Shown here: piece by piece, positions 1-50,586 of the stretch | Numbering within the stretch: position 1 is the stretch's first letter | Layout: every line of letters begins with the position of its first letter | NCBI GenBank assembly: GCA_016926155.1 | Contig: JAFGPC010000056.1 | Coordinates: forward strand, 1 to 50,586 | Reading direction: 5' to 3' | From: Sedimentisphaerales bacterium | GTDB taxonomy: Bacteria; Planctomycetota; Phycisphaerae; Sedimentisphaerales; Anaerohalosphaeraceae | Length of the DNA stretch: 50,586 bases | Notes under the pieces: model-generated | Seen by the model: the letters and a program-made list of their open reading frames with translations, nothing else | Told to the model about the DNA's origin: nothing | Database searches by the model: none | Made by a program: the position numbers and the translations under genes

Positions 1-359
1 ATTTTCAATCGTTCCGCATCGCCCCAGAGCAGCTCCAGGTCGTAATATTCGCGATATTCGGCATCGAACAGGTGGATCACCACATTCACATAATCGATGA
101 GAATCCAACGGGCGGTGTCGTACCCGGCCAGGCCAAACCGTTTATGCCCATGGCTTTTGGCAATTTCGTGACTCTCGTCAGCGATAGATCGAGCCTGACG
201 CGGGCTGGTCGTCGTAGCGATTACGAAATAATCGGTTGCCGGGCTTTTGTCATGGAGGTCTACTACGACCACATCAGTGCAGTGCCGATCCAGTGCATTC
301 TTTGCGATGGCCAGGGCAAATGACCGGTCATCGTCTTGATTTTCCTTCTTCTTTGTCAT
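1..359 (-). CDS. rsfS: Ribosomal silencing factor RsfS (3' end cut by window edge)
   Basis: Reading the minus strand from ATG at 359 gives 119 codons with no stop before the window edge, so only the last few residues can be missing (family length about 105-130). RsfS/Iojap proteins bind ribosomal protein L14 and block subunit joining when nutrients are scarce. Visible family features are the DYFVIAT segment (residues about 44-50), a central AGYDTARWILIDY stretch and the C-terminal HLFDAEYREYYDLELLW block, all in the expected order. The N-terminus is charged (MTKKKENQDDD). There is no good ribosome-binding site before this ATG. An in-frame GTG seven codons upstream (380) is a possible alternative start. 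The gene lies downstream of hppA, separated from it by a hairpin terminator, so it probably belongs to a different unit. Confidence 0.9.
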   Translation of the reverse strand, partial: MTKKKENQDDDRSFALAIAKNALDRHCTDVVVVDLHDKSPATDYFVIATTTSPRQARSIADESHEIAKSHGHKRFGLAGYDTARWILIDYVNVVIHLFDAEYREYYDLELLWGDAERLK

Positions 360-401
360 ACGGCCAAGCGAATCCGCCACTCAAAGGTTATGTTTTCTAC
401 G

Positions 402-433
402 GAATACAAAGGGACGGCCCGAAGACCGTCCCT
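402..433 (-). terminator. Hairpin terminator downstream of hppA
   Basis: An 8-bp perfect stem, AGGGACGG (410-417) with CCGTCCCT (426-433), has an 8-nt loop. Read on the minus strand it sits 40 nt after the hppA stop and is followed by TTTGTATT, a weak U-tract. Confidence 0.6.
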
Positions 434-473
434 GAAAGGTACTGAAATCATGGATTCGGGTCAAGCGTCTGCA

Positions 474-2873
<2,400 letters not shown>

Positions 2874-2931
2874 CGTCTTATTCCTTTCCTTTGGTTAATA
2901 ATGTGAACCCGACCCTATAAAGAGAGCCGGT

Positions 2932-2959
2932 AGTGTACACGATCATGATGTGTTTTCAA
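2932..2959 (-). promoter_or_regulatory. Sigma-70-type promoter for hppA
   Basis: On the minus strand TTGAAA (2959-2954), a 16-nt spacer and TACACT (2937-2932) lie about 60 nt before the GTG start of hppA. Confidence 0.5.
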
Positions 2960-3023
2960 GCCTTTTTGCTCAAGAAAACCACGATAAAACGTACAACATC
3001 AATCCGAATCGCACAGGTAGCGA

Positions 3024-4226
3024 TCAGGTATGATAATCGGCGTTAATCGTTATATATTCACGACTTAAATCACATCCATAGCAGAAGTCCTTAGCCTTGC
3101 CCATCCCCAGATCAATCCAGATTGTGTGTTCTTTCTGTGTCATTATCTTTCTAACCCTGGCCCGGTCGAACGAGGTGGGCCTTCCGCCGCGAAAGACAAT
3201 TACCCCGCCGATCTTGCAGGTCAGCTTATCCGGATGGAATCGCACACCACAGGATCCAACCGCGCAGATAATTCGTCCCCAGTTCGGATCTGCCCCGTGA
3301 ATAGCGCATTTAACCAGGTCATAATCAGCCACAACCCGGGCGGCTTTGAAAGCCTGGGGCTTACTGGACGCCCCGACGACCTCCACTGTGAACATCCGAG
3401 TCGCTCCCTCGGCATCCAGGGCCATTTGTTTTGCCAGGTCGGTTGTCAGATCAAGCAGAACTGCGGAAAATGCGTTGAAAGCGGCGCCGGGTTTGGAGAT
3501 AGTGCGATTTTCGGCAGCTCCCGAAGCCAGAATCATTGCCGTGTCGTTGGTGCTTTGATGTCCGTCTACGGTCAGTCGGTTCAGGCTGGCTCCGATGGCC
3601 GCCTTAAAAGCCCGTCCCAGCATCTTGCGTTTGATTGCCGCATCCGTCGTGATCATACAGATCGTCGTAGCCATATTCGGGGCAATCATCCCGGCGCCTT
3701 TGACCGTTCCGGCCAGCGTAATCTCGACTCCAGCGATGGTGACTTTTCGGATGGCCTGTTTGGGGCGGTTGTCAGTGGTCATGATCGCTTTGGCGAAATC
3801 CAGACCTGCTTTGGCGCTGTTACTCAAGGCCGCCGCTGCCATAGCGATGCCATCGGTTACTTTCTTGATCGGCAGCTTATGTCCGATGATGCCGGTAGAG
3901 GCGATCAGGACCTGCTCGGGCTTAAGCTCCAGTTCTTTACCTACCTTGGCGCACATCACTTTGGCTGCGGCAAGGCCCGTAGTACCAGTGCAGGCATTGG
4001 CGTTACCCGAGTTGACCACTGCCGCAAAAATCCGCGAGGTACGGATATGCTGTTTGCAGACCTTCACCGAAGCGGCGACGACATTGTTGGTCGTGAACAT
4101 CGCCGCTGCCGTTGCCCCCTGCGGACAATAAACCAGCCCCAGGTCCGGTTTGCCCGATACTTTCACTCCGCTGGCGATTCCCGCCGCCAGAAATCCCTTT
4201 GCTGCCGTGATTGTCCCGTTTGCCAT
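3024..4226 (-). CDS. argJ: Bifunctional glutamate N-acetyltransferase / ornithine acetyltransferase ArgJ
   Basis: The protein has 400 residues from MANGTITAAKG. The open frame continues far upstream, but ATG 4226 has GGAG 8 nt before it and matches the family's usual N-terminus. ArgJ transfers acetyl from N-acetylornithine to glutamate, closing the acetyl cycle of arginine synthesis. Family features are GNANACTG near residue 75, GAGMIAPNMATT around the autocleavage site (nucleophile Thr187 in MAT-T, splitting the precursor into alpha and beta chains) and LNRLTVDGHQSTNDT in the beta chain. The C-terminal GADPNWGR block is also present. It lies 31 nt downstream of the GH5 gene on the same strand. 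argC is 2 kb upstream with two unrelated genes between them, so the arginine genes are close but not contiguous. Confidence 0.97.
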   Translation of the reverse strand: MANGTITAAKGFLAAGIASGVKVSGKPDLGLVYCPQGATAAAMFTTNNVVAASVKVCKQHIRTSRIFAAVVNSGNANACTGTTGLAAAKVMCAKVGKELELKPEQVLIASTGIIGHKLPIKKVTDGIAMAAAALSNSAKAGLDFAKAIMTTDNRPKQAIRKVTIAGVEITLAGTVKGAGMIAPNMATTICMITTDAAIKRKMLGRAFKAAIGASLNRLTVDGHQSTNDTAMILASGAAENRTISKPGAAFNAFSAVLLDLTTDLAKQMALDAEGATRMFTVEVVGASSKPQAFKAARVVADYDLVKCAIHGADPNWGRIICAVGSCGVRFHPDKLTCKIGGVIVFRGGRPTSFDRARVRKIMTQKEHTIWIDLGMGKAKDFCYGCDLSREYITINADYHT

Positions 4227-4257
4227 GCCATGTTCTCCATGAAGTTGCGGAATAATA

Positions 4258-5265
4258 TCATCGCGGTATAAGAGCATCCCGGATCGGCTCAACCCATCGG
4301 TCATTGGGAATGTCGTACACAATAAAGTCCGAGTCAAACTGCCAATACGCCCAACTGAAACCGAACTTCTCAGCGGTCCGAGCCACGAAAGAGGTGTATT
4401 GCACACGGGATTCCATGTCGGCCCTGTCATAGGCTCCAAATTCACCCAGGAAGATCGGACGTTTCTGTTCCTGTGCCCAGTCATGAACCTTCTTAAATTC
4501 AGCAACGACGGCTTGTTTATCTTTTTCCGAAGTGGGCCACTTGACGCCGGTTTTCTTCCTGTATGTAGGTGTCCAGCTTGCTCCCTGATGCGTAAAGGAC
4601 ATGGGCTTGTAGTAATGGACAGTGACGATGATATTGCGATCGTCCTCGGGAAGCTTGAACTCATTGAGCTTGTCGACTGAGTTCCAATTCGGCGGGCCGA
4701 GAATGACGGCGCGGGTGGGATTGTCCTTGCGGATGATTGCCAGGGCTTCGTGATAATATTGATCCCAAAGTTCGGCCGTCACGCCCCGGCAGGGCTCGTT
4801 GAGGATCTCGAAGACGACGCTGTCCGGGGCATTGCGGAAGTGTACGGAGACCTGCTTCCAGAAAGCCAGAAACAGCGGCTTTCGCCCGACCGGATCATCG
4901 CCCATGGCATTAAACTCGTGCAGGTCCAGGATGACGGCCAGCTTGTTGGCCAGGGCGTTCTTGACGGCCCAGTCCAGCGTTTCAAACCAGGCCGGACTAA
5001 GCTGATAATCGTTGTTGGCGTCCATATGACGAAAGGCGTGCAGGTTGATCCGGACGCTGTCAAATCCTGCCTCCTTGATCAGGCGAAAGTGCTTTTCCTG
5101 AAACCGGGCCCGGTCCTGCGACCGCCAGATCGGGTCATAGCCGATGATGTTCACCCCGCGCCCGAGCTTGCGATTGACCTCGAACACATCCGCGGCTTTG
5201 GCGACAGGCGAGAGCATAAGAAGCATAGTGCAAATGACGAAACTGGTAACAACTGCTTTCAACAT
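4258..5265 (-). CDS. Secreted glycoside hydrolase family 5 (cellulase-like)
   Basis: The 335-residue protein begins with a signal peptide (hydrophobic to about residue 24, ending VAKAA). The rest is a GH5-type (beta/alpha)8 barrel: FDSVRINL near residue 70, VILDLHEFNAMG at 111-122, acid/base Glu157 in EILNEPC, HYYKPMSFTHQG near 217-228, and nucleophile Glu275 in FLGEFGAYD. The catalytic pair and spacing fit GH5 endoglucanase/mannanase-type retaining enzymes acting on beta-linked polysaccharide outside the cytoplasm. The subfamily, and so the substrate, cannot be assigned by eye. No carbohydrate-binding module or dockerin is attached. The ribosome-binding site (AGAGG) is close to the ATG. Confidence 0.93.
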   Translation of the reverse strand: MLKAVVTSFVICTMLLMLSPVAKAADVFEVNRKLGRGVNIIGYDPIWRSQDRARFQEKHFRLIKEAGFDSVRINLHAFRHMDANNDYQLSPAWFETLDWAVKNALANKLAVILDLHEFNAMGDDPVGRKPLFLAFWKQVSVHFRNAPDSVVFEILNEPCRGVTAELWDQYYHEALAIIRKDNPTRAVILGPPNWNSVDKLNEFKLPEDDRNIIVTVHYYKPMSFTHQGASWTPTYRKKTGVKWPTSEKDKQAVVAEFKKVHDWAQEQKRPIFLGEFGAYDRADMESRVQYTSFVARTAEKFGFSWAYWQFDSDFIVYDIPNDRWVEPIRDALIPR

Positions 5266-5305
5266 TTCATAATCCTCTCAATTTTTTCAGTGGTTGCCGT
5301 TTGTC

Positions 5306-5325
5306 ATTCCCGCGAAGGCGGGAAT
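5306..5325. repeat. Short dispersed palindrome, dRS3-like
   Basis: ATTCCCGC-GAAG-GCGGGAAT is a perfect 8-bp stem with a 4-nt loop, flanked by TC and CC. It fits the pattern ATTCCC-N8-GGGAAT known for the dRS3 repeat of Neisseria and seen as a dispersed element in other genomes. It lies in the 112-nt gap between the nitrilase and GH5 genes. On the minus strand it falls downstream of the nitrilase gene and could also stop or stabilise that transcript. Confidence 0.65.
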
Positions 5326-5377
5326 CCAGTCTTTTCTTTTCTGATTGGCTTTGATGCCGAAAACCTCCAATCTGGAT

Positions 5378-6229
5378 TTACAACTGTGTTCTATCCTTCG
5401 ATCGTGGATCATCGGTCGCGCCTGATCCGTTGGTGAGTTTGCCGCGGATGGCCAGTTCCCGGAAGCCTTTCATCGGGTCGTAGAATTCCTGGCTCAGGTC
5501 GACGGTATTGATCATCATCTCCTCGCGGTGATCCTCCAGTTGATTGACAATCCGCCCATCCGGCTGGATAAAGCACGAGGGATACGGCGCGAACCAGGCC
5601 GAGGAATTAGCCATGCTCGCCCAGAACCTATTGGTTGCGGCCCGGCACTGCATGGTCTGCCGCATGATCTCCGAATGCACACTGGGCCCGCCTTGCCGGG
5701 CGTTGTAGAACGACTGGATCACACAATGCACCCCGGCCTTATATAGCTCACGGTACAGTTCCGGAAACCGAAGATCGAAACAGATCATCAGCGCACATCG
5801 CACGCCGTTGATGTCAAAATACACGAAACGGTCACCCGGCGTGTAGTTGTCCAGGTCCATCGGAGTGCAGAACCGCTTGTCATATCGGTCCACGATCTTT
5901 CCATCTGTTCCGATCAGATACAGGCAATTGTGCGGTTTGTTGGGTGCGGTCAACTCGTGCATACTGCCCAGAACAATCCACACCCGTTTTTGCTTGACCA
6001 GGTTCATGATCTGTCTCGTCTCGGATCGTAACAACTCCCAGTCGTATCCCTCCAATGTCTCCATATCCACACCTGCGTACCCGCTTAGGGCACATTCGGG
6101 AAAATGCACCAGATCGGCGCTGCCTTCGGCGGCCTGTTCTATGAATTGGCGGATTTGCCGCGCATTGTGGGCGATATCCGCCGTTACGGCAAACTGGCAC
6201 GTTGCAATCCTGAGTATTCCCTCAGTCAT
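5378..6229 (-). CDS. Carbon-nitrogen hydrolase (nitrilase superfamily)
   Basis: The 283-residue protein is read from MTEGILRIATCQ, where family similarity begins. The frame is open for 25 more codons upstream, but those codons translate a 7-bp tandem repeat and are unlikely to be protein. The Glu-Lys-Cys triad is complete: Glu45 in HFPECALSGY, Lys118 in YDKRF and Cys150 in LMICFDLRFPE. Members hydrolyse amides or nitriles, for example omega-amidase, N-carbamoyl-amide hydrolase or agmatine-derived substrates. The substrate is not readable here. It sits 52 nt after argC, so a role in nitrogen or arginine-related metabolism is possible but only inferred from position. No strong ribosome-binding site precedes the chosen ATG. 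Confidence 0.9.
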   Translation of the reverse strand: MTEGILRIATCQFAVTADIAHNARQIRQFIEQAAEGSADLVHFPECALSGYAGVDMETLEGYDWELLRSETRQIMNLVKQKRVWIVLGSMHELTAPNKPHNCLYLIGTDGKIVDRYDKRFCTPMDLDNYTPGDRFVYFDINGVRCALMICFDLRFPELYRELYKAGVHCVIQSFYNARQGGPSVHSEIMRQTMQCRAATNRFWASMANSSAWFAPYPSCFIQPDGRIVNQLEDHREEMMINTVDLSQEFYDPMKGFRELAIRGKLTNGSGATDDPRSKDRTQL

Positions 6230-6242
6230 CCCGTCATACCCA

Positions 6243-6263
6243 ATAGAAAATAGAAAATAGAAA
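6243..6263. repeat. Three tandem copies of a 7-bp unit
   Basis: ATAGAAA is repeated exactly three times head to tail. It lies between argC and the nitrilase gene, 14 nt before the chosen nitrilase start on the minus strand. Confidence 0.85.
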
Positions 6264-6281
6264 ATCGAAGATTGAAAATCC

Positions 6282-7289
6282 TTACAGCAGGCCCATTGTT
6301 TCATCCAGCCCGAACACGATATTCATATTCTGAATCGCCTGCCCCGAGGCGCCCTTGACCAGATTGTCCAGAGTCGAAAAGCATACCACTTTGCCCTTGG
6401 CGATGGTCGGAAAGACATGACAGAAGTTAGTCCGGGCCACGTTCTTTACCGCTGGTGGCGTATCGAGTACCTGCACGAATGGTTGGCCCTCATAAAAGCT
6501 GCGATACAGTTCATTCAATTCCTTCTGAGTGACTTTTTCAACAGGATTGCAATAGATCGACGACAGGATTCCTCGATCAAACGGTCCGACATGCGGCTGG
6601 AACAGCAGGTTTACGGGCTTTCCCGCTACCTCGGAGGCAATCTGCTCAATCTCCGGCATGTGTCGATGCGAACCGACCTTGTAGGGAAGGGCGTTCTCAT
6701 TCATATTTGGATAGTGAAACACATGCGACGGATTCTTACCGCCGCCCGATACACCCGTCAGCGCATTGACAATGATTCCCGAGGTCTCGATCAGGCCATG
6801 TTTTAACAGCGGGGCAATGGCCAGGATAGCTCCGGTTGGGAAACAGCCGGGATTGGCGACCAGCCGGGCGCCCTGGATTGTCTCACGAAACAGCTCCGGC
6901 AATCCATATGCCGCATGGGCCAGATTGTCCGGATCCGTATGTTCCTGGTAGAACTTCTCGTACACGACCACGTCCTTGAGTCGATAATCGGCGCTGAAAT
7001 CAATCACCTTGACGCCGGTATTCAGCAGGCGGGGCACAAAGCTCATCGAGACCTTATGCGGCAGGCAGCACAGGGCGACATCGGCCAATTCGGCGAGTTT
7101 CTCGAAGTTCAATGGCTCGATCTCCATGTCGCACCGCCCCTTAAGACGAGGAAAGACCATTTCCGCATGCCCGCATTCCTCCTCCAGGGCGGTCAGATAC
7201 GTCAATCTGGCCTGCGGATGCCGCAGAATAATCTCTATCGAATCCAGCCCCGTATATCCGCTTGCTCCAATGATCGCCACTCGAATCAT
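6282..7289 (-). CDS. argC: N-acetyl-gamma-glutamyl-phosphate reductase
   Basis: The 335-residue cytoplasmic enzyme reduces N-acetylglutamyl phosphate with NADPH in arginine synthesis. Family features in order are the Rossmann motif GASGYTG at 8-14, CCLPHKVS near 74-81, DFSADYRL at 97-104, the catalytic Cys149 in ANPGCFPTGA, and the SGGGKNPS and SHRHMPEIEQ blocks. Length is typical. ATG 7289 has AAAGGG just upstream. Together with argJ it gives two of the early arginine-pathway enzymes within 4.3 kb; argB and argD are not in the window. Confidence 0.97.
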   Translation of the reverse strand: MIRVAIIGASGYTGLDSIEIILRHPQARLTYLTALEEECGHAEMVFPRLKGRCDMEIEPLNFEKLAELADVALCCLPHKVSMSFVPRLLNTGVKVIDFSADYRLKDVVVYEKFYQEHTDPDNLAHAAYGLPELFRETIQGARLVANPGCFPTGAILAIAPLLKHGLIETSGIIVNALTGVSGGGKNPSHVFHYPNMNENALPYKVGSHRHMPEIEQIASEVAGKPVNLLFQPHVGPFDRGILSSIYCNPVEKVTQKELNELYRSFYEGQPFVQVLDTPPAVKNVARTNFCHVFPTIAKGKVVCFSTLDNLVKGASGQAIQNMNIVFGLDETMGLL

Positions 7290-7383
7290 GAATTGCCCTT
7301 TCTGTCTTGTTTTTTCCGCTCGGTAACGGTTTTCTTGCCGTTTATCTTATGAAATGCCCGGCATTTGTCACCACAATTTGCTC

Positions 7384-8286
7384 TTATTCCGGGATTTGCC
7401 GTCCGATTCGCACAGGTTTTTTACGCAGGGCCAGCACGATCACACAAGCCGACAGAATCAAACCCGCCCCCAGCAATGCGCGAATGTTCAGGCTTTCCCC
7501 GAAGAGCAAAGCGCCTGCCGTAAAAGCAAAAACCGGATCCAGTATCGCCAGCAGCGAACCGGTGCGGACGGGGACATATTTGAAGCCCTGTGTCATCAGA
7601 AGCTGCCCAGCGGTTGCTGTCACGCCGATTCCCAGAAGTATTCCAATTTGGATCGGAGCGAACGAAAACGGCTGAAGCAATGCCGGGATCGCCATCATCC
7701 ACAAGCCGATAAAACATTGCGAAAAATAAATGGCGTACGAATCATCCGTATCGTGCAGCTTACGGATTAAGGTCACTGCGGCCCCGGACAGGACCGCGCC
7801 GAATACGGCTGCTAGTTCATAGGGGCCGAACACTTCTGTCAGCTTGATTCCTTGAGTATCCTCGGCGGCCATCAAAAACACTCCGAACATAGCGACGATG
7901 ATTCCTGCAATGGAGATCGCGCCGAAACGTTCCTTCAGGAAAATGCTGCTGAACACCGCCGCAAAGATCGGGTAGGTAAACATCAGAATCGTTCCTTTAC
8001 CCAATCCGATCCGACTGATGCTGAGAAAGGCGATGAAGATGGCGATACCGCCGAAAAAGCCGCGTCCGAACAGCCGAAGTTTGTCATTAAATCGCAGCCG
8101 GATAATACCAACGCAGAATCCTGCGATCAATAACGCCAGTCCGACAATAAACCGTCCAAACACCATCATTACGGGGGAAAGTCCAAATTGTTGTCCCTGC
8201 TTGATCAGGATGCCTGTCGAACAGAACACGATACAAGCCGTGATAATCAGAACTGCCCCTCTGGTCTGGTTGTCTTCTCGCGCCAT
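7384..8286 (-). CDS. EamA/DMT-family membrane transporter
   Basis: The 300-residue protein has about ten hydrophobic segments and the two-fold EamA repeat expected of drug/metabolite transporters. Its early FGRFIVGLALL and mid FLSISRIGLGKGTILMFTYP segments resemble the family. The second half contains GVTATAGQLLMTQGFKYVP and LLAILDPVFAF. These proteins export or exchange small metabolites such as amino acids or nucleotides; the substrate cannot be inferred. The C-terminus ends in a short basic tail. It reads in the same direction as rpsI upstream but is separated from it by a strong terminator, so it is probably transcribed separately. Confidence 0.9.
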   Translation of the reverse strand: MAREDNQTRGAVLIITACIVFCSTGILIKQGQQFGLSPVMMVFGRFIVGLALLIAGFCVGIIRLRFNDKLRLFGRGFFGGIAIFIAFLSISRIGLGKGTILMFTYPIFAAVFSSIFLKERFGAISIAGIIVAMFGVFLMAAEDTQGIKLTEVFGPYELAAVFGAVLSGAAVTLIRKLHDTDDSYAIYFSQCFIGLWMMAIPALLQPFSFAPIQIGILLGIGVTATAGQLLMTQGFKYVPVRTGSLLAILDPVFAFTAGALLFGESLNIRALLGAGLILSACVIVLALRKKPVRIGRQIPE

Positions 8287-8298
8287 ACGAAATCTCTC

Positions 8299-8333
8299 AA
8301 AAAAAAGGCCGCTGGATTGCTCCGGCGGCCTTT
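8299..8333 (-). terminator. Intrinsic terminator after rpsI
   Basis: A stem of AAAGGCCGC (8304-8312) with GCGGCCTTT (8325-8333) is followed on the minus strand by eight T residues (8306-8299). It starts 22 nt after the rpsI stop and closes the rplM-rpsI operon. Confidence 0.92.
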
Positions 8334-8355
8334 ATATATCGAATGCCAATTGCGA

Positions 8356-8871
8356 TTAACGCTTGGAGAACTGGAACCTCCGCCGTGCGCCCCTTTGTCC
8401 GGGCTTCTTACGTTCTACCATACGGCTGTCACGTGTCAGGTATCCACCATCACGGAGCGGCCCGACCAGATTGGGATCGTATGTGGCCAGGGCACGGGCA
8501 ATCCCGAGCATGGTCGCACCGGCCTGTCCGGTTGTGCCGCCACCCTGCACATTGACGAAGATATCAAAATGATCCTTGATATTCAGGGCGTTCAGCGGGG
8601 CCCAGACCGCATTGCGATCCTGAGGCTTGCAAAAATAGTCGTCAACCTTCTGTTGATTGATCATGACGTTGCCTTCGCCGACACGAATCCTGACGCGGGC
8701 TACGGAACTTTTTCGTCGTCCCGTTCCCCAGATAAAACCTCCCATGTCCGGCTTGGCGGCGGGTTTGGTCGCTACGGACACCTCTTCCGAAACTTCGGAT
8801 TCGGGAGCGGTTTTTTCCTTATTCAGGACATTCGGATCAATCAACGGGCTGTCATTCTGGTTTTCAGCCAT
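8356..8871 (-). CDS. rpsI: 30S ribosomal protein S9
   Basis: The protein has 171 residues. The S9 core starts at WGTGRRKSSVARVRI (about residue 48) and runs to the canonical C-terminus RRRFQFSKR, whose last residues reach the P-site tRNA in the 30S subunit. Compared with the roughly 130-residue E. coli protein there is an N-terminal extension of about 42 residues rich in Asn, Glu and Asp (ENQNDSPLIDPNVLNKEK). It follows rplM by 23 nt in the classical rplM-rpsI operon and is followed by an intrinsic terminator. Confidence 0.98.
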   Translation of the reverse strand: MAENQNDSPLIDPNVLNKEKTAPESEVSEEVSVATKPAAKPDMGGFIWGTGRRKSSVARVRIRVGEGNVMINQQKVDDYFCKPQDRNAVWAPLNALNIKDHFDIFVNVQGGGTTGQAGATMLGIARALATYDPNLVGPLRDGGYLTRDSRMVERKKPGQRGARRRFQFSKR

Positions 8872-8894
8872 AATTTATGTCTTTCCTCAAACGC

Positions 8895-9323
8895 TTATAG
8901 TTCCATCTTCACCGGCTGCTGGGCGGAGTGGGTATGCTCCGGCCCGGTATACACGCGGAGTTTCTTGAGCATACGATTGCCCAGGGTATTTTTAGGCAGC
9001 ATTCGCTTGACGGCCAACCGAACGACCTGTTCCGGTTTGCTGGAGAGCATTTCCTGATAACTGATCTGTTTCTGCCCCCCGGGGTAGCCCGAATAACGCT
9101 GGTAGCTCTTGGTATTGGCCTTCTTGCCGGTAATCCGAATTTTTTCGGCATTGACCACGATTACACTACCACCGGTATCCACATGAGGAGTATATGTGGG
9201 CTTATCTTTGCCCATAAGGACCATGGCGATTCGAGTCGCCAATCGGCCCAGAATTTGCCCGTCGGCATCAATGACATGCCAGGCAGGCGAGACATCTTCT
9301 TTCCGCGCCATGAACGATTTCAT
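8895..9323 (-). CDS. rplM: 50S ribosomal protein L13
   Basis: The 142-residue protein is the normal length. L13 features include WHVIDADGQILGRLAT, VVNAEKIRITGKK, YQRYSGYPGGQK and the C-terminal block MLPKNTLGNRMLKKLRVY. ATG 9323 has GGAG nine nucleotides upstream, so the start is MKSFMARK rather than the internal MARK. It is the first gene of the rplM-rpsI operon. The consensus promoter upstream (9364-9391) fits strong expression. Confidence 0.98.
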   Translation of the reverse strand: MKSFMARKEDVSPAWHVIDADGQILGRLATRIAMVLMGKDKPTYTPHVDTGGSVIVVNAEKIRITGKKANTKSYQRYSGYPGGQKQISYQEMLSSKPEQVVRLAVKRMLPKNTLGNRMLKKLRVYTGPEHTHSAQQPVKMEL

Positions 9324-9363
9324 GATACTGCTCCAGTCTTCTTCTGAGTATTAAAAGCACGGT

Positions 9364-9391
9364 ATTATAACCGGCTAAAAGCGGCTGTCAA
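9364..9391 (-). promoter_or_regulatory. Consensus sigma-70 promoter for rplM-rpsI
   Basis: On the minus strand a perfect TTGACA (9391-9386), a 16-nt spacer and a perfect TATAAT (9369-9364) are found about 40 nt before the rplM start. Confidence 0.85.
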
Positions 9392-9469
9392 CGGGTCTTA
9401 AAACGAAAATTAACGAAAAAATGCCTCCCAATCGTGTAAGACTGACGTCAATAAAGTGTTTTTGGGGTA

Positions 9470-10414
9470 CTATTCGGGTAAGAGGAATCCGATTTTTAGC
9501 CGCTCTGGATCGACTACCAGAATAAATCGGCCCGTGAAATCTTGCCCCAGGAGGTTAATGTCCTGCAAGGTGACCGGCCATTCAGTTTCCGTAATGGGGC
9601 CAATCCGTAGGTTTGGCAGGATTAGTTTTTTCCTTTCCGTCAGCGTTTCCTGATTGATATCGATTACTTTGCCGGGCACAAGCTCTACTTTGGGTGGTAA
9701 TTCCGGGAAAAGATATCTGACCTGGTTTTCATCCAATAATGTTGAGCTGGCTCCAGTATCCAACATAAATGTTACTGGATATCCGTTTGCTATACAATTA
9801 ATGTGGATATGGTTGGATAGAAGTTGGATACTGATAGCCTGTTCCGGAGGAACTCGGATCTGTTCGGAGATAGTGAGCGTATTACGGGGAAAATCGAGTC
9901 GATAGGGTAAGGCATTGAGGACATTGCCCCCGAGAATTCCATCCAGGTCGGTATGTGTCCAGGATTGAATGTGTTCCAACTCAAGCACAATGACCATAAA
10001 ATCAGAATAAAGGACATCCCCGACCAGGAAAGATTTGGCCTTGAATGCTCGGACTGTACCGGTCTGAATATTACCCTCGACGGCCAGGGTTTGAATCTCC
10101 TGGTCGGGGATCTGCAGTGTTCGGGCGAATCGAGAGGAGATGACGGTATCACTGGCGCCGGTATCCACAAGAAACAATCCCGCCCGGCCGTTGATTTCTA
10201 CATATACGGCATTCAAACTGCTGATCGGTTCAGAGGATTCATTAATCGGATCCAGGGGATAAATCGGGACGCTTGTAGTAGGCTGGTCGGTCCAGATGCG
10301 CGGGGTAAAAGCGCTTTTTCTTTCCCATGTCCAGATCAGACTGATGCAGAACATCGATGCGGCGATACCTAGAAAAAGCGCCGCGAAAACCAGTTTAGTC
10401 CGTTTTTGAATCAT
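9470..10414 (-). CDS. Membrane-anchored protein with two retropepsin-like aspartic protease domains
   Basis: The 314-residue protein has one N-terminal membrane segment (about residues 9-28), which should place the rest outside the cytoplasmic membrane. Two copies of the retropepsin-like half follow. The first has Asp84 in FLVDTGASDT and the flap-side DGILGGNVL near 158-166. The second has Asp219 in FMLDTGASSTLL and NLLGQDFTGRF near 287-297. Each half therefore has the DTGAS plus hydrophobic-hydrophobic-Gly pair. The two could form one intramolecular active site like pepsin, or two separate dimers. The target is unknown. It lies between the GH2 gene (40 nt upstream) and the ribosomal operon, and may be co-transcribed with the former. 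Confidence 0.85.
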   Translation of the reverse strand: MIQKRTKLVFAALFLGIAASMFCISLIWTWERKSAFTPRIWTDQPTTSVPIYPLDPINESSEPISSLNAVYVEINGRAGLFLVDTGASDTVISSRFARTLQIPDQEIQTLAVEGNIQTGTVRAFKAKSFLVGDVLYSDFMVIVLELEHIQSWTHTDLDGILGGNVLNALPYRLDFPRNTLTISEQIRVPPEQAISIQLLSNHIHINCIANGYPVTFMLDTGASSTLLDENQVRYLFPELPPKVELVPGKVIDINQETLTERKKLILPNLRIGPITETEWPVTLQDINLLGQDFTGRFILVVDPERLKIGFLLPE

Positions 10415-10454
10415 TCAACATTCACGGAATCAAGTCAGTGAATAGAGTTGTTGT

Positions 10455-13400
10455 TCAGCGGCGAAGCAATTCCGTCTGTTCGTCTGCGGAGCCTGTCGTC
10501 AGCCAGACTCTACCGTTTAATCCACCGGCTCCGGCCCAGTCGTATACTCGTACAGACAGGGTGTTGTTCGAGCCGACATGTATGAAATCGCTGATATTTA
10601 CCCAGGTTCGCTTGAGAAAAGAGCTTTCCGATCGGTCCTGCTTACCATATCCTCCGGCAAGGCGGCCATTGACATACAATTGGTACATGTCATCCACACT
10701 GTCAAAGACAAGACGAACCCTTCTGCCTTTCCAATGGGGGGGAATCGTGATCGTCTTTCGATACCAACCCCAGCCGTCGTATCGGTTCCAGATTTGGCCT
10801 TCTTGTGCAGAATGGGCATCTAGCGTTTTCCAGTGAGAATCGTCGTAGTTCCTGTTGACATATCCTGCATTCAAACCGATGTTATTGGGATCGACTTTGA
10901 AAAACCATGTTGGATCGATATCCAGCGTCTCGGTGGAAAGGTTGTCGTATAAGGTCTGAATCGTTTCTTCATTTAACGATCTTGTCGGTTCCGGCCCTGT
11001 TAGAAGATAGTCAGCCAGTTCCCGGGCCAGCCAATACCCAGCATAATTGACCTCCTGCCCGCCTTCGTGTCGTAGACAACTGACGATCAGCCGTCCTTTG
11101 CCCACTCTTGTCTGGAAAAGCAAGAGGTTGGGACGGACTGTTGTTAAGTCATGCGTTTCAATAAATGCCAGCAGGGGATCGACTTGGTCCCAAAGCACTT
11201 CACCGCGGATGATGGAATTGCCGCCCAGTTCAAATTGTTGCAGGTAAGACAACATTGGACCCGGGCAGCGATCAAAGAAAGATTCTGGAACCGGCGGCGC
11301 CCATGCCGTACCCCGCAGAAACCATATTCCTTCATTCCTGAAGGAGCCGGACTTGCTGGAGGTCAGATGCAGGACACGGCCACCTTTGCAAAGGTAATCC
11401 AATACTTTCTTGTTCATGGCCCCTGTGATAACAATGGCTACGTCGTTTGGAATGGCTTGATCAGGTTTAAGAATCCTTGCAGTGGGAAACAATCGGTGTA
11501 ATCGCTCATCAGTATCTGCGTAAAGACAGGTTCCAGAAGTAACTGGTCGAGCTTCGGGCAAAGCCCATAACTCCCATTTCAGATTGATTGTGACTTTCTC
11601 ATGAGTATAAGAGAGGACAGCAGTTTTCATTGTTGGCTTCGTTACTGAATCCGTTCTAAAGCATATATCTTCAGACAAATTCGTACTGTCCTGGTACAAA
11701 GTTTTTTTACCAAGGCTCCAGTCGATTGGCAGTGTTTTTTCGGTATATCCATTCCAATTCAGAGTCCGATATTTTGGATTGAGCAGCAGTAAGTCACCCC
11801 CCCGAAAAGCCCGTTGATCGTGCGACGTGGTCAGAGAGACCATAACTGGACCGTGAAAAGCCCATTCCTCGACGGACCACTTGGGTTGATTCTGGTTGTC
11901 CAGCAGTCCCATAGCGCATAGTGTTACATCGCGAATCGTACTGACCACATAACCGCCATGCGGCATCTGTTCGCGGTAGGTTTCCAATTGCCAGCGGCGC
12001 ATATCCAAGGCATACTTGAGAGATTGTGTACGCAGGTCGACCACAGGATCATAACTCGGCCCGGCAAATCGTTTCCGTAGTTTCTCTTCAAATGCAAACT
12101 GCTCTTCGATCCAGCGGGGCAGCCACCATGCTTTTTCCCTGCGTGCTGTCTCCAGAGACAGCAGGTCTATCCATGTGTCGGCGGCAATCGCTTCACCCAG
12201 AATAAGGGGTTTGACGCCATGGGTCTTGATGTGTTTCTGCAGCGAGGTCAGCTTGTCGCGCCAGGTTCGGTTGTTTCCGTAGGAATGATCATCCCAAAAA
12301 TCATGAATGCGGTTCCAGCCGATCCAGGAAGAATCGTCCACTACCAGTGTGCCGGGGCAGCGCTTCTTGAGAAGGTCATACAGTTCACGAATCACCTCTA
12401 TATCCGCCGATGAACCCGTTTCACACGTAATGCTTCGCAGGATCACGGAGGGATGATTGCCGTCGTGATGACTCATTTCGGTATATTCGTGAAAGAGCTG
12501 TTCTCGATGAGCCTGGTCGATTTTCGGATGCCAGGTTGGATATTCCACCCACGCGAGCATTCCTTCTTCATCGACAATATCGAGTAAACGTTGCGGAGGA
12601 AGCCACAGGCAAAATTTAACCAGGTTGAAACCACAGGCCTTGAAGTACCGTAACTGGTTTCGAAACAGTTCCGGGTCCGGATTGGGCGACAGGGCGGGAG
12701 GGTAATATCCCCATGTCAGCACACCCTGAACAATGAGGTCTTTATTGTTCAATAAAATTCGAGGTCCACTGGCCTCGACTTTTCGAAATCCAAACATTGT
12801 CCGAACCGCATCCAGTACATTCTCTTGTTTGTCGAGTAGTTCTATATCGAGATGATATAAATTGGGTCTGTTAAAGTCCCAGAGCATTACCTTGCCGGTC
12901 CAGTTCCAGTCGGCTATTGCGGATTGGTAATCGCATGGCTCGGAAACGACCTTGCGATTCTGCGGATCGAAAAGGGTGAATCGAACGGAACCGTTTTTTT
13001 TGCCAATGACTGGAATAGAAATACGTAATGTGGCGTTCTGGTTCACCGGATCGACAGTTGCGGCATCGATTTGAATGCGAGTGTCATCCAGAAACTGTGG
13101 GGATGATAGAAGGAGCAGTTCCACATTCTGCCATAATCCGCCAAAATGAGGGGCAATAATAGGCAAAAAGCCCTGTGTATTATGGCCAACTTTTTCGTCC
13201 AGACGCACAACGATAACCGCGTTATCGCCGGGATTGATATGCTTAGTAATATCCACATCGAAGATCGTCCAGGGCCCGACATGACTGCCAACTTCGACAC
13301 CGTTTATCCAGACACATGTTTCTGTGGCCGCTCCGAGAAAGCGAAGCAGACAGCATCGGTTTTCCATATTCATATTGTTGGGAATGGATATGCTTTTCTG

Positions 13401-13679
13401 ATACCATACAATCCCGTTATAGTCGATGCCAAGTACCGTTTCCCATTCGGCGGGCACGATAACAGTTTTCCCTTCCGGCATACGTCCCGTCTCATACCAC
13501 GTTTCATGGAGTCCGCGGTTTTGAGGATCGGGTATGATCTGCCACTGCCCTCCCAGATCGATAGTATAACGTTGTGCGTATAGAGCAGTTTGTACGACCA
13601 GCGATGAATTGGCTATTATTATAAAAAGAAAAATCCATCGTAGCATTACGATTGTTGATAAGGTATTTTTTGTATTCAT
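10455..13679 (-). CDS. Secreted glycoside hydrolase family 2, multidomain
   Basis: The 1074-residue protein has an N-terminal signal segment (about residues 14-36) and the GH2 order: jelly-roll sugar-binding domain (about 40-205, with LRFLGAATETCVWINGVEVGSH), Ig-like domain (about 210-305), and a TIM barrel from about 310. The barrel has acid/base Glu420 in ITCETG, where the usual Asn before this Glu is replaced by Cys, and nucleophile Glu496 in LILGEAIAAD. A long C-terminal part ends in a second jelly-roll-like domain (about 950-1065, with RVRLVFDSVDDMYQLYVNGRLAGG). GH2 enzymes are beta-galactosidases, glucuronidases or mannosidases; specificity is not readable. No ribosome-binding site is well placed, and a second Met at residue 12 is an alternative start. 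Confidence 0.9.
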   Translation of the reverse strand: MNTKNTLSTIVMLRWIFLFIIIANSSLVVQTALYAQRYTIDLGGQWQIIPDPQNRGLHETWYETGRMPEGKTVIVPAEWETVLGIDYNGIVWYQKSISIPNNMNMENRCCLLRFLGAATETCVWINGVEVGSHVGPWTIFDVDITKHINPGDNAVIVVRLDEKVGHNTQGFLPIIAPHFGGLWQNVELLLLSSPQFLDDTRIQIDAATVDPVNQNATLRISIPVIGKKNGSVRFTLFDPQNRKVVSEPCDYQSAIADWNWTGKVMLWDFNRPNLYHLDIELLDKQENVLDAVRTMFGFRKVEASGPRILLNNKDLIVQGVLTWGYYPPALSPNPDPELFRNQLRYFKACGFNLVKFCLWLPPQRLLDIVDEEGMLAWVEYPTWHPKIDQAHREQLFHEYTEMSHHDGNHPSVILRSITCETGSSADIEVIRELYDLLKKRCPGTLVVDDSSWIGWNRIHDFWDDHSYGNNRTWRDKLTSLQKHIKTHGVKPLILGEAIAADTWIDLLSLETARREKAWWLPRWIEEQFAFEEKLRKRFAGPSYDPVVDLRTQSLKYALDMRRWQLETYREQMPHGGYVVSTIRDVTLCAMGLLDNQNQPKWSVEEWAFHGPVMVSLTTSHDQRAFRGGDLLLLNPKYRTLNWNGYTEKTLPIDWSLGKKTLYQDSTNLSEDICFRTDSVTKPTMKTAVLSYTHEKVTINLKWELWALPEARPVTSGTCLYADTDERLHRLFPTARILKPDQAIPNDVAIVITGAMNKKVLDYLCKGGRVLHLTSSKSGSFRNEGIWFLRGTAWAPPVPESFFDRCPGPMLSYLQQFELGGNSIIRGEVLWDQVDPLLAFIETHDLTTVRPNLLLFQTRVGKGRLIVSCLRHEGGQEVNYAGYWLARELADYLLTGPEPTRSLNEETIQTLYDNLSTETLDIDPTWFFKVDPNNIGLNAGYVNRNYDDSHWKTLDAHSAQEGQIWNRYDGWGWYRKTITIPPHWKGRRVRLVFDSVDDMYQLYVNGRLAGGYGKQDRSESSFLKRTWVNISDFIHVGSNNTLSVRVYDWAGAGGLNGRVWLTTGSADEQTELLRR

Positions 13680-13740
13680 ACCTTTATCATATCGTATTGC
13701 TTGGATGGATTCCAGAGCTTGTTCTCTTTGTGTTTATTCC

Positions 13741-16700
13741 TTATGAACAGCCCATACTATTACCGCAGTTAAAACAGCGGTAGCAGGTTCCGTTTCGCAC
13801 TGTAATCGAACCACAGACATCACATGCCGGGGCATCGTCCTGGAAGTGCTCAAATTGGGCGTTGAACTGGTGCATGACCGACGCCTCGTTTGCCGTTCCA
13901 TCCTCACTGGTTACGACCGATGCGATTAGGGAAACAGTTCGATCGGCCAGGCGTTCGAATCGATCTGAACGAGGTAGGTTTGCTGCTTTGGAGCCATCCC
14001 GTTCGGCTGTTGGTTTGGGCTTTTTTTGTATTGATTTGGCTTCATCGATTTTTTTGGCCAGATCCTGGGTTTTTTCGACCAGTTCTTTGGCAGTCGTACC
14101 AGCCTTGCCGGAGACCGGAGCCGGTTTGGATCGATTGGGTGTATTCTTTTCGGCATAGCCCGGGATGAACTGACAGCCCATCCAGCAGAAGATATAGTCG
14201 ATCAGGCTCTTGGCAAACGGGATATTTTTATTGCTGGTCATACCGGACGGCTCAAAGCGGGCATGCCGGAACTTGTCAACCAGAGTAATCAGAGGCACAC
14301 CATACTGCAAAGCCATGGAGACGCATGTTCCCACAACATCCATCAGACCACCGACTGTGCTACCTTCCTTGGCCATGGTGATAAACAACTCACCCGGCTG
14401 GCCGTCATCGTATAGACCAACGGTTAAATAACCCTCGTGACCCGCAACGGAAAATTTATGAGTGATGCTGCTGCGCGTCTCGGGTAAACGTCGGCGGAAC
14501 GGTCGCGGTGATGGTTCTTCGATTTTGACTTCCTTTTTTCCCTGTTTTTCCACATTGACCGGCTGGATACGCTTGGAACCGTCACGATAGATAGCGATGG
14601 CTTTGATGCCCATCTTCCAGCCATCCATATAAGCGGTGGCGATTTCTTCGGTAGTGCTTTCCTTGGGCATATTAATTGTTTTGCTGATCGCTCCGGAAAG
14701 GAACGGCTGAACGGCTGCCATCATCCGCAGATGTGCCGTGTAATGGATGTGCCGTTTGCCGTTGACCGGTTTAAAAGCGCAGTCAAAGGTGGACAGGTGT
14801 TCTTCCCGCAACTGGGAAGCGGTCTCAACGGTGTCGTCCTGATCGATTTGATCGCAGATGCTTTTTATGTCGTCGGGGCTGTAACCCAATCGCTCCAGGG
14901 CCATAGGTACCGTACGGTTGACGATCTTGAGCATGCCGCCGCCGGCCAACAGTTTGTACTTGACCAGGGCGATATCGGGCTCGACCCCCGTTGTGTCGCA
15001 GTCCATCATGAAGCCGATCGTGCCGGTCGGGGCCAGTACGGTGGTCTGGGCGTTGCGATAGCCGGATTGTGTTCCCATGTCGTAGGCCTGATCCCATGCG
15101 TTTTTGGCGGCATTGAGCATATAGTCGGGACAGTGCACCTCGGGAATATTATAAGCGTGCTCCCGATGCATACGGATCACATTGAGCATGGACTCCTTGT
15201 TGGGCTCATAGTCCTTGAAGGGGCCTTTCTTGGAAGCGATTTCGGCGCTGATGCCGTAAGCGGTGCCGGTCAGAATCGCAGTAATTGCCCCGGCCCAGGC
15301 CCGTGCTTCATCCGAATCGTATGGCAGAGCCAGGCTCATGATCAGTGCGCCCAAGTTTGCATATCCCAGGCCCAACGGGCGAAAACGATGACTGTTTTCG
15401 GTGATCCGTGCTTCAGGATAGCTGCCGTTATCGACAAGGATTTCCTGGGCAATGATAAAGATACGGACGGCTTTCTGGAATGCTTCGATATCAAAGGTGC
15501 CGTCCGGTTTACGGAATTTCATTAGGTTCAGCGAAGCCAGGTTACAGGCGGAATTGTCGACGAACATGTATTCGCTGCATGGATTGGAAGCGTTGATCGG
15601 GCCGGAGTTGGGACAGGTGTGCCATTTGTTAATCGTGGTATGGAACTGCATGCCCGGGTCACCGCAGACGCGTGTACCTTCGGCGACCAGTTGCATCAAC
15701 TCACGTGCGGAATATTCACCGACCTCTTCGCCGGTCGTAATCGAGCGAGTTGCCCATTTGCCATCTTTTTCCACGGCTTCCATGAATTCATCGGTTGCAC
15801 GGACCGACAGGTTGCTGTTCTGGAACATAACGCTGTTATACGCTTCGTTGTTCAGATCCCCGCCATATCCCTGCTCGATCAGAGCCCAGGCTTTCTTTTC
15901 TTCCTCCGTTTTACAGGTGATAAATTCCTTGATGTCGGGGTGTTCCATCCGAAGAGACTGCATCTTGGCGGCCCGGCGAGTTTTTCCACCGGATTTTACG
16001 ACGGCGGCAATCTGATCGAATACCCGCATAAAACTCAGCGGCCCGGAGGGTTTTCCACCGCCGGAAAGCTTTTCCCGACTGCTTCGCAAGGTTGACAAGT
16101 CCGTTCCAGTACCCGAACCGTGCTTGAACAGCATGGCTTCGCTCCGGGCCAGGCGCATGATATCTTCCATGGTATCAGCGACCGACTGGATAAAGCATGC
16201 CGAAGCCTGTGGGTATTCATAGCTGTTGGTGCAGGGAGCAGCCATCTGTTTCTGCTGATCCCAGTAATAATTGTGTTCACTGCCGGTGATCCCATATACA
16301 TCGAACAAACCTACGTTGAACCAGACTGGGGAATTAAACGCTCCGTACTGGTTTACGCATAGCCAGGCCAGTTCATGATAGAAATTTTCGCAATCCTGTT
16401 CACTGGCAAAATAACCGTCCTTTTTACCCCGGTCGGCAATCCCTCTGGCAACACGATGGACCAACTGCTTGACCGAATATTCCCGTTCGCCCAATTCAAT
16501 ATCACCATAGAAGTATTTACTCACAACAACCTTGGTTGCCAATTGGCTCCATGAGGTAGGTACTTCGATATTGTTTTGTTCGAAAATGATTTTACCGTTC
16601 TCATCTGTGATCTTGGCTTGACGGATTTCCCATTCGATCTGATCGAAGGGATGCACGTTCGGGTCGGAAAAAGCCCGAGGCACTTTGAGCCCATCCATAG

Positions 16701-16782
16701 GCAATGCCTGACGGCTTTTCCACGGCTGAAATGACGTCGATGACGGATTTACGGTTTGTTTTGACATTTTTTCCTCAGCCAT
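13741..16782 (-). CDS. nrdJ: Vitamin B12-dependent ribonucleotide reductase (class II)
   Basis: The 1013-residue enzyme reduces ribonucleotides to deoxyribonucleotides using adenosylcobalamin, independently of oxygen. Features in order are the N-terminal SWSQLATKVVVSKYF block, ACFIQSVADTMEDI with the first redox Cys, GSGTGTDLSTLRS, SNPCSEYMF with the radical Cys, and APTGTIGFMMDCDTTGVEP. A TSCPD-type region follows (about 780-880), then a Lys-rich low-complexity linker. The C-terminal cysteine module (CDVCGS, CYRCFNCG, then a final Cys-Ser) may pass electrons or bind zinc. ATG 16782 has GGAGG 6 nt upstream, confirming MAEEKMSK. The 5' region before it contains several hairpins. Confidence 0.97.
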   Translation of the reverse strand: MAEEKMSKQTVNPSSTSFQPWKSRQALPMDGLKVPRAFSDPNVHPFDQIEWEIRQAKITDENGKIIFEQNNIEVPTSWSQLATKVVVSKYFYGDIELGEREYSVKQLVHRVARGIADRGKKDGYFASEQDCENFYHELAWLCVNQYGAFNSPVWFNVGLFDVYGITGSEHNYYWDQQKQMAAPCTNSYEYPQASACFIQSVADTMEDIMRLARSEAMLFKHGSGTGTDLSTLRSSREKLSGGGKPSGPLSFMRVFDQIAAVVKSGGKTRRAAKMQSLRMEHPDIKEFITCKTEEEKKAWALIEQGYGGDLNNEAYNSVMFQNSNLSVRATDEFMEAVEKDGKWATRSITTGEEVGEYSARELMQLVAEGTRVCGDPGMQFHTTINKWHTCPNSGPINASNPCSEYMFVDNSACNLASLNLMKFRKPDGTFDIEAFQKAVRIFIIAQEILVDNGSYPEARITENSHRFRPLGLGYANLGALIMSLALPYDSDEARAWAGAITAILTGTAYGISAEIASKKGPFKDYEPNKESMLNVIRMHREHAYNIPEVHCPDYMLNAAKNAWDQAYDMGTQSGYRNAQTTVLAPTGTIGFMMDCDTTGVEPDIALVKYKLLAGGGMLKIVNRTVPMALERLGYSPDDIKSICDQIDQDDTVETASQLREEHLSTFDCAFKPVNGKRHIHYTAHLRMMAAVQPFLSGAISKTINMPKESTTEEIATAYMDGWKMGIKAIAIYRDGSKRIQPVNVEKQGKKEVKIEEPSPRPFRRRLPETRSSITHKFSVAGHEGYLTVGLYDDGQPGELFITMAKEGSTVGGLMDVVGTCVSMALQYGVPLITLVDKFRHARFEPSGMTSNKNIPFAKSLIDYIFCWMGCQFIPGYAEKNTPNRSKPAPVSGKAGTTAKELVEKTQDLAKKIDEAKSIQKKPKPTAERDGSKAANLPRSDRFERLADRTVSLIASVVTSEDGTANEASVMHQFNAQFEHFQDDAPACDVCGSITVRNGTCYRCFNCGNSMGCS

Positions 16783-16838
16783 TCTCTACCTCCGTGTAAA
16801 AAATGAACAAACGCCGAATATACGCCCCAATACAACAT

Positions 16839-16949
16839 ATGGCAATCCGTTGCCATAAAAGCCAACATCTTGTTGGTTGTGGCAAACTTTGATCATATTG
16901 ACAATCCGACGGTCTGGCAACAGAAAACCTCCGGGAATCCCACCCTGTT
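16839..16949 (-). other. Structured leader region upstream of nrdJ (three hairpins)
   Basis: Three inverted repeats lie 57-167 nt before the nrdJ start: ATGGCAA/TTGCCAT (16839-16856, 4-nt loop), CCAACA/TGTTGG (16862-16876, 3-nt loop) and AACAG/CTGTT (16919-16949, with an inner GGG/CCC). I do not see the conserved core of a cobalamin riboswitch or convincing NrdR boxes, so the role is unknown. The 290-nt gap 16783-17072 holds no gene I can support. Confidence 0.45.
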
Positions 16950-17072
16950 TTGGCTAAGTGATTGAAAATACGAGAGCTACGAGTGAAATTTTTTTTCCAT
17001 CTCTTTATACAAGCCCACGGCGATGATTTTAAAAAAAAGCTGTAACTTATTCTCTGTGAATAGGATACGTTT

Positions 17073-17729
17073 TTAAAAGGGCTTGTTCGCAATCAGGGCG
17101 TCCAGCCACTCCAGAGCCAGCCATGCATGAGCCCAGGAATAGGGGTGGACCATATCCTGTGACCAGCGGTTCGGGGGAGTTTGCAGGATCGCTTTGTCGA
17201 TTCGATCCTGCATGGGGATTAAAAGAGTGTCAAAACGGTGAGATAGATCATTGACAATTTCAATGTAAGCATGCAGGGTCTTGAACATGGGACAGGAGGG
17301 ATTATTGCAGAACATAAATGGTTCAATGAGCACGATTTGGCATGGAAAGGCATTCTGAGTGACTTTGAGTATACCGGTGTAATTAGCTTCGAATTCTTCC
17401 ATAAATACTGCTCGCCGGACCAGATTGGGCTGATCATGCTGGCACCATACATCATTGATCCCTATCAAAATGCTCAGTATATCCGGTTTGTGGGCTAGGC
17501 AGTCACGCTCCCAGCGAAATTTCAACGTTCGGGTTGTATCGCCGCTGATCCCGGAATTACGGATATTCAACTCCAAATGCGGGTAACGAGCCCAAAGCCA
17601 GTGGGCGGCAAAGTGAACATAGCCCCTTCCCAGGGGGGCATATGTCGGTTCACGCCGGCCCGCATCGGTGATGCTGTCGCCGATAAATAGAATTGTCTGT
17701 CTTGGCTCTAATCGAAGCCTGCTGTCCAT
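17073..17729 (-). CDS. SGNH/GDSL-type hydrolase
   Basis: The 218-residue protein is read from MDSRLRLEPRQ. The frame is open 53 codons further, but a good promoter (17793-17821) lies inside that stretch, so the longer start is unlikely. The four SGNH blocks are present: FIGDSITDAGRR (nucleophile Ser, about residue 18), NSGISGDT (Gly), LIGINDVW (Asn) and the C-terminal DMVHP with the catalytic Asp and His. Such enzymes deacetylate or de-esterify polysaccharides and other esters. With no signal peptide from this start, it may act in the cytoplasm on imported oligosaccharides. The substrate is not known. Its neighbours include secreted glycosidases, which fits carbohydrate ester removal. Confidence 0.88.
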   Translation of the reverse strand: MDSRLRLEPRQTILFIGDSITDAGRREPTYAPLGRGYVHFAAHWLWARYPHLELNIRNSGISGDTTRTLKFRWERDCLAHKPDILSILIGINDVWCQHDQPNLVRRAVFMEEFEANYTGILKVTQNAFPCQIVLIEPFMFCNNPSCPMFKTLHAYIEIVNDLSHRFDTLLIPMQDRIDKAILQTPPNRWSQDMVHPYSWAHAWLALEWLDALIANKPF

Positions 17730-17792
17730 GCTGATACCCGAAAATTGCTCCAAAACACGGTTTTTTACAGTTAAAATCCTGTTTAAAGATAA

Positions 17793-17821
17793 ATTATAAG
17801 TAGGACTAAACGAACTTACAA
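17793..17821 (-). promoter_or_regulatory. Sigma-70-type promoter for the SGNH hydrolase gene
   Basis: On the minus strand TTGTAA (17821-17816), a 17-nt spacer and perfect TATAAT (17798-17793) predict a transcript start near 17786, about 57 nt before ATG 17729. Confidence 0.7.
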
Positions 17822-17931
17822 GGAGAAGTGGATTGTACAAGATCAGGAGTATATAAATCCAAAAAAAGCCAGGATAGGGTAAAAACAAGCCTTATCCCTG
17901 AAAAAACTAGGGGAATATTTGTTATTTATAG

Positions 17932-17966
17932 TTGACAACAATATGATATGCGCCCTATAATAGGGC
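17932..17966 (+). promoter_or_regulatory. Consensus promoter with palindrome over the -10 box, for the PEP-CTERM gene
   Basis: A perfect TTGACA (17932-17937), 18-nt spacer and perfect TATAAT (17956-17961) precede the PEP-CTERM gene by about 115 nt. The -10 box is at the centre of a perfect odd palindrome, GCCCTATAATAGGGC (17952-17966), which could be an operator or simply an early transcript feature. Confidence 0.8.
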
Positions 17967-18076
17967 TTTATTGAGTCGCAGGAGATCGTAAGGAGCGAAG
18001 GGATTCCTCTTTGAAATAAACTAGAGAGAATGGTGTAATTCGAAACAGGGTGAAGTAATTTTTTGGAGGCAGAGTG

Positions 18077-19171
18077 ATGAAAAACAAAACAATACTGGCA
18101 TGTCTTGTCATGGCGCTACTGGCAGTACCCAGCTTTGGCGTCTCCATTCTAGCGCCGGGCGATTTTATTATTGCCGTGGATGCCGACGGTCTGGTTTCCA
18201 GTAGTGGATATCCAGACGGGGAAGCTCCTTTGTATGTGCTGGATGGCGACTCGGGCACCAAGTATCTGAACTTTGGAGGAGTAAACAGTGGATTTATCGT
18301 AACACTGGATTCTGCCTCTCAGGTGCAGAGCTTTACCCTGACAACCGCCAATGATGCTGTCGGCCGTGATCCGCTTGGTTGGGAAATCTATGGAACCAAC
18401 GAAGCGATCGTCAGTACCGACAACAGCACCGGTCTTGCGGAATACTGGACTCTTCTGGATTCCGGTACGGTAACGTTGCCGGATGATCGTTTTATGGTTG
18501 GACCGGTTGTGGCTGTTAATAATGCCGCTTCGTATTCTTCCTATAAAATGATCTATTCAGCTTTGAAGGATAACGGTGGATTGATGCAGGTTGCTGATGC
18601 CGCCTTTTACGCGAGTACAGACGGAACAGGATCCACTGTCCTGAGCCCTTCAAATTCGATTCTAGCTGTTCATATTGGTTGGAACAGTCGGTATCCAGGA
18701 GCTGAGAATCCGGCGAACCTGATCGACGGTTCACTGAACAAGTACCTGAACTTCGGTCAGGTAAACTCCGGATTCATCGTAACGCCGGGCATGGGAGCCA
18801 CGATTGTCAACGGTTTTCAGATCACAACCGCCAATGATGCCGCGGAACGCGATCCGACAACATGGGAACTGTACGGTACCAACGACGCCATCGCCAGCGG
18901 CGACAACAGTGATGGAGAAGGTGAAAGCTGGACCCTGATCGCCTCGGGCGACTTGACTCTGCCGGAAGAGCGGGATACGCTTGCGGATATCGTTAATTTC
19001 GAGAACGATATGATGTTTGCCTCCTATAAGCTCATTTTCCCGACAGTCAAGGATGCCGATGCAGCCAACTCGATGCAGATCGCCGAGATTCAGTTCTTTG
19101 GTATTCCCGAGCCGGCAACCCTTTGTCTGCTTGGTTTGGGTGGTCTGGCACTGCTTCGCCGTCGTTCCTAA
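18077..19171 (+). CDS. PEP-CTERM-anchored exported protein with two tandem beta-sandwich-like domains
   Basis: The 364-residue protein starts at ATG 18077, which has GGAGG 7 nt upstream (a GTG one codon earlier is too close to it). A signal peptide ends near residue 22 (PSFGVS). The C-terminus is a textbook PEP-CTERM sorting signal: IPEPATL, a short hydrophobic helix (LCLLGLGGLALL) and RRRS. It directs sorting by exosortase and attachment to the cell surface or an extracellular matrix. Between them are two homologous halves, each with LNFGxVNSGFIVT, an FTLTTANDA/FQITTANDA motif, ERDP/GRDP and WELYGTN/WEIYGTN segments. They resemble discoidin-like carbohydrate-binding folds, but this is inference. 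A consensus promoter and a strong terminator make it a highly expressed single-gene unit. Confidence 0.9.
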   Translation: MKNKTILACLVMALLAVPSFGVSILAPGDFIIAVDADGLVSSSGYPDGEAPLYVLDGDSGTKYLNFGGVNSGFIVTLDSASQVQSFTLTTANDAVGRDPLGWEIYGTNEAIVSTDNSTGLAEYWTLLDSGTVTLPDDRFMVGPVVAVNNAASYSSYKMIYSALKDNGGLMQVADAAFYASTDGTGSTVLSPSNSILAVHIGWNSRYPGAENPANLIDGSLNKYLNFGQVNSGFIVTPGMGATIVNGFQITTANDAAERDPTTWELYGTNDAIASGDNSDGEGESWTLIASGDLTLPEERDTLADIVNFENDMMFASYKLIFPTVKDADAANSMQIAEIQFFGIPEPATLCLLGLGGLALLRRRS

Positions 19172-19205
19172 ACAGTTTGGAAATTGCAGAAGTAAGCTTA
19201 ATATG

Positions 19206-19242
19206 GGACGCCTACCGAGAAATCGGTCAGGCGTCCTTTTTT
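19206..19242 (+). terminator. Intrinsic terminator after the PEP-CTERM gene
   Basis: GGACGCCT (19206-19213) pairs with AGGCGTCC (19229-19236), with further CCGA/TCGG pairing inside, and is followed by six T residues (19237-19242). Confidence 0.93.
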
Positions 19243-19373
19243 CTTTGGGAAAACAATACCGTTTTTCTTTTTTGTCATATAAGCAGAATAAAGTGATTTT
19301 ATAAACGGATTCTGCAATATCTATTTGGCGGTCCGACGTTGTGAATCTAATTATGCAATGAGAGGATGATACG

Positions 19374-20018
19374 ATGAAAACGAATACTGTTTTACTTGTC
19401 ATTCTATTGACGGCCATTGTAACACAATCTTCTTTAGGTGCTCTTAATGCATATCTAACCCTTGAAGGGCAGAACCAGGGAGCGATCGAAGGCAGTGTGA
19501 CCCAGGCAGGAAGAGAAGGCCAGATCATGGTAATCGCCACAAGCCACTCTGTCTCCTCTCCTCGCGATCCGGTAAGCGGTCTACTTACAGGAAAACGCCA
19601 GCATCAACCTTTCCGAATAACCAAAGAAATTGATCGATCCACTCCTCTGCTGATGAATGCCCTGGTGAATAATGAAAGACTGACTCGGTTTGAACTGCGA
19701 TATTGGCAGCCGTCCGCTGCAGGTCCGGAAGTTCAGTACTACACCATAATCCTGCACGATGCATACATCGTCAGCATTCAACAGGAAATGTTGAATAACA
19801 AGTATCCCGAGAACATGCAGTATAAAGAACGGGAGCATATCTCCTTTATGTATCGAGCCATTGAATGGGTATTCGAAGACGGTGGAATCGCCGCTACTGA
19901 TGACTGGAGCTACAGTGGTGGCGATGTTCTGGTCAGCGACCTGACAGGGGATGGCCAGGTGAATCTGCTTGATTTGGCGATCCTGGCCCAGGAATGGATG
20001 TTGGAAGGGCGTCGCTGA
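19374..20018 (+). CDS. Secreted Hcp-like protein with C-terminal dockerin-like EF-hand
   Basis: The 214-residue protein starts at ATG 19374 behind AGAGGATG. It has a signal peptide (to about residue 22, SSLGA). Residues 25-172 look like the Hcp (type VI secretion tube) fold: AYLTLEGQNQGAIEGSVT, IMVIATSHSVSSPRD, the GLLTGKRQHQPFRITKEID block and a C-terminal ISFMYRAIEWVFEDGG. The tail (188-208) carries one Ca-binding loop of dockerin type, SDLTGDGQVNLLDLAILAQ, with Asp189, Thr191, Asp193 and Asp200. Classical dockerins have two such repeats and only one is visible. No other type VI gene (sheath, VgrG, baseplate, ClpV) is nearby, so this is more likely an exported structural or binding protein than a secretion component. 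Confidence 0.8.
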   Translation: MKTNTVLLVILLTAIVTQSSLGALNAYLTLEGQNQGAIEGSVTQAGREGQIMVIATSHSVSSPRDPVSGLLTGKRQHQPFRITKEIDRSTPLLMNALVNNERLTRFELRYWQPSAAGPEVQYYTIILHDAYIVSIQQEMLNNKYPENMQYKEREHISFMYRAIEWVFEDGGIAATDDWSYSGGDVLVSDLTGDGQVNLLDLAILAQEWMLEGRR

Positions 20019-20217
20019 GCCTTTCACAAATTCACTGAGAACCATTTAAACCATACTGCTATACCTATCCACATTCGATAGGATGCGGGGATTCTCTGTC
20101 GCCAATTTGAGTCCTTTGGATGCCGGATTCAAGGAAGGGCTTTCTCTTTGGTTTCGGTCTGTGTAGAATACCCGGAGTGATAGTTGATAAGGGAATGGAT
20201 AGGCGTTCGGTGACACA

Positions 20218-21570
20218 ATGGGGGATATAACGAAAAAAGACGATGCAAATCGGCTTGCGGAGCTCCGCGACAAGATCAGAACTTTTCCGACGACACCGGG
20301 TTTGTATTTCATGAAGGCCGAAGGCGACCTGGTGTTATATATCGGCAAGGCCAAGAACCTGCGCAGCCGGGTGGCCAGCTATTTCCAGCCAGGCAGCGAT
20401 CTGCACGCCAGCCGCGGGCCCAAGATCGTTGAAATGGTTTCCAAAGTGAAGACGGTTGACTACCTGGAACTTCCCAACGAGGTCGATGCGATCCTGCAGG
20501 AAGCCCGCCTTGTCAAAGACATCCGCCCGCCCTATAACACCGACCTCGTGGACGACAAAACCTTTCCCTATCTGGAGATTACGACACGCGATCCGTTTCC
20601 GGGCGTGTATATCACCCGCAATCCGAAAAGCGCCCGCAGCCGGCTGTTCGGGCCGTTTACCGGCGTCAATGATCTGCGGGCAGTCCTGGTCGTTCTTCAG
20701 AAGATCTACAAATTTCGCACCTGCAAGCTGGACATTCGGGAGGATGATCCTAAGCGACGATTCTTTCGGCCCTGCCTGCTGCATAATATCAAGCAGTGCA
20801 CAGCACCGTGCGGGGATCGGATCGACAGGGCTTCCTACCGGCAGATCATCAAAGACCTGATCCGGTTTCTGCAGTCCAAGCGATCTACCATCCTGCGACA
20901 GTTGAAAAAGCAGATGGAAGAGGCCGCCGAAAACAGGGATTATGAAGCCGCCGCGATGGTTCGGGATCGAATCCGGTTGATCGAACGGCTCGATGATCGG
21001 GGTACGGTCGAGGGCAATGTCCAGCCGGAGGTATTTGCCGGCGATCCGACGGAGGCGATGATTCAATTGCAGAAACTCATGGAAGCCGATCAGCCTGTTC
21101 GTGTGATCGAAGGTTTTGATATCGCCCATATCTCCGGTGCCGAGACGGTCGGTTCGCTGGTGCAATTTATCGACGGCAAGCCGTTCAAGAACGGCTATCG
21201 GCGCTATAAGATCCGGACCGTAACCGGGGTGGACGATTACGCCGGCATCCAGGAAATTATTACCCGGCGATACACGCGGGCGATGAAAGGGGAGGAGTTA
21301 TGGCCCGATCTGGTGCTGATCGACGGTGGTATCGGCCAATTGCATGCCGCCGAAGAGGCGTTTGCGCGGATGAATGCTCCGCTGCCGCGTCTGGCCTCGA
21401 TCGCCAAAAAGGAGGAATTGATTTATCTCCACGGGCGGGATGAGCCGATCCGCCTGCCGGCCAATTCCCCCGTCCGGAAGCTGCTGCAATACGTCCGCGA
21501 TGAGGCCCACCGCTTCGCCCAGCATTATCACCATATCCTCCGCAGCAAGAGTGTTCTCAACAAGGATTGA
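20218..21570 (+). CDS. uvrC: UvrC-family excinuclease, short form lacking the C-terminal HhH domain
   Basis: The protein has 450 residues against about 600 for typical UvrC. Domains in order are the GIY-YIG nuclease (GLYFMK at 28-33, YIGKAKNLRSR at 41-51, catalytic Glu in LQEARLVK near 98), Cys-rich segment CLLHNIKQCTAPCG near 180-195, UVR/UvrB-binding helix near 222-255, and the RNase H-like nuclease with Asp in GFDIAHISG and LVLIDGGIGQLH and His in DEAHRFAQ. It stops shortly after that His, so the (HhH)2 DNA-binding domain is missing. Both incision sites appear intact. The downstream DNA encodes no HhH remnant in any frame before the convergent gene, so the short form does not look like a simple frameshift. 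No clear ribosome-binding site precedes ATG 20218. Confidence 0.9.
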   Translation: MGDITKKDDANRLAELRDKIRTFPTTPGLYFMKAEGDLVLYIGKAKNLRSRVASYFQPGSDLHASRGPKIVEMVSKVKTVDYLELPNEVDAILQEARLVKDIRPPYNTDLVDDKTFPYLEITTRDPFPGVYITRNPKSARSRLFGPFTGVNDLRAVLVVLQKIYKFRTCKLDIREDDPKRRFFRPCLLHNIKQCTAPCGDRIDRASYRQIIKDLIRFLQSKRSTILRQLKKQMEEAAENRDYEAAAMVRDRIRLIERLDDRGTVEGNVQPEVFAGDPTEAMIQLQKLMEADQPVRVIEGFDIAHISGAETVGSLVQFIDGKPFKNGYRRYKIRTVTGVDDYAGIQEIITRRYTRAMKGEELWPDLVLIDGGIGQLHAAEEAFARMNAPLPRLASIAKKEELIYLHGRDEPIRLPANSPVRKLLQYVRDEAHRFAQHYHHILRSKSVLNKD

Positions 21571-21607
21571 TATAGGGTAGAAGTGTTTTATCCTTATTCT
21601 TCATGTC

Positions 21608-21916
21608 TCATTCAAGGTGGTCATGCATTTGTTCTTCGGACCATCCCTGTTCAATCGCCATTATGGCTGTTGCGATTACTGGATCCCATGAACCTGTCTT
21701 AGTGCTGTCACTGAGTGGTTCACAGAACAGATTGATGACGGCCGCCATCAGTTCGTCATCCTCATACTGGGGGAACTTGCCGAGAAGTTGACGAGGCTTG
21801 ACTTCCCCTCTTTGGTACTTCTCTAAAAGTCTTATAGTCTCTAGCCTATGTGCCGGTATTTTATCCATTTCTAAAGACTCTAAATGGGAAATTAAACAGT
21901 TTTGAAATCCTATCAT
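21608..21916 (-). CDS. Small protein of unknown function, coupled to the PIG-L gene
   Basis: The 102-residue reading starts at MIGFQNCLISHLESLE. Its ATG (21916-21914) overlaps the TGA of the upstream deacetylase gene by one nucleotide (TGATG), a typical translational-coupling junction. I do not recognise the family. The predicted protein is acidic and helical with no signal peptide or membrane segment. It has a run RLETIRLLEKYQRGEVKPRQ in the middle and a C-terminal IEQGWSEEQMHDHLE. The longer open frame upstream of the ATG lies inside the deacetylase gene and is rejected. Confidence 0.6.
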   Translation of the reverse strand: MIGFQNCLISHLESLEMDKIPAHRLETIRLLEKYQRGEVKPRQLLGKFPQYEDDELMAAVINLFCEPLSDSTKTGSWDPVIATAIMAIEQGWSEEQMHDHLE

Positions 21917-22581
21917 CAGAGATACTGGCGGATGAGGATAAAGCATTCAGCGGCGGGGATGCCGACGGTGCTGCCGCGCCACTGGGCCAGGTGGGCGACC
22001 GCCTCGGGCGAGCGGGGATTGGGAAAAGGCTGCAATTGCGAGGGATAGGCCCGCATCGCCTCGAGCTTGTCGTTCAGATGGGCGGAGATGTCGATCCACA
22101 CATTGGGCTCGAAGCCGCCCCGATGGATCTGCCCGGCGGCGGCGGTTTCCGAAGGTGTTTCGTAACAGAGGATCTGTTTGACGTATTCTCGACTTCTGGC
22201 CGGGCGAAGGGCCACCAGCCCCGCCTCGAACACCTGAAGATGATCATCCTGCAGGTCTCCGGGGAATGGCAGAAAGACCATCTCCGGACGTTCTTCGTCC
22301 ATCATCGCTTCGAAGGCCTGGTTGATTTCATAGCTTGGCAGGGTGTTCAGCTTGGCCGTCGGGAGGTCCATGAATTGCAGTTGTTTTACGCCCAGTTTTT
22401 TGGATGCCATGTGTGCTTCTGCGCGAACCTGTTCGACCTGGGCATCCGGAAACAGCGGCGACCAGCCCTTGGTGACAATCGCCACAGTGACCTCATGTCC
22501 TTCCGTTGCAAACCGTGTCATTGTGCCACCAACGCCCAGGACTTCGTCATCGGGATGCGGCGCTACTACCAGAATCTTCAT
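21916..22581 (-). CDS. PIG-L/LmbE-family deacetylase
   Basis: The 221-residue protein is read from MKILVVAPHPDDE; the 16 codons upstream in frame add nothing family-like. The zinc-binding AHPDDE-type motif (PHPDDE at 8-13) and the second metal motif in LQDDHLQVF (about 110-118) are present. The fold fits GlcNAc-type deacetylases, which remove N-acetyl groups from amino sugars (BshB in bacillithiol synthesis, MshB in mycothiol, or lipid-linked glycans). The substrate is unknown. It precedes a coupled unknown gene and follows a sugar phosphotransferase gene, all on the same strand, which suggests a role in cell-surface sugar or thiol metabolism. Confidence 0.9.
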   Translation of the reverse strand: MKILVVAPHPDDEVLGVGGTMTRFATEGHEVTVAIVTKGWSPLFPDAQVEQVRAEAHMASKKLGVKQLQFMDLPTAKLNTLPSYEINQAFEAMMDEERPEMVFLPFPGDLQDDHLQVFEAGLVALRPARSREYVKQILCYETPSETAAAGQIHRGGFEPNVWIDISAHLNDKLEAMRAYPSQLQPFPNPRSPEAVAHLAQWRGSTVGIPAAECFILIRQYL

Positions 22582-22646
22582 CGTTTTTCGCCTTACCTCA
22601 ACCTTGCTTGTCTGTTTTAAACCAACCAAGCCGTCGGCAGGAGCGG

Positions 22647-23207
22647 CTATTGTTCATATACATCTTTACGGCCCAGTACAGAGCCGATTGTTTTAAGAAT
22701 AATCTTCAGATCCGTCCACAGTCCGGCATTCCGGGCATACTTGGCCTCCAGGTCCAGGCTTTCCTGACTCATCAGATCATTGCGATGCATGACCTGTGAC
22801 ATGCCGGTAATCCCGGGCCGGACAAGCAATCGTTTTCTGTGTTCTTCGTTCATCTGCGCGACCTGAGACAAATAAAGCGGTCGTGGTCCCACCAGCGACA
22901 TCTGGCCCTTGAGCACATTGAACAGTTGAGGAAGTTCATCCAGCGAATATTCCCGTAAAAATTTTCCGCCTCTGTTCAGCCGGGGATCATCACCCGATTC
23001 AGGGCTTTTACCGAACGGGTCGGCGTCTGTCTTCATTGTTCGAAACTTCAGCAGATCAAACGGCTGTCCATTCATGCCGGCTCGCTCTTGCCGGAACAGG
23101 GCCGGTCCATGATCACAGGCCTTGATGAATACGGCAATCGTCAGCATCAACGGACCCAGCACGATAATGGCAATCAGGCTCAGCACAATATCAAACGCTC
23201 GCTTCAT
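22647..23207 (-). CDS. Bacterial sugar transferase (polyprenyl-phosphate sugar-1-phosphate transferase, short type)
   Basis: The 186-residue protein is read from MKRAFDIVLS, the usual family N-terminus; 25 more upstream codons are open but unlike the family. It has one N-terminal membrane segment (about 7-30), then GPALFRQERAGMNGQPFDLLKFRTM, YSLDELPQLFNVLKGQMSLVGPRP and RPGITGMSQV. These are the catalytic motifs of the WcaJ/PglC group, in order. These enzymes load the first sugar phosphate onto undecaprenyl phosphate to start an exopolysaccharide, O-antigen or glycoprotein glycan. The rest of the glycan pathway is not adjacent. Confidence 0.95.
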   Translation of the reverse strand: MKRAFDIVLSLIAIIVLGPLMLTIAVFIKACDHGPALFRQERAGMNGQPFDLLKFRTMKTDADPFGKSPESGDDPRLNRGGKFLREYSLDELPQLFNVLKGQMSLVGPRPLYLSQVAQMNEEHRKRLLVRPGITGMSQVMHRNDLMSQESLDLEAKYARNAGLWTDLKIILKTIGSVLGRKDVYEQ

Positions 23208-23328
23208 GTTTCGTATACGAATCCCTTTTTCAGTCGCAGGCAAACAGGCCCGATAATCAACAACGCTGCTATAGCCGCGCATCTACTCATGTCGGCATTT
23301 TATTAAGTCCCGCACACAGAAAAAGGAT

Positions 23329-24192
23329 TTATCTCTGATGAAACGCCTCCTGAAAAACCTCGTTATCGAATCCGAGCGGGGCCGTGCCGTTTTTGGCGTA
23401 AAAATACAGGGCTGTCTGGAACACTACCTGCAAGGTGGATTGAATCAGCGACAGAATAATGACATATAAAACGGCGATCACAATGCAGGCAATCAGGATG
23501 GTGGTGCTTTGTGAGATGGCTCCCAGGCCAACGATCAGGAGAGCAGGGAGGAACAGCAGGAAGAAAATCATCCCAAAGCTGAAGCCGCCGATGACCTGCT
23601 CTCCCCAGGTCCGTTTGAGCATTACGGTGGATTTCTTTAAGGCGGAAATGGGAGTTTCATTTTCGATGACGAGTACCGGAAGAACGAGAAAGCTGATCAG
23701 TGACCATGCCATTCCGAGTAATCCGGCAACAAATCGGCCGATCTTTTCGTTTTTGTCTTCGATGATGCGAAGGATCAATCCCACTGTTGCGGCGATCAGC
23801 GCCCAGCCAACAATGGAGGGGAATCGGGCCCCGGCGATTCGAAAGCCGTCTGCGACCGTCGGATTCTGCCCGTTCATCCGCATGGCGGCACAGCCTATGA
23901 TCGCCGAATTGAAGAAGATCATGACCAGGTACGTACAGCAGTAAAAGGCGAACAGCTTGCTGTAATACAGGACCTGCTCTTTCGTGGTTCCTTCACGTAC
24001 CTGGCCGTCCGGAGTATCGACATCCGGAGGCATCCAGCTATCGTTGGCAATCATGGGAATAACAAAGCTGGCCGTTACGAGAATGCAGCAAATTCCCGAA
24101 ATGAGAGGGAAGATCAGCATCTCCTTGTCCTGCTTGAGAATCTGCCAGGATTGCCCCATAAGACTCCATGTGTTCGAAATTCTTCCAAACAT
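23329..24192 (-). CDS. Multi-spanning membrane protein, DUF6159-like
   Basis: The 287-residue protein is read from MFGRISNTW, because AAGGAG lies 9 nt before this ATG and directly abuts the earlier ATG. About six hydrophobic segments are visible, with a conserved-looking N-terminus (SWQILKQDKEMLIFPLIS) and an amphipathic loop after the first segment. The arrangement matches the DUF6159/YIP1-like group of inner-membrane proteins without assigned function. ISALKKSTVMLKRTWGEQ lies between segments 4 and 5 and probably sits on the cytoplasmic face. No neighbour suggests a role. Confidence 0.75.
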   Translation of the reverse strand: MFGRISNTWSLMGQSWQILKQDKEMLIFPLISGICCILVTASFVIPMIANDSWMPPDVDTPDGQVREGTTKEQVLYYSKLFAFYCCTYLVMIFFNSAIIGCAAMRMNGQNPTVADGFRIAGARFPSIVGWALIAATVGLILRIIEDKNEKIGRFVAGLLGMAWSLISFLVLPVLVIENETPISALKKSTVMLKRTWGEQVIGGFSFGMIFFLLFLPALLIVGLGAISQSTTILIACIVIAVLYVIILSLIQSTLQVVFQTALYFYAKNGTAPLGFDNEVFQEAFHQR

Positions 24193-24352
24193 GACAACCA
24201 TCTCCTTTCTTCACCATACCGGTGACCGTCGTTTATCCCCAGGCTTCCTTTGTCACCCTTTATCGTATCGGTAAAACTGCTCCTGGAGCAAGATATTTCC
24301 TATTCTGCGGCTCCTTATAGCCAGTGTACAGAATGCCCTGTTTTGGTCCGGC

Positions 24353-24381
24353 TTGCGACTTTTGGCCGGGCAGGGTATACT
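24353..24381 (+). promoter_or_regulatory. Sigma-70-type promoter for the beta-helix/pectate lyase pair
   Basis: TTGCGA (24353-24358), a 17-nt spacer and TATACT (24376-24381) lie about 60 nt before the ATG at 24442. The rest of the 249-nt gap 24193-24441 holds no gene I can support. Confidence 0.55.
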
Positions 24382-24441
24382 GATTACGAAGTTGTTTTGA
24401 AAGAAATCAGTATAAATTCGAAATCATTGTATGGAGGTTGT

Positions 24442-26466
24442 ATGAAATCGGTCTGCTTAAGTCTGTTCTTCTTTGTTTTGTTCGGTGTATGGGGAACCTC
24501 CCAAGGTGAGCCTTCCATACTCTATATTGCCACGAATGGCAACGATACATGGTCGGGCAGTCTGCCCAATCCCAATGCCATGCGAACAGACGGACCTCTG
24601 GCGACACTAACGGCCGCACGCGACAAAATCCGGAAACAGGAAATGAAAGATGTTGTCATTTCTGTGCGGGATGGGGATTATTTTCTAACCGAACCGCTTG
24701 TTCTGACTTCGCAGGATACTGCTTCGAAGATTCTCATTCATTCCTGGAACAATGAACCAGTGCGATTGATCGCCGGCAGAGAAGTGAAAGGTTTTACGCT
24801 GGTCAGAGATTCAGGTATCCTGAAACGGCTTAATCAGGAAGCCCGGAAGAATGTTCTGCAGTCCGATTTGAAAGCACAGGGAATCACCGATTTCGGCGAG
24901 ATCAAGAGTCGCGGATTCGGCCGACCAACCCATCCGGCGGCCCTGGAGGTGTTCTTCCAGGACAGGCCCATGACGCTGGCCCAGTGGCCCAATAAAGGGT
25001 GGGTCAAGATTGATCAGGTTCCTGCGGGCCCGAGTGGGGGCAAATTCACCTATAAAGAAAATCGACCGGATGACTGGGTCCATGCGGAGGATATCTGGGT
25101 ACACGGCTTCTGGACACAGGATTGGGCCGACTCCTATGAGCGCATTAAATCCATCGATACGGCGACGAAGACAATCGAAACAGTCTCGCCGCATGGCGTA
25201 TACGGGTATACTCCGGACCATCGTTTTTACTTCCTGAATGTCCTGGAGGAGCTGGACAAGCCCGGCGAGTGGTATCTGGACCGGAAGACAGGGATTCTCT
25301 ACTTCTGGCCGCCGGCGCCTATTTCTCGCAATCGGGTCTTTGTCTCGATAGTCGATTCCGTTTTCGCCATAGAGAACTGTTCTGATATTACGGTCCAGGG
25401 CTTCACGATTGAATGCACGCGAGGTACAGCAATAAGCGTAAAAAATTGTCAGGATGTCCGTATAGAGAACTGTACAATTCGCAACATCGGGAATGTGGGA
25501 GTCAGTATTTCCGGCGGTCGCAACAACGGTGTCTCAGGCTGTGATATCTATGAGACCGGCGACGGAGGAATCCGGCTCAGTGGGGGAGATACTGCTAATC
25601 TAATTCCGGCGGGCAACTATGCCGAGAACAACCACATCCATCATTACAGTCGCTGGTGTATGACCTATCGACCGGCTGTCGGAGTAGGAGGCGTCGGGCA
25701 GCGAGTTTCTCATAACCTGATTCACGACGGTCCGCATAATGCGATTCAGCTCGGCGGTAATGATCATATAATCGAATTTAATGACATCCATGATGTCTGT
25801 ACCGAAAGTGACGATGTCGGGGCGTTTTACAGCGGCAGGAGTTGGGTGGATCGTGGTACGGTAATCCGCTACAACTTCTTCCATCATATCCACAGTGTCG
25901 CCGAGCAGTATCGTCACGGCAGCCGCGTGGTCTATCTGGATGATGCCGCCAGCGGATTTACGATTCACGGAAATGTCTTTTACAAGGCGGGTTCCCTGTG
26001 CGCGATAAATATCGGCGGCGGCAGAGACAACGTCATCACCAATAATGTATTCATCGACTGTAAACATGGAGTGCTGATGGATGCACGCGGTGTGCGGTGG
26101 GCAAAGCAGCATATCTCCACCGGCGGCGGCTGGCGTATGTATGAAAAACTCAAGGCCGTCAAACATGACCAGCCTCCCTACAGTACGCGATATCCGAAAC
26201 TGGCGACGATCCTTGAGGAAGCACCTGCGGAACCTCGCGGCAATGTTGTCGGTCGTAATCTTGCCGTCCGCACCAACCTACTTAATACGCCGGACGGATA
26301 TTGCAATCTGGTGAAGTTTGCGGATAATTTTTCCACCGATCAGGATCCCGGATTTGTGAACGAAGCAAAAATGGATTTGCGGCTGAAACAGGATTCATCT
26401 GCTTTCAATGAGATGTCTTCTTTTGAACCCATTCCATTTGACAAAATCGGCTTGCAGAGAAATTGA
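24442..26466 (+). CDS. Secreted right-handed parallel beta-helix protein (putative polysaccharide-active enzyme)
   Basis: The 674-residue protein is read from MKSVCLSLFFF, with GGAGG 4 nt upstream; the 64 upstream codons in frame lie over the promoter. A signal peptide runs to about residue 23. The N-terminal YIATNGNDTWSGSLPNPNA block with TDGPLATLTAARDKIRK is shared by many secreted beta-helix hydrolases and lyases of planctomycetes and Bacteroidetes. From about 310 to 560 the sequence is a run of short beta-helix coils (ITVQGFTIE, VRIENCTIRNIGNVGVSISGG, NHIHHYSRW, HNLIHDGPHNAIQLGG, NDIHDV). It could be a GH141-like glycosidase or a lyase; the catalytic residues are not assigned. The pectate lyase gene begins 45 nt downstream, and the two probably act on the same pectin-like polymer. 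Confidence 0.85.
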   Translation: MKSVCLSLFFFVLFGVWGTSQGEPSILYIATNGNDTWSGSLPNPNAMRTDGPLATLTAARDKIRKQEMKDVVISVRDGDYFLTEPLVLTSQDTASKILIHSWNNEPVRLIAGREVKGFTLVRDSGILKRLNQEARKNVLQSDLKAQGITDFGEIKSRGFGRPTHPAALEVFFQDRPMTLAQWPNKGWVKIDQVPAGPSGGKFTYKENRPDDWVHAEDIWVHGFWTQDWADSYERIKSIDTATKTIETVSPHGVYGYTPDHRFYFLNVLEELDKPGEWYLDRKTGILYFWPPAPISRNRVFVSIVDSVFAIENCSDITVQGFTIECTRGTAISVKNCQDVRIENCTIRNIGNVGVSISGGRNNGVSGCDIYETGDGGIRLSGGDTANLIPAGNYAENNHIHHYSRWCMTYRPAVGVGGVGQRVSHNLIHDGPHNAIQLGGNDHIIEFNDIHDVCTESDDVGAFYSGRSWVDRGTVIRYNFFHHIHSVAEQYRHGSRVVYLDDAASGFTIHGNVFYKAGSLCAINIGGGRDNVITNNVFIDCKHGVLMDARGVRWAKQHISTGGGWRMYEKLKAVKHDQPPYSTRYPKLATILEEAPAEPRGNVVGRNLAVRTNLLNTPDGYCNLVKFADNFSTDQDPGFVNEAKMDLRLKQDSSAFNEMSSFEPIPFDKIGLQRN

Positions 26467-26510
26467 GATTATTACCATTTATAATGAATTTCCATAACAG
26501 GAGTAACTCC

Positions 26511-27830
26511 ATGAGATATCTGACGATCCTCATGATTACGATGTTTTTCTCTGGTTCGATAAGAGCGAATGAATTGGATACACAGGTTTTGTCGGCGATG
26601 AAAAAATCAGCTGAATTCATGCGGTCCATTTCAACCCATGGCGGATATTGCGGCATTTACTCACTCGATCTAAAGCAGCGATTTGGCGAATCGACATATG
26701 AAAAAGCCAAAGAGACGGAAATCTGGATCCAGCCGCCCGGTACGCCGTCCGTGGGGCAATGCTGGCTGCGTGCTTATAAAGCCACAGGGGATACGTATTA
26801 CCTGGATGCCACCCGTGAAGTGGCCAAGGCTCTGATCTGGGGCCAGCGTACAATCGGCGGGTGGGACCATCGGGTGGATGTCTCCCATCTGACTAAGAAT
26901 GCCGACATGCCGGTCCGCCGGAAAGGGCATTGTACATTTGACGACAACATTACCCAAGGAGCGTTATCGTTTCTGATTGATGCTGATGAAGTGCTTGATG
27001 AACCATGGCTGAACGAAGGTATTGAGTTGGGTTTACAGTTTATGCTGCAAAGCCAGTTTCCCAATGGGGCCTGGCCGCAGTGGTATCCTCTTCGTGGGGG
27101 GTATCATGATTATTATACTTTCAACGATCGGGCAATTAACGATTGCATCGGCCTTATGCTCAAGGCTCACAAGATTTATGGCAGAGAGGCCTATCTGCGA
27201 AGCGCGTGTAAAGGGGGCGATTTCATCATCATATCACAAGGCGATGCTCCCCAATCCGGTTGGGCCCAGCAGTACAGTCACGATATGAAACCCGCCTGGG
27301 CCCGGCGTTTCGAACCGGCGGGGATCTGTTCTCATGTGACGGCCAACAATATCCGCACCCTGAGCGATCTGTACTTGTACACGGAAGATAAAAAATATCT
27401 GTCTCCAATTCCCTCAGCAATCGAATGGCTGAATCGTTCTAACATCGGACCGAACCGCTGGGCGCGTCTCTATGAAGAGGGTACCAATCGACCAATCTAT
27501 GGGGATCGCGAGGAAGGAGGCAAGGTCTTTTATGATTATGACAAGATCAGCAAAAAAGAGAGGACCAGTTACGGCTGGCAGGGTGAGTATGGAATCGGGT
27601 CCAGCATCTCATATTACCAACGCGCCAAAGAAATCGGCCCCAAGGCATGGAGGCAGAAACAGGCACAATCCCCTTCTTCCGATCCGGATCGTATCCGTCA
27701 GGTGATCGGAGCGCTGGATGAGCAGGGGCGATGGATCAGAAACGAAACCATTCGTAGCCAAATCTTTGTCGGTAACTTCAATATCCTTTGCAGTGCTGTC
27801 GAATTGACGCAAGAAAATCCAGATCGATGA
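26511..27830 (+). CDS. Secreted pectate lyase, PL10-like
   Basis: The 439-residue protein is read from MRYLTILMITMFF, with AGGAG 7 nt upstream. A signal peptide ends near residue 20. The remainder has the PL10-type (alpha/alpha)3 fold signature: NGAWPQWYP followed by YYTFNDRAINDCIGLM (Asp and Asn near the active site), AWARRFEPAGICS, and a C-terminal FYDYDKI segment. PL10 enzymes cleave homogalacturonan by beta-elimination with Ca2+. The protein has about the length of a PL10 catalytic domain without extra modules. It follows the beta-helix protein and belongs to the same probable unit, followed after 54 nt by metX-metW. Confidence 0.85.
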   Translation: MRYLTILMITMFFSGSIRANELDTQVLSAMKKSAEFMRSISTHGGYCGIYSLDLKQRFGESTYEKAKETEIWIQPPGTPSVGQCWLRAYKATGDTYYLDATREVAKALIWGQRTIGGWDHRVDVSHLTKNADMPVRRKGHCTFDDNITQGALSFLIDADEVLDEPWLNEGIELGLQFMLQSQFPNGAWPQWYPLRGGYHDYYTFNDRAINDCIGLMLKAHKIYGREAYLRSACKGGDFIIISQGDAPQSGWAQQYSHDMKPAWARRFEPAGICSHVTANNIRTLSDLYLYTEDKKYLSPIPSAIEWLNRSNIGPNRWARLYEEGTNRPIYGDREEGGKVFYDYDKISKKERTSYGWQGEYGIGSSISYYQRAKEIGPKAWRQKQAQSPSSDPDRIRQVIGALDEQGRWIRNETIRSQIFVGNFNILCSAVELTQENPDR

Positions 27831-27884
27831 AAAATGTCGGATCATGCTTGGCCAATCCATAGCTCGTCGATATAGTAAGCCGCA

Positions 27885-29717
27885 ATGAAAATACGGCAGG
27901 ATAATTCGGTTGGGATTGTCGAAACTCAGATTGTGCGAGTTGTCGATGCCGATGCACCCCTGACACTGACCAGTGGCAAGACTCTAGGCCCCATCGATGT
28001 CGCTTACGAAACCTATGGAACATTAAATGAGGCTCGTGACAATGTCGTTCTGATCTGCCATGCCCTCAGCGGCAATGCACATGTTGCCGGCTACAATGGT
28101 CCGGATGACCGCAAGCCCGGCTGGTGGGATGAAATGATCGGACCGGGCAAAGGTATTGATACAAACAAGTATTTCGTTGTTTGCTCGAATGTATTGGGCG
28201 GCTGCTGCGGCACGACGGGCCCGTCGACCGTCAATCCTTCTACGGAAAAGCCGTACGGCCTGGAATTTCCGATCATCACGATTGCCGACATGGTTAACGT
28301 CCAGAAACGCCTGCTCGACAAGCTGGGCATTGATAGAATCCTGTGTGTTGTGGGAGGTTCAATGGGCGGAATGCAGGTCCTGCAATGGGCCATTGCCTAC
28401 CCCGATATGGTTCAGAATGTCGCGGCCATTGCGACGACGACTCGCCTTGGAGCGCAGGCCATCGCTTTCGATGCCGTCGGCCGTAACGCCATTCTAGCCG
28501 ATGGGTGCTTTGCCAATGGACAATATCATGACAAGGACACCCCCGCCCATGGTCTGTCCATCGCCCGGATGGTGGGACACATTACCTACCTATCCGAGGC
28601 GGGGATGCATGAAAAATTCGGACGCCAGCTCCGCCAGGCCCAGGATTACCGCTACGATTTCAATTCCGAGTTTGCCGTCGAAACTTATCTCGATTACCAG
28701 GGCCAGACCTTTGTGGAGCGGTTTGACGCCAACAGCTATCTATATATCACCAAGGCGATGGACTATTTCGATCTGGCCAAGGAACACGGGGATTTACCAT
28801 CGGCATTCCGTAACACCAAGTGCGGTTTTCTGGTTGTCAGCTTCAGCAGTGACTGGTTATTTACTCCCAAACAATCGGAAGAAATCTGCGATGCCCTGAC
28901 GTCGCTGTGTCGGCAGGTCAGCTACTGCAATATCGACTCTCCCTATGGCCACGACGCATTTCTGCTGGAGCCGGAGACACTGGGGAGCATTCTATCGGGT
29001 TTCCTGGATAGTACGTGGAACGACATCCGCGGCGTTTTGGATCGTTCCGCCAAAGGTCCCTCACCCCGATATAAAGACCACAATGACGCCAGACGGATTC
29101 GTGTCGATTATGAATTGATCGAGTCATTGATCGAACCGGAAAGCAAGGTGCTGGATGTCGGCTGTGGAGACGGCGAACTGCTGGTGCGCCTCATCCGGGA
29201 CAAACAAATCCAGGCCGAGGGGATCGAGCTGGATCAGGATATGGTCGTGCACTGCATCGGCAGGGGGCTTCCCGTAATTCACAGGGATATTGAGCGGGGC
29301 CTGGGAACCTATTGCCAACAGTGCTTTGATTATGCCATACTTTCCCAGACCGTTCAGACAGTTAAAGACCCTGCTTTGGTATTCCGGGAGATGCATCGGG
29401 TTGCAAAAAAGGTCATCGTCAGCTTTCCCAACTTCGCCCACTGGATGTGTCGGCTGCAGTTACTACTGGGCGGCAGGGCCCCTGTAACGGGGCAGCTCCC
29501 ATTCGGCTGGCATAATTCCCCCAATATCCACTTTCTCTCGCTTCAGGATTTCGATGAGTTCTGTCACCAATTAGGATATAGGATCGAGAAAAAAATTCCA
29601 CTGGGAAAGCGTCGAAGCAGGCCAGTGCGAGTTTTACCCAATCTCCTGGCTACCCAGGCGGTTTATGTTACATGCAGGAAAAAAATAGATCACGAATGCC
29701 CGCAATCCTGTCGATGA
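27885..29717 (+). CDS. metXW: Fusion of homoserine O-acetyltransferase (MetX) and MetW-type methyltransferase
   Basis: This is a single 610-residue frame. Residues 1-385 are an alpha/beta-hydrolase MetX with nucleophile Ser159 in GGSMGG, Asp323 in SSDWLF and His356 in YGHDAFL, plus GPSTVNPST near 112-120. It acetylates (or succinylates) homoserine, the first committed step of methionine synthesis. After a linker (about 386-403), residues 404-600 are a MetW-type protein with VLDVGCGDGELL (SAM-site motif), an internal ILSQTVQTVKDP and SFPNFAHWMCR. metX and metW are usually adjacent genes and MetW is thought to assist MetX. Here they are joined in one polypeptide. No strong ribosome-binding site precedes ATG 27885. 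Confidence 0.95.
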   Translation: MKIRQDNSVGIVETQIVRVVDADAPLTLTSGKTLGPIDVAYETYGTLNEARDNVVLICHALSGNAHVAGYNGPDDRKPGWWDEMIGPGKGIDTNKYFVVCSNVLGGCCGTTGPSTVNPSTEKPYGLEFPIITIADMVNVQKRLLDKLGIDRILCVVGGSMGGMQVLQWAIAYPDMVQNVAAIATTTRLGAQAIAFDAVGRNAILADGCFANGQYHDKDTPAHGLSIARMVGHITYLSEAGMHEKFGRQLRQAQDYRYDFNSEFAVETYLDYQGQTFVERFDANSYLYITKAMDYFDLAKEHGDLPSAFRNTKCGFLVVSFSSDWLFTPKQSEEICDALTSLCRQVSYCNIDSPYGHDAFLLEPETLGSILSGFLDSTWNDIRGVLDRSAKGPSPRYKDHNDARRIRVDYELIESLIEPESKVLDVGCGDGELLVRLIRDKQIQAEGIELDQDMVVHCIGRGLPVIHRDIERGLGTYCQQCFDYAILSQTVQTVKDPALVFREMHRVAKKVIVSFPNFAHWMCRLQLLLGGRAPVTGQLPFGWHNSPNIHFLSLQDFDEFCHQLGYRIEKKIPLGKRRSRPVRVLPNLLATQAVYVTCRKKIDHECPQSCR

Positions 29718-30051
29718 CGGAAATGAAAGAAATTCTTCTTGTGTTAAGATTTTTTAAATAGCGATCTTTTTCCATTTTATTAAGACTATCGTATACGAAA
29801 AACGGAATCCTGCACGTTAGAAGGATGGTTGCGGGAAGATATAGCATGGGCGCCGGAGAGGATATAGAGAGGATGGAAGTCGTAAATGAGAGATAAAATG
29901 ACGCAAAAACATGTTTGAAAAAGCAACGCCTTCCGCTATAATGAATACACTGCGGAGAGTGTGTTCTTAAAAAGTAACTGTACATATAATCCGGAGAAGT
30001 GGGGAGTAGATATTAATGGGATACTGGGTTGTTTGTTGTAAAGGAATTGCC
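29718..30051 (+). other. 334-nt intergenic region with promoter and 5' hairpin
   Basis: No gene is supported here. It contains the promoter at 29915-29942. Just downstream is a 9-bp inverted repeat, GAATACACT (29943-29951) and AGTGTGTTC (29958-29966), with one T-G pair, which would form at the very 5' end of the transcript. An AT-rich segment lies at 29740-29800. Confidence 0.6.
29915..29942 (+). promoter_or_regulatory. Sigma-70-type promoter for the prepilin-like gene
   Basis: TTGAAA (29915-29920), a 16-nt spacer and perfect TATAAT (29937-29942) lie about 110 nt before ATG 30052. Confidence 0.65.
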
Positions 30052-30972
30052 ATGAAACGAAATGCGTTTACCCTCATCGAACTACTGGTCGTTATCGCGA
30101 TTATCGGAATTCTATTGGCGGTGCTTGTGCCGGCGTTGCAATATGCCAAGGAGCAAGCAACCGGTGCCGTATGCCTTCACAACCAAAATGGTCTTGCAAA
30201 ATGTTGGTACCTGTACCAGGAAACCTATGATGCATGGCTTGTCGGTGCATCTAATTATTATACTACAAATATGAATGACACCGGTCGTAATACACCCTAT
30301 CGCTGGGTCGAACGACCCTTGTATAATAACACCGATAATCCGGAAGTTGATAGTGTGCCGGTAGACGCAGAACTTTGTCATGAGTATCGTTTGAACGGGA
30401 TTGAGGCCGGAAAGCTGTTTCCTTATACAGAGAACGTGAAGATTTATCATTGCCCGATGGACAAGTACTGGAAAACTGAGGACGCAATGCATGCCGCTTA
30501 CATCAGTTATGCCGGTGCTGGCCTGATGAACAGTGAAGACTTTTCTTCGCGTCAGGGACTATATGGTCCGATTACCGGATATCGTTCTGTAACCAAATCT
30601 AATGGAGTGGCGGGACAGCTTTACTGTGTGACTAAGTTCAACGAAGTTGTGACCCCTGGTGAGAAATACGTTTTTGTAGAAGAAGATTATGTACAACATG
30701 GCCAGCTTTATTATGCAGGTGGATTTGTTTTAATGGCTAGTTCCTACTGGACTTGGTGGGACTGGCCCGCGGCTTATCATAATGAACGGAGCACATTGGC
30801 TTTTGCCGACGGACATGCCGAAAAACATAATTGGAAAGATGAGAGAACGGTGTCTCTTATAACAGGTAATGCCATGCCGGGAGGAGGTTATGCGAGTGCA
30901 TCGTCAGGTCAGGAGGGGAATGTGGATTTGGAATGGATGATTAGAGGATATCTTCCTGCGGGATGGAGATAA
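30052..30972 (+). CDS. Prepilin-like protein with H-X9-DG motif
   Basis: The 306-residue protein is read from [24 protein letters not shown], with AAGGAA upstream; the open frame before it is not needed. The N-terminus is a type IV prepilin/pseudopilin signal: a short basic leader, F-T-L-I-E-L and a hydrophobic helix, cleaved and N-methylated by a prepilin peptidase. The C-terminal part contains [16 protein letters not shown], the exact H-X9-DG spacing seen in a large paralogous group of planctomycete pseudopilin-like proteins (DUF1559 and relatives). It is probably exported and anchored via the helix; the role is unknown, possibly part of a type II-secretion-like filament. It has its own promoter and terminator. 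Confidence 0.88.
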
Positions 30973-31001
30973 AAACGAATCAACACCAATAGTGATTTCT
31001 G

Positions 31002-31035
31002 ACACCTCGTCGTTTTTTTGGCGAGGTGTTTTTTT
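31002..31035 (+). terminator. Intrinsic terminator after the prepilin-like gene
   Basis: ACACCTCG (31002-31009) pairs with CGAGGTGT (31022-31029). The T-run 31029-31035 follows. It is 30 nt after the stop codon. Confidence 0.9.
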
Positions 31036-31088
31036 ATGGTGGGGGTTATTATAAAGAAGTTTATTTAAGCTTTAAGCATCACAAGATA

Positions 31089-31400
31089 CTATGCAATAAA
31101 CACATAGGCATCACGGGCAATCATACCTTCGGTAATACCGAGTTTTCGAGCCAGATCGTTAGCTTTGGTGACTTTTCGGTCACAGAAACGCTGCAGCGTC
31201 CCGATGGGATTATCAGCCGAGCTTTCCACGATGGCCGTCGCTTTACCGTATCTCTGACAGGCTTGTATGTCAATCGCCGGACAGGCCAGAAAACCTTTGT
31301 TTCCCGTGACCAATAAAAGGCTGAATCCGGACCATTTGACTATAATTCCTTCCACCGGCCCGTTGGGTGTCTCAAACCGCTCTGTAATACACTCCATCAT
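31089..31400 (-). CDS. DUF1805 (YunC-like) protein
   Basis: The 103-residue cytoplasmic protein resembles B. subtilis YunC. It has the core strand IIVKWSGFSLLLVTGNKGFLACPAIDI and the C-terminal DLARKLGITEGMIARDAYV, matching YunC's DLGIKVGMIGREALL. The molecular function of this family is not established. Two adjacent Met codons (MMEC) are both within reach of the AAAGG ribosome-binding site. It is divergently transcribed from the efflux gene 85 nt away and is convergent with the prepilin-like gene. Confidence 0.8.
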   Translation of the reverse strand: MMECITERFETPNGPVEGIIVKWSGFSLLLVTGNKGFLACPAIDIQACQRYGKATAIVESSADNPIGTLQRFCDRKVTKANDLARKLGITEGMIARDAYVFIA

Positions 31401-31414
31401 CGTATCCTTTCTTG

Positions 31415-31443
31415 TTGGAACCAGTCGAACTTTTTTATATACT
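31415..31443 (+). promoter_or_regulatory. Sigma-70-type promoter for the outer-membrane efflux gene
   Basis: TTGGAA (31415-31420), a 17-nt spacer and TATACT (31438-31443) lie about 43 nt before the ATG at 31486. Confidence 0.55.
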
Positions 31444-31485
31444 ATTATCTTTATAAATCAACAGGCAAGTAGAAAGGGAGCTTGA

Positions 31486-32985
31486 ATGGGAACGTGTTTA
31501 AACAAGAGATCGCAACAAATGACAACAGGGCCGAAGCAATGGATTTTAACCGTACTGCTGGGTGGTTTTTCGATTCTGTTTTGTTCGGGCTGCCGGGTAG
31601 GTCCGGATTATACGGTTCCCAAGTCGACAATTCCCGATGCCTGGCACATGAAACTGACGCAGGGACTGTCGGAAGGACAGGCCGATCTGACAACCTGGTG
31701 GAAAATGTTGCAGGATCCTGTTCTGGATGATCTGATTGGGCGGGCGACGGAAGGCAATCTGGACCTTAAGACAGCCGTTTCGCGTATTCGCCAGGCACGG
31801 GCTCAGAGGTCGGTTGTGTCCGGCCAGTCCTGGCCGCAGGTGGACGGGACCGGCTATTATTCCAGGGATCGCGCCAGTGGAAATGGACTTTTATCACCCT
31901 TGCTGGGTGAGCCCGACCAGACGAATCTGCATTCGATTGGTCTGGATGCAAGCTGGGAGATCGATCTGTTCGGTCGAATCGCCCGTTCTGTCGAATCGGC
32001 GGACGCTTCGCTGGAGGCGACAATTGAAGACTATCGGGATACACTGGTAACATTGTATGCCGAAGTGGCTGTCTCCTATGTGCAGATTCGCGCCTTGCAG
32101 GGACGAATTGACTATGCACTTCAAAATATCGAATTACAGAAGCAAACGCTGGAATTGACTCGAAACCGTTTCCAAGCCGAACTGGCGCCCGAACTGGATG
32201 TTGCCCAGGCTGAGCTGAATCTGTCCAATACCGAATCCACTTTGCCTGCGTTGGAGACGGCCTTGGCCTTTTCCCTCAACCGACTGGCGGTATTGCTTGG
32301 CCGCCATGCCGGTTCGCTTGAAGAAGAGCTGGTTGCCAAGGGCTCGATTCCATCCGTTCCCCGACAGGTTGTGATGGGTCTGCCGGCCGAATTGCTTCGC
32401 CAGCGACCCGATATTCGCCGAGCCGAGCGTCTGCTGGCAGCGCAAACCGCCAGAATTGGTGTCGCTACGGCAGGATTATATCCGGCCTTTTCCCTGTCGG
32501 GCACCTTTGCACTGGAAGCAACCGAGCTTTCGGATGTGGGAGATCGTGCCAGCCGGACATATGGATTTGGACCGGCGTTTCGATGGAATCTTTTTGACGG
32601 CAATCGTATTCGCAGTGGTGTCCAGGTCGAAGAGACGCTTACTGAACAGTCGTTGCTTCAATACGAACAAACCGTACTGCTGGCCGTCGAGGAAGTAGAG
32701 GATGCTATCGTCGCTTATGTTCGTGAATGCCAAAGAAAAGACGCCCTGCAGCGCAGCGTGGATGCCGCCGGGAAATCGGTTCAACTGGTCAATACGCTGT
32801 ATCGCAGTGGTTTGACGGACTTTCAAAATGTGCTGGACATGCAGCGGGCTTTATCCCTCCAGCAGGATCGGTTTGTCGAAAGCCGGGGATTGGTCTTACA
32901 GGATCTGATTATGCTGTATAAAGCCCTGGGTGGCGGCTGGTCCCTTGGGATCGAAGAGGAAGCCCAGAAGCAAGAGCAGTCATAA
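31486..32985 (+). CDS. Outer-membrane efflux lipoprotein, NodT/OprM family
   Basis: The 499-residue protein starts at ATG 31486, which has AAGGGAG upstream; an internal Met at residue 12 lacks one. The signal sequence ends in a lipobox (LFCSGC), giving a lipid-anchored Cys followed by RVGPDYTVP, the usual NodT start. The body has the two-fold TolC repeat of long helical segments: SRIRQARAQRSVVSGQ, QKQTLELTRNRFQAELAPELDVAQAE, ELLRQRPDIRRAERLLAAQTARIGVATA and the C-terminal TLYRSGLTDFQNVLDMQRAL. TolC-type proteins form the outer-membrane exit of tripartite efflux pumps. No inner-membrane RND or MFP partner gene is adjacent. It converges on the haem operon with only 15 nt between stop codons. 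Confidence 0.93.
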   Translation: MGTCLNKRSQQMTTGPKQWILTVLLGGFSILFCSGCRVGPDYTVPKSTIPDAWHMKLTQGLSEGQADLTTWWKMLQDPVLDDLIGRATEGNLDLKTAVSRIRQARAQRSVVSGQSWPQVDGTGYYSRDRASGNGLLSPLLGEPDQTNLHSIGLDASWEIDLFGRIARSVESADASLEATIEDYRDTLVTLYAEVAVSYVQIRALQGRIDYALQNIELQKQTLELTRNRFQAELAPELDVAQAELNLSNTESTLPALETALAFSLNRLAVLLGRHAGSLEEELVAKGSIPSVPRQVVMGLPAELLRQRPDIRRAERLLAAQTARIGVATAGLYPAFSLSGTFALEATELSDVGDRASRTYGFGPAFRWNLFDGNRIRSGVQVEETLTEQSLLQYEQTVLLAVEEVEDAIVAYVRECQRKDALQRSVDAAGKSVQLVNTLYRSGLTDFQNVLDMQRALSLQQDRFVESRGLVLQDLIMLYKALGGGWSLGIEEEAQKQEQS

Positions 32986-33000
32986 CCTTATATCTCTGTT

Positions 33001-33984
33001 TTAAGGCTCGGTGATGATCCGGACCGGCTGTTTTTTAAGTTCCTGTCTCGTTCCCAACAGAGCGTATTCGGCAATGCCGTGGGTTGTGGTAAATCGCTGT
33101 ACGGCATTGCGGATCTCGCCCTGACTTCGGGCATGCATCATGCCGAAGAGATTGTATTCGAAGCCGGGAAACGTCTTTCGTTCATAACAGTGGCTGACCT
33201 GCGGGACCGCCGCCAGGGCCTGGCCGACCGAATCGACGCGTTGCGAGTCGACTTTGGCGCAGAATATAAGATTGGCGGTGTAACCCAGCTTATGATAATT
33301 CAGCACCGCGGCAATACGTCGCAGCACGCCTTTTTCCGTCAACGCATGAATGGTTTCAATGACCTCGACGACGGACAAGTCTTTCCCCGCGATCTCATCA
33401 AATGGCTCCGATACGATCGGAAATTCATCCTGAAGTCGGGGCAGAATCTTTTTTTCCAAGAGAGACAATTCAATATCTCCGGGTGTCAGGGAATCGGTCG
33501 GGATCGAGGCGGCAATTGGGGCCTTTCCGGTCAGACGAAACCGCACATCCAGCTTGAACAGCTTTGTCGCGGGCATGGGGTGAAAATTCACTCCGCATCG
33601 ACGATCTAACTCGGTCAGCTTCTTCTCAATCTCCTCATCGTTCCATCCCTGCAACGTAAACCATACGTTATATTCATGATCGCGAAGATAATTGTGGGAC
33701 ACACCGGGTTCGGCGTTAATTCGTTCCACGATTTCCAGGAGCTTGTCTTCCGGAACAGATACAGCGACCAAAACAGCCGTCCGCCCGAGAGTGCGGTAGT
33801 TGAGCTGGCTGCGAAACCTGCGAATCAATCCACGCTTCTTCAAATCCTGTATCGTCTCGATAATGGTCAGTTCGTCCACATCGAGCCGGATACCCACCTC
33901 GGCGAACGGATGCCGACAGATCGGAAGCGGGTCTTGCAGCATGGTTAGCAGTATCTTTTCGAAATCGGATAAGGGAAGATTCAT
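33001..33984 (-). CDS. ahbAB: Siroheme decarboxylase, AhbA-AhbB (NirD/L-like) fusion
   Basis: The 327-residue protein is read from MNLPLSDFEKILL; its ATG (33984-33982) overlaps the upstream stop by 4 nt (ATGA). It contains two homologous halves. Each has an AsnC-like winged-helix start followed by the siroheme decarboxylase signature: first half VSHNYLRDHEYNVWFTL (about 97-113), second half VSHCYERKTFPGFEYNLFGMMHA (about 255-277). AhbA and AhbB together decarboxylate siroheme to 12,18-didecarboxysiroheme on the alternative haem route (NirDL in haem d1 synthesis). They are usually separate genes. It ends the tetrapyrrole operon, right after the radical SAM gene. Confidence 0.93.
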   Translation of the reverse strand: MNLPLSDFEKILLTMLQDPLPICRHPFAEVGIRLDVDELTIIETIQDLKKRGLIRRFRSQLNYRTLGRTAVLVAVSVPEDKLLEIVERINAEPGVSHNYLRDHEYNVWFTLQGWNDEEIEKKLTELDRRCGVNFHPMPATKLFKLDVRFRLTGKAPIAASIPTDSLTPGDIELSLLEKKILPRLQDEFPIVSEPFDEIAGKDLSVVEVIETIHALTEKGVLRRIAAVLNYHKLGYTANLIFCAKVDSQRVDSVGQALAAVPQVSHCYERKTFPGFEYNLFGMMHARSQGEIRNAVQRFTTTHGIAEYALLGTRQELKKQPVRIITEP

Positions 33985-35048
33985 TTCCGGGCTCCCTTCA
34001 TCGGTCGAGCCAGCTTGCAAATGGGATCCTGTTGCAGATAATCGCCCAGCATGGTATAGGCCCGTGCCCGGCAGCCGCGGCAGTACGGCAGGTAGCCGCA
34101 GGAACCGCAAGCCCCCTGGTAGCGGCTGTGGTCGCGGAGGCTGTTGAGATATTCGGAATGAAGCCAGATGTCGGCGAAGTCATAACCGTTGTCGATAAGG
34201 CTGCCGGCGGAAATGTCCAGAAAGCCGCAAGTATGCACTTCTCCGGTATGACTGATAAAGGCAAAGCCGGTCGCGGCCAGGCAGCCGGTGATCCGGTCGG
34301 CACCGTCGATTTTTTCCTGTCGGGCCACGCGCGCAAACTGAGGCCCGCACGTCAGTCGGACTTCGATAGGAGTATTTTGTTTCAATGCAGCCATGTCCTT
34401 GAGTAATTGTTCATACTGATCCGGCTCCAGAATCAGATCGCGTAACTCATCCGCCCGTCCGACCGGAACAAGGATGAAAGGGTTAAAACAATAAGCGCCG
34501 AGTTGAACAGCCAGATCGGCGATCGCCGGCACCTCATGCAGGTTGTGCCTGGTAATGGTTGTGTTGATCTGAAAACGAACGCCGGCCTGTTTGGCTTTTT
34601 CCACCGTCTGCAGCACGGATTCGAATGCTCCTTCGATGCCTCGGAAGGCGTCGTGTGTTTTCGGCGTAGCGCCATCCAGAGAGAAGGAAAACGCTAAAAT
34701 GCCGGCCTCTTTTAGTTGTTGAATGCTCTGGTCGTTGATATGGAAACCGCAGGTGGCCATCACCATTCGCAAGCCGAGGTTTTTACCATATCCGATCAGT
34801 TCGAAGATATCTCCACGCTCCATCGGTTCGCCGCCGGTTAGAATGATTACGCATTTATTGAAATCGACAATACCGTCCAGGATCCGTTTGCATTGTTCGG
34901 TGGAAAGCGAATCGGTTCCTCCCTGATGAGCCGCAGCGCGACAATGCCGGCATCGAAGCGGACATCGCTGAGTGATCTCAAACGCGATAATTCGCGGGCG
35001 AATCACATCTGTATCGGTTTTGGAAGAATGTGGATGTTTCTGTTTCAT
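33981..35048 (-). CDS. Radical SAM enzyme of alternative haem synthesis (AhbC or AhbD type)
   Basis: The 355-residue protein is read from MKQKHPHSS; its ATG overlaps the hemB stop by 4 nt (ATGA). The radical SAM cluster is CPLRCRHC with Cys29, Cys33 and Cys36, followed by RAAA as in AhbC/AhbD/NirJ. ILTGGEPMERGDI binds SAM. The C-terminal cysteine region (HTCGFLDI, then CGSCGYLPYCRGCRARAY and a last DPIC) should bind a second iron-sulfur cluster. AhbC makes Fe-coproporphyrin III from didecarboxysiroheme, and AhbD makes haem from Fe-coproporphyrin III. The two are too similar for me to tell apart by eye. Only one such gene is in the window. Confidence 0.88.
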   Translation of the reverse strand: MKQKHPHSSKTDTDVIRPRIIAFEITQRCPLRCRHCRAAAHQGGTDSLSTEQCKRILDGIVDFNKCVIILTGGEPMERGDIFELIGYGKNLGLRMVMATCGFHINDQSIQQLKEAGILAFSFSLDGATPKTHDAFRGIEGAFESVLQTVEKAKQAGVRFQINTTITRHNLHEVPAIADLAVQLGAYCFNPFILVPVGRADELRDLILEPDQYEQLLKDMAALKQNTPIEVRLTCGPQFARVARQEKIDGADRITGCLAATGFAFISHTGEVHTCGFLDISAGSLIDNGYDFADIWLHSEYLNSLRDHSRYQGACGSCGYLPYCRGCRARAYTMLGDYLQQDPICKLARPMKGARK

Positions 35049-36019
35049 GATCGTAATAATTGAGCGGCTTTTTTGGCATGGTAGGTAATAATAATATCGG
35101 CGCCGGCCCGTTTGATCGCTGTCAGGACTTCCATCATGCAATCGTCTCCATTGATCAATCCCGCCTGTGCCGATGCCTGCAGCATCATGTATTCACCGCT
35201 GACGTTATAGGCGGCCAGAGGAAGATCAAAACGCTGACGAGCACGATGAATCACGTCCAGATAAGCCAGGGCGGGCTTGACCATGATGATATCGGCACCC
35301 TCTTCGATATCTAATTCGATTTCCCGCATGGCCTGTCTTGCATTGACAGGATCCATCTGATATGTCTTTCGATCACCAAATTCAGGTGCGCTATGGGCTG
35401 CATCGCGAAATGGACCATAGAACGCTGAAGCATACTTGGCGGCATAGGACATGATAGCCGTTTCAGTAAATCCTTCCGTATCCAGGGCTTTGCGGATCGC
35501 ACCAACCCGCCCATCCATCATATCCGACGGAGCGACGATATCAGCTCCTGCATGGGCATGAGCAACGGCCATCCTGCCCAGTAGTTCCAGCGTACTGTCA
35601 TTATCGATACGTCCTTCTTTTATGACACCGCAGTGGCCGTGATCCGTATAGGCACAAAGGCATACATCGGTGATCACCAGCATCTGTGGAACGAGTTCTT
35701 TGATACGCCGGATCGATTGGCAGACAGCACTATCCGGAGCCCAGGCCTGTGAACCGATGGCATCCTTGCTTTCGGGCAATCCAAACAATAACACCGCAGG
35801 AATCCCCAGAGCCGCAGCGTCGGCGGCTTCCGCGACAATCCCTTCCGGAGAGAGGTGGTAACAGCCGGTCATCGATTCAATCGGTTCACGAATGTTCTTG
35901 CCCGGGCAGGCGAACAGAGGATAGACAAAATCAGCCGGACAAAGATCGGTCTCGCCGACCAGTCGTCGCAAGGCAGGGTTTGTTCGCAATCGTCTCAAGC
36001 GTGTTATCGGAAATCCCAT
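35045..36019 (-). CDS. hemB: Delta-aminolevulinic acid dehydratase (porphobilinogen synthase)
   Basis: The 324-residue enzyme condenses two 5-aminolevulinate to porphobilinogen. The zinc-type motif DVCLCAYTDHGHCG (three Cys) is present, so it should be a Zn-dependent form. The two active-site Lys are seen in MSYAAKYASAFYGPFRDAA and IIMVKPALAYLDVI. Length is normal and the N-terminus (FPITRLRRLRTNPALRRLV) is typical. It lies 38 nt after cobA-hemD and overlaps the radical SAM gene by 4 nt. Confidence 0.97.
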   Translation of the reverse strand: MGFPITRLRRLRTNPALRRLVGETDLCPADFVYPLFACPGKNIREPIESMTGCYHLSPEGIVAEAADAAALGIPAVLLFGLPESKDAIGSQAWAPDSAVCQSIRRIKELVPQMLVITDVCLCAYTDHGHCGVIKEGRIDNDSTLELLGRMAVAHAHAGADIVAPSDMMDGRVGAIRKALDTEGFTETAIMSYAAKYASAFYGPFRDAAHSAPEFGDRKTYQMDPVNARQAMREIELDIEEGADIIMVKPALAYLDVIHRARQRFDLPLAAYNVSGEYMMLQASAQAGLINGDDCMMEVLTAIKRAGADIIITYHAKKAAQLLRS

Positions 36020-36057
36020 TAGCTTTCCTTAAAATTCAAAAAGTGGTTATCTTCCCT

Positions 36058-37593
36058 TTAAACGGCCGATTCCTTGTGATTTTCTTCGTATTTTTCGATT
36101 GCCGCCAGCAGTCCGTCGACGGTATGTACGTCCGCTTCAACAGTCGGTTCGAGCCCGAGGTCCTTTACTTGCTGCGTAGCTACCGGGCCGATAGAGCCGA
36201 TCTTGACTCCCGTGGAACGGGCCAGTTGGATTGGTATCTGATCGAAGAAAGATCGCACCGTAGAGGAACTGGTGAAAGTTACCCAGTCAATCTCACCTGC
36301 TTTTATTTGTTCTAATATTGCTTCATTTTTTTCCGTATTTGGTTTTACCGTGTACACAGCGATATCATCCACCTTGGCTCCGGCAGACGTGAATGCTTCG
36401 ACTAGGTCCTTCGGCGCGATACCCGACCGAAGCAGGAGGATGCATTTGCCTGTGAGTGATTCGGTTTCGGCAAGCTCTTTGGCCATTATTTCGCTGGTAT
36501 ATTTTGTGGGCACAAAATCAGCGCGGATACCGAACGGTTCCAGGATATCGGCGGTCTGCTTTCCGATGCAGGCGACTTTAGCTGTGCCGAAGGCCCGGGC
36601 ATCCTTCCCGGTGCTGTGCAGGGCCTTGAAGGCATGTCGTACCCCGTTGGCGCTGGTGAATATGACCCAATCGTATTCGGAAAGGTGTAAAATAGCTTCC
36701 TTACTTTCCAAGCTTTCACTTTGATCGATGATGCGGATGGCGTCAAAACGAATCGGAACCGCTCCGACTGCAGCGAGCATAGCGGCAAAAACATCGTTTC
36801 CCACCGGATCCCGTGTTATCAGGATTCGTTTTCCGAAAAGGGGCCGATTCATAAACCAGTTATATTGATCATTCCCAACGGCCGTTGGACCGATGATCAC
36901 GATGGAGGGGGCACCGAGTCCCTTTTCCTGGCACTCCTTTGCCACACGATCCAGTTGTGATTTCAGCAGTCTTTGTTTTGTAGTCGTAGCGTTTTGAACA
37001 ATCGCGACGGGTGTGGCCGGATTCTTGCCTCCTTCGATCAGTTGAGACGTTATTTTATCCAGATTGCCCATCGCCATATACAGCACGATGGTCCCGTCAA
37101 ATCCGGACAGGAAACGGTAATCCAGCACTTCTTCACTCTTTGTGGCGGCTTCTCTTCCCGTTACAAAAACCACTTGAGAGGCATGATCCCGGTCAGTTAG
37201 AAAGATTCCCGAATAAGCTGCTGCCGCCAAACCCGCTGTGATCCCCGGTACGATCTCAAAAGGAATTCCTTCTTGGGTGCACAGAGCCGCTTCTTCCGGC
37301 GCCCGTCCGAATAATCCCGGATCTCCGCCTTTAAGGCGAACTACGATTTTACCTTCTTTTGCCTTTTCCAGAAGCAAAGTGTCGATCTCGGGCTGGGTCC
37401 AAGGCCGCGGCCCGGTACGCTTGCGAACGCTGATTTTCTCGACCTCGGGTGGTGCATAATTCAGCAGCGATTCGTTGGCCAGACCATCATAGATCACGCA
37501 TTCGGATAATTTCAGTACCTGAATTGCCCGCAGGGTGATTAATGTCTCATCGCCGGGCCCGGCGCCAACCAGATAGACCTTTCCTTTGCTCAT
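36058..37593 (-). CDS. cobA-hemD: Uroporphyrinogen-III methyltransferase / uroporphyrinogen-III synthase fusion
   Basis: The protein has 511 residues. Residues 1-250 are SUMT: VYLVGAGPGDETLITLRA at the N-terminus, VVRLKGGDPGLFGR, VPGITAGLAAAAYSGIFLTDR. Residues about 255-505 are HemD: FGKRILITRD, DWVIFTSANGVRHAF, ACIGKQTADIL, WVTFTSSSTVRSFF and IGSIGPVATQQVKDLG. The enzyme thus closes and then methylates the tetrapyrrole ring to precorrin-2, the entry to siroheme and cobalamin. This fusion is common in bacteria. Its ATG overlaps the hemC stop by 4 nt (ATGA). Confidence 0.97.
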   Translation of the reverse strand: MSKGKVYLVGAGPGDETLITLRAIQVLKLSECVIYDGLANESLLNYAPPEVEKISVRKRTGPRPWTQPEIDTLLLEKAKEGKIVVRLKGGDPGLFGRAPEEAALCTQEGIPFEIVPGITAGLAAAAYSGIFLTDRDHASQVVFVTGREAATKSEEVLDYRFLSGFDGTIVLYMAMGNLDKITSQLIEGGKNPATPVAIVQNATTTKQRLLKSQLDRVAKECQEKGLGAPSIVIIGPTAVGNDQYNWFMNRPLFGKRILITRDPVGNDVFAAMLAAVGAVPIRFDAIRIIDQSESLESKEAILHLSEYDWVIFTSANGVRHAFKALHSTGKDARAFGTAKVACIGKQTADILEPFGIRADFVPTKYTSEIMAKELAETESLTGKCILLLRSGIAPKDLVEAFTSAGAKVDDIAVYTVKPNTEKNEAILEQIKAGEIDWVTFTSSSTVRSFFDQIPIQLARSTGVKIGSIGPVATQQVKDLGLEPTVEADVHTVDGLLAAIEKYEENHKESAV

Positions 37594-38519
37594 TTGTTCT
37601 CCATCCCCTGCAGAATCGTGTCACCACCATCGTCGAGAACCTGTCGTACCATTTCCTGTGCCATACTTTGTCCATTTTGGATCGGTCCCTGCATTTCCTT
37701 ACGGATCACGGTCTTACCTTCCATATCTGCCAGGAAAACGGAGAGGTGAATTGTATTCTCGGACTTTAGCTCCGCATAAACCCCAACCGGAGCGTGGCAG
37801 CCGGGATGGAGCCCAGCAAGGACAGTACGTTCAACATCAACAGCCAGCCGGGTTGGTTTATGATTCGCGGATTGTAACAGTTCTTTGGTTTCGACATCAT
37901 CGCTTCTGCACTGAATTGCCAATGCTCCTTGGGCCGGGGCAGGTGTGAAAATGGTCGGCTTCAGGATAAGAGATATACGATCGGCTACTCCAAGTCGTTC
38001 AAGACCGGCCCGGGCGACAATTACTCCATCCAGAAGGCCCTCTTTCACCCTGGCCATGCGTGTGGGCACATTGCCGCGAAGTGTTTCCACGATTAAATCA
38101 GGTTTCAAGGTCCGCAGCAGGGCGATCCGGCGTGGACTCGATGTGCCGATTCGGGCTCCGGTGGGCAAATCGTCCAGAGACTGGATTGTTCCACAAGCTA
38201 CAACCACATCTTCAGGCCAGCGACGTTCAAAAATCGCCGCCACGGTCAATCCTTCGGTAACCTGGGTTGGCATGTCTTTGAAACTGTGAATTGCCACTTC
38301 CGCCCGGCTTTCCAGCAATGCCTGCTCGACTTGTGTGGTAAAAAAGCCCATTCCCCCCATCTTCCAAAGAGCTGTTGTACGGTCCTGGTCGCCTTTGGTT
38401 AAGACCTTAACGATCTGAATTTCCAGATCGGGATGGCTATTTCGAAGCGCATCGATTACCATACCGCTCTGTGCCAGAGCGAGATCACTGCTTCGGGTTG
38501 CCACGCGTAACGGTTTCAT
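37590..38519 (-). CDS. hemC: Hydroxymethylbilane synthase (porphobilinogen deaminase)
   Basis: The 309-residue enzyme polymerises four porphobilinogens. It has KPLRVATRSSDLALAQ at the N-terminus, EVAIHSFKDMPT, RIGTSSPRRIALLR, LRGNVPTRMARV and APAQGALAIQCR. LHPGCHAPVG carries the Cys that holds the dipyrromethane cofactor. It is the first gene of the tetrapyrrole operon and has a promoter just upstream. No hemA or hemL, which make 5-aminolevulinate, is found in the window. Confidence 0.98.
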   Translation of the reverse strand: MKPLRVATRSSDLALAQSGMVIDALRNSHPDLEIQIVKVLTKGDQDRTTALWKMGGMGFFTTQVEQALLESRAEVAIHSFKDMPTQVTEGLTVAAIFERRWPEDVVVACGTIQSLDDLPTGARIGTSSPRRIALLRTLKPDLIVETLRGNVPTRMARVKEGLLDGVIVARAGLERLGVADRISLILKPTIFTPAPAQGALAIQCRSDDVETKELLQSANHKPTRLAVDVERTVLAGLHPGCHAPVGVYAELKSENTIHLSVFLADMEGKTVIRKEMQGPIQNGQSMAQEMVRQVLDDGGDTILQGMENK

Positions 38520-38529
38520 TCCATCCGCT

Positions 38530-38558
38530 ATGATAGGGAAAAAATGGTGTTAAATCAA
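38530..38558 (-). promoter_or_regulatory. Possible promoter for the tetrapyrrole operon
   Basis: On the minus strand TTGATT (38558-38553), a 17-nt spacer and TATCAT (38535-38530) are found. The predicted start of transcription is only a few nucleotides before ATG 38519, so the transcript would be almost leaderless. Confidence 0.4.
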
Positions 38559-38690
38559 TGGTCATATGTATTTACGAAAGATCTCAACGATCTGTCCAAA
38601 AAATGATAGATATGCGCATTAGAAATGACTACGATAATAGTGTTCTCGGGAACCGGAAGAAAATAATGTTTTTAGATGGGAGGAATTGAC

Positions 38691-39137
38691 ATGAAGTCGC
38701 ACTTCTACAAGGCGGGTTTGATGCTTTCCCTGATTGTATTGTTTGTCGGTTGCGGCAAGAAGGAAAACGAGCCTACAACTCCTTCGCCAGAAATGGAAAA
38801 TGCCAAAAAAGAAGTCGGAGAGGCCGTGACGGCTGCCAAGACCCTTATTGATTCCAAGAAGGACGAGGTTGTCAAGGCCATGCAAGCCAATCTCGATCAA
38901 TTGCAGACTCAGATGACCGATTTGCAGGCCAAGGCCAAGGAAAAAGGCGAACAAGCCATGGCTGAGTTTGAGAAGCAGAAAGCGCAGTTCGATGTAAAGC
39001 TGACTGAAGCCAAAGCACAATTTACCAAACTCAAAGACTCCGGCGCGGATGCATGGAAGGGTGTGCAGGAAGCCGCCCAGGCTGCTTATGATGAGCTGGA
39101 GAAAACCTACAACGAGATTGCTGCCAAGTACAAATAA
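38691..39137 (+). CDS. Coiled-coil lipoprotein of unknown function
   Basis: The 148-residue protein starts at ATG 38691 with GGAGG 7 nt upstream. The N-terminus MKSHFYKAGLMLSLIVLFVGC ends in a lipobox (LFVGC), giving a lipidated Cys. After a Thr/Pro-rich spacer the whole remainder is a Lys/Glu/Ala/Gln-rich amphipathic helix with heptad-like spacing (VVKAMQANLDQLQTQMTDL, AEFEKQKAQFDVKLTEAKA). Such small helical lipoproteins are common at planctomycete and proteobacterial envelopes, but no function can be assigned. It is divergent from hemC and is followed by an unrelated exported protein. Confidence 0.75.
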   Translation: MKSHFYKAGLMLSLIVLFVGCGKKENEPTTPSPEMENAKKEVGEAVTAAKTLIDSKKDEVVKAMQANLDQLQTQMTDLQAKAKEKGEQAMAEFEKQKAQFDVKLTEAKAQFTKLKDSGADAWKGVQEAAQAAYDELEKTYNEIAAKYK

Positions 39138-39270
39138 TTAATAACACCTTCCGAATTCTGCAATAGCCAGTTTTTTTGAGCCGTTGATCTATATCAGGTG
39201 TGCCGTAAACGCGCCCAGAGGTTTGGTGTGTGGCAGTCCAGAGGTGCCTGTTTAGGAAAGGGGAGATGTC

Positions 39271-40887
39271 ATGTCTAAAAGAGCGGCTTTTACATGTCTG
39301 ACATTGGTTATTCTGTGGTCCGGAATCGGGCTGGCTCAACAATCCAAAGCTCCGAGAAATGTCATTCTGATTGGCTGGGATGGGGCTCAAAGGGAACATG
39401 TCCAGCAATGCTTGGCTCGCAAGGAATTGCCCAATCTGCAGCGGTTGATCGATCAGGGAACCATGGTCAATATCGATATCGAGGGCAAGACCGACACCAA
39501 GGCAGGCTGGTCGCAGATTCTGACCGGGTATTACCCGCAAGTAACCGGAGTGTTTAGTAATGCCCGATTCCAGCCGATTCCCAAGGGGTACAGCCTCTTT
39601 GAGCGACTGGAAGAACGATTTGGAAAGGACGATTTCGTGACCGTTGCTGTGATCGGCAAGCGGGCTCACTGTGGCGAGATCCGGCCTCCGGAAAAGATAA
39701 CTTATGCCCAATGGGAAAAGCGAAACAGCAAAAAGAAGGCTGTTCAATCGGGCACAACAAAAAAGCCTGCTGGCAAGGTTGTTACAGTCGATGGAGTCAA
39801 GTACGTCGATTTTCCCGGTTCACCCTATTACAATATGTATGCAGCCCTGGAGGTCTGGGAATACGGCTTGATGAAGGACGAGGCAGTCGGCAAGCGAGTT
39901 TTGGAACTGTTGGATACGTACAAAAACAAGCCGTTCTTTTTCTTTGTCCATTTTGCCGAAGTAGATCACAGCGGCCATCAGAAGGGAGAAAATTCCAGGG
40001 AATACAATGATGCCCTGATCTCCAATGACCTCTGGACCGGCCGGATTATAGATAAGCTTAAGGATCTTGGTCTGGCCGATAAGACAACAATCTACATAAC
40101 TGCAGATCACGGATTCAATGAGGACAAGAAAGGGCACAGTTTTGCTCCCTATGTATTTCTAGCTACCAATGACAAAAAGGTAAGTCGGGATGGTAGGCGG
40201 CAGGATGTAGCGCCGACTATTTATGAGGCCTTTGGCGTGGATGTCAGTGCAATGAATCCACGTCTGGATGGACTCTCTCTGACTAAAGCCGATTATCGTC
40301 CTCCTGTTAAAATCACTCCTGTATTAACACCAAAACAGAAAAAGGCCGGACAAGATGCCGCTCAGAAAGCCAAACAAGCCCAGCAGGAATTCCGCGAACC
40401 GGATGTCATTTTTGTGCCCACACCACAGGAGGTAGTGGACAAAATGCTGGAACTGGCCCAGGTTAAACAAAGTGATCTGGTGTACGATCTGGGTTGCGGG
40501 GATGGGCGCATTGTGATTACCGCCGCCAAGAAATTCGGCTGTAAAGCGTTTGGATTTGATATTGATCCTCAGCGAGTCAAAGAATCAAACGAGAATGTTA
40601 AAAAGAATCAGGTCGGCCATCTGGTCACGATCGAACAGCAGGACATATTCACTCTCGATCTGAGCAGGGTCGATGTGGTCACGCTCTATCTGTTGCCATC
40701 TCTTAACGTCAAGCTGATCCCGCAATTAAAACAGTTAAAACCGGGTTCGCGAATTGTGTCGCATGATTTTCCAATGAAAGGTGTTACGCCGGACAAGGTG
40801 GTCCATGTTATTACCAGCGATGATGAGACCGAACACACAGTTTATCTATGGACGACCCCGTTGAAAATAGAAACTGAAGACAAATAA
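39271..40887 (+). CDS. Exported alkaline-phosphatase-superfamily / SAM-methyltransferase chimera
   Basis: The 538-residue protein has a signal peptide to about residue 22 (LAQQ). Residues 28-350 belong to the phosphodiesterase/sulfatase-like alkaline phosphatase superfamily. The nucleophile region is TDTKAGWSQILTG near 74-86, metal ligands include Asp37 (GWDGA), VDHSGH near 232 and ADHGFNEDKKGH near 277. After a Lys/Gln/Ala-rich linker (about 350-372) residues 373-535 form a class I methyltransferase: FVPTPQEVVDKMLELAQV, VYDLGCGDGRIVITAAKKFGC (SAM motif I) and LYLLPSLNVKLIPQL. Stand-alone exported copies of the second domain occur in planctomycetes. Fusion with a phosphatase is unusual. How an exported enzyme would obtain SAM is unclear. 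Confidence 0.85.
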   Translation: MSKRAAFTCLTLVILWSGIGLAQQSKAPRNVILIGWDGAQREHVQQCLARKELPNLQRLIDQGTMVNIDIEGKTDTKAGWSQILTGYYPQVTGVFSNARFQPIPKGYSLFERLEERFGKDDFVTVAVIGKRAHCGEIRPPEKITYAQWEKRNSKKKAVQSGTTKKPAGKVVTVDGVKYVDFPGSPYYNMYAALEVWEYGLMKDEAVGKRVLELLDTYKNKPFFFFVHFAEVDHSGHQKGENSREYNDALISNDLWTGRIIDKLKDLGLADKTTIYITADHGFNEDKKGHSFAPYVFLATNDKKVSRDGRRQDVAPTIYEAFGVDVSAMNPRLDGLSLTKADYRPPVKITPVLTPKQKKAGQDAAQKAKQAQQEFREPDVIFVPTPQEVVDKMLELAQVKQSDLVYDLGCGDGRIVITAAKKFGCKAFGFDIDPQRVKESNENVKKNQVGHLVTIEQQDIFTLDLSRVDVVTLYLLPSLNVKLIPQLKQLKPGSRIVSHDFPMKGVTPDKVVHVITSDDETEHTVYLWTTPLKIETEDK

Positions 40888-40940
40888 ACGCTCTTAAATA
40901 ATCATATTTAGATCATTTAGTTAATTGTATGGTTCCATCC

Positions 40941-40967
40941 AGAGGGACAATGTATATCTATCCCTCT
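40941..40967. terminator. Hairpin between convergent genes
   Basis: AGAGGGA (40941-40947) pairs perfectly with TCCCTCT (40961-40967) across a 13-nt loop, in the 93-nt gap between the chimera gene and the peptidase gene. T-tracts are weak on both sides. Confidence 0.45.
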
Positions 40968-40980
40968 TCTATTACTATGA

Positions 40981-41685
40981 TTATTTCCACAGCTTCTTGT
41001 GCAGTTCGTAGGCATCGGGATCATGTTGTTTGAGTTCGGCTCGGGTGAAGGGATAAAAATCATTTGTGCCGAAAAAGGCCTCGGCCGTTTCGGCGAAATA
41101 TTCCTGGTCGTTGTTCATGGCGTAATGTCGTTGCTTCGTGCCGTTAATATGCAGCACCGTTTCGTATATACCGCTTTCCTTGGCTTTCTTATAGGCCTTG
41201 CGAACCTCCGGATGTCCGTAACCAAGTACCTGGTGATGGTAGGCATGGGCCAGTTCGTGAAAGACCATCCAGGGCTGGTCTTTGGTCCATTTGAGGAAAT
41301 TTTCCGCCCCGGCCAATTCCACTGAACCAGCCTTTTCCGGATTAAAATCGTTTTCCTTGAGCCATTCGGCACTGGGGTGGTAACACATGCACAGATGCTT
41401 CTCCGAACGGTTTTTGTACTCCACCCAGATCGGGACTTTTTGCAGCTTGGCGACAGCGCCATCGGGTACCATATAGGTGATCTGGTACAGATGGCTTTTC
41501 AAATGTCGCAAAACCTTGTCAGCCAGATCCGGATGATTATCGAGCAGGTTGCGATTGACCAGAACCTGCCAACCCTCAATGGTCTGGCGCTGATAGTGCG
41601 AAGTGGGAGGGTATTTCAGTACTGGTTCGTTTGCATCATTTGCCAGTAAGGAAAATAAGCATATCGTTAATACGGTTCGTCCCAT
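40981..41685 (-). CDS. Secreted zinc metallopeptidase, anthrax lethal factor-like (ATLF) type
   Basis: The 234-residue protein has a short hydrophobic N-terminus that looks like a signal peptide (about residues 3-15). The zinc site is HELAHAYHH with His143, Glu144 and His147. The third ligand would be the Glu in QEYFAETAEAFFGTNDFYPF (Glu199 or Glu202). This Glu-rich helix and the following ND-YPF segment are characteristic of ATLF-like peptidases such as Pro-Pro endopeptidase. Its ATG lies inside the end of the upstream 895-residue gene (19-nt overlap), so the two are translationally coupled. The substrate is unknown. It might process the product of the overlapping gene or act outside the cell. 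Confidence 0.8.
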   Translation of the reverse strand: MGRTVLTICLFSLLANDANEPVLKYPPTSHYQRQTIEGWQVLVNRNLLDNHPDLADKVLRHLKSHLYQITYMVPDGAVAKLQKVPIWVEYKNRSEKHLCMCYHPSAEWLKENDFNPEKAGSVELAGAENFLKWTKDQPWMVFHELAHAYHHQVLGYGHPEVRKAYKKAKESGIYETVLHINGTKQRHYAMNNDQEYFAETAEAFFGTNDFYPFTRAELKQHDPDAYELHKKLWK

Positions 41686-44354
41686 GGGTCTCGTTCCTCT
41701 TGCGGTATAATTCGTTTGATCTGGATATTTCGTACGGCTCCGGTCGTCTGCCAGGTTGAGATGCCCAGCGGCCTGGCCATTTCCACCTCAAACCGGACGC
41801 CCAAATTCCGGCCAGTGATACGAACGTTCACCAGGGGCTCATCGTTGATCCATGCCTGTATTCGGTCCAGAGTCACCCGCAGGCGGATATCGTACCATTG
41901 GCCTTTTTTAAAGTCGAAGCTCGTCGCCGTTTCGTTATTGGCGGCATCGAAGTAGTCGATATTCGACAATCCTACGAGTGTCCCGCCCCAACCCCCACAG
42001 ACCAGTGTACACGGATAGCGGCCTACCGGGAACGTCAGACCGCAGAAAAAGTCCTCTCCGTCGACGCGCATTCCCTGCAGGGTAATTTCATAATTCTGTC
42101 GGATCAGCGGCCCGGTCCATGTAATACCGGTCATATCATTACCTCTGTTCATAACGATGGCCCCATCCTTGACTGCGACTTCCTTGTGTCCCAGAAACGG
42201 CGTCTCCGTCCAAAAGCCCAGCGACTGGCCGTCGAAAAAAGTCATCTGTTGGGTGCCTGGTGTGACGGCCGGTGCATCATCCAGAACAAAGCAGGTAATG
42301 GATGTGCTGTTGCGGACATATAACCGACCGGGCATGAGAGCCGGATGGGAAAAGACCTCGGTTTCTTCCAGGGGGAACAGGCGAAGCCGCGAAATCAGCT
42401 TTGGCTCAGTCGAATCGGCAACCAGACAAAGTAGTTCTCCGTCAACGGTCGTAATGAGAAGACGGTCATTGCCTGCGATCAACGAAACATGATCCTTGAA
42501 TGCCTCTTTATCCTCCCATACCCAGTGCTCTTTCAACGTTGTCGGATCAAGACAGTATAAGGATTGGGCCCCGACTCCGAACAGCAGATTCTTATATAGC
42601 ACCGGTGTGATGGTGTCATGGGCCAGGTCTTCGTGTACGGCCACCGGTTTCGGTAGGATTGTTCCATCCTTTTTGAAGTCGTATAAACGGGTGCCGTTGC
42701 CTTCGGTGGTGGCGATGATTTTCCCACCGGCATTGAGCAGCGTCGGCACGTTGAAATCACCCTCGACAGGAGGAGTGAGCTGCCACAATCGCTTCCCTGT
42801 TTCCGGATCCCAGCCGCCAAGCGAGATCGAATCGCAGCCAACAATTTGCCGTTTACCACCAAATGTGCCAAGAATGAAAGAAGCATACGCTGATGGATTG
42901 CCCGGAGAAGTCCAGATGGTTTCCCCGGTGAATCGATTCAATGCGACTATCGCGGCATAATCATCCGGCTTCTTATCCGTACTTGGTTTTTCCGGCGGAA
43001 CTGCGCCGGGATTGACGATCAGCATGTTTCCCACAATCAGAGGTGTCGAACATATTCCCCAGGTTGGCAGTTCCGCATTGAAATCTTTAACGATATTCCG
43101 CTTCCAGACCTCCCGGCCATTGCGAAGATGAACGCAGTACAAATCCCCGAATGCCCCAAGCAGATAGGTCAGGTCGTCTTTGATCACCGGATTGGCTCGA
43201 GGGCTGTTGGAGTAATCCATCTCTCCCTCTGCAGGATACATCAGCTTCCAGACCTCTTCTCCGGAATCGGCCAGGAGACCTCTCCATATATCCTGCTTTC
43301 CTTCCTTGTCCTTGTCGGCGACGATCATATATTCTTCCGTTGCTGCCAGACCCGACATACCCAGATTCGTCAGCGGCACTCTCCACCGGTACCGCGGCTC
43401 AGATGGCAATACACTCGGAACATATGGACTGACGGCATCTCGGTAAGGCCCGCGCCAGTCCGTCCATTCGGTTACAATCGAACTGGCCGGATCCGTCAAG
43501 CTGACGAATCCTGTTTTTGATTCCAGATTCGTAAGCAGCGAAGGATCATCCTTTACCTTTCCCAATGCCTCGACGATCTTGTCGGGAGAAAGTCCGGTAA
43601 GGTCTTCGGTCATGAAAACAGTGATGAACGGAACCGGTTCGGTTTGGCCAATCACCCGTAGTGAACCTTTATCGATTGTGCCGCATCCTTCCAGCAAGGG
43701 CAGGCAATAACTGCTGAGGATCGTAACATCAGCTTTGTTTTCCAATACTTGCAGTGCTGCACTTTGGCAGGTTTCTGCTGTGATTCGTTCGTTACTGGAG
43801 ATATAAATCCATTCCTTGCCTAGGGCCTCCAATGCGGCAGCGTGTTTTTCCTGTGCATATTCCGGTCCCAGCAGAATCTTTCGCTCCCGCAGGTCTTTGA
43901 TACTTTGTACCGGATCCTCCCTGCGTACAACAAACAGGCCCGTCTGTGTGGTGGTTCCCTCCTGTCCGGTCAGCATGGCCACAGGACGAACCGTCATATT
44001 TTTCTTTTCTGCATCGTATCTTATAACTGAGTATTTTCCGATCACAAAGTGAATCGGTTTGGGATCCTGCTTTAATAATTTTATCAGACTCTCTGCAAAA
44101 ATGACTTCAACCGGACGATCGAGTTGCTTTTGGAGGAAAACGCCGAGCTTTTCATAGTCGCGCTGTGCATAGCCGGGCACACATGCACATGCCAGCGGCT
44201 TGGCGAGCGGATCGAGAACGGCGATTTTCAATGTTTCAGAGGCTTGCCGTATTGAAGGTGGATCTTCTGTAACAGTCGGTGCCTTGCGACAACCCGATAA
44301 AGCAAATCCTATCAGCAAACTGGTTACAATCCATCGTCTTCCATAACACATCAT
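41667..44354 (-). CDS. Lipoprotein with PhnD-like, PQQ-propeller and DUF1080-like domains
   Basis: The 895-residue protein is read from MMCYGRRWIV, with GAGG 6 nt upstream. The signal ends in a lipobox (ALSGC, Cys22). Residues about 42-305 resemble periplasmic phosphonate/phosphate-type binding proteins: LKIAVLDPLAKPLACACVPG, YEKLGVFLQKQLDRPVEV, then VVRREDPVQSIKDLRERKI. Residues about 310-690 form a PQQ-type beta-propeller starting at DWRGPYRDAVSP, with blades such as EEVWKLMYPAEGEMD, GREVWKRNIV and GETIWTSPG. Residues about 705-890 match a DUF1080/3-keto-disaccharide hydrolase-like domain: FFDGQSLGFWTE, GQWYDIRLRV, GISTWQTTGAVRNIQIKR. It may bind a ligand and act on extracellular sugar, but no activity is established. 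It overlaps the peptidase gene by 19 nt. Confidence 0.8.
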   Translation of the reverse strand: MMCYGRRWIVTSLLIGFALSGCRKAPTVTEDPPSIRQASETLKIAVLDPLAKPLACACVPGYAQRDYEKLGVFLQKQLDRPVEVIFAESLIKLLKQDPKPIHFVIGKYSVIRYDAEKKNMTVRPVAMLTGQEGTTTQTGLFVVRREDPVQSIKDLRERKILLGPEYAQEKHAAALEALGKEWIYISSNERITAETCQSAALQVLENKADVTILSSYCLPLLEGCGTIDKGSLRVIGQTEPVPFITVFMTEDLTGLSPDKIVEALGKVKDDPSLLTNLESKTGFVSLTDPASSIVTEWTDWRGPYRDAVSPYVPSVLPSEPRYRWRVPLTNLGMSGLAATEEYMIVADKDKEGKQDIWRGLLADSGEEVWKLMYPAEGEMDYSNSPRANPVIKDDLTYLLGAFGDLYCVHLRNGREVWKRNIVKDFNAELPTWGICSTPLIVGNMLIVNPGAVPPEKPSTDKKPDDYAAIVALNRFTGETIWTSPGNPSAYASFILGTFGGKRQIVGCDSISLGGWDPETGKRLWQLTPPVEGDFNVPTLLNAGGKIIATTEGNGTRLYDFKKDGTILPKPVAVHEDLAHDTITPVLYKNLLFGVGAQSLYCLDPTTLKEHWVWEDKEAFKDHVSLIAGNDRLLITTVDGELLCLVADSTEPKLISRLRLFPLEETEVFSHPALMPGRLYVRNSTSITCFVLDDAPAVTPGTQQMTFFDGQSLGFWTETPFLGHKEVAVKDGAIVMNRGNDMTGITWTGPLIRQNYEITLQGMRVDGEDFFCGLTFPVGRYPCTLVCGGWGGTLVGLSNIDYFDAANNETATSFDFKKGQWYDIRLRVTLDRIQAWINDEPLVNVRITGRNLGVRFEVEMARPLGISTWQTTGAVRNIQIKRIIPQEERDPWDEPY

Positions 44355-44436
44355 GATCTTCCTCGTCCTTTCTGTTGTCTCGACCATTTCGGATTTTCAT
44401 ATCAGTCCGATTGTTCCTGGAATCCGGCGCAAGCAA

Positions 44437-44476
44437 ACGCCCCTTCCCTGCGTTACATGTCGCAGCGATGGGGCGT
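44437..44476 (-). other. Two-tier inverted repeat after the sugar-isomerase-like gene
   Basis: ACGCCCC (44437-44443) pairs with GGGGCGT (44470-44476), and inside it CTGCG (44448-44452) pairs with CGCAG (44461-44465). It lies 32 nt after the stop of the gene at 44509-45405. No T-run follows on the minus strand, so it may be a factor-dependent terminator or an RNA structure. Confidence 0.55.
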
Positions 44477-44508
44477 ATTGCACTGCTTAATAAGATTCAT
44501 TGAAATCC

Positions 44509-45405
44509 CTACACGTCACAAATCTCGACCGCCTGGGTCAGCGAAGCGAGCTTGTCTTTCTTCCGAGGGATAAATTCCTGTCCCATATATCCATCAAAAC
44601 CGGTCGCTATGATTGCCTTGCAGATGGCCGGATAGTACAATTCCTGCGTATCATCAAATTCATTGCGTCCCGGCACGCCCGCCGTGTGATAATGCCCGAT
44701 GTATGCGGCGTACTCCTTGATCGTAGCAATCACATCACCCTCCTGCACCTGCATGTGATAAATATCATACAGTAGCTTCACATTCGGCGATCCGACCTGC
44801 TTGCACATCTCAGCGCCCCAATGTGTCCGGTCGCACATATAGTCCTTGTGGTTGCGTTTGCTGTTAAGCAATTCCATACAGACAATAACCTTTTTCTTTT
44901 CCGCCAGACCGGCGATTTTCTTGAGCCCGATGACGCAATTCTTCAGGCCCTCCTCATCCTCCATACCTTCGCGGTTACCGGAAAAACAGATCACATTCCG
45001 ATAGCCCCATTCCGAGGTGGCTTCGATTGATTTGGTGATCTTGGCGAGGCATTCCTCATGATTTTCAATGCGGTTAAGACCTTTGCCAATCCCATGCGAC
45101 GGCGTCATCGTGCAAATGAGCCCGTATTTCTTCAGCGTCGGCCACTGATCGGGACCGGCCAGGTCGAATCCCACCAGTCCGATTTTAGCGGCATGGGCTG
45201 CCAGATCATCAAACGATACACCCCCATAACACCACTGACAGACTGATTGTTTGATCCGGCCGTTTTTCACACCCTGTTTGACCTCGGCATTTGCCAGAGA
45301 CGACACAGAACCCGTAGCCATGACACCGGCGGCCCCGGCAGCCAGTCCGCCCAGTACATCACGGCGTGTAAGGCGGGATGATTTCTGTTGGTTTTCTATC
45401 TGCAT
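44509..45405 (-). CDS. Tat-exported xylose-isomerase-like TIM barrel protein
   Basis: The 298-residue protein is read from MQIENQQKSSR, with GAAAGGAA before it. The N-terminal SRLTRRDVLGGLAAGAAG is a twin-arginine signal, so the protein would fold before export. The rest matches the AP endonuclease 2/hydroxypyruvate-isomerase-like TIM barrel: GFDLAGPDQWPTLKKYGLICT, VICFSGNREG, VIVCMELLNSK (metal-ligand Glu), KLLYDIYHMQVQEGD (metal His) and GYMGQEFIPRK (Glu). These enzymes interconvert keto and aldo sugars or act on 3-keto-glycosides. Export together with a nearby DUF1080 domain protein suggests work on extracellular sugars, but that is inference. Confidence 0.9.
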   Translation of the reverse strand: MQIENQQKSSRLTRRDVLGGLAAGAAGVMATGSVSSLANAEVKQGVKNGRIKQSVCQWCYGGVSFDDLAAHAAKIGLVGFDLAGPDQWPTLKKYGLICTMTPSHGIGKGLNRIENHEECLAKITKSIEATSEWGYRNVICFSGNREGMEDEEGLKNCVIGLKKIAGLAEKKKVIVCMELLNSKRNHKDYMCDRTHWGAEMCKQVGSPNVKLLYDIYHMQVQEGDVIATIKEYAAYIGHYHTAGVPGRNEFDDTQELYYPAICKAIIATGFDGYMGQEFIPRKKDKLASLTQAVEICDV

Positions 45406-45445
45406 TATTCTTTCCTTTCTCAGTAACAGTTCGATGAACAACCTC

Positions 45446-45475
45446 ATTATACTGGATAAGGGCTGTTTGGTTCAA
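45446..45475 (-). promoter_or_regulatory. Sigma-70-type promoter for the sugar-isomerase-like gene
   Basis: On the minus strand TTGAAC (45475-45470), an 18-nt spacer and perfect TATAAT (45451-45446) lie about 40 nt before ATG 45405. Confidence 0.65.
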
Positions 45476-45509
45476 CCTTCTTTACAGTGCAATACTTGGT
45501 CTTTTCAGA

Positions 45510-45537
45510 TTGCCAAACGGACAAGCAAGGGTATAAT
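45510..45537 (+). promoter_or_regulatory. Sigma-70-type promoter for the radical SAM gene
   Basis: TTGCCA (45510-45515), a 16-nt spacer and perfect TATAAT (45532-45537) predict transcription from about 45544, divergent from the promoter at 45446-45475. It argues against the TTG start at 45552. Confidence 0.6.
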
Positions 45538-45590
45538 TTCCCGCAATTTTTTTGATTGCTAAACGGTGGCTGTATGGAACTAACTTTATT

Positions 45591-47234
45591 ATGAGAGGAT
45601 ATTTTGGATTGGGGACTCGTCTTACAATGGCATTTCCGCCGCCGGCCAGCCCGACATATGTGCCTTTAGGGTTGGCTTCACTGGGTTCGTACCTCCGGAC
45701 CGAGGCTCCGTATACACAGCTTGCTGTCTGTGACTTGAACATTGCACTCTGGTATGATTGGGCCGGAAGGACGCAGGATGGAATATCGCTTTTGGATTTT
45801 CTAAGTGGACGAGGCCGGTCTTTTTATGATCCCATTGTGTACCAAGATTTTCAATCCATCTGGTCGCAGTATTATAATCATGTAAATTCTCTTCATAGAC
45901 AGGCACGGATATATCTGGCAACGGGCCAGTGTGATTCTCAACTGGCTTTGTTGCTGGATGGGCAGATCGAGAAGGTGATGATGAATGATCCGGAAATCGT
46001 TGGTTTTTCCGTGATGTTTCTGGATCAGGTTGTTTTTGCTCTGGCTCTGGCACGACGGCTGAAGGGCAGAGAATTGCCGGATAAATCTGCCCCACACATT
46101 ATTTTCGGCGGGGCGGCGATGTCAGCCCTGAATGTGCCGGAGTTACTGGGGACTGCCGGTTTTATCGATGCCGTCGTTACCGGGGAAGGAGAACAGCCAC
46201 TGACAATGCTGGTTAACGGGATACAGCTTGAGACTATCCCCGGAATAGTAACTGCAAAGAGACCAGTGCCGGAAAAGTTCTCTTCTCTATCTCAAATCTG
46301 TCTGGATTCTGTATCGGCGCCGGATTTTGGCCTTTTTGTTATGAATCTGTATGCTAATCCGGTTCCGGTCCTGCCGGTCGTCCTTTCGCGTGACTGCCAA
46401 TGGCGCCGTTGCCGGTTCTGTGCCCACAATTTCAGCTTCCATGGGTATCGGCAAAAATCGATTTCCCGATTTATCGACGAGATCGAAATCCTTATGCAGC
46501 GACATGGGGCCGCCCATTTCTATCTGGCCGATCAGTATGTTCCGGCTCAGATTTTGGACACATTGTCTGAACAAATCTTGTACCGTAATCTGCGTATTCA
46601 TTTCCATATTATGGCCCGTCCTACCGCCGATTATACTCCGGACCTGCTCATCAAAGCTTCACAAGCGGGGTGCTGCTGGATCAGTTGGGGTGTTGAAACC
46701 GGATCCCAGCGACTGCTGGATCTGGTCCGTAAAGGTACTCACCGGGACCAGATCGAAAAGGTGCTTTATCAGAGTCGTCAGGCAGGTATCGCCAACCTGA
46801 TGATGATGATTTTTGGCCTGCCCACCAGCACCGAACAGGACCTGCAGCAGACCTTTGACCTGATCGAGCAGGTCTATCCGGCCGTCGATGCGATTACCTC
46901 CAGTTCCTTCGTGTTATTTGAAGGCACCCCTCTGGCCCGGCGTGCAGACCGATACAATCTGGAGATTATAGGAAGAGAGGAATTGATAAACATCGAGGAC
47001 AGGATCATACATTCCTCCCGTCTGAAATATATGAGCCGGGATGAAGGAGGCAATCTGGTCTGCCCGCCGGGACCGATGGAAGTCGATCTCTGGAAAAGGC
47101 GGCGGCAATGGTTTCCTGAAATCCATGGCATGGAAAAACTCTGCTGTGAGCACTTTCTTCTCTATAGTGCTTTGCGTAATACAGACGATCAACAATTCCC
47201 CACACGTCCCATCTCTCCGCCCCGTGCGGCTTAA
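45591..47234 (+). CDS. B12-binding-domain radical SAM protein
   Basis: The 547-residue reading starts at ATG 45591; the true start could be ATG 45627 (MAFPPPASP), where the conserved B12-binding fold begins. The N-terminal part has PPPASPTYVPLGLASLGSYLR and VVTGEGEQPL typical of cobalamin-binding radical SAM proteins. The radical SAM cluster is CQWRRCRFC, i.e. Cys-X4-Cys-X2-Cys rather than X3, as in a group that includes RiPP C-methyltransferases. Later SAM-binding motifs are SWGVETGSQRLLDLVRKGT and MMMIFGLPTST. No small precursor peptide or partner is adjacent, so the substrate is unknown. It could methylate or rearrange a lipid, tetrapyrrole or peptide. Confidence 0.88.
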   Translation: MRGYFGLGTRLTMAFPPPASPTYVPLGLASLGSYLRTEAPYTQLAVCDLNIALWYDWAGRTQDGISLLDFLSGRGRSFYDPIVYQDFQSIWSQYYNHVNSLHRQARIYLATGQCDSQLALLLDGQIEKVMMNDPEIVGFSVMFLDQVVFALALARRLKGRELPDKSAPHIIFGGAAMSALNVPELLGTAGFIDAVVTGEGEQPLTMLVNGIQLETIPGIVTAKRPVPEKFSSLSQICLDSVSAPDFGLFVMNLYANPVPVLPVVLSRDCQWRRCRFCAHNFSFHGYRQKSISRFIDEIEILMQRHGAAHFYLADQYVPAQILDTLSEQILYRNLRIHFHIMARPTADYTPDLLIKASQAGCCWISWGVETGSQRLLDLVRKGTHRDQIEKVLYQSRQAGIANLMMMIFGLPTSTEQDLQQTFDLIEQVYPAVDAITSSSFVLFEGTPLARRADRYNLEIIGREELINIEDRIIHSSRLKYMSRDEGGNLVCPPGPMEVDLWKRRRQWFPEIHGMEKLCCEHFLLYSALRNTDDQQFPTRPISPPRAA

Positions 47235-47293
47235 TAGTATATGAATTGAAAATTCAGGAAAAGTCGTAACACTTTTGCCTTCCCAAAAAAGCC

Positions 47294-47321
47294 TTGCAAG
47301 ACATACTAATCGGCATATAAT
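47294..47321 (+). promoter_or_regulatory. Sigma-70-type promoter for the VOC-dhaK-dhaL-lsrF-like operon
   Basis: TTGCAA (47294-47299), a 16-nt spacer and perfect TATAAT (47316-47321) lie about 55 nt before ATG 47376. Confidence 0.65.
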
Positions 47322-47375
47322 CTTTGTTCTTGCAGAACTTTACCGTCGTTAATCTAGAGGGAAAGGAAACAGCAA

Positions 47376-47696
47376 ATGGCAGGCAAGTTCCATCATTTCG
47401 GCGTGCCCACGAGCCGCAAAAGCGAAAATGAAACCTTCCTCGAAGGAGCGGGCGTTCATATCACCGATCCTGATTCAAGTCCATACCGGATCGAGTTTCT
47501 TCGGTTCGAGTCGGACAGTTGCATGCCCGAGGCGATCCAATCCACACCGCATGCGGCATTTATGGTCGACAGTCTGGACGAGGCCATCCAGGGCAAGCAG
47601 GTGGTCCTGGAGCCGTTTGACGCTACCGATACGCTCCGAGTGGCTTTTATTCAGGACGGTGACGCTCTGATCGAAGTGATGCAAGAGAAATCCTAG
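47376..47696 (+). CDS. Small VOC (glyoxalase-like) family protein
   Basis: The 106-residue protein has GGGAAAGGAA upstream of its ATG. It has the VOC pattern of two beta-alpha-beta-beta-beta units: FHHFGVPTSRKSENETFLE at the start, YRIEFLRFES, PHAAFMVDSLDEAIQGK in the second half and LIEVMQEK at the end. Possible metal ligands are the N-terminal His, the middle Glu/His and the final Glu. VOC enzymes isomerise or cleave small keto compounds. It begins the operon with dhaK 18 nt downstream, so it likely acts on the same ketose or keto-phosphate substrate, but the reaction is unknown. Confidence 0.75.
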   Translation: MAGKFHHFGVPTSRKSENETFLEGAGVHITDPDSSPYRIEFLRFESDSCMPEAIQSTPHAAFMVDSLDEAIQGKQVVLEPFDATDTLRVAFIQDGDALIEVMQEKS

Positions 47697-47714
47697 CCTA
47701 GGAAAGGGAGAACC

Positions 47715-48716
47715 ATGCCTACCCGTAAATTCATCAACCGGCCGGAAAACCTGGTCAGCGAACTTTTGGAAGGATTTGTTCTGGCCCATCCGGACAAGAT
47801 CAAGCTGGCCGGATCCAATCTGGTGGTTCGTGCCAAGGAAAAACCGAAGGACAAAGTTGCCGTTGTCACCATCGGAGGCAGCGGTCATGAACCGGCCCTG
47901 AGCGGATACGTTGGCGAAGGGATGCTCGATATCTCCGTACCCGGCGATATCTTCGCCGCCCCGGGTCCACCTCGTGTGATCGAGGCCCTGGAAAAGGCCA
48001 ACCGCAAAGCGGGGGTGCTTTTTGTTGTGCTCAACCACGCCGGCGATGTAATGAGCGCCAATGTTGCCATGCAAATGGCCAAAAGCAAAGGCCTCAATGT
48101 TAAGGATATCCTGACCCACGAAGATATTTCCGCACCCAGTCGGCAGGATCCAAAGGAACGTCGCGGGCTGGCCGGTTGCTTCTTTGTCATCAAGATCGCC
48201 GGAGCTGCCGCGGAAAAGGGCTATTCTCTGGATCAATGTTTCGCCGTTGCCAAACGAATGGAAACAAATATGGCAACCCTCGCGGTTGCGGTTGCCGGCG
48301 CTTCGCATCCTGCGACGGGACAGGTCATCGCAGAGGTGCCGGATGGGCGTATGAATGTCGGCATGGGCCAGCATGGCGAGGCCGGCACCGGCGAGATGGA
48401 TCTAAAAACAGCGAATGAAACGGCTGAAGTTATGCTTGACATGCTTCTCAAGGATCTGGATGTCAAGAAAGGAGAGGAGTTGTTGGTGATGATCAATGGT
48501 GTCGGATCAGCCACACTGATGGAAATGTATATTGTCCTTCGCCGGGTCAAACAGCTATGCGATTCTAAGGGCATCAAGCTGGCCCGCTCACTAGTTGGTG
48601 AATACCTGACCGTCCAGGAAATGGGCGGCTTTCAGATGTGCATTGCACGCATGGATAAGGAACTGTTGGAGTTATGGGATGCCCCATGCTGCACTCCGGC
48701 TTTGACGGTTAAATAA
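47715..48716 (+). CDS. dhaK: Dihydroxyacetone kinase, DhaK subunit
   Basis: The 333-residue protein has the substrate-binding fold of DhaK: VVTIGGSGHEPALSGYVGEGMLD, the substrate loop GDIFAAPGP, GVLFVVLNHAGDVMSANVAM and GAAAEKGYSLD. GMGQHGEAGTGEMD carries the His that forms a hemiaminal with the ketone substrate (GMGIHGEPG in classical DhaK). The family binds dihydroxyacetone or related trioses and tetroses covalently. DhaL, the nucleotide subunit, is 85 nt downstream. The phosphotransferase subunit DhaM is not present in the window, so the phosphoryl donor may be ATP or an unlinked DhaM. Confidence 0.95.
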   Translation: MPTRKFINRPENLVSELLEGFVLAHPDKIKLAGSNLVVRAKEKPKDKVAVVTIGGSGHEPALSGYVGEGMLDISVPGDIFAAPGPPRVIEALEKANRKAGVLFVVLNHAGDVMSANVAMQMAKSKGLNVKDILTHEDISAPSRQDPKERRGLAGCFFVIKIAGAAAEKGYSLDQCFAVAKRMETNMATLAVAVAGASHPATGQVIAEVPDGRMNVGMGQHGEAGTGEMDLKTANETAEVMLDMLLKDLDVKKGEELLVMINGVGSATLMEMYIVLRRVKQLCDSKGIKLARSLVGEYLTVQEMGGFQMCIARMDKELLELWDAPCCTPALTVK

Positions 48717-48801
48717 TCGCAGGTTATAAGCAGGCCGGGACGTCTGCATTTTACCTTTACAATAATGAAATTTATTCAGGGTTTTAATCCCTTGGAATTT
48801 T

Positions 48802-49449
48802 ATGGATACAATCGGATTTGAAGAACTGAAACGAATGTTGTTGGCTGCTGTTGACCAGATCAAGGCCAATCATGAATTATTGTCAAAGCTGGATTCCTTC
48901 GGCGGCGACGGTGACCACGGCACAACGATGGTCCGTGCAATGGGCTGTTTGGAAAAAGGGATTAACAGCACGACCACCGGTCAGATCAAAGACCTCTTGA
49001 ACAATGTCGGCTGGTCGATCATGGGCGTAGACGGTGGGGCAACCGGACCGCTGTTCGGCAGCCTGTTCATGGGTATGGCCATACCGACCGATGGGAAGGA
49101 TGTCATCGATAGCCAGTTACTCGCAGCGATGTTCGAATCGGGTCTAAATGGTGTCGGCAACGTTACCAAAGCCCAGATTGGCGACAAGACTATGATCGAT
49201 GCGCTCGTGCCCGCCGTACAGGAACTGCGTGCAGCGGTTGAACGGGGTGAGCTGATCGATCAGGCTTTGGCGGTGGCGGCCGAGGCTGCCAAAAAAGGAG
49301 CTGAAGCGACCAAAGGGCTGGCGGCCCGGTTCGGACGGGCCAAAAATATAGGCGAAAAAAGCAAAGGACAACCGGATCCCGGAGCGACAAGCGTTTCGCT
49401 GGTGTTCCGTGGATTTGCACAAGGAGTACAATCGAATGGTGGATCGTGA
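48802..49449 (+). CDS. dhaL: Dihydroxyacetone kinase, DhaL subunit
   Basis: The 215-residue all-helical ADP/ATP-binding subunit has the Asp/His cluster FGGDGDHGTTM, which chelates Mg-nucleotide. VDGGATGPLFG (GGASGPLYG in the classical protein) and GDKTMIDALVPAVQEL are also present. It works with DhaK in phosphorylating dihydroxyacetone-type ketones. The next gene's ATG lies inside its 3' end (14-nt overlap). The ribosome-binding site is weak. Confidence 0.95.
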   Translation: MDTIGFEELKRMLLAAVDQIKANHELLSKLDSFGGDGDHGTTMVRAMGCLEKGINSTTTGQIKDLLNNVGWSIMGVDGGATGPLFGSLFMGMAIPTDGKDVIDSQLLAAMFESGLNGVGNVTKAQIGDKTMIDALVPAVQELRAAVERGELIDQALAVAAEAAKKGAEATKGLAARFGRAKNIGEKSKGQPDPGATSVSLVFRGFAQGVQSNGGS

Positions 49450-50311
49450 TACATCCGGCGGGGACAAGAGTTTTTCGGTCGATGTCCCGCAGAAAACCGA
49501 AGGCTATTTTCTAAAAGGTGCTCAGCATCTCGACTGGGGCATGAAGGATCGGCTCAGCCGCATCTTTAATCCTGCCAGCGGCCGTACGCTCATGCTGGCG
49601 TTCGATCATGGTTATATCATGGGCCCGACTTCCGGTCTGGAGCGTATGGACCTGAGCATTGTACCTCTTGTTGAGCATGTCGATTGCCTCATGTGTACAC
49701 GCGGTGCGCTGCGTACCTGCATTCCACCGACGTATAACAAACCGCTGGTCATGCGGTGCAGCACCGGTGCGACAATTCTCAAGGAACTCAGCGATGAGGT
49801 CATCGGTGTTTCCGTGGAAGAGGCCATACGTCTGAACGCGTCGGCCCTGACTACGCAGGTCTATATCGGCGGAGAGCACGAACGGGCAACGCTTGATAAT
49901 CTGGCCCATCTGATTAACGAAGGCATGCGCTATGGCGTGCCTACACTGGGCGTCACAGCAGTCGGACGTGACATGGTTCGCGATTCCCGTTACCTGGGAC
50001 TGGCCACGCGCGTGATTGCCGAGCTTGGCGCTCATTTTGTCAAGACCTATTACTGCGAACCCGGTTTCGACGAGGTCGTTGCTGGCTGTCCCATTCCGAT
50101 CGTCATCGCCGGCGGTAAGAAGCTGCCTGAGTTGGAAGCCCTGCAGATGGCCTATAAGGCAATTGACCAGGGAGCTCTCGGCGTCGATATGGGCCGTAAT
50201 ATCTTCCTGGCCGATGATCCGGTCGCCATGGTCCAGGCCGTACGAACAGTTGTACATAAATTTGAAAAGCCCGAAAAGGCCTTTCAGATGTATAACGATC
50301 TCAAGAAGTAA
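49436..50311 (+). CDS. Class I aldolase-family protein, LsrF-like
   Basis: The 291-residue protein is read from MVDRDTSGGDKSF, with AAGGAG upstream and inside the dhaL end. It closely resembles E. coli LsrF (also 291 residues), the thiolase that splits phosphorylated autoinducer-2 breakdown product into DHAP and acetyl-CoA. LDWGMKDRLSRIFNP, TLMLAFDHGYIMGPTSGLERMD, CTRGALR, TTQVYIGGEHER, VGRDMVRDSRYLGLATR, HFVKTYYCEPGF (candidate Schiff-base Lys), PIVIAGGKKLPELEAL and GVDMGRNIF are all recognisable. Since no LsrK, LsrG or LsrACDB gene is nearby, it may instead cleave a related phosphorylated keto sugar made by DhaK/DhaL. Aldolase activity on DHAP is the alternative. Confidence 0.92.
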   Translation: MVDRDTSGGDKSFSVDVPQKTEGYFLKGAQHLDWGMKDRLSRIFNPASGRTLMLAFDHGYIMGPTSGLERMDLSIVPLVEHVDCLMCTRGALRTCIPPTYNKPLVMRCSTGATILKELSDEVIGVSVEEAIRLNASALTTQVYIGGEHERATLDNLAHLINEGMRYGVPTLGVTAVGRDMVRDSRYLGLATRVIAELGAHFVKTYYCEPGFDEVVAGCPIPIVIAGGKKLPELEALQMAYKAIDQGALGVDMGRNIFLADDPVAMVQAVRTVVHKFEKPEKAFQMYNDLKK

Positions 50312-50336
50312 CAAAAATTACAAAATGAATTTTAAT

Positions 50337-50366
50337 AAGGTAGGCTGTTTTGGTCTGCCTTTTTTT
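50337..50366 (+). terminator. Terminator after the LsrF-like gene
   Basis: AAGGTAGGC (50337-50345) pairs with GTCTGCCTT (50353-50361) with two G-T pairs, followed by a run of T (50360-50366). It closes the operon. Confidence 0.8.
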
Positions 50367-50456
50367 ATGCATACAAACAGAAGGGGACATGGAGTATCTC
50401 TTAATGGTAGGGGAAAACCCTGAAAACGGGATGCTGAAAACCCCGAATTTTACAGG

Positions 50457-50585
50457 TTATTGTAAAAACTCCGACTTTTCTGCGCACCATTTAACTCCTT
50501 CGGCGTCTATACAAGCAAAGGATACAGCACTCAACCCAGTAGTCACACTCCGTTGAGGACGTCTTCTCGCAGCCAACACCTCCTG
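50457..50585 (-). CDS. Possible C-terminal fragment of an unidentified protein, cut by window edge
   Basis: On the minus strand an open frame enters from the window edge and stops at TAA (50457-50459), giving 42 residues (AARRRPQRSVTTGLSAVSF and so on). I do not recognise it, and it may be chance. The region 50380-50586 holds no other gene I can support. Confidence 0.2.
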   Translation of the reverse strand, partial: QEVLAARRRPQRSVTTGLSAVSFACIDAEGVKWCAEKSEFLQ

Positions 50586-50586
50586 A

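Follow-up and report, generated by a model that had tools for sequence, protein, structure and literature searches.

The window (the whole stretch of 50,586 nucleotides that was analysed) encodes an Hcp protein. We read it as the tube protein of a type VI secretion system (T6SS) that has become an exported protein working without a T6SS, probably in the form of rings, and we put the probability of this reading at about 0.6. The open reading frame of 214 amino acids was present on the plus strand exactly as the earlier note had described it. Export and independence from a T6SS are very likely as judged from the sequence, while ring formation is probable by analogy with other Hcps.

The window protein belongs to the Hcp domain family. 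Pfam T6SS_HCP (PF05638) matched residues 27-166 over the whole profile with 113.4 bits against a cut-off of 23.5 (E=1.2e-32), and NCBIfam TIGR03344 scored 156.9 bits against a cut-off of 58.9 (E=4e-46). The Hcp-type domain proposed in the earlier note, which a mismatch in a profile search would have undone, is therefore well founded. Among PDB sequences the protein matched Hcp3 (3he1, E=1.3e-34), while a search of PHROGs returned weak matches only, without names. The AlphaFold model had a pLDDT of 72.8 overall and mostly 75-95 across the Hcp domain, the signal peptide and the tail being its low-confidence regions, and its 22 best matches in the PDB were all Hcps (E=7.6e-17 for 6a2v; TMt 0.91 for 4hkh). 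The alignment indicated that the protein keeps the helix, the extended loop and the C-terminal strand of Hcp. In solved Hcps, the extended loop caps the helix of the neighbour within the ring (PMC4469607).

The 22-residue N-terminus (MKTNTVLLVILLTAIVTQSSLG, followed by ALNAYL) had a hydrophobicity of 3.45 over 11 residues, under a rule in which proteins called exported reached at least 2.07 and those called signal-less at most 1.83. The alignment with signal-less relatives began exactly at ALNAYL; these relatives start with MALNAYL, and the mature window protein would start with ALNAYL. Thus, going by the alignment, the predicted signal peptide is joined exactly at the site of the old initiator methionine. 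The MK start and the hydrophobic run were retained in the three relatives L031, L032 and L061. We also considered a wrongly assigned start codon, with an internal start giving a signal-less Hcp. This was rejected, as there is no start near ALNAYL: downstream of the ATG, the reading frame next offers TTG (codon 12), GTG (codon 42) and ATG (codon 52), none of which would give back a signal-less Hcp. By the hydrophobicity rule, the signal peptide claimed in the earlier note held up.

Neither of the genes flanking the Hcp gene is T6SS-related (Table 1). The upstream PEP-CTERM neighbour was not conserved beside related exported Hcps. Between the two genes lies a terminator-like hairpin, which was seen on reading the sequence and was not reported by a simple scan; it suggests a separate transcription unit for the Hcp gene. 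The downstream UvrC-like protein is short (450 aa) and combines GIY-YIG, UVR and RNase H parts; a helix-hairpin-helix match was absent in the Pfam scan.

Table 1. Positions of the features discussed, in the window unless a locus is named
Feature	Position	Strand	Basis
Whole gene, Sec-exported Hcp with half-dockerin tail (predicted)	19374..20018	+	profile and PDB matches, purifying selection
Shine-Dalgarno-like GAGAGG, 8 nt 5' of the ATG	19360..19365	+	sequence reading
Signal peptide MKTNTVLLVILLTAIVTQSSLG, cleavage probably SLG/A	19374..19439	+	hydrophobicity rule, alignment of relatives
Hcp (TssD) domain, residues 23-179	19440..19910	+	PF05638, TIGR03344, AlphaFold model
Extended loop, residues 58-79	19545..19610	+	alignment to PDB Hcps and relatives
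C-terminal tail, linker and half dockerin, 35 residues	19911..20015	+	profile match, model
Single EF-hand Ca loop DLTGDGQVNLLD, residues 189-200, dockerin type I	19938..19973	+	PF00404
Terminator-like bulged GC hairpin, then T run, between PEP-CTERM and Hcp genes	19205..19243	+	sequence reading
PEP-CTERM protein with weak discoidin-like (F5/8 type C) matches, upstream neighbour	18074..19171	+	Pfam/NCBIfam scan
UvrC-like protein, downstream neighbour, function unrelated to Hcp	20218..21570	+	Pfam scan
ORF, N-part resembling homoserine O-acetyltransferase (MetX), C-part MetW-type methyltransferase	27885-29717	+	sequence reading only
Class II (B12-dependent) ribonucleotide reductase with TSCPD domain	13741-16782	-
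Six Hcp domains in one chain, L059	3836-8503	-	domain scan
Six Hcp domains in one chain, L060	4408-7566	-	domain scan
WGENIGW-repeat protein	L055:5758-6399; L062:4264-4968; L063:361-1032; L071:4297-5028	-
WGENIGW-repeat protein	L174:5955-6599; L175:9559-10203; L178:3-590	-

We searched the whole genome of the organism (G000; 5.0 Mb, 96% complete) for two T6SS markers, TssC and Hcp. The TssC/VipB sheath protein (PF05943) had no match in this 96%-complete genome, and the window protein was its only Hcp. The earlier note had stated that no type VI genes are close, had asked how many paralogues there are, and had named a T6SS locus with a Sec-less Hcp in the same genome as evidence against it; no such locus was found, and for TssC the absence extends from the neighbourhood to the genome. 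A T6SS tube protein is expected in a genome with TssC and without a Sec signal. Here the N-terminus is signal-peptide-like and TssC is missing, and by these checks the window protein is not a T6SS tube protein. A T6SS elsewhere in the genome was likewise rejected on the absence of TssC, with a positive control within the organism's own family. In that family, Hcp occurred in 10 of 39 genomes. Nine of these had an exported Hcp, and none of the nine had TssC, including one that is a single 4.25-Mb contig (G056); the only member of the family with TssC (G317) carries an Hcp without a signal peptide, and the two genes lie 0.5 kb apart.

The same pattern was seen when 298 genomes of the class were sampled, with Hcp in 72 and TssC in 54. 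TssC was absent in 19 of the 20 genomes with exported or six-domain Hcps, the lone exported-Hcp genome with TssC (G163) carrying a signal-less Hcp too, and was present in 44 of the 45 with signal-less Hcps only (Fisher p=3e-14, a value that ignores kinship). This count took the Hcp genomes whose proteins were inspected, leaving out the fragmentary G265 and six others. A wider sample of the phylum added further TssC-less genomes with exported Hcps (G373, G392, G453, G510 and G642). It also held TssC-less genomes with signal-less Hcps (G641, G657) or ambiguous ones (G414, G643), and so the rule is not absolute. Hcp serves as a T6SS marker. Since the exported form marks genomes without TssC, T6SS calls based on Hcp can be wrong in Planctomycetota.

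We further evaluated the C-terminal tail, which the earlier note had described as dockerin-like. What stood is a canonical 12-residue Ca loop (DLTGDGQVNLLD) meeting the dockerin pattern DxNxDGxVNxxD; what did not is a whole dockerin, since only one of the two EF-hand repeats of dockerin type I was found in the tail, and its PF00404 score of 16.8 bits (profile positions 2-22 of 57) lies below the cut-off of 22.9. The AlphaFold model placed a low-confidence helix at residues 198-212. No PEP-CTERM motif was matched in the protein in the Pfam and NCBIfam scans. A partnership with cohesin, which the earlier note had wanted checked, was rejected: cohesin (PF00963) had no match in the genome at E of 1 or below, the dockerin is a half one, and the tail is common to many other proteins. 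At a loose threshold PF00404 gave 118 matches in the genome, and many of them covered just the first repeat. Nine of 20 sampled weak matches showed the Ca loop by pattern, and in all nine the last loop began 24-31 residues before the stop codon (26 in the Hcp). Examples of such one-loop tails in this genome are L120, L121, L126, L129, L130, L132, L133 and L135. As the tail is found on many proteins and cohesin is absent, it looks like a common C-terminal tag rather than a cohesin ligand, perhaps a general sorting or anchoring tag in this genome. For other Planctomycetes, a 'planctosome' built on cohesin and dockerin has been put forward (PMC6461901), and in line with that idea there may be a distant cohesin-like partner.

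The relationships of the window protein point to an origin from a T6SS Hcp. Its closest signal-less relatives were 64-67% identical, and the nearest of them mostly adjoin TssC and other T6SS genes (clusters identified from sequence, without a profile scan). One signal-less member of its lineage, L157, comes from a planctomycete with TssC (G571). The window protein, L031, L032 and L061 formed one exported half-dockerin clade with a support of 94, within which L061 lacks nine residues of the Hcp domain, a loss that counts against the ring reading. The whole Hcp tree requires 12 switches between the T6-type and the remaining Hcps, where shuffled labels give 35, and exported Hcps took several separate placements. 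A single origin of all dockerin-tailed Hcps was compatible with the tree test (p-AU 0.625).

Exported Hcps were found in several other designs. In stalked Hcps, a hydrophobic segment at the N-terminus leads into a stalk resembling '(P)PTMKTLDEIY' (L029, L053, L055, L062-L064, L066, L102, L107-L109, L113 and L114, for example); two others (L089 and L091) are PEP-CTERM-tailed, and a second half-dockerin group comprises L056, L058, L068-L070 and L112. Genome G182 encodes four exported Hcps, and some exported Hcps are strongly diverged, with long branches on the tree. At seven loci, a protein that looks secreted is encoded beside a stalked exported Hcp on the same strand; it has roughly four repeats of the 'AWGENIGWINF' type, and dockerin-like segments lie close to its C-terminus. 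Two members were scanned and matched no Pfam or NCBIfam family; this protein may be a partner of the exported Hcp.

Proteins with six Hcp domains in one chain (L059 and L060) were found in two genomes of the same planctomycete family, in neither of which TssC was detected. These proteins belong to other Hcp lineages than the window protein. A LEPR-XLL motif precedes the six domains (22 bits in L060; 15.8 in L059, against a cut-off of 17), and L059 additionally bears PKD and Ig-like domains. The domains of a single protein were 42-56% identical in one case and 77-92% in the other, against 19-33% across the two proteins, which favours two independent six-fold amplifications, but a single origin was compatible with the tree test (p-AU 0.52), and we do not claim independence. 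An Hcp ring has six subunits. The equal number of domains per chain is suggestive of ring geometry, with two cases at most.

In a T6SS tube, hexamers of Hcp are stacked head to tail. To place the tail on such a ring, we used the ungapped alignment, in which a window residue equals the EAEC Hcp1 residue plus 21. In EAEC Hcp1 the helix packs against the last strands of the neighbour, the C-terminal Ser158 lies in the ring-to-ring contact, and the substitutions N93W and S158W block stacking (PMC3925092). By the offset, the tail starts just past the equivalent of Ser158 (residue 179), that is, at the stacking face, and this favours discrete rings over long tubes. The step is a weak one, since Hcp-toxin fusions, in which Hcp is extended at the C-terminus, are known in working T6SSs. 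In the proposed mechanism, the Sec system would carry the monomer across the inner membrane and the signal peptide would be cut at SLG/A. The exported domain would then fold and assemble into the usual six-membered ring, with six Ca-binding tails hanging from one face. The hole of an Hcp ring is about 40 Angstrom wide. The ring may be a scaffold at the surface or in the matrix, or hold small partner proteins in its hole; such a role, rather than another, has somewhat less than even odds.

The exported Hcp may instead be a monomer, a stable beta-barrel used for display or binding without a ring, which the tail would sort to the surface as it would many other tagged proteins of the genome. When we compared exported and T6SS Hcps, the residues of the ring contacts were not better conserved than the rest (difference 0.014; 72 of 156 shifts were as high). 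This result is neutral as to a preferential conservation of the contacts, and the ring claim therefore rests on knowledge of the family and on the six-domain proteins, and not on the pattern of the window protein itself. The lack of preference speaks for a monomer, and the high divergence of some exported Hcps and the occurrence of the same half-dockerin tail at the end of other proteins of the genome also fit. Against it, both multi-domain proteins have exactly six Hcp domains, and the window protein retains the helix, the extended loop and the C-terminal strand. We consider the monomer unlikely, though a serious alternative to exported rings.

An exported ring could also act as a decoy or sponge in the envelope, binding the Hcp-carried effectors that arrive from the T6SS of other bacteria. 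An effector is usually bound by its cognate Hcp only, which speaks against a decoy, and our comparison of neighbourhoods found no partner gene conserved beside the window protein's own clade. Indirectly in its favour, the exported form occurs in genomes without a TssC of their own, and Hcp rings bind effectors in their lumen (PMC8262886). On balance we find a decoy improbable.

That the protein is still a T6SS part, paired with a contractile machine elsewhere and carrying a signal peptide by accident, is strongly disfavoured. The strong Hcp match and the identity to Hcps of T6SS clusters would agree with it, but TssC is absent from the 96%-complete genome and from the family's other eight exported-Hcp genomes, there are no T6SS neighbours, and the signal peptide is retained throughout the exported clade. 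A functionless leftover decaying after loss of a T6SS is the least credible of all: the patchy distribution of Hcp in the family would suit it, but against L031 the Hcp part (157 codons) had a pN of 0.16, far below the pS of 0.87 (synonymous sites being saturated, the two are given without a ratio), which indicates purifying selection, and decay would not supply added parts such as the signal peptide and the tail.

Together, the export signal, the missing TssC and the lack of a second Hcp agree with the proposal in the earlier note that an Hcp fold is reused outside the cytoplasm, and this proposal is strengthened by the relatives that share the architecture and by the purifying selection. For the adhesive role and the tubes or rings outside the cell that the note also envisaged, we obtained indirect support for rings only. 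A part of a weapon was apparently put to another use, because related genomes show the same conversion many times. It is conceivable, at somewhat less than even odds, that Hcp was domesticated several times in Planctomycetota into a family of Sec-exported rings, which carry half dockerins, PEP-CTERM or N-terminal stalks as tags, in two cases built as covalent six-domain rings, which act outside the cytoplasm without a contractile machine. If exported Hcps do form rings, a tube module related to phage tails became a structural unit outside the cell, and nature offers covalent hexamers in the six-domain chains, with a geometry that is directly testable.

A 2021 survey mentioned PEP-CTERM-tailed Hcps and then filtered them out, giving no description of them in its available part (PMC8262886). 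Beyond that remark, we found no description of exported Hcps as a functional group in the open-licence literature. Those proteins, of which we saw two (L089 and L091), resemble the window protein in joining Hcp to a tail typical of exported proteins; the window protein carries a half dockerin instead of PEP-CTERM. With dockerin type I (PF00404) its tail shares one canonical Ca loop and a predicted helix, but has one repeat rather than two, a score below the cut-off and no cohesin in the genome. Hcp-toxin fusions likewise have an addition at the C-terminus of Hcp, whereas the window protein has an export signal and no toxin domain. The Hcp/TssD of T6SSs (3he1, Hcp3 of P. aeruginosa; 4hkh, Hcp1 of EAEC) has the same whole domain, fold and extended loop, and the nearest T6SS members are 64-67% identical; from these the window protein is set apart by its signal peptide, its EF-hand tail and a genome without TssC.
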